Shown here piece by piece: positions 1-47,769 of a DNA stretch of 47,769 nucleotides. The stretch comes from an uncultured Lachnospiraceae bacterium (GTDB taxonomy: Bacteria; Bacillota; Clostridia; Lachnospirales; Lachnospiraceae). Every line of letters starts with the position of its first letter. Position 1 is the stretch's first letter. Location of the stretch: positions 1 to 47,769 of the forward strand of contig CAOKQK010000017.1 of assembly GCA_948470905.1 (NCBI GenBank). Reading direction: 5' to 3'. Both the position numbers and the translations under genes were made by a program. The notes beneath the pieces were generated by a model that saw nothing but the letters and a program-made list of their open reading frames with translations, was not told where the DNA came from and searched no databases.

Positions 1-330
1 TGTTCATCCAACCGGTGAATCTTGGCTGGCAATCTCAAGATTCCGAGAGCCTATTTATATTGTTACCATGTAAATACTGCACACCGAGTGCATCCCGACC
101 ATAGACCGCCGGCAAGCTGCCTTCACAGGTTGCTTCACTGTAAATCCTGGCAGTCTGCGGTACAACGTGTCTGCCCGGTCATAATTTCCGCAATTTTGAC
201 TTCGCGGAAGGGGTGTCTGAACTGTTACGCCCTTATCAGTGTCAGTAACAAAAAAAGGGAATTTGGGTTGCATTATCATGAAAAGTAGTATATCATAATT
301 CATTACAAAAGGAAAGGAACCCATCACGTT
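1..330. other. Intergenic region upstream of the amidase gene
   Basis: I see no convincing gene in this stretch. It carries a short imperfect inverted repeat around 226-249 (GTTACGCC...GTCAGTAAC) and ends in the promoter-like sequence at 268-296. The word CTGAACTGTTAC at about 218-229 recurs on the opposite strand near the far end of the window (about 47,703-47,714), so both window edges may hold copies of a dispersed repeat; that is only a short match. Confidence 0.5.
268..296 (+). promoter_or_regulatory. Candidate sigma-A promoter for the amidase gene
   Basis: TTGCAT at 268-273 and TATCAT at 291-296 are separated by exactly 17 bases, which fits a housekeeping promoter. Transcription would start near 303, about 28 bases before the ATG, leaving room for the AAGGAAAGGAA ribosome binding site. 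Confidence 0.5.
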
Positions 331-1233
331 ATGAACATATTAAAAATTGCCCTGCTGCAGATAGCTCCCTGCGGCACTCTGTCACAAAATCTTGAAAAAG
401 GGCTGGACGCCTGCAGGCAGGCGAAAGAAAAGGGCGCCGACATTGCGCTCTTTCCGGAAATGTGGAGCAACGGATACCGCATCTACGACCGCCCTGTAGA
501 CGAATGGCAGGCGGAAGCAATCCCTGCGGACAGCGATTTCGTCAACGCCTATGGCACTCTGGCCAAGGAACTGAACCTTGCCATTGGCATCACCCTGCTT
601 GAAAAATATGACAATAAAAATCCAACCCCTGAAAACGCCCCCCGCAATACCCTTATCCTGTTCGACCGGTTCGGTGAGCGAAAGATTACCTACGCCAAAG
701 TACACACCTGCGATTTCGACATGGAGCGGAATCTGGCCCCCGGGGAGGACTTCTATGTCACCGCCCTGGACACCGCCTGCGGGGAAGTGAAGGTGGGCGC
801 AATGATCTGCTATGACAGGGAATTTCCGGAAAGCGCAAGAATCCTCATGCTCCAAGGCGCGGAGCTCATCCTCGTCCCCAATGCCTGCCCCATGGAGATC
901 AACCGCCTCTCACAGCTGCGGGGCAGGGCATATGAGAACATGCTGGCAATCGCCACCTGCAATTATCCGGCAACCGTTCCCGACTGCAACGGCGGCTCCA
1001 GTGTCTTTGACGGCGTGGTCTATCTTCCCGGGCAAAGCGGCTCTCGGGATACCTGTATCCTGCAGGCTGACGAAAAAGAGGGTATTTACATAGCGGAACT
1101 GAATCTGGATCAGCTGCGTGCTTACCGCCGGGAGGAGGTACACGGTAATGCCTACCGACGGCCAAAGAAATACGGGCTTCTGGTTGACACGAAAATTGAT
1201 GAGCCCTTTGTCCGAAACAATTACCGGGGATAA
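331..1233 (+). CDS. Carbon-nitrogen hydrolase (nitrilase superfamily amidase)
   Basis: A cytoplasmic enzyme expected to hydrolyse a C-N bond in a small amide, carbamoyl compound or nitrile. The superfamily triad is visible: Glu43 in FPEMWSNGY, Lys123 in AKVHTCDF, and the nucleophile Cys160 in MICYDREFPESAR. At 300 aa it matches the usual single-domain length, and there is no signal peptide. The start is supported by AAAGGAA upstream of the ATG and by the promoter at 268-296. It stands alone on the plus strand, followed by an oppositely oriented acetyltransferase, so context gives no substrate. Family known; exact reaction (omega-amidase, N-carbamoylputrescine amidase or other) not determinable by eye. 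Confidence 0.9.
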   Translation: MNILKIALLQIAPCGTLSQNLEKGLDACRQAKEKGADIALFPEMWSNGYRIYDRPVDEWQAEAIPADSDFVNAYGTLAKELNLAIGITLLEKYDNKNPTPENAPRNTLILFDRFGERKITYAKVHTCDFDMERNLAPGEDFYVTALDTACGEVKVGAMICYDREFPESARILMLQGAELILVPNACPMEINRLSQLRGRAYENMLAIATCNYPATVPDCNGGSSVFDGVVYLPGQSGSRDTCILQADEKEGIYIAELNLDQLRAYRREEVHGNAYRRPKKYGLLVDTKIDEPFVRNNYRG

Positions 1234-1302
1234 ATTGTGAGTAACGTAAATGTTGGGGGAGTTATCAGGCTATCGAAAGGAACTATTTCGCCAAACCCAA
1301 AT

Positions 1303-1806
1303 TTAAAATAAACACTTTTCCATTAGTAGAAATTTCCCTTTTCTCCAATCTGCATACCCAACATTTTTATATCCATAATGTTCATACAAAGATAAGGCAT
1401 ATGGATTTTGGGTGAACACATCCAATCGTATGGATTTTATTCCTATTTCTTTTTGCGTTGCTTCAATATGCTTCAGCGTTTTTCTTGCAATACCTGTATT
1501 TTGAAAATCGGGGTTTACACATAATCTATGTATCACACAAAAACTATCATCTGAAAACTCCCATTTCCCCTTTTTATATTGTTCATCACTACATTTGTTT
1601 ATAGAGTAAATAACAGCAATTATACCATTGATTTCCCCAACTTCTAAATATTTTTTACGAATATCATTTTCAAAATCCTCTTTGGTCGGATATAGATTAT
1701 CCCATTGATAAATATTTCCCTTTTCCATATTTAGAATTGCATTATTTATCAAGATCATGATTTCATCAATATCTGTGAGGTCTGCTTTCCTGAAGTTAAT
1801 TTTCAT
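1303..1806 (-). CDS. GNAT family N-acetyltransferase
   Basis: A 167-residue acetyl-CoA-dependent N-acetyltransferase of the Gcn5-related fold. The N-terminal pattern FRKADLTDIDEIM is typical, and HRLCVNPDFQNTGIARKTL is the acetyl-CoA pyrophosphate loop region. The C-terminal NPYALSLYEHYGYKNVG is the common GNAT ending. I chose the ATG at 1806 because GGAGAG lies 7-8 bases upstream; the longer frame to 1854 would begin inside the probable promoter. The gene is clearly AT-richer than the amidase and serpin beside it, suggesting separate acquisition. The substrate is unknown. Confidence 0.85.
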   Translation of the reverse strand: MKINFRKADLTDIDEIMILINNAILNMEKGNIYQWDNLYPTKEDFENDIRKKYLEVGEINGIIAVIYSINKCSDEQYKKGKWEFSDDSFCVIHRLCVNPDFQNTGIARKTLKHIEATQKEIGIKSIRLDVFTQNPYALSLYEHYGYKNVGYADWRKGKFLLMEKCLF

Positions 1807-1852
1807 TTTTTCATCTCTCCAAATTTGATTTGTCGAAATGTCCGACTCGAAC

Positions 1853-1858
1853 ATTATA
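1853..1858 (-). promoter_or_regulatory. Probable -10 box for the GNAT gene
   Basis: Read on the minus strand this is a perfect TATAAT, about 46 bases before the GNAT start codon. The sequence 17 bases further upstream is only a weak -35, so the call rests mainly on the -10 and its position. Confidence 0.35.
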
Positions 1859-2278
1859 GCAGAAAGGGTTACATGTTAGATATCGCCAGTAATAATTCAT
1901 TATCTGTCATACACCTGTACCTCCTGTCTAAAAAAACATATCACATCCCAAGAGTAAAATCAATTGAATTATCAAGGACTTTGCACTGTTTATGTTCGGA
2001 GATTCTGGGGTATGGCCGACTGTTCAAGATACTGAAAGACGGGCATGAAAGCAAGCCAGATAAAGCTGCAGACGCCACAGTCCACCAAGAGTCAGCGTAT
2101 TTATGATAAAGGCTGCGGGTGTTGATTACTTATAGTCTTTTATCTTGTGTTTGGATGGTCTGAGGGTTCTAAATCATGACTTACACTGAGAACTTTTCTC
2201 CGGCTTTATCGTGTATAAGGGTAGGAAGATGACCCGCAGGCACTTCTATAATCAGCGGATCACAGAACGGAGGTTACT
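1859..2278. other. Gene-poor gap before the serpin gene
   Basis: About 420 bases without a convincing gene. A 93-codon open frame crosses it on the plus strand but has no ribosome binding site at its start, shows no recognisable domain and overlaps the GNAT promoter. The last part carries GGAGG five bases before the serpin ATG. It could hold the decayed end of a former gene; nothing identifies one. Confidence 0.4.
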
Positions 2279-3724
2279 ATGAAAAAGAAATCCTTATCTT
2301 TGGCACTATGCACCACACTGCTCCTTTCCACTCTCTGCGGCTGCGCCAGCCAGCCCGGCGCGGCAGGAATCACCAGACTGTCCGGCACGGGAGAAGACAC
2401 TGACTCACAGCCAGGCGGCAGTTCAAGGCAGGCAGACGACATCCTGTCCAGCAACGACTCAGGACAGAGCGGCCCGCTGTCCGACAGCGGCTCAAGGCTG
2501 GGCGGCCCGCTGTCCAGCAACGGCTCCGGGCTGGGCGGCCCGCTGTCCGGCAGCAACCCCGGACAGGATGGCTCTCTGTCAGCCCCCTCCTCCGGGCAGG
2601 ATGCCCTGCACCCCGCTGACGCCGCATCGGCCACAGACTTTGCAGTGCGGCTGTTCCAGCAGAATCTGCTCAACAGAAAAACCACCCGGGACAATGTTCT
2701 GATTTCCCCCATATCTGTGCTCTACGCCCTCTCCATGACCGCAAACGGCGCCAATGGGCAGACACTTGCGCAGATGGAGGAGGTCCTGGGCGCATCCGTA
2801 TCGGAACTGAATGCTTATCTGCATGAGTACCGCACCTCCCTTCCAGAGAACGACGACTGCAGACTCCGTCTCGCCAACTCCATCTGGTTCAGGGATGACG
2901 AACGTTTTACAGTAAACGAAGACTTTCTGGCGCAGAATGAGGCATGGTACAATGCAGACATTTACAAAGCGCCTTTTGACAGCTCTACCGTAAAGGCTGT
3001 GAACAATTGGGTGTCCGATGCTACTGATAAGATGATTCCCCAGATACTGGACGAAATTCCCCCGGACGCCGTCATGTACCTTATCAATGGGCTCGCCTTT
3101 GACGCGAAGTGGGAAACTGTCTATGAGAAGTATGACGTCCGAAAGGGTGATTTTACCGATGAGGACGGCGACACCTGCCAGACAGAGATGATGTATTCTT
3201 CAGAAAGCCTCTATCTGCAGGATGAACAGGCTCAGGGCTTTCTGAAATACTACAAGGACAAAAAATATGCCTTTGCCGCGCTGCTTCCCAATGAGGGAAT
3301 ATCCGTTGCGGACTATGCTGCCTCTCTGGACGGAAGCGCCCTGCATGAAATGCTTTCCAACCCTGTCCACACCTCCATATCAGCGGCTATCCCAAAGTTT
3401 GAGACAGAGTACAGCAAAGAAATGAATGAACTTTTCGACGCAATGGGCATGACCGATGCTTTTGACAGCACTGTCGCCGACCTGTCCGGCATAGGCTCCT
3501 CCACGGCCGGGAACCTGTACATCAGCCGCATTTTGCACAAGACCTACATCGCTGTGGACGAACTGGGAACCAAGGCAGGTGCTGTGACATCTGTGGAGAT
3601 AAAAGATGAATGCGCTCCCTTGATCGAGCACCAGATTTACCTGAACCGACCTTTCGTCTACATGATCATTGACTGTGAAGAAAATGTGCCTGTATTTATG
3701 GGAACCTTGATGAGCGTGAAGTAA
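2279..3724 (+). CDS. Serpin-family serine protease inhibitor, lipoprotein
   Basis: A secreted, membrane-anchored suicide inhibitor of serine or cysteine proteases. Residues 1-22 are a lipoprotein signal ending in LCGC, so Cys22 should be lipidated. Residues about 30-115 form a Gly/Ser/Pro-rich linker with imperfect GGPLS-type repeats that would lift the domain off the cell. The serpin domain fills about 118-481: NVLISPISVLYALSM near the start, the hinge ELGTKAGAVTS ahead of the reactive loop, and NRPFVYMI plus FMGTL at the end. Small hinge residues (T-K-A-G-A-V-T) suggest the loop can insert, meaning an inhibitory serpin. The loop is about three residues longer than in alpha-1-antitrypsin; P1 cannot be fixed by eye but lies near DECAPL. 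Gut commensals use such proteins against host or microbial proteases. GGAGG precedes the ATG by five bases. Confidence 0.93.
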   Translation: MKKKSLSLALCTTLLLSTLCGCASQPGAAGITRLSGTGEDTDSQPGGSSRQADDILSSNDSGQSGPLSDSGSRLGGPLSSNGSGLGGPLSGSNPGQDGSLSAPSSGQDALHPADAASATDFAVRLFQQNLLNRKTTRDNVLISPISVLYALSMTANGANGQTLAQMEEVLGASVSELNAYLHEYRTSLPENDDCRLRLANSIWFRDDERFTVNEDFLAQNEAWYNADIYKAPFDSSTVKAVNNWVSDATDKMIPQILDEIPPDAVMYLINGLAFDAKWETVYEKYDVRKGDFTDEDGDTCQTEMMYSSESLYLQDEQAQGFLKYYKDKKYAFAALLPNEGISVADYAASLDGSALHEMLSNPVHTSISAAIPKFETEYSKEMNELFDAMGMTDAFDSTVADLSGIGSSTAGNLYISRILHKTYIAVDELGTKAGAVTSVEIKDECAPLIEHQIYLNRPFVYMIIDCEENVPVFMGTLMSVK

Positions 3725-3745
3725 ATCCGCACACCTTATATCCCC

Positions 3746-3784
3746 TGTCCAGGCGGATCAGGTTACAGACCTGCCACCTGGACA
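3746..3784. terminator. Two-tier hairpin between serpin and R-M genes
   Basis: TGTCCAGG at 3746-3753 pairs with CCTGGACA at 3777-3784, and inside it CAGGT pairs with ACCTG. It lies 22 bases after the serpin stop and downstream of the convergent specificity gene. Neither strand has a good T-run next to it, so it may be a weak terminator or an mRNA-end stabiliser. Confidence 0.45.
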
Positions 3785-3830
3785 AAACGTGATTGGGGGC
3801 TGTCCCACTGAGATATGCTCCCTTTCCAAG

Positions 3831-4880
3831 CTATATATTTGCCGGGAACCCTATCCCCAGTTTATTTATGGCGTCTTTTGATACTTCTTCGGCATGTTTC
3901 ATATGCTGCTCCATATAATCAAAATCAGGATTCCCATTCTCATCAACGGGCAGCATGATAAAATCCTTTTCCATATCTTCCTTTTTCCACTTATCAATAA
4001 ATGCATACTGCTGCCCTGCCCTTTTCAACAATGGAATCATAAACAGGGCTATGTATTTATTAAGCGCAAATCTGGGATACAGGACATTGACATCATCGGA
4101 TGCCCAAAATTTCTCCTCCTGGTAAAATGCTTCCCCCACTGAACCATTATAACTGAGTGTAATGGTATTGGCAGGATGTATATGTCCCTCATTTGATATG
4201 AATGCCGTAATACCATTATTGTTTGAGCTTGCCCCGATAAACCTGATATTGCCCTCGCGCATGTCCGCCTTTGTCAATCTCTTGCCCTTCACCACCTCAA
4301 ACAGGCTTTGAATAGTAAATTTACCCCAGCTTTCAGTATCAACCTTTCCATATTTTTTCAGAGTTCCTACAAAACGGAGTTCCGCAAGTGATGACATTAC
4401 CACGTTTTCCCGCTTCTTCATATACGCTTCCATATACAGGAAATCAGGATTGCCATTCCCGTCCATGGGCAGTTTGATCTTTTCTGCACCAATACTGTCT
4501 TTGCTTCCCATATCGCTATAGGCATACCTGCTGCATACAGCCCTGATAACAGCTGCTATAAAACAGCCGTTATACAGGTTCAGGTCAGGATTGTATAACA
4601 TTATAATGGAGGACCCGGCACCCCCTCTGCCAAGGAAATCTTCCTTTTGATAAAACGCGCTTCCGTCAATGGGGCTGACAGTAATGCAATTCCCTTTATC
4701 CAATTCTTCCTTTTCCTTCGGCTCCAGATACTTCAAAACCCCATTATTATAATTGCCGGAAGCCACAAAGGGCACCTTTCCCTCCATGTAATCGGACTGA
4801 CTTCTCGCAGCGGGCCTTTTGACAGAAAATAAATCTTTTATCACAAACTCGCCCCATTCAGATGTGTCCAGTTTGACCAT
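3831..4880 (-). CDS. Restriction-modification specificity (S) subunit, BcgI-like
   Basis: The DNA-recognition subunit that directs the nuclease-methylase encoded just upstream. The 349-aa protein has two internally related halves, each opening with the same motif: EWGEFVIKDLFSV near residue 8 and ESWGKFTIQSLFEV near residue 181. Each is followed by a target-recognition domain containing GNYNNGV or SSNNNGI. This is the two-TRD plan of Type I HsdS and BcgI B subunits, predicting a bipartite recognition site. Its ATG overlaps the end of the methylase gene by 23 bases and has GAGAGG nearby, so translation is probably coupled. The gene is AT-rich like its partner. Recognition sequence unknown. Confidence 0.88.
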   Translation of the reverse strand: MVKLDTSEWGEFVIKDLFSVKRPAARSQSDYMEGKVPFVASGNYNNGVLKYLEPKEKEELDKGNCITVSPIDGSAFYQKEDFLGRGGAGSSIIMLYNPDLNLYNGCFIAAVIRAVCSRYAYSDMGSKDSIGAEKIKLPMDGNGNPDFLYMEAYMKKRENVVMSSLAELRFVGTLKKYGKVDTESWGKFTIQSLFEVVKGKRLTKADMREGNIRFIGASSNNNGITAFISNEGHIHPANTITLSYNGSVGEAFYQEEKFWASDDVNVLYPRFALNKYIALFMIPLLKRAGQQYAFIDKWKKEDMEKDFIMLPVDENGNPDFDYMEQHMKHAEEVSKDAINKLGIGFPANI

Positions 4881-6672
4881 TTCCTGATTCCTCTCTATTT
4901 AAAGTTATGGATATCACATTGTCATCTGCAGAAATATGGCTGCTGTACATTACCTTTTTCAATAATGTCTCACTGAACGCTTTACTGTCGATACCCTGCT
5001 CAAACATCAGGTAATCCATCATTGTCTTGGTAAAGTCTTCCTCAAAAATCTCAAAAGGCTTTTCCGGCATTTGATAACTCAGATGCTCCGCAGGATTGAT
5101 CCATTGAATGGTATCATCCCCTGACTGTTTCCGGATGATGGTAATCCATCTGTCCTCTATGCTTTGCCACCTGTCCTTAATGTCCTGCCTGCCCTGATTC
5201 TTTACGGTTTCCAGACCATCCTCCTCTATGTAGCAGGCAAATATTTCCTTATCATTTTGAGGAATTCCTGCTTCAAATATAAATATAGACGTAGTTACGC
5301 CCTCTGCAAATATCTTTTCCGGCAGTTTGATAATTTTCTCCAGAGTACTGTGTTTTAAAAGCTTACTTCCCTTTTTATCCTTTTCAAGCTTTTTATCAGG
5401 CAGGATGAACGCACATTTTGTGCGTTTGGGCACGCTTTTGAGCACATTATCCACAATGGTAAGACAGCCGTATTTCGACTCAAAAGGAGGATTCATCAGC
5501 ACCTTTGTAATCCCCTTTGACTTAATCCAGTCACATGCCTCCTTTGTCCTGCTGTCCAAATGCTCCAGATTTGTTTTTCCATCCTTATGGATCAGCATAT
5601 TGGCACATGCCAGGGCAAAGATTTCCCTGTCAAATTCAATTCCAAACAATTGTACATCCTTTATTTCCGCAGCTTTTCTTGTATGAATGCCCCCCGCATC
5701 CCTGATCATATTACACATGGCTTTCACAAGAAACGCCCCAGAACCACAGGCAGCATCCAATATTTTGTCGTCCTGATGTACATCAATCAGCCTGTACATA
5801 AAGGATGTGATATGATCGGGCGTAAAAACCTGTCCGCTCTCAGACTTCTTTTTATAACGGTTAAACTCGTTAAAAAAGATGCCCATGACATCCTCGCCGT
5901 TCCAGTAATCTGAACCCACACAGTCAGATATTTCCGTCACCCATTCAATGAAATTGTCAATGGCCTCCTGATTATCAACCGCATTCATTTTAATCTCAGC
6001 GTAAACCTCAAGAAGCAGATCCAATTTCTGATTCAGCTTCTTGCTGTCCTTTAAGGATTTCGACAATGTAGAATGAATTGATGTATGAAATGTAGGATAA
6101 TCCATTCCCCTGGACAAGGTGGCCCCATATTGGCAGGCAACCAGTGCGCACGCCGTGAAAATCATTCTATGGTACAGATTTTTAATGCCAAACTCTATAT
6201 GCAGGCAGTCATTAATACGTTTCGTCAGATTATAAATATGCTGTTTGTCTATCATATCCCGGGTAAACAACGCCAGATAATATGACTTATCCTGCAATTC
6301 AGGCGCAGCAGACGCTTCCTCCATGTTGTCCTTATACACCCGGATATCATTTCCATTATAAAGAATACCTATAACATGCTTGTATTGTTTCAGAACAATG
6401 TTGCAGTTCTTTATAAGCTCGTCTTCCCATTTCTGTTGAAAGATATTTTCTGTTTCAGACTTTGTTTCCAGGATAATGGCAGTTAAATTATGGTTATCCG
6501 GCAGATACCAGCCATCCGGCTTATCAGAAACCCCTTTAAATCCCAATTGATTAAAAGTCGTAACCTGCCCTGTCCCCTGTTGTATACCGGCTTCCACTTC
6601 ATCAAAACCAAGGACAACTTTTGCCCTGTCTCTTATTTCGTCCTCTGTCCGATACTTTATCTTAGCTGTCAT
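4858..6672 (-). CDS. Restriction endonuclease-adenine methyltransferase fusion (BcgI A-like)
   Basis: A single 604-aa chain with both cutting and methylating parts. The N-terminal ~115 residues carry a PD-(D/E)XK nuclease signature: Asp53 in KPDGW, then Glu69 and Lys71 in LETK. A helical region (about 130-290) is followed by an N6-adenine methylase domain with motif I DAACGSGAF near residue 305 and motif IV NPPF near 392. Together with the overlapping specificity gene this resembles Type IIB/BcgI systems, which cut on both sides of a bipartite site and methylate adenine. No separate HsdR is present. AGGGGAATTC precedes the ATG. Base composition is AT-richer than the flanks, suggesting horizontal transfer. 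Confidence 0.9.
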   Translation of the reverse strand: MTAKIKYRTEDEIRDRAKVVLGFDEVEAGIQQGTGQVTTFNQLGFKGVSDKPDGWYLPDNHNLTAIILETKSETENIFQQKWEDELIKNCNIVLKQYKHVIGILYNGNDIRVYKDNMEEASAAPELQDKSYYLALFTRDMIDKQHIYNLTKRINDCLHIEFGIKNLYHRMIFTACALVACQYGATLSRGMDYPTFHTSIHSTLSKSLKDSKKLNQKLDLLLEVYAEIKMNAVDNQEAIDNFIEWVTEISDCVGSDYWNGEDVMGIFFNEFNRYKKKSESGQVFTPDHITSFMYRLIDVHQDDKILDAACGSGAFLVKAMCNMIRDAGGIHTRKAAEIKDVQLFGIEFDREIFALACANMLIHKDGKTNLEHLDSRTKEACDWIKSKGITKVLMNPPFESKYGCLTIVDNVLKSVPKRTKCAFILPDKKLEKDKKGSKLLKHSTLEKIIKLPEKIFAEGVTTSIFIFEAGIPQNDKEIFACYIEEDGLETVKNQGRQDIKDRWQSIEDRWITIIRKQSGDDTIQWINPAEHLSYQMPEKPFEIFEEDFTKTMMDYLMFEQGIDSKAFSETLLKKVMYSSHISADDNVISITLNREESGNGQTGHI

Positions 6673-6816
6673 GAATTCCCCTGCTTTCTAATGCTCTCAC
6701 GCACTGTCTATTTCCCGCCTGCAATATGTGTGGTTTCCCTCCAATGCATTATATCATATAAATGCTTATTTTACTACAAAAATACAATTATTATTGAAAA
6801 TTAAATATCTGCGTAT

Positions 6817-6856
6817 AAAAAACCGACATCCATACTTTGGCAGGGTACGGACGCCG
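6817..6856 (-). terminator. Intrinsic terminator after the 112-aa gene
   Basis: On the minus strand CGGCGTCC (from 6856) pairs with GGATGTCG, with two G-U pairs, followed directly by TTTTTT (6822-6817). It lies about 37 bases past the stop of the small gene at 6893-7231. The plus strand reading also has an ATTTTAT tail, so it may work in both directions. Confidence 0.65.
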
Positions 6857-6892
6857 ATTTTATATCATTTTCCACAAGAGCATTCATTTTCC

Positions 6893-7231
6893 CTATAGAT
6901 CCAGCTCCTCCTGGATATAATACTCCTCCTCGATCAGCCCAATGCCTGTAAAGACCGCCCAGACATAGGGCGCACCATATACATTCAGTGTCTTGGGACC
7001 CACAATCTTGCGGGGAGCCTTTTCTCCCACCTGATCCTTATAGAGCTTCTCAAACGCTTTCTCAAAGGTACTCCTCGTAATGGAGCGTTCTCTCCTGTCG
7101 GTAAAGAGCTCACCTCCCTTGATCGTGTAAGTAAAGGGCAGACCTTTTTTCGTAGAAAACTCCATGCCCTCATGTATTTCTATGATATCCCACAGATTGG
7201 CAATATTAATCTTTGACGTATTAAAATTCAT
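6893..7231 (-). CDS. Hypothetical 112-aa protein
   Basis: I do not recognise the family. It is a soluble 112-residue protein beginning MNFNTSKINIANLWDII, with a beta-rich middle (GLPFTYTIKGGELFTDRRE), a helix (STFEKAFEKLYKDQVG) and a C-terminal segment GAPYVWAVFTGIGLI. The ATG at 7231 is well supported by GGAGG six bases upstream; the longer frame to 7324 lacks such a site. It has its own terminator and sits alone between the R-M operon and the CPBP gene. The repeated basic and aromatic pattern could bind nucleic acid, but that is speculation. Confidence 0.7.
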   Translation of the reverse strand: MNFNTSKINIANLWDIIEIHEGMEFSTKKGLPFTYTIKGGELFTDRRERSITRSTFEKAFEKLYKDQVGEKAPRKIVGPKTLNVYGAPYVWAVFTGIGLIEEEYYIQEELDL

Positions 7232-7367
7232 TTTATCCTCCGTACCCCCCGACACCTCAACCTTTTCATGGTCAGAGCGGTGACATATTAATAAAATGGT
7301 ACTCGCACGCCTCCATATTGTCAATAAAAACTTGAACCATTACACACAAAACTTATAAATACTCCAT

Positions 7368-8257
7368 TCAAAACCCAGCAGCGAACCTGGCAAAATCTAT
7401 GAACCAGTGCATGCCCATTGCCATCTGAAGGTTTTTCCTTTTCATTAGCATCGCCATGGGAATTCCAAAAGGGACACTGCCCAACAGACACATTACAATT
7501 GCCCATCCAGGTGATTCCACAAACACATCAGGATAATGAAGCAGCTCATGGGGGATAATCAATAAGATATAAATATAAATGTTGGAAAGAGGTTTTCCCC
7601 TTTGCCGCGAAGGATGTAATATGCATATGCCAGCAGGAAGAAACGGAATATCACTTCCTCCGCTATTGCAGGCTTCAGAGCAAAACCAGCGGAACTCAGC
7701 ACCACTTCAAAATTTATCTGGCTCTCGCGGCATTGATCAAATATCCGCGCAAGCATGTCTATTCCCCTCATTTCCCGTGAGAATGAATAATACAATAAAT
7801 TCAAAGCTGCCAGCGGAATTGAAATAACCGCTCCCAAACCAAAATATCCGATACTCCCCGCAATACCTGTATGTATGGAAGCATTGTCCCTGTCCGCCAG
7901 CTCGTACAGCCGACAGCCGGCATAAAATGAAACCATGACACAGACGCTTGTCACAATAATGTCTGCCGTCCTGGGGTCACGAAATAATGATACCAGGCAT
8001 ACCCCGCCAATAAGCACGGCGGCAGCTGCCTGCCGCCAGTGAAAAATCTTTGCCTTGAAAATATAGTAAATTGACAGCACCATTATCACAATCTCTGTCC
8101 AATTCCAGACTCGGGACATATAATTATGATAATGTGGAGTCATTTCCAGAGGTAATATTGTTCCGACCATATAAAGTAATAAGAAAAACGTCAATGGCAT
8201 AAGGCATTTCCATCCAGCAGGAATTTGTTTCTCTGATTTCTTTATATAGCTTCCCAT
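7368..8257 (-). pseudogene. CPBP family intramembrane protease, interrupted by a frameshift
   Basis: CPBP (CAAX protease/bacteriocin-processing) proteins are polytopic membrane metalloproteases or prenyl-protein proteases. The first frame (8257 to 7559) has several membrane segments and motif 1, AEEVIFR. It stops after LFPTFIFISY. The next frame picks up at once with IIPHELLH and then MGMHWFIDFARF, the second and third conserved His motifs, ending at 7368. All three motifs are needed for activity, so a one-base slip in the TTTATATTTATAT stretch near 7565-7580 separates the catalytic residues. It may be a real pseudogene, a sequence error, or slippage-controlled. The start ATG at 8257 follows GGAGG by five bases. 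It lies 72 bases downstream of the anti-sigma gene, probably in the same transcript. Confidence 0.8.
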
Positions 8258-8329
8258 ATGATCCTCCACATATTTTCATAAATAGTTACATTCCCAGGAC
8301 TGCCAGGGTGCGGCACTAATTTCAATCAT

Positions 8330-9139
8330 TCATGATGCCCTTTTTCTGATATCACTCCTGCGGAAAAACACAAGCGTAAGTGCTGTCATTACAGCAAATT
8401 CCAGGATCAGAATCAGAATCACATTCCGAAAAGTTCTCACTATGGCCGCCCCATCCTCCATATGATATAAGATAGTATCGCAGGCAAGCGCCAGATTCAT
8501 TCCCAGCCATGCCAGATTCATGCTGACAACGCAAAGACCTTTTCTGCCCTTTAGCCTGAAAAAAGATACGATGAGCAGCGTCGCCGACAACATCACAATG
8601 CATGTATTAACCAAATCGAGGCATGGTCCCAAATCCGTCTGCGGAAACGGCAGGGATATTTTCCCGGCTGCTATGCCGCTGGTCAGGCTGCAGATCAGTG
8701 CCTGGACTATCAATATTACACAGATCAGCACAGTGCCAAGGACAGGAATGACCCGCTCCTTTTTAGCCGCCCGGGCTTTCTCCTCGTTCCCCTTCAACGC
8801 CAAAGCGCCTGTGAGCATAAGTATGGGCATGGCCATATAATAAAGCAGCATATCCAGTGACTGATAATGTATCTTCGGATGCCCCATGAACACCAGAAGC
8901 AGTGCAAGAGCAACTACCATCCATGAGCGAATATCCACAGACCACTTTACCTTTTTAAAAAAATCCACCTTTACTGCTTCTTTACCCAGATCCTGCTCCT
9001 GGATCTGCTCCACAAACTGCCTGCAGGCGGCACATTCCTTGAGATGTCCCTCCACCAGCCCCCTGGACTCCTCCGAACAGATTCCATCCAGATAAGATGC
9101 CAAGAGATCCTTGTTCACATCACAGCTAATCTTACTCAT
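8330..9139 (-). CDS. Anti-sigma factor with zinc-finger domain
   Basis: A membrane-bound partner that should hold the neighbouring ECF sigma factor inactive. The first 45 residues form a ZAS-type domain with His32-x3-Cys36-x2-Cys39 (GHLKECAACR). After a short cytoplasmic linker there are about six hydrophobic segments from residue ~70 to the end, which is many for this class and suggests a sensor embedded in the membrane. The start overlaps the sigma gene stop by four bases (ATGA), a classic coupling arrangement. The 269-aa length is longer than single-TM anti-sigmas. The signal sensed is unknown. Confidence 0.87.
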   Translation of the reverse strand: MSKISCDVNKDLLASYLDGICSEESRGLVEGHLKECAACRQFVEQIQEQDLGKEAVKVDFFKKVKWSVDIRSWMVVALALLLVFMGHPKIHYQSLDMLLYYMAMPILMLTGALALKGNEEKARAAKKERVIPVLGTVLICVILIVQALICSLTSGIAAGKISLPFPQTDLGPCLDLVNTCIVMLSATLLIVSFFRLKGRKGLCVVSMNLAWLGMNLALACDTILYHMEDGAAIVRTFRNVILILILEFAVMTALTLVFFRRSDIRKRAS

Positions 9140-9618
9140 ACCTGATCACCCTTCCTTTCCTTTTTCAACAGCTCCTTTGCCCTGAAAAAATTTACCCTTG
9201 CCCAGTTTTCCGACTCTCCCATGATCCTGCCGATCTCCTTGAACGACAAGCCCACAGAAGCCCTGAGATATACGACTTCCCTCATATTGACAGGAAGCTT
9301 GTGAAGCCTGTCCAGGACATCCAGCAGCTCCTCCCGCGCCAGAACCTGCCGTTCCACCTCCGTTCCCTCTGAGGGCACCCAGTCCGCCTCTTCCAGCGGA
9401 ATATTTATCTTGTGTTTCTCCCAATGCTGATACAACAGATGCTTGGCAATCTGGCAGAGCCACACCGATATCTTGCAGGCGCCGTTGTAACGTCCTATGG
9501 ACTTGATGGCCTGCAGGAAGGTCTCCTGGGTCAGATCCTCCGCCAGATCTGCATTCCTGCACTTTGAGAGCAGAAAATGATATACCAATTCCGCGTTTTC
9601 TTTGTATAGTTCTTCCAT
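9136..9618 (-). CDS. ECF-type RNA polymerase sigma factor
   Basis: A 160-aa group IV sigma factor. Region 2 is visible in DLAEDLTQETFLQAIKSI near residues 24-42 followed by WLCQIAKHLL, and region 4 in LPVNMREVVYLRASVGLSF plus KEIGRIMGES with a helix-turn-helix ending in RAKELLKK. Region 3 is missing, as expected. AAGG directly precedes the ATG within GGGGAATAAGG. It is cotranscribed with the anti-sigma factor and probably the CPBP protein. Its regulon is unknown; ECF factors usually activate their own promoter, so the AT-rich leader upstream (9619-9760) is the natural place to look. Confidence 0.9.
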   Translation of the reverse strand: MEELYKENAELVYHFLLSKCRNADLAEDLTQETFLQAIKSIGRYNGACKISVWLCQIAKHLLYQHWEKHKINIPLEEADWVPSEGTEVERQVLAREELLDVLDRLHKLPVNMREVVYLRASVGLSFKEIGRIMGESENWARVNFFRAKELLKKERKGDQV

Positions 9619-9818
9619 CCTTATTCCCCTTGCGTAATCTGACGGGCGTTTTGGCCAATATCCTGGATAGTCTTGTTCCGGATCTGCCTTGCTTTGTGCT
9701 TTCTCATGGAATATATCCTGTTTAAAAAGGTTTTGTTACAAATTTTTTTGATTTTTTTAGTATGCAAAAGCAAGGCGGAAGAAAAAGCCGTTAAAGCGTG
9801 TGCCTGCCGGGCACACCC
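9619..9818. other. Intergenic leader of the sigma operon
   Basis: This holds the promoter side of the sigma factor gene and a second hairpin, GTGTGCC (9798-9804) pairing with GGCACAC (9810-9816). I could not assign a confident promoter. The A/T-rich run at 9720-9760 is the likeliest location. No gene is seen. Confidence 0.4.
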
Positions 9819-9847
9819 AAAAAAGGGAAAGCAACATGTGCTTTCCC
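9819..9847 (-). terminator. Intrinsic terminator of the Gld-like ABC operon
   Basis: On the minus strand GGGAAAGCA pairs perfectly with TGCTTTCCC (plus-strand arms 9839-9847 and 9825-9833, loop of five), followed by a run of six T. It lies 25 bases after the DUF4340 gene stop. Confidence 0.85.
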
Positions 9848-9871
9848 CTTCAGCAGGCAACCGCCTTTTAC

Positions 9872-10582
9872 TCATTCTGCTCCTGTATTTCCCTCAGTAT
9901 CCGTATCCGCTCCTGAACCCGCGTCTCCCTCAGCTTCCGTATCGGCTCCTGAACCCGTGTCTCCCTCAGCTTCCGTATCCGCTCCGGTTCCCTTATCTCC
10001 CTCAGCTCCCGTATCCGTTCCTGAGCCCGTGTCCCCTGAGCCTTCCTCCGGAACCTCAATGATATCCTCCGGACCGCGATCAAAACGATCCATGTAGGTC
10101 TGCGGCACGATATACACAATGCCTGGCTGGTCCGGAACCTGGATGTAATAGCTTTCCGTCGTGAGATTCTTGTCACCCACATTAATACGGAACCTCTGGA
10201 CCGCCGTGTCAAAAATAATGGTCCTCTGCGGGACGTCAAGCCCATACTGGCTCAAATCTGTCACGTCCTCCAGTGCCTGGGTCGCCCTGAGGTCAGCAGT
10301 CCCCATAGCCATGGCGTTTAAATAATACGGCTTAACTGTCTGAGAATGATCCTCCGCCAGATACCATGTCCCGTCTACCTTTTCATACTGGTAAGTGACG
10401 CCCTCAAAGTCATAGATTATGTTAATGATATCATCGCTTTTTACATCAAATACAACAATACCTTCCTCCTCCGCGGGCTTCTGAGCCTGCGCCTCATTAT
10501 ATTTCCGGAGCCCAAAGAAAGCTCCCACCAGCGCCGCCAGTATCAACACCAATACTATCAATTGTATTTTTTGCTTCTTCAT
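9872..10582 (-). CDS. DUF4340 domain membrane-anchored protein
   Basis: The last gene of the three-gene ABC operon. Residues 1-27 after the chosen start form a positively charged N-terminus and one membrane helix, followed by an extracellular DUF4340 domain (VTYQYEKVDGTWYLAED, then TVKPYYLNAMAMGTADL). The C-terminus is about 45 residues of acidic repeats, roughly 3.5 copies of a 12-residue unit of the type GSGADTEAEGDT. I start it at the ATG at 10582, which overlaps the preceding stop by one base (TGATG) and has GGAG about nine bases upstream, rather than eight codons earlier. DUF4340 proteins usually accompany GldG-like proteins; their biochemical role is not known. Confidence 0.85.
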   Translation of the reverse strand: MKKQKIQLIVLVLILAALVGAFFGLRKYNEAQAQKPAEEEGIVVFDVKSDDIINIIYDFEGVTYQYEKVDGTWYLAEDHSQTVKPYYLNAMAMGTADLRATQALEDVTDLSQYGLDVPQRTIIFDTAVQRFRINVGDKNLTTESYYIQVPDQPGIVYIVPQTYMDRFDRGPEDIIEVPEEGSGDTGSGTDTGAEGDKGTGADTEAEGDTGSGADTEAEGDAGSGADTDTEGNTGAE

Positions 10583-12705
10583 CAGCGCTTTCTCCTTCTG
10601 AACCAAATGATAAAGCCTGCCACCAGGCAGCCCGCAGGCAGAATGATCACCGTGACCGCCCCGATCAGCTTAGCCGTCCCCTGCGGCACCATCAGGTAAG
10701 AAAGCTCATAGCTTTTTACCGGGATGGAAACGCTTACCTCATGATCCACAAAACTGCCCACCGTATTGCTGAACAGGGTCAGGTTGCTGCCGCTCGCCCA
10801 GCTGTTGGCCTCATCGGTAAAGATCTGGTCACAGCCAAAGATCACCATGGTCCCCTGGCTGCCGTCCTCATTGGTCCGGACTGCAGACAGGCCCACAGCA
10901 AACGGGCCGTCCACATCATTGCTGCCCTTGTCATAGTTCTGCACATTTTGGGTATCTGCCTTGGCGAAGGCTTTGTCCGAGGTGCTCATAAACTCATTGT
11001 ATGACATTCCCTCCGCTGATTTGTCCAAGATTTTGATGCCCTGGGAAAAAGGTGCAAAAATATAATTCCGTCCCGAACCATAAATACCTGCAGTGTAAGC
11101 ACTGCTCGAAAGCTCCGGCAGCAGATAGTAAGGGACCATTGCGTATCTCTGTGTGTCCTTCTCTACTATCATTCCGTCCACCATTTCAATCCCCATATGC
11201 GCAAACAGCTTATCCAGGTTCGGCGTCTCCTCGTTCTCGTCATAGCCCGTAACCATGATCACGCTGCCGCCCCGGTTAAGATACTCCATGATCTTGCTCA
11301 CATCCACTTCGGAAAAATCCTTCACTGCCCCATTGACAAGCAGACATGCCGCATCCTCCGGAACAGCCTCATAATTCAGAAGATTGATGGACTCATATTC
11401 CACATTCTCCTTTTCCAGGGCGCTGTTAAAGCTGCCGCTCAAAGTGTATTCCCCATGCCCCTGGGTAAGGTATATCTTAGGCATGTCATCAGACAGCACA
11501 AAGTCCAGCGCGCTGGTAATCTGCCCCTCCGCGTCATAGCCGGTGGGAACATAGGAATATGTGGTATAGTCAATGCTGGTCGCATAGATATCGCTGTAAT
11601 CAATGACTTTGCTGCGCTTTTCGCTCACCACGATCAGACTGTTCATGGAAATGCTGCTGTCAGTATATTGCGCGAAAAACCGCGGATTTACATTTGGATC
11701 CACATACTCAACCTTAATGTGCCTGGAGGCGTCCTCATAGCGCTGCAGGGTCTGGGCAAGAGTGCTGTCGCTGGTATCCTCTGCCGCGATCACATAGATC
11801 GTCACATCCTCCTGGATCCCCTTGATATATTCCTTCGTCTGGTCAGTGATGGAGTACAGCTTCTCCGTGGTAACGTCAATGGACAGCCAGGATGCCGGTA
11901 TCTCACCCGCAAAGAAGTTTACCGCCACTACTACCGCCACCATCACCGCTATCATTCCGGTGCTGTAGGCGCCTATGCTCATATTTTTGACAGAAACGCT
12001 GTACCGCCTTTTCTGGATGAACTGCACCGTCAAAAACAGCGCCAGCGCGGTCATGGAAATAAAATACACCACCGACTGCAGGTCCAGCATGCCGTTCAGC
12101 ATATTGGAATAGGGCGTCGACATATCCAGGCAGCTGAGAAGCTTCGTCAAAAGATTCCCCGTATCGGAGATCAGGCTGCAGATCGAGGTCATCATGTACA
12201 TCAAAAACAATATTATAAAAGTAAGTACCGAGGATATCACCTGGCTCTCCGTCAGGGAAGACACCATTACCCCGATGGCAATCGCCATCATCCCATAGAG
12301 GAAAAAGCCCAGGATAGCCACATAGGCACTGGCCAAAGGCACAGTCCCAAACCTGCTCATGATCAGGGGATAAGTACACACAACCGCGGTTGGTATGGCA
12401 TATATGGTCATAAGCGCCAGAAATTTCCCCATGACGATACCGCCCACAGACACCGGCGCCGTCAGTATGAGCTGGTCAGTCTTGCTCCTCTTTTCCTCGG
12501 CAAGGATCCTCATGGTCAGGACCGGGACCGCAATAAAAAACAAAAGGGTCACGCTGGACACAGAATAGGAAAATTCAGGATATCTGTCCAACATATTATA
12601 TACAAAGAAATACAATCCGATAAAAAACAATGTCACTGCGATGAACAGCAGCCCGATAAAAGAACGGAAATAGGATTTAAGCTCTCTCTTATATATCGCA
12701 AACAT
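10582..12705 (-). CDS. ABC-2 permease fused to GldG-like extracellular domain
   Basis: A 707-aa fusion of two proteins that are separate in Bacteroidetes gliding systems. Residues 1-240 contain six hydrophobic segments of an ABC-2 permease (GldF-like; starts MFAIYKRELKSYFRSFIGLL, with RILAEEKRSKTDQLIL in the loop). After a further helix near 245-265, residues ~270-640 form a GldG/ABC-auxiliary domain (TTEKLYSITDQTKEYIKG, LTQGHGEYTLSG, LLVNGAVKDFSEVD). A last helix near 680-700 ends in RRRKR. It follows the ATPase gene by one base and overlaps the DUF4340 gene, so the three form one complex. In Firmicutes this set is not linked to gliding; the substrate is unknown. Confidence 0.87.
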   Translation of the reverse strand: MFAIYKRELKSYFRSFIGLLFIAVTLFFIGLYFFVYNMLDRYPEFSYSVSSVTLLFFIAVPVLTMRILAEEKRSKTDQLILTAPVSVGGIVMGKFLALMTIYAIPTAVVCTYPLIMSRFGTVPLASAYVAILGFFLYGMMAIAIGVMVSSLTESQVISSVLTFIILFLMYMMTSICSLISDTGNLLTKLLSCLDMSTPYSNMLNGMLDLQSVVYFISMTALALFLTVQFIQKRRYSVSVKNMSIGAYSTGMIAVMVAVVVAVNFFAGEIPASWLSIDVTTEKLYSITDQTKEYIKGIQEDVTIYVIAAEDTSDSTLAQTLQRYEDASRHIKVEYVDPNVNPRFFAQYTDSSISMNSLIVVSEKRSKVIDYSDIYATSIDYTTYSYVPTGYDAEGQITSALDFVLSDDMPKIYLTQGHGEYTLSGSFNSALEKENVEYESINLLNYEAVPEDAACLLVNGAVKDFSEVDVSKIMEYLNRGGSVIMVTGYDENEETPNLDKLFAHMGIEMVDGMIVEKDTQRYAMVPYYLLPELSSSAYTAGIYGSGRNYIFAPFSQGIKILDKSAEGMSYNEFMSTSDKAFAKADTQNVQNYDKGSNDVDGPFAVGLSAVRTNEDGSQGTMVIFGCDQIFTDEANSWASGSNLTLFSNTVGSFVDHEVSVSIPVKSYELSYLMVPQGTAKLIGAVTVIILPAGCLVAGFIIWFRRRKR

Positions 12706-12706
12706 A

Positions 12707-13885
12707 CTATTGCTCCTCCTTTGTATCTGCCGCCTTGCTTTCTGCGGCAGCTTCGCCTGCCGCTCTGCCTTTCACTGCGCCTGCCTCCGCTGTAGCACTG
12801 CCATCCGCTGCGCCTGCTTCCGCCGCAGCTGCGCTGTCTCCGGCGGCTGTCCCGTCTTCTTCCGCCGTTTCTTCGCCATCCTGCGCGTCTTTCTGTACAC
12901 CCTTGGAATGCCTGCCTCCGAACAGCCCTTTCTTCGCCTTCTCCCTGGGCTTTACATCCCCGGTCAGTTCCAGGAAGATGTCCTCCAGAGATTTCTGCGT
13001 GGGAATCATTTCCATAACAGGCAGCTTCGCCTCCGCAAGCCCATAGAATACCGCCTCCCTTGCATCGGCGCCCTCCTGAAAGAGAATCATCGCCTTTGCC
13101 AGGCCCGGATCATGGGCCGCCTCCATTTTTACAGACGCAATCTCCGGAATTGCCTCCAGAGCCGCCTTCAGCTTCTGCGCATCACCCTTCACAGTCAGCT
13201 GCAGCTCCATGGAGCCTGTCATCAGCCTTTGCAGCCCCTCCGGGGAATCGCTGGCAACAAGCTGCCCGTGGGCAATAATCATAATGTGGTCGCATACTGC
13301 GCTGACCTCGGACAAAATATGGGAGCTCAGTATGATTGTATGGTTTTTGCCCAGCTCCCGGATCAGGTCGCGGATTTCTATGATCTGTTTGGGGTCCAGC
13401 CCCACCGACGGCTCATCCAGCACAATGACCTCCGGATTGCCCAGCACAGCCTGCGCCAGACCCACCCTCTGTCTGTAGCCCTTGGACAGGTTCCGGATCA
13501 AACGCCCCCGCATATCCGTGATCTGTGTCATCTCCATGACCTTCTGGATCTGGGCTTTCCTCTCTTTTGACGCTATCTTTTTCAGCTGGGCAACAAAGGA
13601 GAGGTACTCTTCCACCGTCATCTCCGTGTAAAGAGGCGGTATCTCGGGAAGATAGCCAATCTTTTTCTTTGCCTCCTCCGGCTGTTTCTGGATATCCTTG
13701 CCGTCTATCGTCACCGTCCCGCCGGACGCGGCAATGTATCCCGTAAGGATGTTCATGGTTGTGGATTTCCCTGCTCCGTTCGGTCCCAGGAAACCATAAA
13801 TCTGTCCCTTCTCTACCCGAAAGGAAAGATTGTCTATGGCAACATGATCCCCGTACCGTTTCGTAAGATTTGTCACTTCAATCAT
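12707..13885 (-). CDS. ABC transporter ATP-binding protein (Gld-like operon)
   Basis: The ATPase that powers the fused permease. Walker A GPNGAGKST is at residues 34-42, the signature is LSKGYRQRVGLAQA, and Walker B with the catalytic Glu is VIVLDEPSVGLDP. The domain ends around SLEDIFLELTG; after residue ~315 comes an unusual basic then Ala/Gly/Glu-rich low-complexity tail of ~75 residues (KAKKGLFGG, then repeated AAAEAGA-type words). I use the ATG at 13885 (MIEVTNLTKRYG, the typical N-terminus); GGAGG is 15 bases upstream, longer than ideal, while the alternative at 13918 is a TTG with no site. First gene of the operon. Confidence 0.92.
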   Translation of the reverse strand: MIEVTNLTKRYGDHVAIDNLSFRVEKGQIYGFLGPNGAGKSTTMNILTGYIAASGGTVTIDGKDIQKQPEEAKKKIGYLPEIPPLYTEMTVEEYLSFVAQLKKIASKERKAQIQKVMEMTQITDMRGRLIRNLSKGYRQRVGLAQAVLGNPEVIVLDEPSVGLDPKQIIEIRDLIRELGKNHTIILSSHILSEVSAVCDHIMIIAHGQLVASDSPEGLQRLMTGSMELQLTVKGDAQKLKAALEAIPEIASVKMEAAHDPGLAKAMILFQEGADAREAVFYGLAEAKLPVMEMIPTQKSLEDIFLELTGDVKPREKAKKGLFGGRHSKGVQKDAQDGEETAEEDGTAAGDSAAAAEAGAADGSATAEAGAVKGRAAGEAAAESKAADTKEEQ

Positions 13886-13986
13886 ATCTTTGAACCTATA
13901 CCTCCCTGCCCGCTCCAACGGACATTATTTCCCCGTCTGGCCCCACTGCACGATGCCAACACGTTTTCATTTGTTAATTGTATAAA

Positions 13987-14964
13987 TCAATTGTCACCAT
14001 TTCGTGATGATTTTGTGAACGTTTTGTGAACCGAAAACGCCCCGCTGCACCCGTCCCCCTCCGCTGCCAGCATCACACATGGCCCCTTTGCCGGGATATC
14101 GCGAAAGGCAAACTTCTCCTGACCGTTCATGAATTCAAATAAACGCCCGTCCGAATACAGCGCGATCCTAGGGCAGCTGCTGTAAACAGTGGCACAGAAG
14201 CTGCCATTGTCCTGCCTTTTCACGCTCTCCGGCACAATATACACAAAAGGCTCCGGATTCCACCTGGCCTTATATCTGTAAAATTCGGAGGTAAGCCTGC
14301 CGCTGCCTTCCTGGATCAGGCTTCCCTTTCCGCCCCGCAGCATGGGAATATCCCCCAAATTTCCCGTTTCTTCATTGTATTGCAGGCATGACATACTTGT
14401 CAATATCAAAATCCCCAATCGGTCACACAACTGCAAAAAGGGCTTTACCAGCCCTCTCCCCTGCTCTATATAAATACTGTTCGCCCCAAGGCTCAAAAGC
14501 TTCTGCAGGTCTTCCATAAAAAGCCGCTGCCCCTCCGCCGTCCTTGCCTGCGCAGGCATCCTGTATCGGACCGTCCTCAGCTCAAAGGGAGAGCCATTCA
14601 TGACAAATCCCCTCCCGTCCTGACGTCCTGTGCTGCGCAGGGGAAGCGGACGGCAGATCCGGTCGATACAGGCTCCTCTCTCATCCCATAAGGTCACTTC
14701 CAAAGTATACAGATAGGGATCTCTGACTCCGCTCCACAAATGGGGCTGCAGCAGCATCGCCCTCAGCGGTTCTTCCTCCGCAGCCATTCCAAGACATTCC
14801 AACACTGTCTTCTGCTGCCCGTCCCGCAGCCACAGGTGGACGGTCTCCCCCCGGGGCGTCCCTGTATAGCAGAGCTTCCATTCCAGGTAAGCCCTCCCCG
14901 TCTCCAGCCTTATCTGTGTCCCCGCGCCTTCCCCAGGCGCCTTCCTGTCAAATGCCAGACTCAT
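13987..14964 (-). CDS. GH2-like protein with shortened, apparently non-catalytic core
   Basis: The 325-aa protein shows the accessory regions of glycoside hydrolase family 2: a beta-sandwich with LWSGVRDPYLYTLEVTLWD, then GFVMNGSPFELRTVRYRMP, which is the normal entry to the TIM barrel, and LCDRLGILILTSM. The barrel then breaks off: I find no NE acid/base pair or nucleophile Glu, and the last ~100 residues look like another beta domain (FCATVYSSCPRIALYSDGR). GH2 enzymes are usually 600-1000 aa. The ATG at 14964 overlaps the transporter stop by four bases (ATGA), fixing the start and linking it to sugar uptake. It may be a sugar-binding or regulatory relic; function unproven. Confidence 0.7.
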   Translation of the reverse strand: MSLAFDRKAPGEGAGTQIRLETGRAYLEWKLCYTGTPRGETVHLWLRDGQQKTVLECLGMAAEEEPLRAMLLQPHLWSGVRDPYLYTLEVTLWDERGACIDRICRPLPLRSTGRQDGRGFVMNGSPFELRTVRYRMPAQARTAEGQRLFMEDLQKLLSLGANSIYIEQGRGLVKPFLQLCDRLGILILTSMSCLQYNEETGNLGDIPMLRGGKGSLIQEGSGRLTSEFYRYKARWNPEPFVYIVPESVKRQDNGSFCATVYSSCPRIALYSDGRLFEFMNGQEKFAFRDIPAKGPCVMLAAEGDGCSGAFSVHKTFTKSSRNGDN

Positions 14965-16403
14965 CTGCCATCCTCCTGTCTCTGCCTCTTCTCCTGAAGA
15001 ATGGCGGTATTTTTCTCCACCTCTTTTCGGGTAAGCGGATAGGCAAACTGCATGATCAGGAACACGATCAGATAGCACACTCCCGGCACCAGGGTCGCCA
15101 CCGTGTATATCCTCTCCGAGACGGCTTCCGTCTGAGACGGCGCCTCCGAAATATATCCGATTGCTGTCAGCACAAAGCCGCCAAGGCCCCCCGCAAGTGC
15201 CTGTCCCACCTTTCTGGCAAAAGAATACACCGCATAGACCGTGCCGTCCTCCCGCCTGCCGGTGACAACCTCCTGATAGTCAATGATATCCGTGATGAAT
15301 GCCCAGACGATCAGGTTGAACAATCCCACACCCACGGTGCCGCAGAAAAGGAACACCATGAAAACCGGAATGCTTCTCACTCTCAGGAAAAACAATAACA
15401 GGTAGATTATCCCTGCAAAAAGCATGCCGAAAGCTCCCGCCTCTTTCTTTCCCACATCGGCAGCGATCCTGGAGATAAAGGGCGCAAGCAGGAACACCCC
15501 CGCGATGCTCACCACATTGACAATGGCCAGGGCTTTGGCATTCTTAAAGTAATCCAGAAAGAGATAATTGTTCATGGTCTGGCTCAGCAGGCTTGCCAGC
15601 AGCAGCACCAGCGCCGCACAGACGATCGCCAGCAGCGGGCGGTTTCTGCCCAGTCCTGCCAGCATGGCGCCCACTCCTTCCTTTTGGGACTCCTTTTTTT
15701 CAAAAGAGACTCGCTCCCTGCACAGGGAATAACAGAGTATATAACAGGCCACGGACAAAATGCCAAATACGATTGCCGTCACCGTAAAGCTCACCGGCTT
15801 TACAATCTGACTGCCATCCTCCCCTGTGTCATAGACGATCAGCGGAACCAGCGCTCCCACGATCAGTCCCGCCAGGCTTGCACCCACGCTCCGGAAAGTT
15901 GACAGGGATGCCCGGTGCTTCACGTCCGTGCTGATCACCGACGCCATGGAGCCGTATGGGATATTGATCGCCGTGTAGCAAAAACTGCTCCACAAAAGAT
16001 ATGTCACCGTCATATAGACAATCTTCGCCCAATACGCCCACCCCTGCACGAAATAAAGATACATAATGGAGCTTGCCACGGCTACCGGGACACACATTCG
16101 CCGTATCCAGGGTCGGAACCTGCCGTCCTTCGCCGGCTGCACATGGTCTACGATCCTCCCCATGGTCACATCAGTGAAAGCGTCCACTATCCTGGCCCCC
16201 ATGAACAGAATCCCCACTATAAAACCGCTTATGCCCAAAACCTTGGTATAAAATACCATGAGATAATTGCTGGCAAACAGGAAACTGAAATCGTTCCCAA
16301 AATCGCCAAACATATATCCAATCTTGTCCGGCAGCCCAAAAGGACGTTCCGAAACGCTCCTGTCCCTCTTGATATTTCCCCTGTCGTCTACTTGCTTTGC
16401 CAT
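14961..16403 (-). CDS. GPH family sugar:cation symporter (MFS)
   Basis: A 12-helix cytoplasmic membrane transporter of the glycoside-pentoside-hexuronide family, importing a sugar or glycoside with Na+ or H+. Typical signatures are GLPDKIGYMFGDFGNDFSF at the first helix, DAFTDVTMGRIVDHV and the RFRPWI loop after helix 3, and DIIDYQEVVTGRREDGTVYA in the second half. The length (about 480 aa) is normal. The start is either the ATG at 16403 or a GTG at 16427; neither has a strong ribosome binding site, and I prefer the ATG. The coupled GH2-like gene suggests a glycoside substrate, possibly a galactoside or glucuronide. Confidence 0.9.
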   Translation of the reverse strand: MAKQVDDRGNIKRDRSVSERPFGLPDKIGYMFGDFGNDFSFLFASNYLMVFYTKVLGISGFIVGILFMGARIVDAFTDVTMGRIVDHVQPAKDGRFRPWIRRMCVPVAVASSIMYLYFVQGWAYWAKIVYMTVTYLLWSSFCYTAINIPYGSMASVISTDVKHRASLSTFRSVGASLAGLIVGALVPLIVYDTGEDGSQIVKPVSFTVTAIVFGILSVACYILCYSLCRERVSFEKKESQKEGVGAMLAGLGRNRPLLAIVCAALVLLLASLLSQTMNNYLFLDYFKNAKALAIVNVVSIAGVFLLAPFISRIAADVGKKEAGAFGMLFAGIIYLLLFFLRVRSIPVFMVFLFCGTVGVGLFNLIVWAFITDIIDYQEVVTGRREDGTVYAVYSFARKVGQALAGGLGGFVLTAIGYISEAPSQTEAVSERIYTVATLVPGVCYLIVFLIMQFAYPLTRKEVEKNTAILQEKRQRQEDGR

Positions 16404-16579
16404 ATGATAACCACGCCTTTCCCGCACCGGCGTCCGCCGTACAAACTTATATTTCGCAACTTATAAAACCTTATAAGCTAGCATTGCACGCTGCAGGGAA
16501 TATTATTCATGTGGTTTTCCCGCAAACCGGAACAGGCATTTTTTATGACAGTCAACACCCCCGCGGGAATAAACATCCT

Positions 16580-16605
16580 GCTCCTGTCCCGGCGCCGACA
16601 GGAGC
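16580..16605. terminator. Perfect 9-bp hairpin after the 95-aa gene
   Basis: GCTCCTGTC (16580-16588) pairs with GACAGGAGC (16597-16605) around an eight-base CCGGCGCC loop that is itself self-complementary. It lies 14 bases past the minus-strand stop at 16619. There is no good T-run, so termination is likely but not certain. The rest of 16404-16618 holds no gene. Confidence 0.5.
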
Positions 16606-16618
16606 CAAATACGTCCTG

Positions 16619-16906
16619 TCAGTTCAGGATATATGTATCCTGCCGGTCAAAGACCTCCACAGTCATCAGCACTCCCAGACGATAGCCCCGGATGAAGCGC
16701 CTCTGCGCATAAGAGCAGCTTTCCTCAAAAACAGTATCTACCAGGTCTTCCAAAAGCTCCCTGTCCTCATCGCAAAGCCTCTCCTCCAGTTCCTCCTGAA
16801 GCCTGCAGGCTTTCTCGGAAAGCCACTGATACTCATGACTGCGTTCCTCCACTTCCTCCTCCACACATAGACTTCCATCCGCAAACGCATCCAAGATCTT
16901 TCCCAT
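16619..16906 (-). CDS. Small helical acidic protein (possibly DUF6809-like)
   Basis: A 95-aa, almost entirely helical and acidic protein: MGKILDAFADGSLCVEEEVE, then heptad-like EKACRLQEELEERLCDEDRELL and a C-terminal RRFIRGYRLGVLMTVEVF. Similar small proteins are common in Lachnospiraceae; I think of DUF6809 but could not confirm it. AAAGGACAGG lies upstream of the ATG. It is transcribed away from the metallo-hydrolase gene from a shared symmetric promoter palindrome, with a long leader of about 230 bases that carries a second perfect palindrome. Function unknown. Confidence 0.75.
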   Translation of the reverse strand: MGKILDAFADGSLCVEEEVEERSHEYQWLSEKACRLQEELEERLCDEDRELLEDLVDTVFEESCSYAQRRFIRGYRLGVLMTVEVFDRQDTYILN

Positions 16907-16994
16907 TTGTATTGTACCTGTCCTTTCTGAAATTTATTATTTTACCTGTTTTTTTAAAATTACCTGTTTTTTTGATCTTTAACCCCCTATGCAT

Positions 16995-17016
16995 CCTTTG
17001 GCACGCGTGCCAAAGG
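16995..17016. repeat. Perfect 22-bp palindrome in the leader of the 95-aa gene
   Basis: Each half is CCTTTGGCACG; the whole is self-complementary with no mismatch. It lies 89 bases before the small gene. A degenerate relative sits in the leader of the membrane gene at about 40,503-40,527, with a shared GCAT just outside it and a run of C beyond. It could be an operator or an mRNA hairpin. Confidence 0.6.
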
Positions 17017-17147
17017 CAGGCGCTGTTTTCAAAATTTGAATGCCCACATCCAAACTTCAACCTGAAACCACACATTTATGCACTTTTCATTCCTGTCAGG
17101 GATTGTTTTTTGATTATAGTGATTATATGATTTGTCTTTTATGATTT

Positions 17148-17183
17148 ATTATACTTGATTATTTGAAATGAATCAAGTATAAT
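17148..17183. promoter_or_regulatory. Perfectly symmetric divergent promoter palindrome
   Basis: Thirteen-base arms, ATTATACTTGATT (17148-17160) and its exact complement (17171-17183), flank a ten-base spacer. Each arm contains both a -10 (TATAAT) for one direction and a -35 (TTGATT) for the other. Plus strand: TTGATT 17155-17160, 17-base spacer, TATAAT 17178-17183. Minus strand: TTGATT from 17176, 17-base spacer, TATAAT ending at 17148. The two promoters therefore overlap completely and must compete. Confidence 0.7.
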
Positions 17184-17241
17184 TTAATACTGATCCAATA
17201 TTTTTTTCGAGATTGAATAACCGTTCTTAAGGAGTACAAAT

Positions 17242-17979
17242 ATGAATGTCACCTATATCTTCCACAGCGGTTTTCTGGTGGAAACAAAAGAATGCTATTA
17301 CATTTTTGATTACTGGAAAGGCAACCTTCCAGCCCTGGACGTGTCAAAGCCTGTTTTTGTCTTCTCCAGCCACAGCCATGCAGACCATTATAATCCGGAA
17401 ATATTTGGGCTGCTGCGCTCCCTGGGCATGCACCGGATCATCGCCGTCCTCTCCAGGGATATTCCCCAAAAACACTGGCCTGACAGCCTGCAGCCTGTGA
17501 CTGAGGCGGAATTGGCTGCCTTCCCGGACATGCTTCACTCACAAACAGAGGCGTGTCCTGCTGTGAAGGCATATCACAGCCAGAAATATGAGCTGCCCTT
17601 TCACACCCATGTGGAAACCCTGCTTTCCACGGATAGCGGCGTCGCTTTTCTTGTCACCTGCCCTGATGGAACAATCTATCACGCCGGAGACCTGAACGAC
17701 TGGAACGGCCCGGAGACTCCCGAACAGGAGCGCCGGCAGATGACCGGCAGTTACCGGGCTTCCGTAAATAAACTGAAAGGGAAAGCCATCGACATCGCTT
17801 TCCTTCCCCTGGATCCGCGCCTGAAAGAATGCTATGCCGACGGCTTTCTGTATTTTTTAGAAAATATAGATGCACGACAGGTCTTTCCCATGCACTACTG
17901 GGAACAGCCGGAAATTATCAGGCAGTTTCTGGAGAAATATCCGCAATACGGGAATATTGTGGCGTATACCGAAATCTAA
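17242..17979 (+). CDS. Metallo-beta-lactamase-fold hydrolase (UlaG-like)
   Basis: A 245-aa cytoplasmic metal-dependent hydrolase. It has the HxHxDH metal motif in FSSHSHADHYN near residue 50, and a later ligand pair in YHAGDLNDW near residue 151, with FPMHYW near 214 as the final His. The short opening strand MNVTYIFHSGFLVETKECYY matches the small MBL proteins related to UlaG and to predicted Zn-dependent hydrolases. AAGGAG lies seven bases before the ATG, and the symmetric promoter at 17148-17183 reads into it. The substrate is not known; UlaG acts on a sugar-acid lactone, but many relatives act on phosphodiesters or nucleotides. Confidence 0.88.
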   Translation: MNVTYIFHSGFLVETKECYYIFDYWKGNLPALDVSKPVFVFSSHSHADHYNPEIFGLLRSLGMHRIIAVLSRDIPQKHWPDSLQPVTEAELAAFPDMLHSQTEACPAVKAYHSQKYELPFHTHVETLLSTDSGVAFLVTCPDGTIYHAGDLNDWNGPETPEQERRQMTGSYRASVNKLKGKAIDIAFLPLDPRLKECYADGFLYFLENIDARQVFPMHYWEQPEIIRQFLEKYPQYGNIVAYTEI

Positions 17980-18032
17980 CCGGGATACTGTCCTGTGTTC
18001 TCCTTCCGGTTCAAATCCCGTCCATACACATT

Positions 18033-18200
18033 CCGCCTGCGGAGTCCACGCGCTCACTGTCTACATGCTCCGCCTGCGGAGTTCCCATGCCCACTGCCTA
18101 TATGCTCCGCCTGCGAGCTGCCACACTCACTGTCTACATGCTCCGCCTGCGGAGTCCACGCGCTCACTGCCTATATGCTCCGCCTGCGAGCTGCCATGCT
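18033..18200. repeat. Tandem repeat of ~37 bp, about 4.5 copies
   Basis: Units start at 18033, 18070, 18107, 18143 and 18180, each opening CCGCCTGCGG or CCGCCTGCGA and mostly ending CATGCT or TATGCT. Unit lengths are 37, 37, 36 and 37 bases, the fifth being partial. Copies alternate between two subtypes (GGAGTCC and GAGCTGCC). CTCCGC-CT-GCGGAG within several units is a small hairpin. The array fills the space between two convergent genes. It is not a CRISPR: there are no unique spacers. Confidence 0.85.
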
Positions 18201-18205
18201 CCTTC

Positions 18206-18559
18206 TCATGCTCCCTGAAGCTGTTTCAGCGCTTCCACTGTCCTCACGTATTCCGCCCTGACAACTTCTATATAGCCCTCATCCGCAGGCGCAGTCCCGT
18301 CCCGGAGCATCTCCGTCATTTCCGAGCCTGCCTCCTGAAGCCTGGTAAAGCCCAGGTTGGCGGCAACGCCCTTCAGGGTGTGCGCCGCCCGGAAAGCCTC
18401 CTCATAATTCTTTTCCTGAAGCTCCTTTTCCAGCGTCTCAAAGCTTGTATCATTCAGAAACTTCAGCGCAAATCTCTCCATCAGCTTTTCGTTGACCAGA
18501 CGCTTGCTCGCCCCTGCGTAATCGGCTCCCAGCGTCTCATAGCACTCCTTCAGTGTCAT
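18206..18559 (-). CDS. Stand-alone HPt phosphotransfer protein
   Basis: A 117-aa four-helix histidine phosphotransfer domain: AHTLKGVAANLGF carries the phospho-accepting His60, the standard HxLKG pattern. Such proteins shuttle phosphate between receiver domains in multi-step phosphorelays. GGAGG lies six bases before the ATG at 18559. No kinase or response regulator is in the window, so this is an orphan whose partners are elsewhere. The leader carries a copy of the three-member hairpin family (18596-18659), and the 3' end runs into the 37-bp tandem array. Confidence 0.88.
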   Translation of the reverse strand: MTLKECYETLGADYAGASKRLVNEKLMERFALKFLNDTSFETLEKELQEKNYEEAFRAAHTLKGVAANLGFTRLQEAGSEMTEMLRDGTAPADEGYIEVVRAEYVRTVEALKQLQGA

Positions 18560-18595
18560 AATATACCTCCTATTCCAGTTCCGTTTCTTCTCTCC

Positions 18596-18659
18596 AGCCC
18601 CCTTGCGGAGGAGCAATTTTCATCTGCACGGTACACATCCGAAAATTCTCCCGGGGGCT
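18596..18659 (-). repeat. Conserved hairpin element, copy 1 (HPt leader)
   Basis: Outer arms AGCCCCC (18596-18602) and GGGGGCT (18653-18659), inner GGAG/CTCC, then AATTTTC/GAAAATT toward a loop of about 20 bases. Read on the minus strand it is about 37 bases upstream of the HPt ATG. An unpaired ...CAA segment interrupts only the 3' arm, just before the GGGGGC. Related copies lie at 21784 and 23202. Confidence 0.75.
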
Positions 18660-18673
18660 GCCAATCGCCTTGT

Positions 18674-19258
18674 TTATCGCAAAAGAGAGGTTATATCTTC
18701 TGTAATATGCACATTTCTGCCGCTGAGTATCTCCCACACCGGCTTTTCGGTATGCTCTCCCGCAAAATACTTCCTTGCACAGGCCATAGCCATCTGTACG
18801 TCCTGTTTTTTCTCCATTACGTCATAGGCCTGGTCATAGATACTCATATCAAACCTTTGCGAATCCTCCTCCAGCATAACCTCAAACAAATGAATCCTGC
18901 TCTGTATCTCCTGCGGCTCCTCCCCCCAGTCATACTCATACAGACGTTTTACGTTTTCCAAATCATCATAAAAGAAATTGCACCCCAAACGGCTTATCGC
19001 CCCGGGGAATTCTGTTCTCCTGATAAATTCAAACACACCCTCTGTGGACCATTTGACGTAATCAGCCCATTCCCACAAGCCCGACTTCCTCAACACCGCA
19101 TAGGTATACTTTCCGTTGAGAACCATTCCGTAAAAACAGTCAAGGCTGTGCTCCAACGCCTGGACAAACGGTTCAACAAAATTAATAAGCTCCTGATGAT
19201 CCACCTCCAGAGTATCTCCAAGCCGGAGCGTTTCGCTCATATGATACGCCTTAATCAT
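18674..19258 (-). CDS. Hypothetical 194-aa protein
   Basis: I do not recognise this with confidence. It is soluble, acidic and rich in aromatic residues, opening MIKAYHMSETLRLGDTLE, a Y-H-x-S...L..G pattern that recalls the start of DUF2441-type or ADP-ribosyltransferase-like proteins, but I cannot confirm that. The middle (GMVLNGKYTYAVLRKSGLW) and the C-terminal helical part (DQAYDVMEKKQDVQMAMACA) have no known motif. GAGGAG lies upstream of the ATG. It is followed by the hairpin copy 1 and HPt, so it may share their transcript. Confidence 0.65.
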   Translation of the reverse strand: MIKAYHMSETLRLGDTLEVDHQELINFVEPFVQALEHSLDCFYGMVLNGKYTYAVLRKSGLWEWADYVKWSTEGVFEFIRRTEFPGAISRLGCNFFYDDLENVKRLYEYDWGEEPQEIQSRIHLFEVMLEEDSQRFDMSIYDQAYDVMEKKQDVQMAMACARKYFAGEHTEKPVWEILSGRNVHITEDITSLLR

Positions 19259-19300
19259 ACTTTTCTCCTCATCTGCATCATGTTCACAGCCCCTATTCCA

Positions 19301-19465
19301 TCATGGCTGCTGCGCTGTGATAGTCTGTATCTCCTCGCGGAATATCAGATGATTCAAGTCATTGGCTGCCTTAAACAGCAGCACATCCCTGCCGCCTGTA
19401 AGGACATTATACCTGGAATGCCCTGCTTTTTCAATACTTTTAATTTCCTGATCCGGCTTTGTCAA
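19301..19465 (-). CDS. Possible 54-aa small protein after TrmL
   Basis: A short frame beginning with TTG that overlaps the TrmL stop (TTGA), ending in a TGA at 19301-19303. The translation, TKPDQEIKSIEKAGHSRYNV onward to FREEIQTITAQQP, has protein-like composition, and it fills an otherwise empty gap. The TTG start lacks a well-spaced ribosome binding site, so it depends on coupling to TrmL. It could equally be the degraded end of a lost gene. Confidence 0.3.
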   Translation of the reverse strand: MTKPDQEIKSIEKAGHSRYNVLTGGRDVLLFKAANDLNHLIFREEIQTITAQQP

Positions 19466-19959
19466 TGCCCTTTCCACTGGAGCCTGTGAAGCTCTCCCTC
19501 TCTCTGCAGCCCGCAGAAACCGTTCTGCCGCAGGGCTTCATACAAGACGACGGCGACGGAATTCGACAGATTCAGGGAACGGATATCCGGGGACATGGGA
19601 ATCCTGATGCAGCCCTCCTCATGCTCTGTCAAGATTTCTTCCGGGATACCGGCGCTCTCCTTTCCGAACATGATGTAATCCCCCGTCCCAAATTCCGCTT
19701 CCGTATATAGTTTCTTTGCCTTCGTGGTGGCAAACCATATCCTCGCGCCTGAATTTTTCTCCTGAAAATCTTCAAAATTTATGTACCTGTGTACATCCAG
19801 GTCTTTCCAGTAATCCATCCCTGCCCGGCGGATTGCCTTTTCATCCAGCCGGAAGCCCAGGGGCTCGATCAAGTGGAGGGACGTACCTGTCGCAACACAG
19901 GTACGCCCGATATTTCCGGTATTGCCGGGAATCTCCGGCTGGTGTAACACGATATGCAT
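19462..19959 (-). CDS. trmL: tRNA (cytidine(34)-2'-O)-methyltransferase
   Basis: A SPOUT-fold enzyme that methylates the ribose of the wobble base (C34 or cmnm5U34) in leucine tRNAs using SAM. Family signatures are clear: MHIVLHQPEIPGNTGNIGRT at the N-terminus, LIEPLGFRLDEKAIRRAGMD, then FGKESAGIPEEIL and the knot region RIPMSPDIRSLNLSNSVAVV. The 165-aa length is normal. AAGGGG precedes the ATG at 19959. It is a housekeeping gene, separated from the upstream aminotransferase gene by a short tandem array. Confidence 0.93.
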   Translation of the reverse strand: MHIVLHQPEIPGNTGNIGRTCVATGTSLHLIEPLGFRLDEKAIRRAGMDYWKDLDVHRYINFEDFQEKNSGARIWFATTKAKKLYTEAEFGTGDYIMFGKESAGIPEEILTEHEEGCIRIPMSPDIRSLNLSNSVAVVLYEALRQNGFCGLQREGELHRLQWKGH

Positions 19960-19982
19960 TCTGATGCCCCTTCCGTATTTTC

Positions 19983-20094
19983 CCGAGCGCGGCGCCGCCT
20001 GCTCTTTTCCGTCCTCCCCGAGCGCGGTGCCCGCTCTTTTCCGTCCTTCCCAGCGCGGCGCTGCCTGCTCTTTTCCGTCCCTCCGAGAGCGGCG
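19983..20094. repeat. Tandem repeat of ~33 bp, about 3.3 copies
   Basis: Units open with CCGAGCGCGG, CCGAGCGCGG and CCAGCGCGG at 19983, 20018 and 20050, and each contains GCTCTTTTCCGTCC. Lengths are 35, 32 and 33 bases. A degenerate fourth start (CCGAGAGCGGCG) runs up to the stop codon of the aminotransferase gene. Sequence differs from the 37-bp array at 18033. Confidence 0.8.
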
Positions 20095-20095
20095 A

Positions 20096-21265
20096 TTACC
20101 TGCCGTTTCTCAGCTTCGTGACAAAGCGCTCCAGTCTGCTGACCGCCTCTTTTAAATGTTCCAGGGAATAGGCATATGAAATCCTCAAAAAGCCTTCCCC
20201 ACAGTCCCCGAAAGCAGTGCCCGGCACAACTGCCACCTTCTCCTCCTCCAGAAATCTGCCAGCAAACTCGTCGCTGGTCATACCGAACTCCTTAATGCAC
20301 GGAAACACATAAAAAGCGCCGTAAGGCTCAAAACATTCCAGCCCCATCTCCTGAAAGGCATTCATCAGGAAACGCCTTCTCTGGTTATATGCGGTACGCA
20401 TCTCGGCAATGTCATCGTCCCCGTTTTTCAAGGCTTCTATAGCCGCATACTGGCTGGTGGTAGGCGCACACATAATAGCAAACTGATGGATCTTGGTCAT
20501 CTGCTTAATGATCTCCGCAGGTCCGCAGGCATAGCCCAGACGCCAGCCGGTCATGGCATATGCCTTGGAAAAGCCGTTGATCAGGATCGTCCTCTCCTTC
20601 ATACCGGGAAGCTCCGCAATTGACACATGCTTTCCCTTGTATGTAAGCTCGGAATAAATTTCATCCGACATGACAAATATGTCATGTTCAAGGATAACCT
20701 CCGCAATCTCCTCCAGATCCTTCCGTTCCATAATTGCGCCGGTAGGATTGTTGGGAAACGGCAGGATCAGTATCTTGGTCTTGTCCGTTATGGCTTCCTC
20801 CAGCTCTGCAGCCGTCAGGCGGAACTCGTTTTCCGCCTTTAAGTTAATGATTACAGGTGTCGCTCCCGCAAGAATGGCACAGGGTTCGTAGGAAACATAG
20901 CTGGGCTGGGGGATCAGCACCTCGTCTCCGGGATTGATCACGGCACGCAGCCCCATGTCAATCGCCTCGGAACCGCCCACAGTGATCAGCACCTCCGTCA
21001 GAGGATCATAGGTAAGCCCCTGCTTCCTGTATAGTGTATTGCATATCTCCTGACGCAGCTCCTTTAATCCGGCGTTGGAGGTGTAAATCGTCCGTCCCTG
21101 CTCCAGGGAGTAGATACCCTCATCCCGTATATGCCAGGGAGTGTCAAAATCAGGCTCACCCACCCCCAGGGAGATAGCGTCCTTCATCTCATGTACAATG
21201 TCAAAGAACTTACGGATGCCTGAAGGCTTCAGTTCCACAACTTTATCTGCTAAAGGATTCCTCAT
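20096..21265 (-). CDS. Pyridoxal-phosphate aminotransferase, class I/II
   Basis: A 389-aa fold-type I aminotransferase of the AspB/PatA type. LSLG-type N-terminal features appear as ISLGVGEPDFDTPWHIRD; the PLP-binding lysine lies in NGFSKAYAMTGWRLGYA near residue 232, preceded by the NNPTG motif and SDEIYSEL. The carboxylate-binding Arg is in FLRISYAYS near the end. Substrate is likely an aromatic or branched/neutral amino acid or aspartate. The ATG overlaps the Lrp gene stop by four bases (ATGA), so the regulator and enzyme are coupled, a common clostridial pair. Confidence 0.92.
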   Translation of the reverse strand: MRNPLADKVVELKPSGIRKFFDIVHEMKDAISLGVGEPDFDTPWHIRDEGIYSLEQGRTIYTSNAGLKELRQEICNTLYRKQGLTYDPLTEVLITVGGSEAIDMGLRAVINPGDEVLIPQPSYVSYEPCAILAGATPVIINLKAENEFRLTAAELEEAITDKTKILILPFPNNPTGAIMERKDLEEIAEVILEHDIFVMSDEIYSELTYKGKHVSIAELPGMKERTILINGFSKAYAMTGWRLGYACGPAEIIKQMTKIHQFAIMCAPTTSQYAAIEALKNGDDDIAEMRTAYNQRRRFLMNAFQEMGLECFEPYGAFYVFPCIKEFGMTSDEFAGRFLEEEKVAVVPGTAFGDCGEGFLRISYAYSLEHLKEAVSRLERFVTKLRNGR

Positions 21266-21744
21266 GGCGTGATCATCTCCCTTTCGTCTTCTTTTTTCTG
21301 GGACAGCACAGTGCCATGATCCTTATACTTTCTGAGGATAAAGTGGGTTGCCGTGCTGAGCACCTGCTCCAGGGTGGAGAGCTTGTCGGACACGAACGCG
21401 GAAACCTCCCGCAGGCTCCTGCCTTCCAGGATGACCATCAGATCATAGCCTCCGGAAATCAGATACACACTATTCACTTCGGGATATCTCTGAATGCGCT
21501 CCGCAACATTGCCAAATCCATGCCCCCTCTGAGGCGTGACACGCACCTCGATCAGCGCCGTCACCTTGTCAATGTTCGTCTTCTCCCAGTTGATGAGGGT
21601 ATGATAGCCGCAGATAATGCCCTCTGCTTCTAGTGCCGCCATCTCGTTCACCACATCAATTTCCTGCACTCCCAGGATGATCGCCAGCTCCTTTAAATCA
21701 ATCCTGCTGTTCTTTTCTATGATTGCCAGTAATTCCTCTCTCAT
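21262..21744 (-). CDS. Lrp/AsnC family transcriptional regulator
   Basis: A 160-aa feast/famine regulator. The N-terminal helix-turn-helix covers residues ~5-60 (LLAIIEKNSRIDLKELAIIL, then EIDVVNEMAALEAEGII); the C-terminal RAM/AsnC ligand-binding domain follows, with VTALIEVRVTPQRGHGF and VYLISGGYDLMVILEGRSL. It should sense an amino acid and probably controls its own operon with the downstream aminotransferase. GGAGG lies seven bases before the ATG, and the 5' leader holds hairpin copy 2. Confidence 0.92.
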   Translation of the reverse strand: MREELLAIIEKNSRIDLKELAIILGVQEIDVVNEMAALEAEGIICGYHTLINWEKTNIDKVTALIEVRVTPQRGHGFGNVAERIQRYPEVNSVYLISGGYDLMVILEGRSLREVSAFVSDKLSTLEQVLSTATHFILRKYKDHGTVLSQKKEDEREMITP

Positions 21745-21783
21745 TTTAATACCTCCTGATTAAAGTATCGCCTCTCCGCTTCT

Positions 21784-21850
21784 ACGCCCCCTTGGCTGGA
21801 AGGGATTTTCAGCGGTTCACACCACCTCTGAAAATTCCTTCCGGGGGCGT
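21784..21850 (-). repeat. Conserved hairpin element, copy 2 (Lrp leader)
   Basis: Outer arms ACGCCCCC (21784-21791) and GGGGGCGT (21843-21850). The inner stem is GGAAGG/CCTTCC where the other copies have GGAG/CTCC or GGGAG/CTCCC, so pairing is kept while sequence changes. Next comes ATTTTCAG/CTGAAAAT. The asymmetric segment AGCCAA interrupts the 3' arm on the minus strand. It starts about 40 bases upstream of the Lrp ATG. Confidence 0.78.
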
Positions 21851-21967
21851 CTTACATTTCGAGGCTGTTTTTTAATTCCTCTGTGACATTAATTCAAAAT
21901 TTGGGGAGTTTAAATCCAAATTTACTTTTTTATTGGGTTGCCCAGAAACTATTCGCAAATACATTTA

Positions 21968-23083
21968 TCAGCCACTGCCGCCCCATATGCTGTCGCTCTG
22001 GGGTCTGTCCAGATAACGGATCTCGCCATCATTGACCAGGATCCGGTCATTGCCGTCCGTCACCTTGCCCACCACAGCCGCAGGTATCTGCTGCGCCGCC
22101 AGTGCCGCCGCCAGTGCCGCCCCATCCTCCGTCGTCATCAACAGGCTCCCCCCTGACAAAAGCAGATAGGGATTAACGTTGCAGCACTCACACACCTCCA
22201 CCGTCTCCTGGCGCAGAGGCAGCTTCTTCATATCTATTGTCAGTCCAACGCCCGCGCCCTCTGCAAGCTCCCAGAGCGCACCGAAAATACCGCCCTCGGA
22301 CACATCCCGCATGGCACAAACGCCGGACTTCATGGCGGTCGCCGCCTCCGGAAGGATAGACTGATAGCGGTCAAAGGCTGCTGCCTCATCCACGAAATAC
22401 GCCGGGTACCTGGCAAGCAGCTTTTCCCTGTAGCGCTTCGCCAGATACGCCGTCCCCTGCAGCCCTATCCACTTGCTGACTACCACGTCCTGCCCAGGCA
22501 TCGCCGTCCTCACGACATGGCCAGTGCCAGACAGCTTTCCGAGACATGTCACCGTCGCAACCGGACATGTCACCGCAGCGCTGACCCTCGTCTGCCCTCC
22601 TGCTATCTCCAGGGAAAGCTCGCCGCACTTTTCCTCCGCCTCCCGCATCAGGTCCCTGAGCTCCGCCTCCTCCACAGTTTCCGGCAGAAGCAGCGCGATG
22701 AGTGCCGCCGCAGGCTCCGCCCCGCCTGCCGCCAGGTTGTTGGCGCATTTCTGCACCAACTGTCCCATGGTCATAAACGGTTCCGGACAGGGCACAGCCC
22801 TGTCTGCACCCTGCCGATGCGCTGCTGTTGTACTGCTGTCGTCCTGCGCTATGCCCTGCCTCCCGTCACTATCCCGCCACACCGCCTGCTGCCTGCTGTC
22901 GCCTGCCTGCACTCTCACCGCCGCCTCCTGAACGCAGACAGCGGAAAACACTCCCTTGGAAAACGAGAAAATGGCGCAGTCTTCCCCTATACCTGCGCCA
23001 CGCACCACTTCTTCCCTCCTGGTTTTTATTTCTCTCAAAACAGAGCGTTTTAAACAAACCTCTGACACTTTTCCAAGCTTCAT
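21968..23083 (-). CDS. AIR synthase-related protein (HypE/PurM-like fold)
   Basis: A 371-aa ATP-dependent PurM-like enzyme of uncertain reaction. Recognisable parts: GIGEDCAIFSF near residue 30 (ATP/Mg-binding Asp), TMGQLVQKCANNLAAGGAEP, EKCGELSLEIAGGQTRVS, and in the C-terminal half MRDVSEGGIFGALWELAEG and LLLSGGSLLMT, which match AIRS_C. Between residues ~50 and ~100 there is a polar, low-complexity insertion (SRQQAVWRDSDGRQGIAQDD region) absent from typical relatives. I start at the ATG at 23083, which has GGGAG five bases upstream; earlier frames run through tandem palindromes. Relatives include hydrogenase maturation HypE, but no hydrogenase genes are nearby. Confidence 0.8.
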   Translation of the reverse strand: MKLGKVSEVCLKRSVLREIKTRREEVVRGAGIGEDCAIFSFSKGVFSAVCVQEAAVRVQAGDSRQQAVWRDSDGRQGIAQDDSSTTAAHRQGADRAVPCPEPFMTMGQLVQKCANNLAAGGAEPAAALIALLLPETVEEAELRDLMREAEEKCGELSLEIAGGQTRVSAAVTCPVATVTCLGKLSGTGHVVRTAMPGQDVVVSKWIGLQGTAYLAKRYREKLLARYPAYFVDEAAAFDRYQSILPEAATAMKSGVCAMRDVSEGGIFGALWELAEGAGVGLTIDMKKLPLRQETVEVCECCNVNPYLLLSGGSLLMTTEDGAALAAALAAQQIPAAVVGKVTDGNDRILVNDGEIRYLDRPQSDSIWGGSG

Positions 23084-23146
23084 CCCAGCTCCCATCTGCC
23101 TGCTCTGACAGGCATCCATATCAGGATTGTGAAATATCTTTTCCCC

Positions 23147-23190
23147 GTTCCCGCTTGCGGGAACTTTTCCGCTTGCGGGAACTTTTCCGC
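23147..23190. repeat. 18-bp palindromic tandem repeat
   Basis: GTTCCCGCTTGCGGGAAC (23147-23164) is self-complementary, and is followed directly by TTTTCCGCTTGCGGGAAC (23165-23182) and a partial third unit. It sits in the leader of the AIR-synthase-like gene, 64 bases before its ATG. It could form alternative hairpins. Confidence 0.75.
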
Positions 23191-23201
23191 CTCTGCACTC
23201 C

Positions 23202-23267
23202 AACGCCCCTTAACCGGGAGCTTTTTTCAGCTGCAAGGAACGCATCTGAAAATTCTCCCGGGGCGTT
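23202..23267 (-). repeat. Conserved hairpin element, copy 3
   Basis: Outer arms AACGCCCC (23202-23209) and GGGGCGTT (23260-23267), inner GGGAG/CTCCC, then TTTTTCAG/CTGAAAA toward the loop. The 3' arm on the minus strand is interrupted by GGTTAA. Sequence just past it on that strand (GGAGTGCAGAGGCGGA) resembles that after copy 2 (GAAGCGGAGAGGCGA). It lies upstream of the AIR-synthase-like gene. Confidence 0.78.
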
Positions 23268-23333
23268 TCCGTTTGGAGGTTGTTTAACCTTTTATTGTTT
23301 TGCATTTCAGCTTTCCAAATCCGGCATCAGCGG

Positions 23334-24911
23334 TCACTCCACAATTACTTCATCGGCAGGGTCCGGAACTGATGCCGCCTCCGATGAGGACGACGGAGAC
23401 GACCCCGGCGAAGCCAGCGGTGCCTGTAATGTTTCCGGCGAAAGCGGTACTTCCGAAGACGGTGCCGCCTGCACTGCCGTCAGCCTGGCGACCACTTCCT
23501 TCACATGGCTCAAGCTGCCCGTACCAATAGCTGCCATAATCTCATTGTATGCAGCAAGGTCCGTTGTAGCCGTTCCCACCGTAACGCTTCTTGGCACCAT
23601 TATGTAATTACTGCTGTTGACCTGCGTACGGCTGACCTCCCTGCCATCCTCCAGCACTACCTTCCACAGCCTTGCCCTGTAACCCACATGAGCCCCGCTG
23701 TCGGTGGCAATGTACCCGATGGGCCTGGTGTTGTCCGCATGAATGTCATCGGCCGACGGCTTGATGGTCTCCACAACCTCGCTCTCATAGCGCACCTCCC
23801 GACCTTCGGCTCTTGTTTCCCTGCCGTAAATATTAAAAGTTACCTTGTTATTCTCCGTATAGCCTTCTATGTATATCGGATACTCCAGATCATTTATAAA
23901 TCTGAAGTCCTTGCCGGAGCCCTCCGCAATCGCCGCGTCCGCGGAAACATCCACGTAAGACACCGTCATGGAATGGCTGCAGCGCATGGTCACATTTAAT
24001 TCCGCCAAAAGCACCGCATTATAAAGGGTGGTGGAAACCTGGCAGATCCCTCCGCCCAGGCTGTCTACTACCTTGCCGTTCAGATAAGAACCCGCCTTAT
24101 AATATCCGTTTTCCTGAGTAAAGGGCGCCGTCTTCCCATAAACAGATATCTCCTCTCCCGGATAAAGGGTGATACCATCCAGCATCTGACAGCCATTCCT
24201 TATATTTGCCTTTCTATCGGCAGTAGAGCCCGCAAACGATGTGGTGAAGCTGCCCAGGATATCCCTGACCTGCGACAGCTCCTCCCGGCTGCCCCTTGCC
24301 TCCTGCACCTCCACGGCCAGTTCAATGACACAAGGCTGATAATCCCAAGCCCCTGTCAGATAATCATTGATCCTGTCGATGGACATCTCCACATCCAATG
24401 CATAGCCGCTGTGTCCCTCCACAATCCGGAACTCGCCGTTCTCACGCACCAGGGACATATTCACCGGCTCCATGTCATATCCGGCACACTCAGATGTCAA
24501 AAAATCACTGATAGCCTGCCTGTCAAAAGAAAGCCTGATGGGCAGCACCAGGTTCCTTCGCTCCAGATCCTTGAGCTGTTTGTAGCGCTCAATGACATTA
24601 CCCCTGGTTCCCACCTCCAGCGCCTCCGTTACAAGTTCCGGATTCGCCCACGCGATCCCCAGTTCGCCCACAGTCACATCCACCCGGCTGCCCGCGCCTG
24701 CCAGAAGTGTCACCGACGTATCCTTCAAACCATCCACAAAGTCCTCAACCGCCCTGAGCGCTTCCTCCTTTGTCATGCCGGACAGATTCACGCTGCCTGC
24801 GTAAATGCCCGATCTGATAGTCTTTTCTCCCTTCGCCTGCACTGCCATGCCCATAGACAGCACACACAGCAGCAGGGCGCAGATACGTCCCATCCACAAT
24901 ATTCTTTTCAT
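23334..24911 (-). CDS. VanW family cell-wall protein with PG-binding domain
   Basis: A 525-aa exported, probably cell-wall-associated protein. A signal peptide or anchor is at residues 1-28 (MKRILWMGRICALLLCVLSM). A putative peptidoglycan-binding domain (about 35-195, with GIYAGSVNLSGMTKEEA) precedes the VanW domain (about 215-345), marked by GGGICQVSTTLYNAVLLAEL near residue 284 and YPIYIEGY. The last ~50 residues are a Pro/Ser/Ala-rich low-complexity tail. AGAGGTG precedes the ATG at 24911. VanW occurs in some vancomycin clusters, but this is the common chromosomal YoaR-like type, whose role in the wall is not established. Confidence 0.9.
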   Translation of the reverse strand: MKRILWMGRICALLLCVLSMGMAVQAKGEKTIRSGIYAGSVNLSGMTKEEALRAVEDFVDGLKDTSVTLLAGAGSRVDVTVGELGIAWANPELVTEALEVGTRGNVIERYKQLKDLERRNLVLPIRLSFDRQAISDFLTSECAGYDMEPVNMSLVRENGEFRIVEGHSGYALDVEMSIDRINDYLTGAWDYQPCVIELAVEVQEARGSREELSQVRDILGSFTTSFAGSTADRKANIRNGCQMLDGITLYPGEEISVYGKTAPFTQENGYYKAGSYLNGKVVDSLGGGICQVSTTLYNAVLLAELNVTMRCSHSMTVSYVDVSADAAIAEGSGKDFRFINDLEYPIYIEGYTENNKVTFNIYGRETRAEGREVRYESEVVETIKPSADDIHADNTRPIGYIATDSGAHVGYRARLWKVVLEDGREVSRTQVNSSNYIMVPRSVTVGTATTDLAAYNEIMAAIGTGSLSHVKEVVARLTAVQAAPSSEVPLSPETLQAPLASPGSSPSSSSEAASVPDPADEVIVE

Positions 24912-25023
24912 GCTGACACCTCTGATCCGCTTTGGCAGGCATCTGTTTATGACAAATTTAAATCCCAAAAGGTAACACTTTTGTTACAGCAAAACCTGCC
25001 GGAAGCAAGTCTCAATTGATTTC

Positions 25024-25128
25024 TTATAATAAATATGCTAAAGTAGATATAACCATGGCAAGTACCAGGACGGCAACAATGACCGCAGATACACGCTGTT
25101 TTGTCTTTTTGTTGTGCATATTGAACAT
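25024..25128 (-). CDS. Small single-helix membrane protein (34 aa)
   Basis: MFNMHNKKTKQRVSAVIVAV and a further 14 mostly hydrophobic residues make a basic N-terminus and one membrane helix. GGAGG lies six bases before the ATG at 25128, which is why I prefer this over the 104-codon frame that runs through repeat A. Similar short KK-rich, one-helix proteins are common in Lachnospiraceae; function unknown. Confidence 0.65.
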   Translation of the reverse strand: MFNMHNKKTKQRVSAVIVAVLVLAMVISTLAYLL

Positions 25129-25174
25129 AAGGATCCTCCATCGTACTTCTGGCTGCAATGTTTGCAAATCAAAA

Positions 25175-25290
25175 ACCCCGCAGCAAGCTGACGGGGTATC
25201 AAGCTTGATGCGCAGCAAGCTGCGGGGTATTTGACCCTCGCGGCATTCGTCAAGGTCCTTTGGACTTTGACTCATTGCCCGCGGGAATAA
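25175..25290 (+). repeat. Dispersed branched repeat, copy A
   Basis: Starts with two small CCCCGCAGCAAGCTG / GCAGCAAGCTGCGGGG hairpin halves, followed by the core TTGACCCTCGCGGCATTCGT (25231-25250), CAAGGTCC, a minimal hairpin GTCC-TTT-GGAC and TGACTCATTGCCCGCGGGAA. Outer GCGGG/CCCGC and inner TTGAC/GTCAA can pair. A relative lies at 32969-33066. It fills the space between two divergent genes. Confidence 0.75.
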
Positions 25291-25316
25291 AAAACAATTC
25301 TGAAAGGATATTATAT

Positions 25317-25940
25317 ATGAATATAATCTTTTTGGCAAGTTTTATTACGCTTATCATAGTGATTTCCGTCACCATAAAACGACAGAGCCGGAACAGCAAG
25401 CAGGCAAACGCCGAGTTCTGGGCAAGGGAAAACCGCGCCAATTTTGTCCGCAACAAGCCCTTAGACGACCTGAACTACATTAAAATCCCCTTGGAAAACT
25501 TCCCCACACATCTTTTACACGACAACCCGGCGGTTTTGGAATGTATTGATATTCTTGGGAATCTGACCTCCCGAAAAATCGTCAACCTGACCGGCTGGTC
25601 CAACACGGATCTGAAACTGGAATACGGCACCGGCAACATTTCCCTGCTGTCGGATTATGACCAGAACTATACTGTGCTGGTACGCACCCTGCAGAAATGG
25701 GCCGACGCCCTGCTGGATGCAGGCTTTCAGAAGGAAGCCTCCGTGCTGATGGAATTTGCCGTCAGTACCGGCACCGACGTAGGACGTACCTACTATCAGC
25801 TCGCAGATTACTGGAACTCTCAGGGCGAATGGGCACAGGTAGACCGCCTCATAAGCAGTGCTGAGAATCTGCGCTCCTCCAACAAAGATGCCATCATAAA
25901 GCACCTGCGGGACCGCAGCCTTCTCCACATGGACAGCTGA
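25317..25940 (+). CDS. Membrane-anchored hypothetical protein
   Basis: A 207-aa protein with one N-terminal membrane helix (MNIIFLASFITLIIVISVTI) and a cytoplasmic helical domain. The region TVLVRTLQKWADALLDAGF, then EASVLMEFAVSTGTDVGRTY and YYQLADYWNSQGEW, looks like TPR-type paired helices. I do not recognise a named family, though single-TM proteins of this shape are frequent in Lachnospiraceae. The ATG at 25317 follows AAAGGA; the frame's 19 earlier codons lie inside repeat A and are unlikely to be coding. Divergent from the 34-aa membrane protein. Confidence 0.75.
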   Translation: MNIIFLASFITLIIVISVTIKRQSRNSKQANAEFWARENRANFVRNKPLDDLNYIKIPLENFPTHLLHDNPAVLECIDILGNLTSRKIVNLTGWSNTDLKLEYGTGNISLLSDYDQNYTVLVRTLQKWADALLDAGFQKEASVLMEFAVSTGTDVGRTYYQLADYWNSQGEWAQVDRLISSAENLRSSNKDAIIKHLRDRSLLHMDS

Positions 25941-26062
25941 AACCGTATTTCGATATTTCGATGCCTTGCCCATGACAGGGCAGGAAGCATTCTTTGCTGT
26001 CCTTCCCCATGGTACGGCCGGAAACATCCTTTTCCGCCCTTCCACATGGCACGGCCGGGGGC

Positions 26063-26773
26063 TCAGCTCGGCGCCCTGCCATACTGCGCCATTATTTTGT
26101 CAATACAGCGGCTTGCCTCGCTTCTGCTTAATTTCTCAATATCCAGCTCTAAGCTAATTTTATGCTGCTGCGTCAGACGATATAACCTCTCCTTCTGGGA
26201 TTTTGCCGCAGGTGTGTCCCTTTTCACCTTAAAATTAAGCTCCTGGGGCTGAAATAAGCCATCCTCCTCCGAATAAAACCGCTCCGTCAGGCATTCATAC
26301 AAAAGAGCCGTCGCCTCCGCGTCGGCAAGCGCCCTGTGTGCCTGGTGAGGGATCTGATAATACGCACAGAGATAGTCCAGGTTCCTGTGCTCCAGGTCCG
26401 CCAGGTACTTTCTGGCAATTTTCAGCGTATCCACCGCCTTTTTCTCAAAAACAAGCCGACTGTCCACCGCAGCCTTTTTCAAAAAAGAAAAATCGAAAAG
26501 AACGCTGTGTCCCAAAAGCGGCAGCTCCCCTATAAAGTCAAGCGCAGCAGGGAGCACCTCCTCTATATAAGGCGCAGCCGCCAGCTCCCCGTCCGTAAGC
26601 CCTGTCAGCTCCACAATCCGCGGCTCCAGCTTCCTGCCAGGGTTTACAAGGGCTGTAAAAACTTCCCTGCGCTCCCCTTCAATGACCCTGACTGCCCCAA
26701 TCTCCGTAATCTTATCCGTCTTGGGATTCAGCCCTGTCGTCTCCAAATCTATACTCACATAAGACCGCATCAT
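26063..26773 (-). CDS. DnaQ-like 3'-5' exonuclease
   Basis: A 236-aa DEDDh exonuclease related to DNA polymerase III epsilon. Exo I is SIDLETTGL (Asp9, Glu11), Exo II is LGHSVLFDFSFL, and Exo III is HRALADAEATALL with the catalytic His and Asp. The last ~60 residues are a basic extension with KVKRDTPAAKSQKERL. GGGGG precedes the ATG pair at 26773/26770. It stands alone in a minus-strand run; as a short stand-alone protein it more likely takes part in repair or RNA/DNA trimming than replication. Confidence 0.9.
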   Translation of the reverse strand: MMRSYVSIDLETTGLNPKTDKITEIGAVRVIEGERREVFTALVNPGRKLEPRIVELTGLTDGELAAAPYIEEVLPAALDFIGELPLLGHSVLFDFSFLKKAAVDSRLVFEKKAVDTLKIARKYLADLEHRNLDYLCAYYQIPHQAHRALADAEATALLYECLTERFYSEEDGLFQPQELNFKVKRDTPAAKSQKERLYRLTQQHKISLELDIEKLSRSEASRCIDKIMAQYGRAPS

Positions 26774-26906
26774 TTTGATACCCCCGCTGTAACAGGCCTG
26801 GTTGACTGAAACATCTGCCGCTGCAGGCGCCCCTGCTGCAGACACATGGCATTCTGTTTTTCATTTTATCGCACACATTATATCATGCATATGTACAAAG
26901 GGCATT

Positions 26907-28160
26907 TTACTTATCATTCATTATTTTAGTAAACAAAACCTTCTCCACCCTCTTTTCGTCCATTTTGATCACAGTTATCCGATAACCCTTGTATTCAAAA
27001 GAATCTCCCTTTTCAGGCACCTTTCCCAGCTCATTCATGATCCATCCATTTACAACTCCCGACTGTACTTCTCCATCAGCAGCTTCAATATTTAATATTT
27101 CAAATACATTATCAACGTCTGCGTTTCCCAAAACGATATACTCATTTTCAGATTTCTTTTCAATCTCTGCACTGACTTCATCATATTCATCCCAGATTTC
27201 GCCTACAAGTTCTTCCAAAATGTCTTCCAGCGTGATTATTCCTACCGTTCCGCCATATTCATCCAGGACAACTGCAATATGTATTTTTTTCTGCTGTAAT
27301 TCCTTTAACAGTACTCCTATTTTCTTATTTGGCGGGATAAATAATGCCGGCCGGATAACTTCGGAGATTTCCCTGTCTGCGTGATATACATAATTGTAAA
27401 AATCCTTCTGATAGATTATTCCGATTATATGGTCAATTGTATCTTCATATATGGGAAGTCTTGAGTAGGCTGTATCCGCAAAAACAGCGGCTACTTCTTC
27501 CTTGGTTGCCTCCGTGGAAACGGCAGTAATATCTATCCTTGGGGTTAATATGTCAACAGCCTCCTGTTCGGTAAATTCAAGCGCACTCCTGATAAGCATA
27601 TTCTCCTGCTCATCAATCCCCCCGTCCTGCTTTGCTTCTTCTACTATGGACAATAATTCTTCCTCTGTAATACCGCTTTTATCAGATGATTTAATGATCC
27701 TGGATAAAAGCTTTTTCCACTGGCCAAACAGGAAATTAAACGGAGTGAGCAATATTACAAGCATATTCAGGAAAGGTGCTGAAAACATGGCAAACTTTTC
27801 CGGTGATTCTTTTGCAATGCTTTTTGGTGACACTTCTCCAAAAATCAGGACAACAATTGTCGTAACGGCAGTAGACACACTTGGACCGACCTCATTCCCC
27901 AACAAGCTGACAAATAACACTGTTGCCAGGGACGCACTTGCAATGTTTACAATATTATTCCCTATAAGGATAGTAGACAATAAACTGTCATAATTCTCGG
28001 ATAGTTTCAAAACCAAACGTGCCTTTTTATTTCCCTTTTCTGCCATATTCTTGATCCGTATCCTGTTCAATGATGAGAATGCGGTTTCTGTTGCTGAAAA
28101 ATATGCTGACATAACAATACTGACAATTATTATTATAAGTGAAATTGTTTCGTTTTCCAT
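26907..28160 (-). CDS. CNNM/HlyC family membrane protein (DUF21-CBS-CorC)
   Basis: A 417-aa membrane protein of the hemolysin C/CNNM type, implicated in Mg2+ or Co2+ transport. A DUF21 transmembrane domain (about 1-180) has TAFSSLNRIRIKNMAEKGNK near the start and LIFGEVSPKSIAKESPEKF; a CBS pair follows (PRIDITAVS, YSRLPIYEDTIDHIIGIIY, AVVLDEYGGTVGIITLEDIL), then the CorC/HlyC domain from about 340. AAAGGTG lies before the ATG at 28160. The gene is AT-richer than the exonuclease gene beside it. Confidence 0.93.
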   Translation of the reverse strand: MENETISLIIIIVSIVMSAYFSATETAFSSLNRIRIKNMAEKGNKKARLVLKLSENYDSLLSTILIGNNIVNIASASLATVLFVSLLGNEVGPSVSTAVTTIVVLIFGEVSPKSIAKESPEKFAMFSAPFLNMLVILLTPFNFLFGQWKKLLSRIIKSSDKSGITEEELLSIVEEAKQDGGIDEQENMLIRSALEFTEQEAVDILTPRIDITAVSTEATKEEVAAVFADTAYSRLPIYEDTIDHIIGIIYQKDFYNYVYHADREISEVIRPALFIPPNKKIGVLLKELQQKKIHIAVVLDEYGGTVGIITLEDILEELVGEIWDEYDEVSAEIEKKSENEYIVLGNADVDNVFEILNIEAADGEVQSGVVNGWIMNELGKVPEKGDSFEYKGYRITVIKMDEKRVEKVLFTKIMNDK

Positions 28161-28339
28161 TTTTACACCTTTCTGTCCACTCTGCAAGAGGGCGTGTATA
28201 CGCTCCTCTTTAACACTCATTTCAAAATTTGGAAGCTTACTTCCGAACCTAATCTCTTATCTTCTTAGTTCATAGTTATAATCTGCCTTTCTGGCAAAAG
28301 GAACCAATGGTCAATCTTTTCGCATATCTGCATTCCCCC
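28161..28339. other. Intergenic stretch upstream of the CNNM gene
   Basis: Contains TTCAAAATTTGGAAG near 28211 and the presumed promoter of the CNNM gene, which I cannot place with confidence. No gene is seen. Confidence 0.35.
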
Positions 28340-28591
28340 CTAAAAAAAATAACAAAAAGCACAGCTATATGCTATCCTGCACATAACCATGCTCCTCTTT
28401 TTTAAACCACAAATCCTCAAGGTACCAGCCCATAAATAGGTTAGCATTTCATATTCCATATCTCCCATATCTGCAGGTTGTGTACATACTGGATATCCAG
28501 ATATTGAAATATAGCCGCCAACACCCTTTCGGACTAACCCCATTATTAAATTTGAAACTGAATCCGCCTCACTGTCTGAGTCGTCGTCCAC
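28340..28591 (-). CDS. Possible 83-aa protein with GTG start
   Basis: An open frame from a GTG at 28591 that is preceded by GGAGG with seven bases spacing, better than chance. The product opens acidic (DDDSDSEADSVSNLIMGLV), then GGYISISGYPVCTQPADMGD and a Cys-rich C-terminus (ICGLKKRSMVMCRIAYSCAF). I do not recognise a family; it could also be the truncated start of a longer lost gene. Confidence 0.4.
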   Translation of the reverse strand: MDDDSDSEADSVSNLIMGLVRKGVGGYISISGYPVCTQPADMGDMEYEMLTYLWAGTLRICGLKKRSMVMCRIAYSCAFCYFF

Positions 28592-28774
28592 TTTTCTTCC
28601 TCCAAAACGGATTTTTTAACATTGTAACATATTCTCTAAATAAAGGCAATAAGTTTCTCAGCTCCGTTCAAAATATAAAAAAATGGCGGAATGCAGGAAT
28701 CTGTATAATGAGAGTGGCTTTTGAGCTTTTAAACAATATTATTTCGTGTTATACTGATATAAACAGATAGAGTT

Positions 28775-28981
28775 AAAAATTGATATGGTTCCGGCTTCTG
28801 ATAAAGAGCTGGCGAAAGCCATCCTGAGGATTTGAATGCATGAGTCAGCGAAACCGGCAGGAAAATCTTCTAAAAGGAATCCAATAGCAAGGAAAATAAA
28901 GCATTACTAAGTAAGCATATCTGTTGATGCTAAAAGGCGAGCCGGACAATGTTGTGCGGCTATTAAGCGGAGGGACGGACA
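28775..28981 (+). ncRNA. Candidate structured leader upstream of the DUF1905 gene
   Basis: About 200 bases with many short hairpins in a row: GGC-GAAA-GCC (28811-28820), ATCC-TGA-GGAT (28821-28831), TTAC-TAA-GTAA (28904-28914), AGCAT/ATGCT (28914-28931) and GCCGGACAA/TTGTGCGGC (28941-28960), then the ribosome binding site GGAGGG. I recognise no riboswitch class. It could be an undescribed leader or the remains of a mobile intron. Confidence 0.35.
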
Positions 28982-29269
28982 ATGGAAGATAAAGTGTATG
29001 AATTTGATTCCCTGCTTTATGAAGCAGGCAAAACAGGCGGCGCTTATGCAATTTTTCCCTATGATATCAGGAAAGAGTTTGGACAGGGGAGGGTGAAGGT
29101 ACACGCCACGTTTGATGGAGAACCCTATGATGGCAGCATTGTAAATATGGGTGTAAAAAATCCTGACGGCAGCATCTGTTATATTATAGGCGTTCGTAAA
29201 GATATCCGTTCCCGGATAGGAAAGCAGCCGGGAGACAGCATCCATGTGACAGTCAGGGCACAGAACTGA
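28982..29269 (+). CDS. DUF1905 domain protein
   Basis: A 95-aa single-domain beta-barrel-like protein: FDSLLYEAGKTGGAYAIFPY, VKVHATFDGEPYDGSIVNMG, then YIIGVRKDIRSRIGKQPGDS and a final strand HVTVRAQ. This matches DUF1905, a small domain often fused to YdeI-type proteins; its biochemical function is not known. GGAGGG lies seven bases before the ATG, behind the unusual leader. It starts a plus-strand block of small stand-alone genes. Confidence 0.85.
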   Translation: MEDKVYEFDSLLYEAGKTGGAYAIFPYDIRKEFGQGRVKVHATFDGEPYDGSIVNMGVKNPDGSICYIIGVRKDIRSRIGKQPGDSIHVTVRAQN

Positions 29270-29360
29270 TGGGATGGGTAAAGGAAGCGTCGTTTTTTCA
29301 GCCGGCAGGCGTTAAATATGCAAAAGAAAAATTTAAGTGATGATTGGAGGTCTGGCTTAT

Positions 29361-29711
29361 ATGGACAGCGAGAAAGTATACCAAATGGATTTTTTAAAGG
29401 TCTATCCTCTCCTTGTAAACAAGGCAGAGAAAAAAGGCAGGACGAAGCAGGAAGTGGATGAAGTGATCCGGTGGCTTACCGGATACAGTCAGGCAGAACT
29501 GGAAGGGATACAGGAAAGGCCGGTCACTTACGGGGATTTCTTCCGCAATGCTCCGGCTCTGAATGAAAACAGGAAGCTGATAAAGGGAGTGGTCTGCGGC
29601 GTAAGGGTGGAAGAAATCCAGGAACCTTTGATGCAGGAAATCCGTTATCTGGATAAGCTGGTTGACGAATTGGCAAGGGGGAAATCCATGGAGAAGATCT
29701 TGCGTAAATAA
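29361..29711 (+). CDS. DUF2200 family protein
   Basis: A 116-aa soluble protein with DUF2200 hallmarks: [68 protein letters not shown] and [20 protein letters not shown]. The family is widespread in bacteria and of unknown function. I choose the ATG at 29361, nine bases after GGAGGT, over a GTG at 29337. It follows DUF1905 by about 90 bases and is probably in the same transcript. Confidence 0.88.
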
Positions 29712-29868
29712 AAGACGCAGCATAACTTCCCTGCCGGAACATTCTTTGCAGCGGGGAATTTCATCAGAGAGCTTGCGGAGGGTTCCGCGGACAGCCTTTG
29801 TATGAAGAAATGGTTTTTCCTGATATGAACGGCTATATTCAATTAAAAAGGAAGCGAGGTGTCTTTTT

Positions 29869-30561
29869 ATGGCGGACATAATAGAAAGTATTTTTCAGCG
29901 GAAAAAGGTGTGCCCTTCCAAGTTGGAGCCGTATGGCTTTTGCAGAGAAGGAGAAAACTTCTCTTTTCGTCACACACTAAAAGAAAGCGGCTTTGAATTG
30001 GAAATCCAGATTACACCGCAGGGAGAAATACTCACGCAGATCGTTGACCCGGCAACAGGCGAACCCTACACACTCCACCTGACGGACAGGGCAGCCGGAG
30101 GATTTGTGAGCAGCGTCCGCACGGAATATGAAGAAATCCTGACCAACCTTATGGAAAAGTGTTTTGAGCCGGAAATTTTCAAGTCCCAGCAGGCCAAACA
30201 GCTTATTGAGTATGTACGGAGCACCTATGGTGATGAGCTGGAATTTCTGTGGCAAAAGTTCCCGGACAACGCTGTTTGGAGGCGCAGGGATAACGAGAAA
30301 TGGTATGGGGCCATCCTCACTGTTTCCCGGCGCAAGTTGGGGCTGAACTCCGATGAGATAGTAGAAATTATAGATTTACGCTACCCGCCGGAGGATTTGG
30401 CAGAATTGATCGATGGAAAGGTCTATTTCTCCGGCTGGCATATGAACAAGAAACATTGGTACACTATAATCTTGGATGGCTCAGTTAGTTTGGAGGACAT
30501 CTGCCGTAAAATTGATAAGAGTTACCTGTTGGCTAAAAATCAACACCCTCGCGGTGTTTGA
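29869..30561 (+). CDS. MmcQ/YjbR family protein
   Basis: A 230-aa protein. The C-terminal ~110 residues are MmcQ/YjbR: DNAVWRRRDNEKWYGAILTV, RRKLGLNSDEIVEIIDLR, YFSGWHMNKKHWYTIILDG and a final helix with LLAKNQ. The fold (CyaY-like) is often called DNA-binding. The N-terminal ~110 residues are an extra domain (CREGENFSFRHTLKESGFEL) also seen in longer relatives. GAGGTG precedes the ATG. The gap before it (29712-29868) shows no gene. Confidence 0.86.
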   Translation: MADIIESIFQRKKVCPSKLEPYGFCREGENFSFRHTLKESGFELEIQITPQGEILTQIVDPATGEPYTLHLTDRAAGGFVSSVRTEYEEILTNLMEKCFEPEIFKSQQAKQLIEYVRSTYGDELEFLWQKFPDNAVWRRRDNEKWYGAILTVSRRKLGLNSDEIVEIIDLRYPPEDLAELIDGKVYFSGWHMNKKHWYTIILDGSVSLEDICRKIDKSYLLAKNQHPRGV

Positions 30562-30608
30562 GGACGTAATTCAGGCATAAACCAGCAAATGCAAAGGAGA
30601 AATTATTT

Positions 30609-31376
30609 ATGTGGGATGCAGATTTATATAATAAATTCAGCAAAGAACGGATGCAGCCGTCCAAAGACTTGGCAGAACGGATTGTGGTCGAAGATTGTAA
30701 GCGGATTGTTGACATAGGCTGTGGCTCCGGAATGAGCACTTATTGCATTAAGAACAGGTTTCCCAATGCAGAAATAACGGGCATAGACTTATCAGAATCC
30801 ATGTTAGAAAAGGCGAAAGGACTTGTGGAGGGGGTCCGATGGATTCAAAGAGACTGCGGGAATAGCCTTGAAGATTTAGGGAAGTTTGATATCGTATTTT
30901 CCAATGCGTTTTTACAATGGCTTGACAACCAAGAGAAATTTATTGAAAACACTAAAACATTGCTAAATAAAAAAGGGGTGCTTGCAATACAAGTTCCCAC
31001 TTTCAGCGAAATGAAAATTGCAAAAATTCTTGAAAAGGCAGTTGAGACGTATGAGCACAAATATAGCCTGTTTTCAGATATACCAGAGAAGCGTTTTCAT
31101 TATACAGCAGAAGAATATTACAACATGTTCTCCAGATATTATTCTGATATAGAAATGTGGCAGACTTTTTATTATCATCAAATGGCTGACAGCGATGGAA
31201 TTGTGGAATTTATCAGAGGCACAGCTTTAAGGCCGTATCTTGAGCGTCTGACAATGCAACAAGGCGAAGAATTTTTAGATATGCTAAAGAAGGAAACCGC
31301 AATTGGTTATAAAGCCAGCGAAAATGGCAAGGTATTATTCCCTTTTCATAGATTGTTTATTCTCGCCAGATTGTAA
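30609..31376 (+). CDS. SAM-dependent methyltransferase, trans-aconitate methyltransferase-like
   Basis: A 255-aa class I methyltransferase. Motif I VDIGCGSGMSTYCIKNRFP binds SAM, followed by ITGIDLSESML (motif II Asp) and FDIVFSNAFLQWLDN (motif IV). The opening MWDADLYNKFSKERMQPSKD and the whole length match Tam, which methylates trans-aconitate to limit its inhibition of aconitase; the Firmicute relatives may use other small acids. AAAGGAG lies nine bases before the ATG. Noticeably AT-rich, like others in this block. Confidence 0.85.
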   Translation: MWDADLYNKFSKERMQPSKDLAERIVVEDCKRIVDIGCGSGMSTYCIKNRFPNAEITGIDLSESMLEKAKGLVEGVRWIQRDCGNSLEDLGKFDIVFSNAFLQWLDNQEKFIENTKTLLNKKGVLAIQVPTFSEMKIAKILEKAVETYEHKYSLFSDIPEKRFHYTAEEYYNMFSRYYSDIEMWQTFYYHQMADSDGIVEFIRGTALRPYLERLTMQQGEEFLDMLKKETAIGYKASENGKVLFPFHRLFILARL

Positions 31377-31633
31377 ATTGTTATCCCATAAGCATCAAAC
31401 GCCGCCATAGTATCCCTGAATGTCATGACAGTCCTGTCAGATGCTGTATAGTCCCGCTTCCGGTGTTCACTTGCACCAATGCAGAACAATTCTACTGCCA
31501 GTCGGTTGCCATTTTTACATGCATTCGCTAGAATAAAGCCAACATGCGGGAATCACCCCGCTCAGCATTCGCGGGATTAATGTTCCACGTCGGCTGAAGA
31601 AGCACCGATAACAGTAAAAAGGCAGGTATACTT
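31377..31633. other. Intergenic stretch without an identifiable gene
   Basis: On the minus strand a short coding-like piece (TASDRTVMTFRDTMAAFDAY) can be read near 31389-31448, but it is broken by stops and has no start. It may be debris of a lost gene. The end holds AAGGCAGG, the ribosome binding site of the XRE gene. Confidence 0.35.
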
Positions 31634-32353
31634 ATGTTTGAACTTGACAAAAACAATTTTGCAAAATTTCTCACGGAACAGAGAAAGGCGAAAGGTTATA
31701 CCCAAAAAGTCCTGGCGGAAAAACTCTACGTATCCGACAAGGCCGTCAGTAAGTGGGAGCGTTCCTTGAGCATGCCCGATATATCCCTTCTCATTCCCCT
31801 GGCGGAGATACTGGGCGTCTCCGTCACGGAACTGCTGGAAGGCCGAAGGCTGGTCCCCGGCTCCGAAATGAACGCCGGCAAAGTAGAGGAGCTGGTCAAA
31901 AAAGCCCTGACCCTGTCGGAAGAAACTCCGGCAGACCGACAGTTACGAAAGGAACGTCAACGAAAAAACGCCGCTGTCTTCTGCAGCTGCACCCTGCTGA
32001 TGCTTCTGGAATCTTTGGGAGGGGTCTGGCTGTTGAACAGACTTCTGTCAGGAACCGAAAGCGATGCTGCTTTCATGGCTTCCCTGGGAGGTTTTATTTC
32101 CATATTTTCATACTGGCAATGCTTTTTGACGTTGTCTGTATCATTCAGGAAGCTTTTGGGAGCAAGCGCATTCGTTTGCCTAAATGTCGGCGAATATTTG
32201 CAGGGGGAAATAGATTTTGAACCCAAAGCTGATATGTTCTGCGCCTACTCTGGGGATACGGAGGCTTTGGCTGATTTCATACTTCGATTTAAGAAAACCT
32301 GTGAAGAGAAACCACTCATTTCAGACCTGTTCAGCAAAGCTGAGCTGGATTGA
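31634..32353 (+). CDS. XRE-family HTH regulator with membrane segments
   Basis: A 239-aa protein with an HTH_3 domain at residues ~8-65 (FLTEQRKAKGYTQKVLAEKL, VSDKAVSKWERSLSMPDISL) and a helical linker with VEELVKKALTLSEETPADRQ. Membrane segments follow at about 115-135 and 145-165. In better-known relatives the C-terminus continues with more helices and a typical SFYSDG region; here it is short and ends in an unrelated-looking soluble tail (ADMFCAYSGDTEALADFILR), so truncation, frameshift or chimerism is possible. AAGGCAGG precedes the ATG. Target genes unknown; the next gene starts 29 bases downstream. Confidence 0.78.
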   Translation: MFELDKNNFAKFLTEQRKAKGYTQKVLAEKLYVSDKAVSKWERSLSMPDISLLIPLAEILGVSVTELLEGRRLVPGSEMNAGKVEELVKKALTLSEETPADRQLRKERQRKNAAVFCSCTLLMLLESLGGVWLLNRLLSGTESDAAFMASLGGFISIFSYWQCFLTLSVSFRKLLGASAFVCLNVGEYLQGEIDFEPKADMFCAYSGDTEALADFILRFKKTCEEKPLISDLFSKAELD

Positions 32354-32382
32354 AGATTTCCGGTTTAGGGGGCTAAAACAAT

Positions 32383-32994
32383 ATGAAAAAGACAGACGGT
32401 ACTAATATAAGAAGCTGTGGCAGATTATTAACGGATGATTTGTTCCTGGTACATTATTGTCATTGGAATTGCAAGCCATTTCAAAATATAATGCGTTTGC
32501 CCAGGGAAGAAGCCTTTTTACTGGCGGAAAAACTGGCAAGTGAAAATCCAAATACGACCGCATTTTATCGTTTCGCTGACTTTGAAAACTATTACTCGCG
32601 GCGGCTGAAAACGGATAAATTCCTATACGATAATTTTATCCGGCTTGGCGGAAAACCAAAAGAAAAGCATCCACTATCCTTTGTGCTTCAAGGGTGTGAT
32701 TATTTAGATAATTGGTTTGGTAAAGGAACTATATATAAGATAAAATTGAGTGAAATACGTTCCGAAAGTATAAGCTTTTCCTTGGGGGACAGCTGTTCAC
32801 AATACAAGAAAAACGGAACAATTCAGCAGTTGACGAAGGAACAGCTATTATCACAGTTAAGCGATTTTAATGGCAGCATAGATGATTTTATGAAATATAT
32901 CTCGGAAAATTATTCCTATATTGAAGCTCAGCTATGGGAAGATATTGCTGTTTATGAAAATAAAATATCCCCCTGCAGGCAACGGGGAAATTGA
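32383..32994 (+). CDS. Hypothetical 203-aa protein
   Basis: No family recognised. A soluble protein rich in aromatic residues: VHYCHWNCKPFQNIMRLPRE, NTTAFYRFADFENYYSRRLK, KEKHPLSFVLQGCDYLDNWF. The tail QRGN and the stop codon fall inside dispersed repeat B, so the present C-terminus was probably set by that element. AGGGGG lies about 11 bases before the ATG. It follows the XRE gene closely, so it may be its partner or target. Confidence 0.65.
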   Translation: MKKTDGTNIRSCGRLLTDDLFLVHYCHWNCKPFQNIMRLPREEAFLLAEKLASENPNTTAFYRFADFENYYSRRLKTDKFLYDNFIRLGGKPKEKHPLSFVLQGCDYLDNWFGKGTIYKIKLSEIRSESISFSLGDSCSQYKKNGTIQQLTKEQLLSQLSDFNGSIDDFMKYISENYSYIEAQLWEDIAVYENKISPCRQRGN

Positions 32995-33066
32995 CCCTCG
33001 CGGCATTCGGCAAGGTCCCGGAGAAGTAAACTTCTCGGACTGATGACTCATTGCCCGGGGGAATAA
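32969..33066 (+). repeat. Dispersed branched repeat, copy B
   Basis: Shares TTGACCCTCGCGGCATTCG (32991-33009), CAAGGTCC, then GGACT and TGACTCATTGCCC with copy A (25175-25290), same orientation. Where copy A has GTCC-TTT-GGAC, this copy has GTCC, a longer hairpin GAGAAG-TAAA-CTTCTC, and GGAC. So one arm varies in length but keeps pairing. The preceding gene ends inside it. Confidence 0.75.
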
Positions 33067-33181
33067 ATTCCACCTGTCGGCTGCTGATCCGACAACTCGT
33101 TCGTATCGTGATAAATCGCACGCAAATGAGCTGTCGGATTGCAACCGCACAGGAGGAATAAATTTTTGTCAATCCTTTATC
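33067..33181. other. Short region between repeat B and galT
   Basis: Contains TGTCGG (33075-33080) pairing with CCGACA (33089-33094) and another CTGTCGG at 33131. There is no T-run on the minus strand after galT, so I see no clear terminator. Confidence 0.35.
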
Positions 33182-34711
33182 CTACAGGCTCTGCAGAAAT
33201 CTGTCAAATGCCTTCTGCCCCTCCGGGGTCCGCTTGTAAACTCCTGCATCCTCCAGCACCTCCATGAACACCAGCCCGATCTCCGTCTCAATGATGGAAT
33301 CAATATTAGAGGCATTGATCTCCTGATATTTGGTCTTAAACTCCTCCACCCAGTCCGCATGTTTGGCGGTCGTCTCGTGGGCGCGCAGATCGGCGCCATC
33401 CAAGACTGCCTGTTTCAGCTGTGCCATCTCCGTTTTTAATCTGGCGGGCAGCACCGCAAGCCCCATTACCTCGATCAGACCGATATTCTCTTTCTTGATA
33501 TGGTGTAGCCTGGCATGCGGATGGTATACCCCCAGGGGATGTTCTTCTGTGGTAATATTATTGCGCAGCACCAGGTCCAGCTCGAAGTTCTCACCGCGCT
33601 TTCTTGCTATGGGAGTGATGGTATTGTGGGGCTCGCCGTCAGTGTAAGCGTAGACAAAGGCAGCTTCATCGGTATATTCCCGCCACTTTCCGAGGATTAC
33701 ATCCGCCAGGGCGATGATACGGTCCGTGTCCCCGCCGCTCAGCCGGATCACCGACATGGGCCAGTTGACCACTCCCGCCGCCACATCCTCAAAGCCTTTT
33801 ACCGTGAAACTTCTCTCCACAGGAGCCTTCGCCATGGCAAATTCATAGTGTCCGCCCTGAAAATGGTCATGGCTTAAGATGGAACCGCCCACAATGGGCA
33901 GATCCGCATTGGAGCCCACAAAATAGTGCGGAAACTGCTTCACAAAATCAAAAAGCTTGCAGAACGCCGCATGATCGATCTTCATGGGTATGTGCCGGGA
34001 ATTAAACACAATGCAATGCTCGTTGTAATACACATAGGGCGAATACTGAAATCCCCACTGGCTGTCGTTGATCGTCACCGGGATAATACGGTGGTTCTGT
34101 CTGGCCGGGTGGTTGACGCGTCCCGCGTAGCCCTCGTTCTCCCGGCAAAGCAGGCATTTGGGATATCCTGACTGTCTGGCATTCTTCGCCGCAGCGATCG
34201 CCTTGGGATCCTTCTCCGGCTTGGAGAGATTGATGGTAATGTCCAGATCGCCGTATTTGGTGGGCGCTATCCACTTCATGTCTTTGCAGACGCGGTATCT
34301 TCTTATGTAATCAGAGTCCTGGCTGAGCTTGTAATAATAATCCGTTGCCGCTTCCGGGGATTCCTCGTACAGCTCCCAAAATCTTTGGATCACCTCGCTT
34401 GGCCTGGGCATCAGCATGCCCATGACCTTTGTGTCAAACAGATCCCTGTAGACAATGCTGTCCTCCGCTATCAGCCCCGTCTCACAGGCATAATCGCACA
34501 TGCTTTTCAGGACAGCCTCCAGTTCACTCTCCTGCATGTCTGCCTGTCCGTCCGTCTCCTCCAGATCCTCCAGCCCAAAAAGCTCCAGAAGCCTGTTGGT
34601 GGTAAAGATCACGTCCTCCCCCGGCACCAGCCCGGTGCTGACGCCATACTGGACCAGCTTCCTGATGTCCGACTGAATCGTCTTTGTCTCTGCTTTTTTT
34701 TCTGTTTCCAT
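33182..34711 (-). CDS. galT: UDP-glucose-hexose-1-phosphate uridylyltransferase (class II)
   Basis: Transfers UMP from UDP-glucose to galactose-1-phosphate in the Leloir pathway. The 509-aa length and sequence match the Firmicute class II GalT, not the ~350-aa E. coli type: PSEVIQRFWELYEESPEAAT, YPKCLLCRENEGYAGRVNHP, then SHDHFQGGHYEFAMAKAPVE, which carries the His pair near the active site, and GVYHPHARLHHIKKENIGLI. I start at the ATG at 34711 after GGAGGGGGAA; a GTG two codons earlier is less likely. It is last of the galK/acyltransferase cluster, 147 bases after the preceding gene. Confidence 0.94.
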   Translation of the reverse strand: METEKKAETKTIQSDIRKLVQYGVSTGLVPGEDVIFTTNRLLELFGLEDLEETDGQADMQESELEAVLKSMCDYACETGLIAEDSIVYRDLFDTKVMGMLMPRPSEVIQRFWELYEESPEAATDYYYKLSQDSDYIRRYRVCKDMKWIAPTKYGDLDITINLSKPEKDPKAIAAAKNARQSGYPKCLLCRENEGYAGRVNHPARQNHRIIPVTINDSQWGFQYSPYVYYNEHCIVFNSRHIPMKIDHAAFCKLFDFVKQFPHYFVGSNADLPIVGGSILSHDHFQGGHYEFAMAKAPVERSFTVKGFEDVAAGVVNWPMSVIRLSGGDTDRIIALADVILGKWREYTDEAAFVYAYTDGEPHNTITPIARKRGENFELDLVLRNNITTEEHPLGVYHPHARLHHIKKENIGLIEVMGLAVLPARLKTEMAQLKQAVLDGADLRAHETTAKHADWVEEFKTKYQEINASNIDSIIETEIGLVFMEVLEDAGVYKRTPEGQKAFDRFLQSL

Positions 34712-34858
34712 AATCACTTCCCCCTCCTGATCTCCTGATATTTATAGGGAACGACAGAAGTCGTTTCCGTTTGCGCCGTCCGTTAAATACTCATCTCTTT
34801 TTTCATCTTGGCATAGATTTTTTACCTTATTGCTCCTTTATACAGTTCCTGTACACTC

Positions 34859-36526
34859 TCATTCGCTCAGATAACCGATCAATGCCTGCGCAGTCTCAAA
34901 AAGCGCCCTGTCAAAACGTTCCACGGCAGACACCACCAGCACATCCGCCTCCCTCACATCCTGTATGACCTTCTGTTTCTCATCTCTGTGGGCAACGCAG
35001 ATCTCCGCAAAATCCCTTTCCAGGTAAGGCAGCATAGCCACCCGGAAGGAATCTCCCAGAAGGACCAGCTTCTGGTCGTTGCCGCAGTCAGACCAGGCGC
35101 GATAGATGCCTGTAGAGCAGAAAATGTTTTTCTCCCCTTCCACTTTTAAGAGCTGCACCTCCGGTCTGTAATCTATTGTATAATCATGGTCTCCCTGATA
35201 ATTTGCCGGATCCAGCCCTCCTGTCGCGACCAGTCCGGTGGGCGCCCCCAAAGTCTCCGTTATACTCCAGTCCAGGAAATCCGTTACCGGCATTTCCAGC
35301 GCCCTGTAAAGCGCCTGCGCGCCCAAAAAGCCGCCCGCATTGTTCCAGTGGCTGTCATACATATAGTATGTGTCATAGCAGACCTTGCCCGTCTTCAGCT
35401 CCTCCAACGGATAAAGGAAGTCAATATCTGAATTTTCAGTGATATATGCCTTCAGCCTCACATCCCGTTTCAGAGGATCGATCATCTGATAGGTAGGCAT
35501 GTATTCGTCATACACTTCTTCCTTGTTGGGAATGATCATAAAGCAAAGCCGGATCCCCTTTTCGTCACACAAGTCCTGAAGCTGCTGCAGAGTTGCCAGG
35601 TACTCTGCCATCTCCTGTTCTGTCAGGACATTGGCTCCCCGGTAATAAGCAATCGTGGAATTCCCCCGGTAAAAGAGCCAGTTGTATCGCCCAAAGACCA
35701 CATAATCCCCCGCCTGCTTGGGCGGCAGATAGGTATTGTCTATGGGCTTCTCTACAAAATTGCCCCGCCATGTCTTCCCACAGACCGTACAGAAATAAGA
35801 AGTATAGCCGTAATTCAAATAAGATGGCTCCACCACCTTCGTCTCCGGGACATGGCCTGCTGCCGGCAGCGTCTGCGTATAGGTATCCCCGCAATGCCCA
35901 CAGTAATAGGTAATACTGCCCTCTTTCTCACAGGTGGGCGCAAGCTGCTGTGCAACAAGATAATTGTGTGCCTCCCCGGCAGGGGCGGCTGTGGGGCTGC
36001 CGTCGGACGGCGCGGGCGAGGCGGCTGCAACACCGCTGCCGTCTGGCGGCATGGGCGACACTGCTGCACCGCTGCCCTCTGGCGGCGCGGGCGAGCCAGA
36101 GGGCGTAATGCTCCCCGGGTTCCCGCCTGAACCGGTCAAATCATCCGGGAGTACCGCAGGCAGACCGGGAATCTGCGCATTCCCCTGGCTGCTGCTCCCA
36201 TACATCCACTCGATCAGCGTGGGCTCAACATTTGCCTGATAGACGGATTCCAGACGCCCGGAAAACTTCTGATTCCACCGTATCAGGACGCTCCGAAAAG
36301 GCGCGCGGTCGTTGTAGTATGCCTCCAGCTGCTTTGTGTATTCATCCAGGTCAAAGCTTTCCGGAAAGGGTGCCTTATTCCTGTTTTCTCCCAGATCATA
36401 ATCCAGCATCTCCATTACCCCAGGATCATTCCGGGCGATCAGCTGCAGAACGCCCCAGGCAAGGGATGGAAGGATTAGAATGACCATAAACGCTGCCGTG
36501 GCGGCAAGCTGTAACTTTTTCTTCAT
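34859..36526 (-). CDS. AlgJ/AlgX-type (DHHW family) O-acetylation protein
   Basis: A 555-aa exported, membrane-tethered protein that should work with the MBOAT gene just upstream. N-terminal anchor at residues 6-28; then YNDRAPFRSVLIRWNQKFSG, typical of DHHW proteins. Residues ~110-190 are Gly/Pro/Ser low complexity, followed by an unusual segment with two pairs of Cys-x2-Cys (YYCGHCGD and FCTVCGK), a possible zinc ribbon. The SGNH-like domain starts near 265 (YVVFGRYNWLFYRGNSTIAY) and includes YYMYDSHWNNAGGFLGAQAL, the D-S-H-W active-site motif, and VLLGDSFRVAMLPYLERDF. GAGGAACC precedes the ATG. Confidence 0.88.
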   Translation of the reverse strand: MKKKLQLAATAAFMVILILPSLAWGVLQLIARNDPGVMEMLDYDLGENRNKAPFPESFDLDEYTKQLEAYYNDRAPFRSVLIRWNQKFSGRLESVYQANVEPTLIEWMYGSSSQGNAQIPGLPAVLPDDLTGSGGNPGSITPSGSPAPPEGSGAAVSPMPPDGSGVAAASPAPSDGSPTAAPAGEAHNYLVAQQLAPTCEKEGSITYYCGHCGDTYTQTLPAAGHVPETKVVEPSYLNYGYTSYFCTVCGKTWRGNFVEKPIDNTYLPPKQAGDYVVFGRYNWLFYRGNSTIAYYRGANVLTEQEMAEYLATLQQLQDLCDEKGIRLCFMIIPNKEEVYDEYMPTYQMIDPLKRDVRLKAYITENSDIDFLYPLEELKTGKVCYDTYYMYDSHWNNAGGFLGAQALYRALEMPVTDFLDWSITETLGAPTGLVATGGLDPANYQGDHDYTIDYRPEVQLLKVEGEKNIFCSTGIYRAWSDCGNDQKLVLLGDSFRVAMLPYLERDFAEICVAHRDEKQKVIQDVREADVLVVSAVERFDRALFETAQALIGYLSE

Positions 36527-36549
36527 TTTGGTTCCTCGATTCCACTGGT

Positions 36550-37950
36550 CTAAAACTGAAAATAAATAAACGGATTATAAGTGCCGCTGACAATGAGCAC
36601 GATGGAATAAATGAGCAGCACCAGCTGCAAAACGGAATCTGCCGTCAGTATCACAAACTTGCCGCTTATCTTCTCCCAGATTCCCTTAAACATCCGCTGC
36701 AGGAACCCGGAGCAGAGCACTGCCGCCGCCAGGACCAGCAGCACCTTCATGGACAGGAAGGAGAGAATGCTGTACTCCACAGCGTCAAAGTTGAACAGCT
36801 GCCTGATATATTCCACTGCCACCGCGATACTGTCCGAGCGGAAGAAAACCCATCCCACCATCACGGCAAATATCGTATAGATCCAGTTCAGCGGCTTGAC
36901 AGGGTTCCTGTCCAGCAGCTTCCCCAGGAACAGGCGCTCCAGCAGCATCAGCACCGCATAATAAAGCCCCCATGCCCAAAAGGTAAAATTTGCCCCATGC
37001 CAGATGCCTGTCAGCAGAAAGACGATAAAAAGATTCCTGCAGGTGGCAAAAAGCGTCCCCCGGCTTCCGCCCAAAGGGATGTAGACATATTCCCGAAACC
37101 ACGAAGACAGGGAAATATGCCACCTGCGCCAGAATTCCCGGACAGACAGGGAGGTATAGGGATAATGAAAGTTTTCCCTGAACTGAAAGCCCAGCATCCG
37201 TCCGATACCGATCGCCATATCCGAATAGCCCGAAAAATCAAAATATATCTGCAGCGTGTAAGCCGCCATGCCAAGCCATGCCACAGGCGCGCCCAGCTCC
37301 GCCGTCTCCAGCGCCCATATCCGGTCAGCTACCTCCGCCATGGTGTTTGCGATCACTACCTTTTTCGCCATGCCATAGCAGAACCTTTTCTGCCCGGACA
37401 CGAAAAGGGACAGAGATTCCCTGCGGCTTTTCAGCTGCTCTGCCACATCCCCGTACTGGACAATGGGACCGGCGACCAGCTGGGGAAAAAGCGAGACATA
37501 TAATGCGAAATCGGACAGGCTGTCCTGGACAGGCACCTTCCCCCGGTAAACGTCAAAGACATAGGACATGGCCTGGAAGGTAAAGAAGGAAATCCCGATG
37601 GGCAGCGCCACCTCCCATAGCCCCAGCATATTAAAATACTTAAAATAAAACAGCATGCCCAGGTTCATTGCCACGACCGCGCACAAAAAGGCCTTCTGCC
37701 GGACCGGGGAGCGGGACAGCCGCCCCACCCCATACCCTCCGATAAAATTCAAAAGGATGGAAAACAGCATAAGGAAAAGGTAGCTTATACCGCCCCATGC
37801 GTAAAAGAACATGCTGGCAAAAAGCAGGAACAGATTCTTAACGCGCAGCCTCGTTTCCTCTCTCTGAAACCTGACTCGTGACAAGATGAAATTGACCGCC
37901 AGCACAACAGGCAGAAAGACCCATATAAACAAAACAGAACTGAAAAGCAT
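36550..37950 (-). CDS. MBOAT family O-acyltransferase (AlgI/DltB-like)
   Basis: A 466-aa polytopic membrane enzyme that moves an acyl group across the membrane for transfer to an extracellular polymer. Key regions: FTFQAMSYVFDVYRGKVPVQ, FSGYSDMAIGIGRMLGF, SVREFWRRWHISLSSWFREY, VYIPLGGSRG and TGIWHGANFTFWAWGLYYA, in which the His of IWHG is the conserved catalytic residue. The start lies three bases after the galK stop, and GAGAGG inside the galK end is its ribosome binding site. It forms the standard pair with the DHHW protein downstream. Confidence 0.93.
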   Translation of the reverse strand: MLFSSVLFIWVFLPVVLAVNFILSRVRFQREETRLRVKNLFLLFASMFFYAWGGISYLFLMLFSILLNFIGGYGVGRLSRSPVRQKAFLCAVVAMNLGMLFYFKYFNMLGLWEVALPIGISFFTFQAMSYVFDVYRGKVPVQDSLSDFALYVSLFPQLVAGPIVQYGDVAEQLKSRRESLSLFVSGQKRFCYGMAKKVVIANTMAEVADRIWALETAELGAPVAWLGMAAYTLQIYFDFSGYSDMAIGIGRMLGFQFRENFHYPYTSLSVREFWRRWHISLSSWFREYVYIPLGGSRGTLFATCRNLFIVFLLTGIWHGANFTFWAWGLYYAVLMLLERLFLGKLLDRNPVKPLNWIYTIFAVMVGWVFFRSDSIAVAVEYIRQLFNFDAVEYSILSFLSMKVLLVLAAAVLCSGFLQRMFKGIWEKISGKFVILTADSVLQLVLLIYSIVLIVSGTYNPFIYFQF

Positions 37951-37953
37951 GTT

Positions 37954-39117
37954 TTAAACCTCTCTGGGGCCATCCCCGATCTCCACCACATAGAAGTCCG
38001 CCGCATACCCGATCTTCGCCCTGTAAGCCTTCCCAACCTGTTCGATAAACCTGTCGATGGCATCATCCTTCACAATGCTGACCGTGCAGCCCCCAAAGCC
38101 TGCCCCTGTCATGCGGGAGCCTATGACACCCTCAATCTTCCACGCTTCCTCCACCAGGGTATCCAGCTCCACCCCTGTGACCTCATAATCATCCCGCAAA
38201 GATACATGGGAAGCGTTCATCAGCTGTCCAAACTGCTCCAAGTCACCCGCCTTGAGGGCTTCCACCGCGCGGATAGTGCGCTGGTTCTCATAGACCGCGT
38301 GCTTCGCCCGCTTCCTGCGCACCTCGTCCCCCACAGCCGCCTTGTACTCCTCAAAAGCTTCCTCATCCAGCTCGCCCAAAGTTCTGATGTCTATTTTTCC
38401 CTGCAGTTCCTCAAGGGCAGTCTCACACTCGCTGCGCCGCTCGTTGTACTTGGAATCCCCCAGACCGCGCTTCTTGTTGCTGCACGCGATGACAATCTTT
38501 GCACCCTTTAAGGCAATAGGCGCATATTCATAGGACAGATCCGCCGTGTCCAGAAAGATTGCATTGTCCTTCTTTCCCATGGCAATGGCAAACTGATCCA
38601 TGATGCCGCAGTTTACCTTGTTAAAATTGTTCTCGGAAAACTGCCCGATCAGCGCCAGATCCTGATTTGACACCTCAAAGCCAAAAAGCGCCCGCAAAAT
38701 ATAGCCCGTCAGCACCTCCACGGACGCGGAGGAGGAAAGCCCCGAGCCGTTGGGAATATTTCCGTTTAAGAGCAGATCCATGCCTGCGGGAATTTTCATC
38801 CCTTTCTGTTCAAACGCCCACATGACTCCCTTGGGATAATTCGTCCATCCGGCTTCTTTTGACGGCGTCAGATCCTCCAGCGAGGACTCTGTGATCCCCA
38901 ATCCGTCAAAATTCATGGAATAAAACCTTAGCTTATTGTCCATCCTCCTGCGCGCTGCGCCGTAGGTACCGATGGTCAGGGCACAGGGAAAGACATGCCC
39001 CCCGTTGTAGTCCGTGTGCTCCCCGATCAGGTTCACACGCCCCGGCGCAAAAAATACTTTTGCCCCATCTGCATCGCCAAATACTTCCTGAAACTTTCTT
39101 AATACTGTATCCTTCAC
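37954..39117 (-). CDS. galK: Galactokinase
   Basis: Phosphorylates alpha-D-galactose with ATP, first step of the Leloir pathway. The galactose signature GRVNLIGEHTDYNGGHVFPC is near the N-terminus, the ATP-binding GSGLSSSASVEVLTGY is in the middle (residues ~120-135), and MTGAGFGGCTVSIV is at the GHMP C-motif. The best start is a GTG at 39117, seven bases after GGGAGG; the longer frame begins with TTG at 39141. About 387 aa, normal for the family. Its tight spacing with the MBOAT gene (three bases) shows cotranscription. Confidence 0.95.
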   Translation of the reverse strand: MKDTVLRKFQEVFGDADGAKVFFAPGRVNLIGEHTDYNGGHVFPCALTIGTYGAARRRMDNKLRFYSMNFDGLGITESSLEDLTPSKEAGWTNYPKGVMWAFEQKGMKIPAGMDLLLNGNIPNGSGLSSSASVEVLTGYILRALFGFEVSNQDLALIGQFSENNFNKVNCGIMDQFAIAMGKKDNAIFLDTADLSYEYAPIALKGAKIVIACSNKKRGLGDSKYNERRSECETALEELQGKIDIRTLGELDEEAFEEYKAAVGDEVRRKRAKHAVYENQRTIRAVEALKAGDLEQFGQLMNASHVSLRDDYEVTGVELDTLVEEAWKIEGVIGSRMTGAGFGGCTVSIVKDDAIDRFIEQVGKAYRAKIGYAADFYVVEIGDGPREV

Positions 39118-39173
39118 TCCTACACCTCCCTTGCCCGCCAATGACAGGCACTGATTTTAATATTTGAAAATCT

Positions 39174-40487
39174 CTATTCTTTAATGCGTTCTGTCCGCGC
39201 CTTCCCTGTCAGCGCCTGAACAGAGCAGATCGTCATACAGCAGAGCGCCATGACCGTCACCCCCGCAATCCTGAACGTATACTCACAGTGGATCGCCGTA
39301 TGGTTCTGGGTCACAGCCAGCCAGCCCACGGGAAGCAGCGCCGCAAATGCCAGACAGCCCATGGTAACAGCCCATTTTGCGCTCCGTGCCTTTATCAGGC
39401 ACAATACGGCAGATACAAGCGCCGCTGCCGCAATCACCCCAAAGCCAATCCCATAAGCCGCCGAATCATATTGCTTAAGGACAGTCTGAAAAGCCCGGCT
39501 GATCCCCGTAAAGGCGGAACCATAGCCGTCCAGAGGCTCCGTCCTGAAGATAACCGCCCAGACGGCACTCCTCAGGGTTCCCGTCCGACAGGTAAGGTCC
39601 GCGATCACCCACTTCATCCCCCACATTCCTATATAACCCACCGTCCAGCAGGCACAGTTCCAGAAAACCCTGCACACCTGCTTCCGCCAGCTCTGGAAGC
39701 TTTCCGCGCTCAATATCAGCCACACGCACAGCGGAACTCCCAGCGTCACCACAGGATAAGTCAGGAAATCAATATATGCAGTAAAGATCCCTGTCAGCAG
39801 AAACAGCTCCTCATGCCAGCTTTTCTTTTCCAGCTTATCATAAAAACAAAGCATGACAGCCACGGCCACAAGGGCAATGGCCCAACAGTCCGACAGGGTC
39901 AATGAAAGCCAAATGCGCAGAGGCTTCATAAACAGGAAAGCACAAATGATTCCAAGCCCCAGATACGGCTTTTTCCTGTAGCACGCCAGCCCCAGCACCG
40001 TAAACAGCAATATGGCCTGGCAAACCAGCAGAAACGTCTCCACACTCCTCCATGACATACACATGAGCAGAGGCTTCAAATACACCAGATACCCATGCCA
40101 GTATCTGGAATATTCCCTCAGATACATGCCCTCCGAACCCTGCCGCAGAAATGCGCCCAGAGACTTCTCCGTCATCCAGGTATCCTCATTCCCCAGATCA
40201 TGGTGAAAAGCGTACATGGCATGCTCCCAGAGATTTTTCCCTTCCACACGCTCCAGGGCGTTCTGCACCATGAGGCAGTCTGTAAAATTATCCTTGATGC
40301 CGATGATCTTTTTCCTTAAAATATCGCCCTCCGGGTCATCCTCCGCCTCCACCATTTCGTACAGAGAGCTTTCCACATGCGCCCTGGCGGATTCCACCGG
40401 AAGGGCATATGCCAGCACCAGCAAAAGAGAGCCTGCCGCCGCACTGCCCAGCAAAAGGATCAGCATATTTCGTATTCTTTTTTTCAT
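39174..40487 (-). CDS. Polytopic membrane protein of the gal/acylation cluster
   Basis: A 437-aa integral membrane protein with about ten hydrophobic segments. After the first helix (LILLLGSAAAGSLLLVLAYA) a soluble loop of ~120 residues (ENLWEHAMYAFHHDLGNEDT region) precedes the membrane-embedded rest. The overall plan resembles membrane-bound glycosyltransferases or polymer-related proteins, but I see no clear catalytic motif. The ATG at 40487 follows AGGG weakly; a good promoter lies at 40560-40588. First gene of the cluster, 56 bases before galK. Confidence 0.75.
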   Translation of the reverse strand: MKKRIRNMLILLLGSAAAGSLLLVLAYALPVESARAHVESSLYEMVEAEDDPEGDILRKKIIGIKDNFTDCLMVQNALERVEGKNLWEHAMYAFHHDLGNEDTWMTEKSLGAFLRQGSEGMYLREYSRYWHGYLVYLKPLLMCMSWRSVETFLLVCQAILLFTVLGLACYRKKPYLGLGIICAFLFMKPLRIWLSLTLSDCWAIALVAVAVMLCFYDKLEKKSWHEELFLLTGIFTAYIDFLTYPVVTLGVPLCVWLILSAESFQSWRKQVCRVFWNCACWTVGYIGMWGMKWVIADLTCRTGTLRSAVWAVIFRTEPLDGYGSAFTGISRAFQTVLKQYDSAAYGIGFGVIAAAALVSAVLCLIKARSAKWAVTMGCLAFAALLPVGWLAVTQNHTAIHCEYTFRIAGVTVMALCCMTICSVQALTGKARTERIKE

Positions 40488-40502
40488 CTTTATACCCTGT
40501 GC

Positions 40503-40527
40503 ATGCTTTAGCACACTTGCCAATGAA
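40503..40527. promoter_or_regulatory. Degenerate copy of the GGCAC/GTGCC palindrome
   Basis: Between the promoter and the membrane gene start is GCTTTAGCACACTTGCCAA, which aligns with one perfect palindrome at 16995-17016 (TTTGGCAC...GTGCCAAA), with GCATG or GCATC just outside it in both. In each case it lies in the leader of a minus-strand gene. It might be a shared operator or RNA hairpin. Confidence 0.35.
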
Positions 40528-40559
40528 TATTTGGAAATTAATTTGCAATTCCATAAATC

Positions 40560-40588
40560 AGAATAACATGCCAAAACCTGTTAGTCAA
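40560..40588 (-). promoter_or_regulatory. Sigma-A promoter of the gal/acylation cluster
   Basis: On the minus strand TTGACT (40588-40583), a 17-base spacer and TATTCT (40565-40560). Transcription would start near 40553, about 65 bases before the membrane protein ATG. Confidence 0.65.
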
Positions 40589-40639
40589 CCTTTGAGGCTT
40601 TGGAAAAAAGACTTGTAATATTTCTGCCAAAATGGTGTC

Positions 40640-40700
40640 ATATAAAGTAAGCATCCCGTGCGCCGCTCTGCGGCATATTCCTTTGCACGGGTCTGTGCAT
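40640..40700. other. Nested hairpin in the 40.5-40.9 kb gap
   Basis: CCCGTGC and GCACGGG (about 40,657-40,691) enclose a second hairpin, GCCGC-TCT-GCGGC. With the adjacent terminator this makes two structures between the aldo/keto reductase gene and the next promoter. The remaining sequence up to 40890 holds no gene. Confidence 0.5.
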
Positions 40701-40737
40701 AAAAACAGAGCGCATAGACTGATTTTCCATACGCTCT
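40701..40737 (-). terminator. Terminator after the aldo/keto reductase gene
   Basis: On the minus strand AGAGCGTAT pairs with ATGCGCTCT (one G-U), followed by GTTTTT. It is about 150 bases past the gene stop, which is rather far but ahead of the next promoter. Confidence 0.55.
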
Positions 40738-40890
40738 AACGCCGTTTTATTATTTCATTATAATAATATCAGCAATCAGTTAGGCAAACTGAAAGTTAAT
40801 TAAAGTCATCAATCTGTTTCCCTCTATGTCTGGTGCAGCAGCAGGCAAAGCCTGCAGGCTTCAGCCCATCACGCCGTGAACCTCAGCCGC

Positions 40891-42027
40891 CTAGACCACA
40901 AACTCCTTCTTGTCCAAATCCGCCTGCACCTTCTCCAGATCCTCACGGATGTGCAGCTTCTGCGGGCATTGCTGCTCACATTTGCCGCACTTGACGCAGT
41001 TTTTCGCCTGCTTCTCCTCCCCCAGGCCCCTCTCCCAGTTACCCTTTACCATGTTGTAATTCTGATACATATGGTAGGTGTTCCACACACGGAAGTTGCC
41101 GGGGATATCCACGCCCGCAGGGCAGGGCATGCAATAGCGGCAGCCAGTGCAGCCGTTCTGTACCCGGCTGTTAATCAGCTCCACAATGCTGTCGATGGTG
41201 CTGCTCTCCTTCCCAGACAGGGGTCTGAAGTCCCCGAAGGTCTTCAGGTTATCCTCCACCTGCTCCATGGTTGACATGCCGCTGAGAATGACCTTCACAT
41301 TGGGCAGGCTGCCCACCCAGCGCAGCGCGAAAGAAGCCACCGACGCCGAAGGGTCCAGGCTGCGGAACATACCGGTAATGTCATCCGCAAACGCTGCCAG
41401 AGAACCTCCCTTGATGGGCTCCATGACAACCATGGGAATATTTTTCTCCTCTGCCAGCCGATAACCCTTCAGACCCGCCTGCTCGTTGACGTCCATATAA
41501 TTCAGCTGGATCTGGCAGAAATCCCAGTCCCTGTAGCACAGGATTTTCTCAAAAGTCTCGTAATCGTCATGGAAGGAAAAGCCCAGATACCGGATCCTGC
41601 CTTCCTCCTTCAGCTGCTCCAGACGCCTGATGCCCCCAAGCTCCACCATCTTCTGAAAGCGGTCTTTATTCAGGGCATGTACAAGGTAAAAGTCTATGTA
41701 ATCTGTCTGCAGCTTCCCCAGCTGTTCCTGAAAGATAGCGTCGATGTCCTCCAGCTTTTCCACTTTCCAGCAGGGCAGCTTGGTCGCCAGATAAAAGCTT
41801 CCCCTGTCATATTTCTTCAATACCTTGCCCACAAAAGTCTCACTCTCCCCGCCATGGTAGGGATATGCGGTGTCAATGTAGTTCACGCCGGCTTTGATTG
41901 CCTTGTCCATCATCTGTTCCGCCAGAGGTTCATCTATTTTGCCCTCCGCAGTCACCGGAAACCGCATACAGCCGAATCCCAAAAGGGATGTCTCGATACC
42001 AAGCTTCTCCATCTTTCTCTTTTCCAT
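40891..42027 (-). CDS. Aldo/keto reductase with C-terminal 4Fe-4S clusters
   Basis: A 378-aa fusion of a TIM-barrel reductase with a ferredoxin-like tail. The catalytic tetrad is visible: Asp in NYIDTAYPYHGG together with its Tyr, Lys in LATKLP, His in YLVHAL. The C-terminal ~90 residues carry two Cys sets, CTGCRYCMPCPAGV and CVKCGKCEQQCPQ, each fitting a [4Fe-4S] cluster. This architecture is common in strict anaerobes, and probably couples carbonyl reduction to ferredoxin. A promoter lies at 42092-42120. The substrate is unknown. Confidence 0.93.
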   Translation of the reverse strand: MEKRKMEKLGIETSLLGFGCMRFPVTAEGKIDEPLAEQMMDKAIKAGVNYIDTAYPYHGGESETFVGKVLKKYDRGSFYLATKLPCWKVEKLEDIDAIFQEQLGKLQTDYIDFYLVHALNKDRFQKMVELGGIRRLEQLKEEGRIRYLGFSFHDDYETFEKILCYRDWDFCQIQLNYMDVNEQAGLKGYRLAEEKNIPMVVMEPIKGGSLAAFADDITGMFRSLDPSASVASFALRWVGSLPNVKVILSGMSTMEQVEDNLKTFGDFRPLSGKESSTIDSIVELINSRVQNGCTGCRYCMPCPAGVDIPGNFRVWNTYHMYQNYNMVKGNWERGLGEEKQAKNCVKCGKCEQQCPQKLHIREDLEKVQADLDKKEFVV

Positions 42028-42091
42028 TTTGTGCTCCCTCCACTAAAGCTTAAAAGTTACATTTATCGGTTCAATCTTTGTCACTTATCTT

Positions 42092-42120
42092 ATTTTACAG
42101 GAAATAAAAAAATCAGTCAA
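42092..42120 (-). promoter_or_regulatory. Sigma-A promoter of the aldo/keto reductase gene
   Basis: On the minus strand TTGACT (42120-42115), a 17-base spacer and TAAAAT (42097-42092), about 65 bases before the ATG. Confidence 0.65.
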
Positions 42121-42206
42121 GCCAGGCAGACAGATCCGTTTCCGTCCTGCAAACCTGCAAAATAGAAAAGTAGAAAGGCAGAAAAATAGAAAAAATAAGA
42201 TTTCCC

Positions 42207-42234
42207 TTGAAGAAATGAGGGTTTAAGGTATAAT
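42207..42234 (+). promoter_or_regulatory. Sigma-A promoter of the MATE gene
   Basis: TTGAAG at 42207-42212 and a perfect TATAAT at 42229-42234 with a 16-base spacer. It leads into the MATE gene about 60 bases downstream. Confidence 0.65.
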
Positions 42235-42299
42235 AAAATTTATCAGGAAACCTCACACAATTTTATCAAAACAATCTTTCAGTGCAAAGGAACATCCAA

Positions 42300-43727
42300 T
42301 TGAACATGCAAAAACAAACTATACAAGAAGAAGCCCCGCAAAAGGGAAGCGAACAAAAAGAGACAAAACAGTTCATCCGAATGACTCAGACCCCCATTCC
42401 CAAACTGGTCATACAGCTGGGGATCCCCACCACCATCAGCATGCTGGTGACAAGCGTCTATAATATGGCGGACACTTTCTTCGTGGGAAAATACGGCACC
42501 AGCGCCTCCGGCGCCATCGGCGTGGTCTTCGGGCTGATGGCAATCATCCAGGCGTTCGGGTTCATGTACGGGCAGGGCGCCGGAAGCGTGAGCTCACGGG
42601 CGCTGGGGAGCAAGGACGTGGAGAAGGCATCCTGCTACAGCTCCACAGGCTTTTTCGCCGCTCTGTTCACGGGCGTAATAATCCTGATCCTGGGACTGAT
42701 CTTCATCAATCCCCTGATGCGGCTGCTGGGAAGCACGGATACCATCCTTCCCTACGCCCGGACCTACGCCGTTTTCATCCTGCTGGCGGCGCCCTTCATG
42801 TGCGCCAGCTGTGTCCTGAACAATGTGCTGCGGTTTGAGGGGCAGGCGCTGTTTGCCATGATCGGACTGGCGTCCGGGGGACTTCTGAACATTTTCGGCG
42901 ACTGGCTTCTGATGAGCAGGTTCCATATGGGCGTCATGGGCGCGGGCATCTCAACCGCGGTGTCACAGAGCATCAGCTTTTTCATTCTCCTGACCATGTT
43001 CCTGCGGGGCAAAACCTCGGCAAAGCTGTCCTTACATAACGTGACCCGCAGTTTCCAGGACCTGCTCCTGATCTGCAAGACCGGCTTCCCGAGCCTTGTG
43101 CGGCAGGGGCTGACCAGCGTGTCCACCATGCTCTTAAACGACTGCGCCGGTGTCTACGGCGACCCGGCCGTGGCAGCGATGTCCATCGTCAACCGTATCT
43201 GCTTCTTCACCTTTGCCACGGCGTTGGGAATAGGGCAGGGCTTCCAGCCGGTGTGCGCATTTAATTACGGCGCCGGAAAATACGACAGGGTGAAGAAAGC
43301 GTTCTTCTTCACCCTGGCTGTGGGAGAGGTATTTCTGGGCACGGTTGCCCTGATCGGGCTGCAGTTTACAGAACCCCTGGTCGCCATATTCCAGGATGAT
43401 CCGGAAGTCATAGAAATCGGCGTCGTAGCGCTGGCAGCCCAGTTTGCCGGACAGATTTTCCAGCCTCTGGCGGTCTGTGCAAACATGATGTTCCAGAGCG
43501 TGGGAAAGACCGGTATCGCCACCCTGCTCTCCATGCTGCGCAGCGGATTGTTCTTTGTCCCGGTGCTGCTCCTGCTGTCCGCCCTGTTCCAGCTCGCCGG
43601 CGTGCAGTATGCCCAAGCGATCGCGGACGTGCTGACCTCTGTGGTGGCGCTGCCCTTTGTGATCCGTTTTCTTAGAGTCCTTAAGCAGAAGGAGGCGGAG
43701 GCGGCTGTCAAGCCCGAGAGCGTTTGA
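42300..43727 (+). CDS. MATE family efflux transporter
   Basis: A 12-helix cation-coupled multidrug or metabolite exporter. The opening TPIPKLVIQLGIPTTISMLV and TSVYNMADTFFVGKYGTSA are typical of the DinF/NorM-like branch; internal symmetry appears in the second half with GFPSLVRQGLTSVSTMLLND. The start is unclear: a TTG at 42300 sits eight bases after AAAGGA, an ATG at 42306 fourteen bases after it, and a GTG at 42282 has no site. I use the TTG. It ends with a good terminator. Confidence 0.92.
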   Translation: MNMQKQTIQEEAPQKGSEQKETKQFIRMTQTPIPKLVIQLGIPTTISMLVTSVYNMADTFFVGKYGTSASGAIGVVFGLMAIIQAFGFMYGQGAGSVSSRALGSKDVEKASCYSSTGFFAALFTGVIILILGLIFINPLMRLLGSTDTILPYARTYAVFILLAAPFMCASCVLNNVLRFEGQALFAMIGLASGGLLNIFGDWLLMSRFHMGVMGAGISTAVSQSISFFILLTMFLRGKTSAKLSLHNVTRSFQDLLLICKTGFPSLVRQGLTSVSTMLLNDCAGVYGDPAVAAMSIVNRICFFTFATALGIGQGFQPVCAFNYGAGKYDRVKKAFFFTLAVGEVFLGTVALIGLQFTEPLVAIFQDDPEVIEIGVVALAAQFAGQIFQPLAVCANMMFQSVGKTGIATLLSMLRSGLFFVPVLLLLSALFQLAGVQYAQAIADVLTSVVALPFVIRFLRVLKQKEAEAAVKPESV

Positions 43728-43743
43728 CCGCAACAAAATTTTC

Positions 43744-43780
43744 AGCCCTGGTCAATCTGTTTTGGTCAGGGCTGTTTTTT
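43744..43780 (+). terminator. Intrinsic terminator after the MATE gene
   Basis: AGCCCTG (43744-43750) pairs with CAGGGCT (43767-43773), followed by GTTTTTT. It lies between convergent genes and ends seven bases before the LCP stop; on the minus strand the hairpin is followed by GAAAATTTTG, a weaker tail. Confidence 0.8.
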
Positions 43781-43787
43781 CAGCATT

Positions 43788-44834
43788 TCACTCCCCGTAC
43801 AGCTTTTTCCTCAGATAAGCACCGTTTGTCTCAAAGTCCACCTCCAGTACGCTCATTCCCCGGATCGTGGCATTTTTGTAAGTGCCTGGCTGGGGAATGT
43901 TGTCCGACACAATATCATAAGACAGCAGCTTCCCCGCCATAAGGCTCAGCCGGAAGCATTCCTCCTTTGTCAGATTTGTCGTCAGATTGGGCAGCAGCCC
44001 GTCCATCAGGCCGCCAAGGTTGGTAAACACTGCCCCCGGCAGCTTTCCAAACACCGCCGTCAGCACCTTCCTCTGACGTTCCGTCCTTCCAAAGTCCGTG
44101 CCGATATACCGGTTCCTGCTGTAGGCAAGCGCCTGCGCCCCGTTCAAATGCACCAGCCCGCTGACCGAGGTGTCCATATTATCGGTGCCCTGAGGTCTGC
44201 CCAGAAGCATATTGTATTCCACCAGATAGCCGTTCACATAGCTGATCTCCTCGCTTGTCAGCTCCAGCTCAATGCCCCCCACAGAGTCCACCAGATTCGC
44301 AAATGCCTCGAAATTCACCAATACATACCGGTTGACAGCAATGCCGAAATTCTGCCGGATCGTCTCCATCAAAAGCTCCGCCCCACCATAGGAATACGCC
44401 GCGTTCAGACGATTGCCGCCATATCCCGGAATATCCACATACATATCCCGCAAAAGGGACGTCATATAAATCCCCTTGGTCTTACTGCTGACAGACAGCA
44501 GGATCATGGCATCGGAACGTCCATCTTCCCCGTTTTTCCGGGAATCATTGCCTATCAGCAGTATATTGATGACCCCTTCTTCCTGCATGGGCAGGTCTGA
44601 CAGGGCATCAATCTCCTTAAAATTCATTTTGGCGTAAGCCGCACCCACCATCATGTACATCCCAACACCCAACAATGCTATGAACAAAATTACCGCGATC
44701 ACAAAATTGCGGAACCAGTGCCTTTTTCTGCCGGAAGATTCCTTATTGCTTTTATCTGTGGTTCTCCTGCTGCTTTGTCTTTCGTCGGTCTGCTTCCTGT
44801 CACCCTGCTGCCTGCTTCCTGCCATATAAATCAT
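43788..44834 (-). CDS. LCP (LytR-CpsA-Psr) family cell-wall ligase
   Basis: A 348-aa membrane protein that should attach a glycopolymer to peptidoglycan by phosphotransfer from an undecaprenyl-linked precursor. A basic, Ser/Arg-rich cytoplasmic N-terminus (residues 1-42), one helix at about 43-65, then the LCP domain: INILLIGNDSRKNGEDGRSD, MTSLLRDMYVDIPGYGG, LNAAYSYGGAELLMETI, ALAYSRNRYIGTDFGRTERQ. The conserved Arg and Asp residues for the pyrophosphate are present. Two starts are possible (44834 and 44825) after AAGGAG. It is seven bases downstream of the GH3 gene. Confidence 0.93.
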   Translation of the reverse strand: MIYMAGSRQQGDRKQTDERQSSRRTTDKSNKESSGRKRHWFRNFVIAVILFIALLGVGMYMMVGAAYAKMNFKEIDALSDLPMQEEGVINILLIGNDSRKNGEDGRSDAMILLSVSSKTKGIYMTSLLRDMYVDIPGYGGNRLNAAYSYGGAELLMETIRQNFGIAVNRYVLVNFEAFANLVDSVGGIELELTSEEISYVNGYLVEYNMLLGRPQGTDNMDTSVSGLVHLNGAQALAYSRNRYIGTDFGRTERQRKVLTAVFGKLPGAVFTNLGGLMDGLLPNLTTNLTKEECFRLSLMAGKLLSYDIVSDNIPQPGTYKNATIRGMSVLEVDFETNGAYLRKKLYGE

Positions 44835-44841
44835 TTACTCC

Positions 44842-47313
44842 TTAATCTATCTTTAAAATCAATTCCAAAACCCGCCTTGCGCAGATTTCCATCTCTCCCC
44901 GGGTGAGCGCTCCCTGCTCCAGAGCCGCCAGCAGCCTCTCCGGGAAACCGCACCCCATCTTCATGTCATTCCCGGCCTTAACCTCTTTATAGGGCTCGCC
45001 CAGAGTCCACCAATCCGTAGTCACCATGCCGTCAAAGCCCCATTCCCCGCGCAGGATATCTTCCAAAAGCTCTCTGTTTTCGGAAGCCCTGCAGCCGTTA
45101 ATGATATTGTAAGAAGACATGATGCTCCAGGGTTTTGCCTCCCTGACCACAATCTCAAAGGCTTTCAAATAAATCTCCCGAATGGCGCGCTCGGAAGCCC
45201 TGGAATCGCTTTCCTTACGGTTCGTCTCCTTGTTGTTCAGGGCGAAATGCTTCACCGTCGCCGCCACATGATTGCTCTGTATTCCTGTCACCATCGCCGC
45301 GGCAAGCCTGCCTGTCAGCAGGGGATCCTCCGAATAATATTCAAAATTCCTGCCGCAGAGGGGACTTCTGTGGATATTGATCGCGGGAGTCAGCCATGCG
45401 CCGATATTATTTTCTTTCACCTCCGCGCCGCCGGCCGCGCCCACCTGTTCCACAAGCTCCGGATTCCATGTACACGCAAGCTGCGTGGCACAGGGGAAAG
45501 CCGTGGTACAGACCCCGCACTTACGCTCAATCCTCAGACCCGCAGGGCCGTCCGCCGTCATAATATTGGGAACCCCGTACTCAGGCAGATTACCGTAGCC
45601 AAAGGTATTCGCCACGCCCGTATTGGGCTGTCCTCCCAGCAGCTCCGCGAGCTGCCCGTCCGAGAGCTGTGCCAGGAAATCATCCAGGGACGCCCTGCCT
45701 TCCGCCACCTCCTCAAAGGGACAGGGCACCTTTTCCGGCCTCCAGGCAACATGCCCCTCCCGTCTCCGGGCCGCAGGAGTCATTCCGTCTTTCTCCCACC
45801 AGTCTATGCGCCCAAGCACAGTGGCATCTGTATCCACAGGCTCTCCCAGAGGCAAGGCCTCCAGGCTGCCGTCGGAGAGCATCCTGTTTTTCAACTGCAC
45901 CGGCGCCAGCTTACTGGAAAGCTGCTCTACAATTTCATCCTTCTCCTGCAGGTAGACGAACCCGCTCTCCATCGTATTTCTCACGGAAGTACCCACATGA
46001 AAATGATATTCCCCCTTTTCCAGAATATAGGCGGATTTTGCCACCTTGCCCAGGTCGTCATAAGACGCCATGTCCCTCACCCGGAATCGCAGCGTCACCG
46101 TCTGCGTCTCCCCCGGCGCCAGCAGCCTGGTCTTACAAAACGCCGCCAGCTCCCTGGCCGGCTTTCCCAGTTTTCCCTGGGGCGCACTGTAGTATACCTG
46201 CACTACTTCTTTTCCAGGATAAGCCCCCACATTGCACACATCCACCGAGACACGGATTTCCCCGTCCGCCGCTTCCCTGCCATGCGTCATTTCCCCCGAG
46301 GGCTGCTGCCCACCGGCTGCAGCCGGATCATTCTGTGTGTGCGAGACAGCCTCCTGATATTCCATAAGCAGCCGCGAGAGCCGGAACTCCGTATAGGAAA
46401 GCCCATACCCAAACGGATAGTTCACCTTCCCTGCCGCTCCGGGAACAGTCTCAAAATACCGATACCCTACATAAATGTCCTCCGTGTAGTCCACAAAGGC
46501 ATCTGATTCATGAAACCCTTTCGTGGACGGATAGTCCTCCAGACGCCCCGCAAAGGTGTCAGACAGTTTCCCGGAAGGATTGCCCTCCCCCAGAAGAAGC
46601 TCCGCCGCCGCAAGACCTCCCTCCATACCCCCCTGCCATGCAAGCAGCACGGACTGGATCTCCGGGGCATCTTTAAACCATCCTGACGCCACCATGCCGC
46701 CTACGTTCAGCACCACGATCACCTTGGCAAAAGACTGTTTCACCGCCTGCACCATGGCATTTTCCCCATGGGACAGGTAGAAATCGCCTTCCTCAAAAAT
46801 CGTCTCCCCGCCTTTCCCGGAATCGCCCGGCGCTGCCATCCTGTCCCAGCCTTCCCCCGAAAAACGGCAGATACTGACGATGGCGGTATCCGTAAAAGCC
46901 GCCGCTCCCTTTAAAAGCTCCTCCGGCACCTCGGGCTCCACCGTCATACCGGGAAGCCTGCCCGCCGCATACTGCTCCTCCACATTCTTTCTGTAGAACT
47001 GCGCCAGCTCCTCATAAACCTCCGCCTTATCCTGCTTCTGCTTAAAACCCTCATACAGATTGCATACATAAGATACCGTTACATCGCCGCTGCCGCCTCC
47101 TCCCTTTACATAGTCAAAGGTCCCTTTTCCAAACAGCGCGACCCTGCTGCCCTTCTTCAGCGGAAGCACCTGGTCGTCATTTTTCAGAAGCACCATGCCT
47201 TCCTTTGCCGCCTCCCTGGAAAGCCTGACATGCTTCTCACTCGCCGTAATCCTCCGACCGTCTTCCCCCATGGGAAGCACCGGCTGATATTTTGCCCTCG
47301 CCCATCTCTCCAT
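44842..47313 (-). CDS. Glycoside hydrolase family 3, circularly permuted domain order
   Basis: An 823-aa beta-glucosidase/xylosidase-type enzyme with the GH3 domains in reverse order. First comes the alpha/beta sandwich (EAAKEGMVLLKNDDQVLPLK, residues ~30-250, with YPFGYGLSYTEF near 300), then a fibronectin III-like domain (VCNVGAYPGKEVVQVYYSAP), and last the TIM barrel (TADGPAGLRIERK, VKHFALNNKETNRKESDSRA). The nucleophile Asp is near residue 767 in GMVTTDWWTLGE. There is no signal peptide, so it acts inside the cell on imported oligosaccharides. The ATG at 47313 follows GGAGGG by seven bases. It is translated just before LCP. Confidence 0.94.
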   Translation of the reverse strand: MERWARAKYQPVLPMGEDGRRITASEKHVRLSREAAKEGMVLLKNDDQVLPLKKGSRVALFGKGTFDYVKGGGGSGDVTVSYVCNLYEGFKQKQDKAEVYEELAQFYRKNVEEQYAAGRLPGMTVEPEVPEELLKGAAAFTDTAIVSICRFSGEGWDRMAAPGDSGKGGETIFEEGDFYLSHGENAMVQAVKQSFAKVIVVLNVGGMVASGWFKDAPEIQSVLLAWQGGMEGGLAAAELLLGEGNPSGKLSDTFAGRLEDYPSTKGFHESDAFVDYTEDIYVGYRYFETVPGAAGKVNYPFGYGLSYTEFRLSRLLMEYQEAVSHTQNDPAAAGGQQPSGEMTHGREAADGEIRVSVDVCNVGAYPGKEVVQVYYSAPQGKLGKPARELAAFCKTRLLAPGETQTVTLRFRVRDMASYDDLGKVAKSAYILEKGEYHFHVGTSVRNTMESGFVYLQEKDEIVEQLSSKLAPVQLKNRMLSDGSLEALPLGEPVDTDATVLGRIDWWEKDGMTPAARRREGHVAWRPEKVPCPFEEVAEGRASLDDFLAQLSDGQLAELLGGQPNTGVANTFGYGNLPEYGVPNIMTADGPAGLRIERKCGVCTTAFPCATQLACTWNPELVEQVGAAGGAEVKENNIGAWLTPAINIHRSPLCGRNFEYYSEDPLLTGRLAAAMVTGIQSNHVAATVKHFALNNKETNRKESDSRASERAIREIYLKAFEIVVREAKPWSIMSSYNIINGCRASENRELLEDILRGEWGFDGMVTTDWWTLGEPYKEVKAGNDMKMGCGFPERLLAALEQGALTRGEMEICARRVLELILKID

Positions 47314-47511
47314 AAAATTTCCCTCCGTTGCCGTTTTGTGTCCAGCCAAGCGCCGTTTGCGCGCACTGGTATATGGAATCTTACCCCCAAACCTGTACCC
47401 GCCTCCAGGCGGCATCTGCCCCCCAACTCCCGCCGGAGGGTTCTGTCAGTTCCAAAAATATATAACATAGTATAACACAAAGCAGGAAGGAAAACTACTA
47501 TTTCCGGGCGC
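47314..47511. other. Leader and promoter region of the GH3-LCP operon
   Basis: No gene is seen. On the minus strand a TATACT at 47474-47469 could be a -10 box, with a poor TAGTTT 17 bases upstream. The region ends at the MITE-like element. Confidence 0.35.
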
Positions 47512-47675
47512 TAGTACTGCGTTGCGCATATAACAGTGAATATCAGCGCTGGATATTAGTGCCAAGGCAAGGCGGAAGAAGGAAGCGATGTGGCTCCATC
47601 GCTGACTGATGACAACGCAGCATTGGTGCAAATAGACGGTGCTGAATTCACTGTTAATTGCGCAACGCAGTACTA
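47512..47675. mobile_element. MITE-like element with ~35-bp terminal inverted repeats
   Basis: The ends read TAGTACTGCGTTGCGCA...AACAGTGAAT...TCAGC, inverted at the other side (CGCAGTACTA at 47666-47675), with only a few mismatches. In between, AGCGATG/CATCGCT forms a central hairpin. Total length is 164 bases with no gene. The terminal TA on both ends fits a TA target duplication, as in Tc1/mariner-like or IS630 derivatives. It lies upstream of the GH3 operon. Confidence 0.8.
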
Positions 47676-47769
47676 TGTTCATGGAATCAGCGGACGGCGG
47701 GTAACAGTTCAGTGACCAATGTCAGTTAGTTAAGGACCGTAGGCTGCCACCCAAAAGCTGAAAACCGCT
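47676..47769. other. Window end
   Basis: No gene can be recognised in these 94 bases. GGTAACAGTTCAG here is, on the opposite strand, nearly the same as a word near position 218-230 at the other window edge. Confidence 0.35.

Follow-up and report, generated by a model that had tools for sequence, protein, structure and literature searches.

The window analysed here is a stretch of 47,769 nucleotides of an uncultured Lachnospiraceae bacterium (contig CAOKQK010000017.1), and three copies of a hairpin repeat lie on its minus strand, at the places and in the common orientation reported by the first-pass annotation. The full repeat unit exceeds the core given there and occupies 18579..18675, 21766..21867 and 23185..23282. 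It includes an extra outermost GCCTC/GAGGC stem, which turned out to be the source of the conserved bases noticed beyond the core stem; copy 1 is without the 5' half of it. The unpaired segment ending in AA, described for the 3' arm only, is a real asymmetric bulge of ~5–8 nt. Copy 1 (61.8 bits with the covariance model R1, and recognised by alignment and fold) starts at the stop of a 194-aa ORF, and its tail, CTGGAAT-AGGAGG, ends in the Shine–Dalgarno (SD) sequence AGGAGG at 18566..18571, identified from the sequence and from SD comparison; it leads an Hpt-domain gene (18206..18559, start 18559; Pfam PF01627, E 2.4e-14). Copy 2, of the GGAAGG/CCTTCC subtype (R1 88.5 bits), ends in AGGAGG at 21752..21757 in the sequence and leads an Lrp/AsnC-type regulator gene (21262..21744, start 21744; PF01037, E 2.3e-17). 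Copy 3 (R1 94.7 bits) is followed by an AIR-synthase-related gene (21968..23083; PF02769/PF00586, with the domain entered from 23080). All these features are on the minus strand, and the domains named earlier for the three genes were all over the Pfam cut-offs. Copy 3 lies ~100 nt (offset 101) before the likely start codon of its gene, a correction to the earlier description. This copy is an exception to tight docking: its tail is degenerate and two small hairpins come after it, an accessory hairpin GTTCCCGCAAGCGGGAAC at 23147..23164 (minus strand; pattern search and sequence) and, between that and the copy, a second, imperfect one.

A covariance-model search of Lachnospiraceae, suggested in the first-pass annotation, confirmed a family far larger than three copies. 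In the window's own genome we found 139 matches at E <= 0.1, none overlapping another, and 45 matches by DNA search; seven congeners (probably Acetatifactor) had 3–38 covariance-model matches each, and the cultured species A. muris had 31 (opposite-strand echoes counted). Matches were present in 3 of 198 other sampled Lachnospiraceae genera and, at E <= 0.01, in 0 of 24 genomes of other families of the same order, so the family is not a product of chance. Rfam gave no match to the repeat over the window at gathering scores; with the threshold relaxed for the region of copy 1, a single sub-threshold match of 12.7 bits against 57 came up. One exact core pattern had no match in viral contigs, and one 121-base query had none at E <= 0.001 in plasmids or phages. 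The GC fraction is 0.42–0.66 over 144 matches. Tandem arrays occur, with a period of 107 in one genome (G014) and 17 junctions in the own genome (one strand searched); neighbouring own-genome matches within 160 nt are head-to-tail, and two loci (C12 and C27) carry identical 99-nt copies. Positions are largely lineage-specific and patchy across genomes. At the Lrp locus the repeat is found in the own genome only (1/30 loci), the other 29 congeners giving no comparable match and one weak one (E 0.054). Among 22 distinct genes behind copies elsewhere, one had a close match (80% identical) and one a distant match (31%) behind an own-genome copy, a comparison that covered about 15% of the own genome. 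Some loci are common to close species, and at one locus the orthologous copies keep the fold while the sequence has diverged.

RNA folding against 200 dinucleotide shuffles per copy gave energy z values of -1.8, -6.4 and -4.2 for copies 1, 2 and 3, so copy 1 is weak on energy alone. The RNAalifold consensus of the first alignment held only 9 pairs, probably because MAFFT aligned the two subtypes wrongly. Later steps used a structure of our own, drawn from a single copy, towards which the model-based alignment is biased; slid and tree-based controls were therefore applied. In the alignment of 144 matches, 91.8% of cells were paired and 27 of 29 pairs had two-sided changes. The tree-based test returned five significant column pairs, all five inside the proposed structure, and no single significant pair in helix 1. 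The covariation claimed earlier from three copies is thus strong over 144 matches and survives a tree-based null; its absence among further copies, which the first-pass annotation had named as contrary evidence, was not what we found. The apical part of the hairpin is conserved, with A-G mismatches. G-U exceeded A-C only by 102 to 59 in the repeat pairs, a ratio that single-stranded DNA could also give. The constraint likely acts on RNA and not on single-stranded DNA.

To describe placement we took 128 own-genome copies, with gene calls from our own codon-usage script. No copy lay inside a called gene (0/128), and a few ran over the end of the preceding gene, by no more than about 50 nt. The next called gene was in sense for 118 of the 128 and both neighbours were in sense for 94, so that these 94 have same-strand called genes on either side; not one copy lay between convergent called genes. 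An SD-preceded sense ORF followed 121 of 128 copies under a loose test that lets in some doubtful ORFs. Among 103 distinct downstream ORFs, 46 start 15–24 nt and 27 start 36–44 nt past the core; a small palindrome lies between core and start in 20 of the latter 27 and in 0 of the former 46. The accessory hairpin pattern occurs at 52 places in the own genome (reversed control, 0). Similar docking was found in congeners (18/22 distinct genes) and in other genera (5/7 loci). The results showed a tight linkage to gene starts, the opposite of the scattered copies that the first-pass annotation had listed as evidence against its reading. The downstream gene set is mixed in function and includes infA, rpsR, glmS, ileS, guaB and rnc; ten housekeeping proteins behind the repeat were chosen by eye from the 103 ORFs. 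Many copies have an A-rich 5' flank ahead of CAG. Where the upstream gene is divergent, 13 of 19 copies have a TATAAT-like hexamer (5 or 6 of 6 bases) ending 13–53 nt before the copy, a count without background control. A TGTCAATAG-like 5' extension was rejected as a family feature: only a few copies have it, and it is unenriched overall (6/124 within two mismatches vs 45/1080 control windows).

TAGGAG was found ahead of 40 of 86 element-bearing genes versus 3 of 225 lacking it (Fisher p 8e-23), and AGGAGG ahead of 50 of 86 versus 31 of 225 (Fisher p 2e-14). Orthologues in three element-free congeners had TAGGAG in 1 of 26 and AGGAGG in 5 of 26 cases; these 26 represent 11 genes, 7 of which have TAGGAG in the own genome, and are not independent because they come from 11 genes in three related genomes. 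Since this SD differs from the one ahead of element-free genes and ahead of orthologues, it seems to come with the repeat, which runs into the SD and appears to supply it. Over 95 copies, columns upstream of the SD were better conserved (mean 0.46 bits) than those following it (0.19 bits). Conservation of the SD columns themselves is built in, the copies having been anchored on an SD and start codon, so only the flanking columns are informative. A left-over native SD upstream was not enriched (5/44 copies vs 39/352 control windows), which speaks against insertion between SD and start, where an old SD would be expected upstream. A target preference for existing AGGAGG sites was not supported by the orthologues (5/26), if their states are taken as ancestral. 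Only 3 of 17 own-genome tandem junctions had an SD-like motif between copies. Within arrays, then, copying mostly leaves the SD out, a pattern that agrees better with insertion immediately 5' of an SD already present than with a unit that always carries its SD. The start codon was predicted to be more open (0.56 vs 0.46, p 0.01); predicted SD accessibility did not rise significantly (0.576 vs 0.515, p 0.20).

The patchy, lineage-specific positions suggest that the repeat spreads between loci. Species comparisons caught no insertion event, and the search of Y1 transposases found no mobilising enzyme. Between A. muris and ABMPRH_260_1 the emptier allele often retains the tail or a fragment of the element, so several presence/absence differences may be losses. 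No target duplication was recognised in copy flanks or in species comparisons, where the polarity of gain and loss is ambiguous; transposon-style duplications had been named in advance as contrary evidence. One pair, L192/L196, was considered as an insertion with AGGAG duplicated and dropped, a linker plus a GAGTC-type element start yielding the same letters. The own genome has one IS200-like Y1_Tnp with an in-frame stop, and in a 41-genome genus sample Y1 transposases matched in 4 of 9 genomes with the element versus 9 of 32 others; with no Y1 association, a RAYT origin is unsupported. The covariation and dispersal support the earlier reading, which proposed either a structured RNA motif not yet described or a mobile hairpin whose structure is constrained, mobility being suggested by position. 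The copy number, the sense orientation and the run into the SD go beyond what that reading could draw from three copies.

The repeat has a conserved structure, a sense orientation, a preferred distance to the start and an SD distinct from those of element-free genes and orthologues. It opens with an A-rich stretch, continues with a long hairpin in three parts and an unpaired tail, GGAACTnnAAT, and closes with the SD. We put the probability at slightly above one half (about 0.55) that this ~110-nt dispersed repeat is a complete, spreading 5' leader, the translation-initiation region of roughly a hundred genes in this genome. Spread would be by copying into the 5' leaders of further genes, each copy joined at the SD on its 3' side; orientation and spacing would be set by homology or microhomology at AGGAGG, and the repeat would persist as a harmless or useful leader. 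More tentatively, and at somewhat less than even odds, it may be a mobile ribosome-binding-site leader that carries a translation-initiation region as cargo, docks at the SD, replaces native leaders of essential genes and moves through a genome with no transposase of its own. A stable hairpin before an open SD could block 5' exonuclease attack and keep the ribosome site free of base pairing with RNA further upstream, an insulation that would matter most at the 94 of 128 copies between same-strand genes. The most likely role, by analogy with other Firmicutes, would be a 5' barrier that stabilises the mRNA and insulates the ribosome site. Among Bacillus mRNAs, aprE is an example of such a stabilising 5' leader.

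The repeat might instead be a selfish hairpin of the REP or MITE type, mobilised as single-stranded DNA by a transposase that recognises the hairpin, with the gene-start position reflecting target choice or survival of tolerated insertions. Copy number, tandem arrays, patchy distribution, the identical 99-nt copies and the conserved apical part with its A-G mismatches agree with this, but Y1 transposases (the family searched) show no association and the own copy has an in-frame stop, no target duplication was recognised, REP and MITE families do not share the sense orientation, and the SD result is left unexplained; we regard it as unlikely. More doubtful still is a trans-regulated cis-element, in which an RNA-binding protein or ligand would read the apical hairpin and control a large regulon. 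The apical sequence and mismatches are conserved while compensatory changes occur elsewhere, the start distance is preferred and orthologous copies keep the fold despite sequence divergence; yet the downstream genes are mixed, the gene set is mostly not kept (Lrp locus 1/30; one close and one more distant match among 22 genes, over about 15% of the own genome), the SD is predicted not to be sequestered and no described RNA family matched at Rfam gathering scores, unlike a riboswitch or regulon leader kept before orthologues. Improbable, in our view, is an opposite-direction terminator or insulator, whose other strand would give the hairpin and then a GGCTGTTTTTT-like sequence that halts antisense or read-through transcription. 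The A-rich 5' flank ahead of CAG would suit it, but in many cases the run of A is no longer than three or four bases, the window copies are absent from a terminator scan (loops of 3–8 only, blind to the outer stem), and docking at the SD is given no reason. An integron attC site was judged unlikely, the copies lying among housekeeping genes.

A spreading leader would mean that genes for translation and core metabolism in a gut commensal are now led by a repeat. Confirmation would make it a natural case of leader replacement, affecting about a hundred genes in a single genome. One could then ask directly whether leader swaps rewire expression and whether the SD can serve as a repeat landing site, and A. 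muris would be a test bed. The family looks like a spreading ready-made gene leader that appears to bring its own ribosome-binding site, and no leader of this kind was found described in the literature searched. The dispersed bacterial hairpin repeats compared have no tie to ribosome-binding sites, and the present family has one.

According to PMC3733652, REP/BIME elements have high copy number, a hairpin, arrays and intergenic positions, often between same-strand genes, and our repeat resembles them in all of these. REPs are given there as 20–40 bp with a GTAG or CGTC tag, in head-head, tail-tail or head-tail pairs, with RAYTs linked to the GTAG class; the phyla named there do not include Firmicutes. 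By eye, many own-genome copies have GTAG after helix 2, but many copies from other species lack it, and it does not stand at the foot of the palindrome. The 17 tandem junctions come from a search of one strand, neighbouring matches within 160 nt are head-to-tail and not head-head or tail-tail, and the single Y1_Tnp with its in-frame stop shows no association in 41 genomes. Unlike AT-rich MITEs with terminal inverted repeats, the repeat has GC 0.42–0.66 and only short CAG/CTG ends. BOX, RUP and SPRITE of Streptococcus pneumoniae are likewise structured Firmicute repeats, with tandem BOX modules and co-transcription with genes; they are described as enriched downstream of coding sequences and have no SD tie (PMC3049150), whereas here 94/128 copies lie between same-strand genes and none between convergent ones. 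Stabilising 5' leaders of Bacillus are single-gene cases without a repeat family (PMC3997798); here there is a hairpin with an SD. The TAACTGA direct repeats of marine Beggiatoaceae are dispersed, mostly forward and directly before start codons, with a suggested translation role; they are short heptamers of little SD character, and about 10% of those intergenic regions have an SD too (PMC4679880). Our repeat is similarly dispersed, forward and before starts, but differs from them in its length of ~100 nt, its hairpin and the strong SD at its end.

Inspection of the sequence located all three hairpins where the first-pass annotation had placed them, and alignment of the window copies with their best relatives showed that the repeat unit is longer than the core recognised there. 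The full units span 18579-18675 (copy 1), 21766-21867 (copy 2) and 23185-23282 (copy 3), all on the minus strand. The repeat starts with CAG, preceded by an A-rich stretch, and continues 5' to 3' with an outermost stem and an internal loop, then a second stem (CGCCCC/GGGGCG) and a third stem, which in one subtype is GGGAGAATTTTCAG/CTGAAAATTnCTCCC. The second and third stems are set apart by an asymmetric 3'-side bulge of about 5-8 nt, a short apical stem lies beyond an A-G mismatch, and the 3' end is an unpaired tail, GGAACTnnAAT. A short AATGTCAcAGAGGAAtTtAAAA-like 5' extension precedes copy 2 (about 21868-21895, minus strand) and a few other copies in the genome, and similar extensions precede some copies in other species. 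A further subfamily at four loci (L219, L226, L234 and L236) combines the stem GAGAGAAACTTTCAT/ATGAAAGTTTCTCTC with an outer stem of its own and occupies a comparable position before the Shine-Dalgarno sequence (SD). Directly upstream of copy 3 lies a gene for a VanW-like protein with peptidoglycan-binding and G5 domains (23334-24893, minus strand).

Searching the own genome (3.7 Mb in 157 contigs, about 90% complete) at the DNA level returned 45 matches. A covariance model, R1, for which we used 33 copies and a 29-pair structure drawn by hand, returned 139 non-overlapping matches at E <= 0.1, a count that may be a lower bound because scoring covered 150 of 1953 first-look candidates. R1 was positive in 9 of 61 genomes, namely the own genome and eight out of 36 congeners; seven congeners carried 3-38 matches each and the eighth, G018, a single weak one (E 0.001). 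No genome matched among 24 drawn from other families, and in a wider family sample 4 of 200 genomes (4 of 199 genera) were positive, own counted. Of 15 stretches of named genomes with the exact core pattern, Acetatifactor muris DSM 23669 accounted for two and MAGs titled Acetatifactor, Lachnospiraceae, Oscillospiraceae, Clostridiaceae or bacterium for the others; two of these MAGs were identical to congeners G019 and G026 over the stretches compared. The one identical to G026 bears the title Acetatifactor, which makes Acetatifactor the probable genus. No match was found in Rfam, in viral contigs (exact pattern), or in plasmids and phages (queried with one copy). On one A. muris contig (G067:C50, 57-80 kb), nine copies were densely clustered within about 22 kb.

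The covariation proposed in the first-pass annotation was analyzed in a realigned set of 144 matches (139 distinct; 113 from the own genome and 26 from congeners). Standard pairs filled 91.8% of cells, compared with 82.2% after shuffling and no more than 55.2% with the partner slid, and both-sided change occurred at 27 of the 29 pairs. Against a tree-based null (134 rows, 99 columns, 60 null alignments, E <= 0.05), five column pairs were significant, all within helices 2 and 3 of the proposed structure and none outside it, which bears out the proposal; the other 24 pairs were individually non-significant. At one locus with a copy in both A. muris and ABMPRH_260_1, the sequences had diverged and the folds were alike. 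On the sense strand, G-U cells exceeded A-C cells (102 to 59), which favours this strand as the one that folds, without thereby proving folding at the RNA level.

The position survey covered 128 of the 139 own-genome copies, with genes called by a purpose-written script. No copy lay inside a called gene; the next called gene was in sense for 118, seemingly antisense for four and absent for six. For three of the four seemingly antisense copies an SD-preceded sense ORF was found, and by a loose test such an ORF of at least 60 aa lay within 450 nt behind 121 of the 128. Among 103 distinct downstream ORFs, 46 started 15-24 nt and 27 started 36-44 nt past the core; a small palindrome lay in between in 20 of the latter 27 and in none of the former 46. 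This palindrome type, GTTCCCGCAAGCGGGAAC, occurs 52 times in the own genome by pattern (reversed control, 0). Its GTTCCC-N6-GGGAAC family (window 23147-23184) often separates the large hairpin from the SD, its closing pairs vary yet stay complementary, and an analogous hairpin, GTCGCGCAGCGAC, occupies a comparable position in other species. Of the 22 distinct genes behind copies in congeners, 18 had an SD and started 17-40 nt past the core; three of the remaining four lay behind another copy or module, and the last belonged to the doubtful G018 match. In other genera, the start was 19-25 nt past the core at 5 of 7 loci shown. Ten downstream genes, chosen by eye, are infA, glmS, ileS, rnc, guaB, rpsR, asnS, aroC, pyrF and purB.

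The SD may be brought by the repeat or may have been the site at which it landed. Motif counts before the 86 genes lying within 260 nt behind a copy, compared with 225 other genes, were 40 against 3 for TAGGAG, 27 against 1 for AATAGGAG and 50 against 31 for AGGAGG. In 95 SD-anchored copies, the 14 columns before the SD held 0.24-0.97 bits (mean 0.46) and the 14 after it 0.07-0.33 bits (mean 0.19). From these sequence comparisons, the SD seems to be part of the repeat unit. We also analyzed these genes in three congeners that lack R1 matches, where 30 loci among the matches listed were obtained and starts were placed in 26, four being dropped; the 26 represent 11 genes. AGGAGG preceded 5 and TAGGAG 1 of these 26 orthologues, whereas TAGGAG preceded 7 of the 11 genes in the own genome; therefore the strong SD does not seem to predate the repeat. 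We saw no excess of a displaced native SD upstream of the copy: one was present at 5 of the 44 non-tandem copies and in 39 of the 352 control windows. Against a strict reading in which every repeat carries its own SD, an SD-like motif lay between copies at only 3 of 17 tandem junctions in the own genome. Docking would be best accounted for by exchange at the SD, which is short, is common to most gene starts and sets both strand and spacing.

Of the 41 genus-sample genomes, own counted, 40 had the Lrp gene, and among 30 loci compared the repeat stood there in the own genome alone, one other locus giving a weak match (E 0.054). Genes behind copies elsewhere mostly differed from the own set, with 1 of 22 having a close match in a comparison that covered about 15% of the own genome and was biased to copies. 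An identical 99-nt copy occurred at two loci. Close species pairs had some copies in common and others not, and a remnant often remained at the site where one species lacked the copy, so gain is indistinguishable from loss. Two genomes, G065 (with locus L196) and G066 (with locus L192), are 80-92% identical where aligned yet have 2 and 29 R1 matches, opposite-strand echoes counted, which suggests fast expansion or loss. Y1_Tnp, the single transposase family searched, was not associated with the repeat (4 of 9 match-bearing genomes, 9 of 32 others). The own genome's only Y1-type match is IS200-like with an in-frame TGA (L045, G000:C39:32019-32375).

Predicted accessibility in 66 genes with the repeat and 150 others was 0.576 and 0.515 at the SD (not significant) and 0.56 and 0.46 at the start codon (p 0.01); no masking of the ribosome site by the hairpin is predicted. 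In Bacillus subtilis, mRNA can be stabilised by a hairpin or ribosome site near its 5' end, consistent with RNase J1 attack from that end (PMC3997798). Standing immediately in front of an open SD, in most cases with same-strand genes on both sides, the repeat hairpin could act as a 5' barrier and insulator.

We found no description of this family in the open-access full-text literature, subscription papers and preprints being outside that scope. REP (PMC3733652) and BOX/RUP (PMC3049150) elements are unlike it in their tag, in how they pair, in their enzyme link or in where they lie. Closest in position, among the families we found, are the Beggiatoaceae TAACTGA repeats, which are heptamers with little SD character, unlike the hairpin repeat (PMC4679880).
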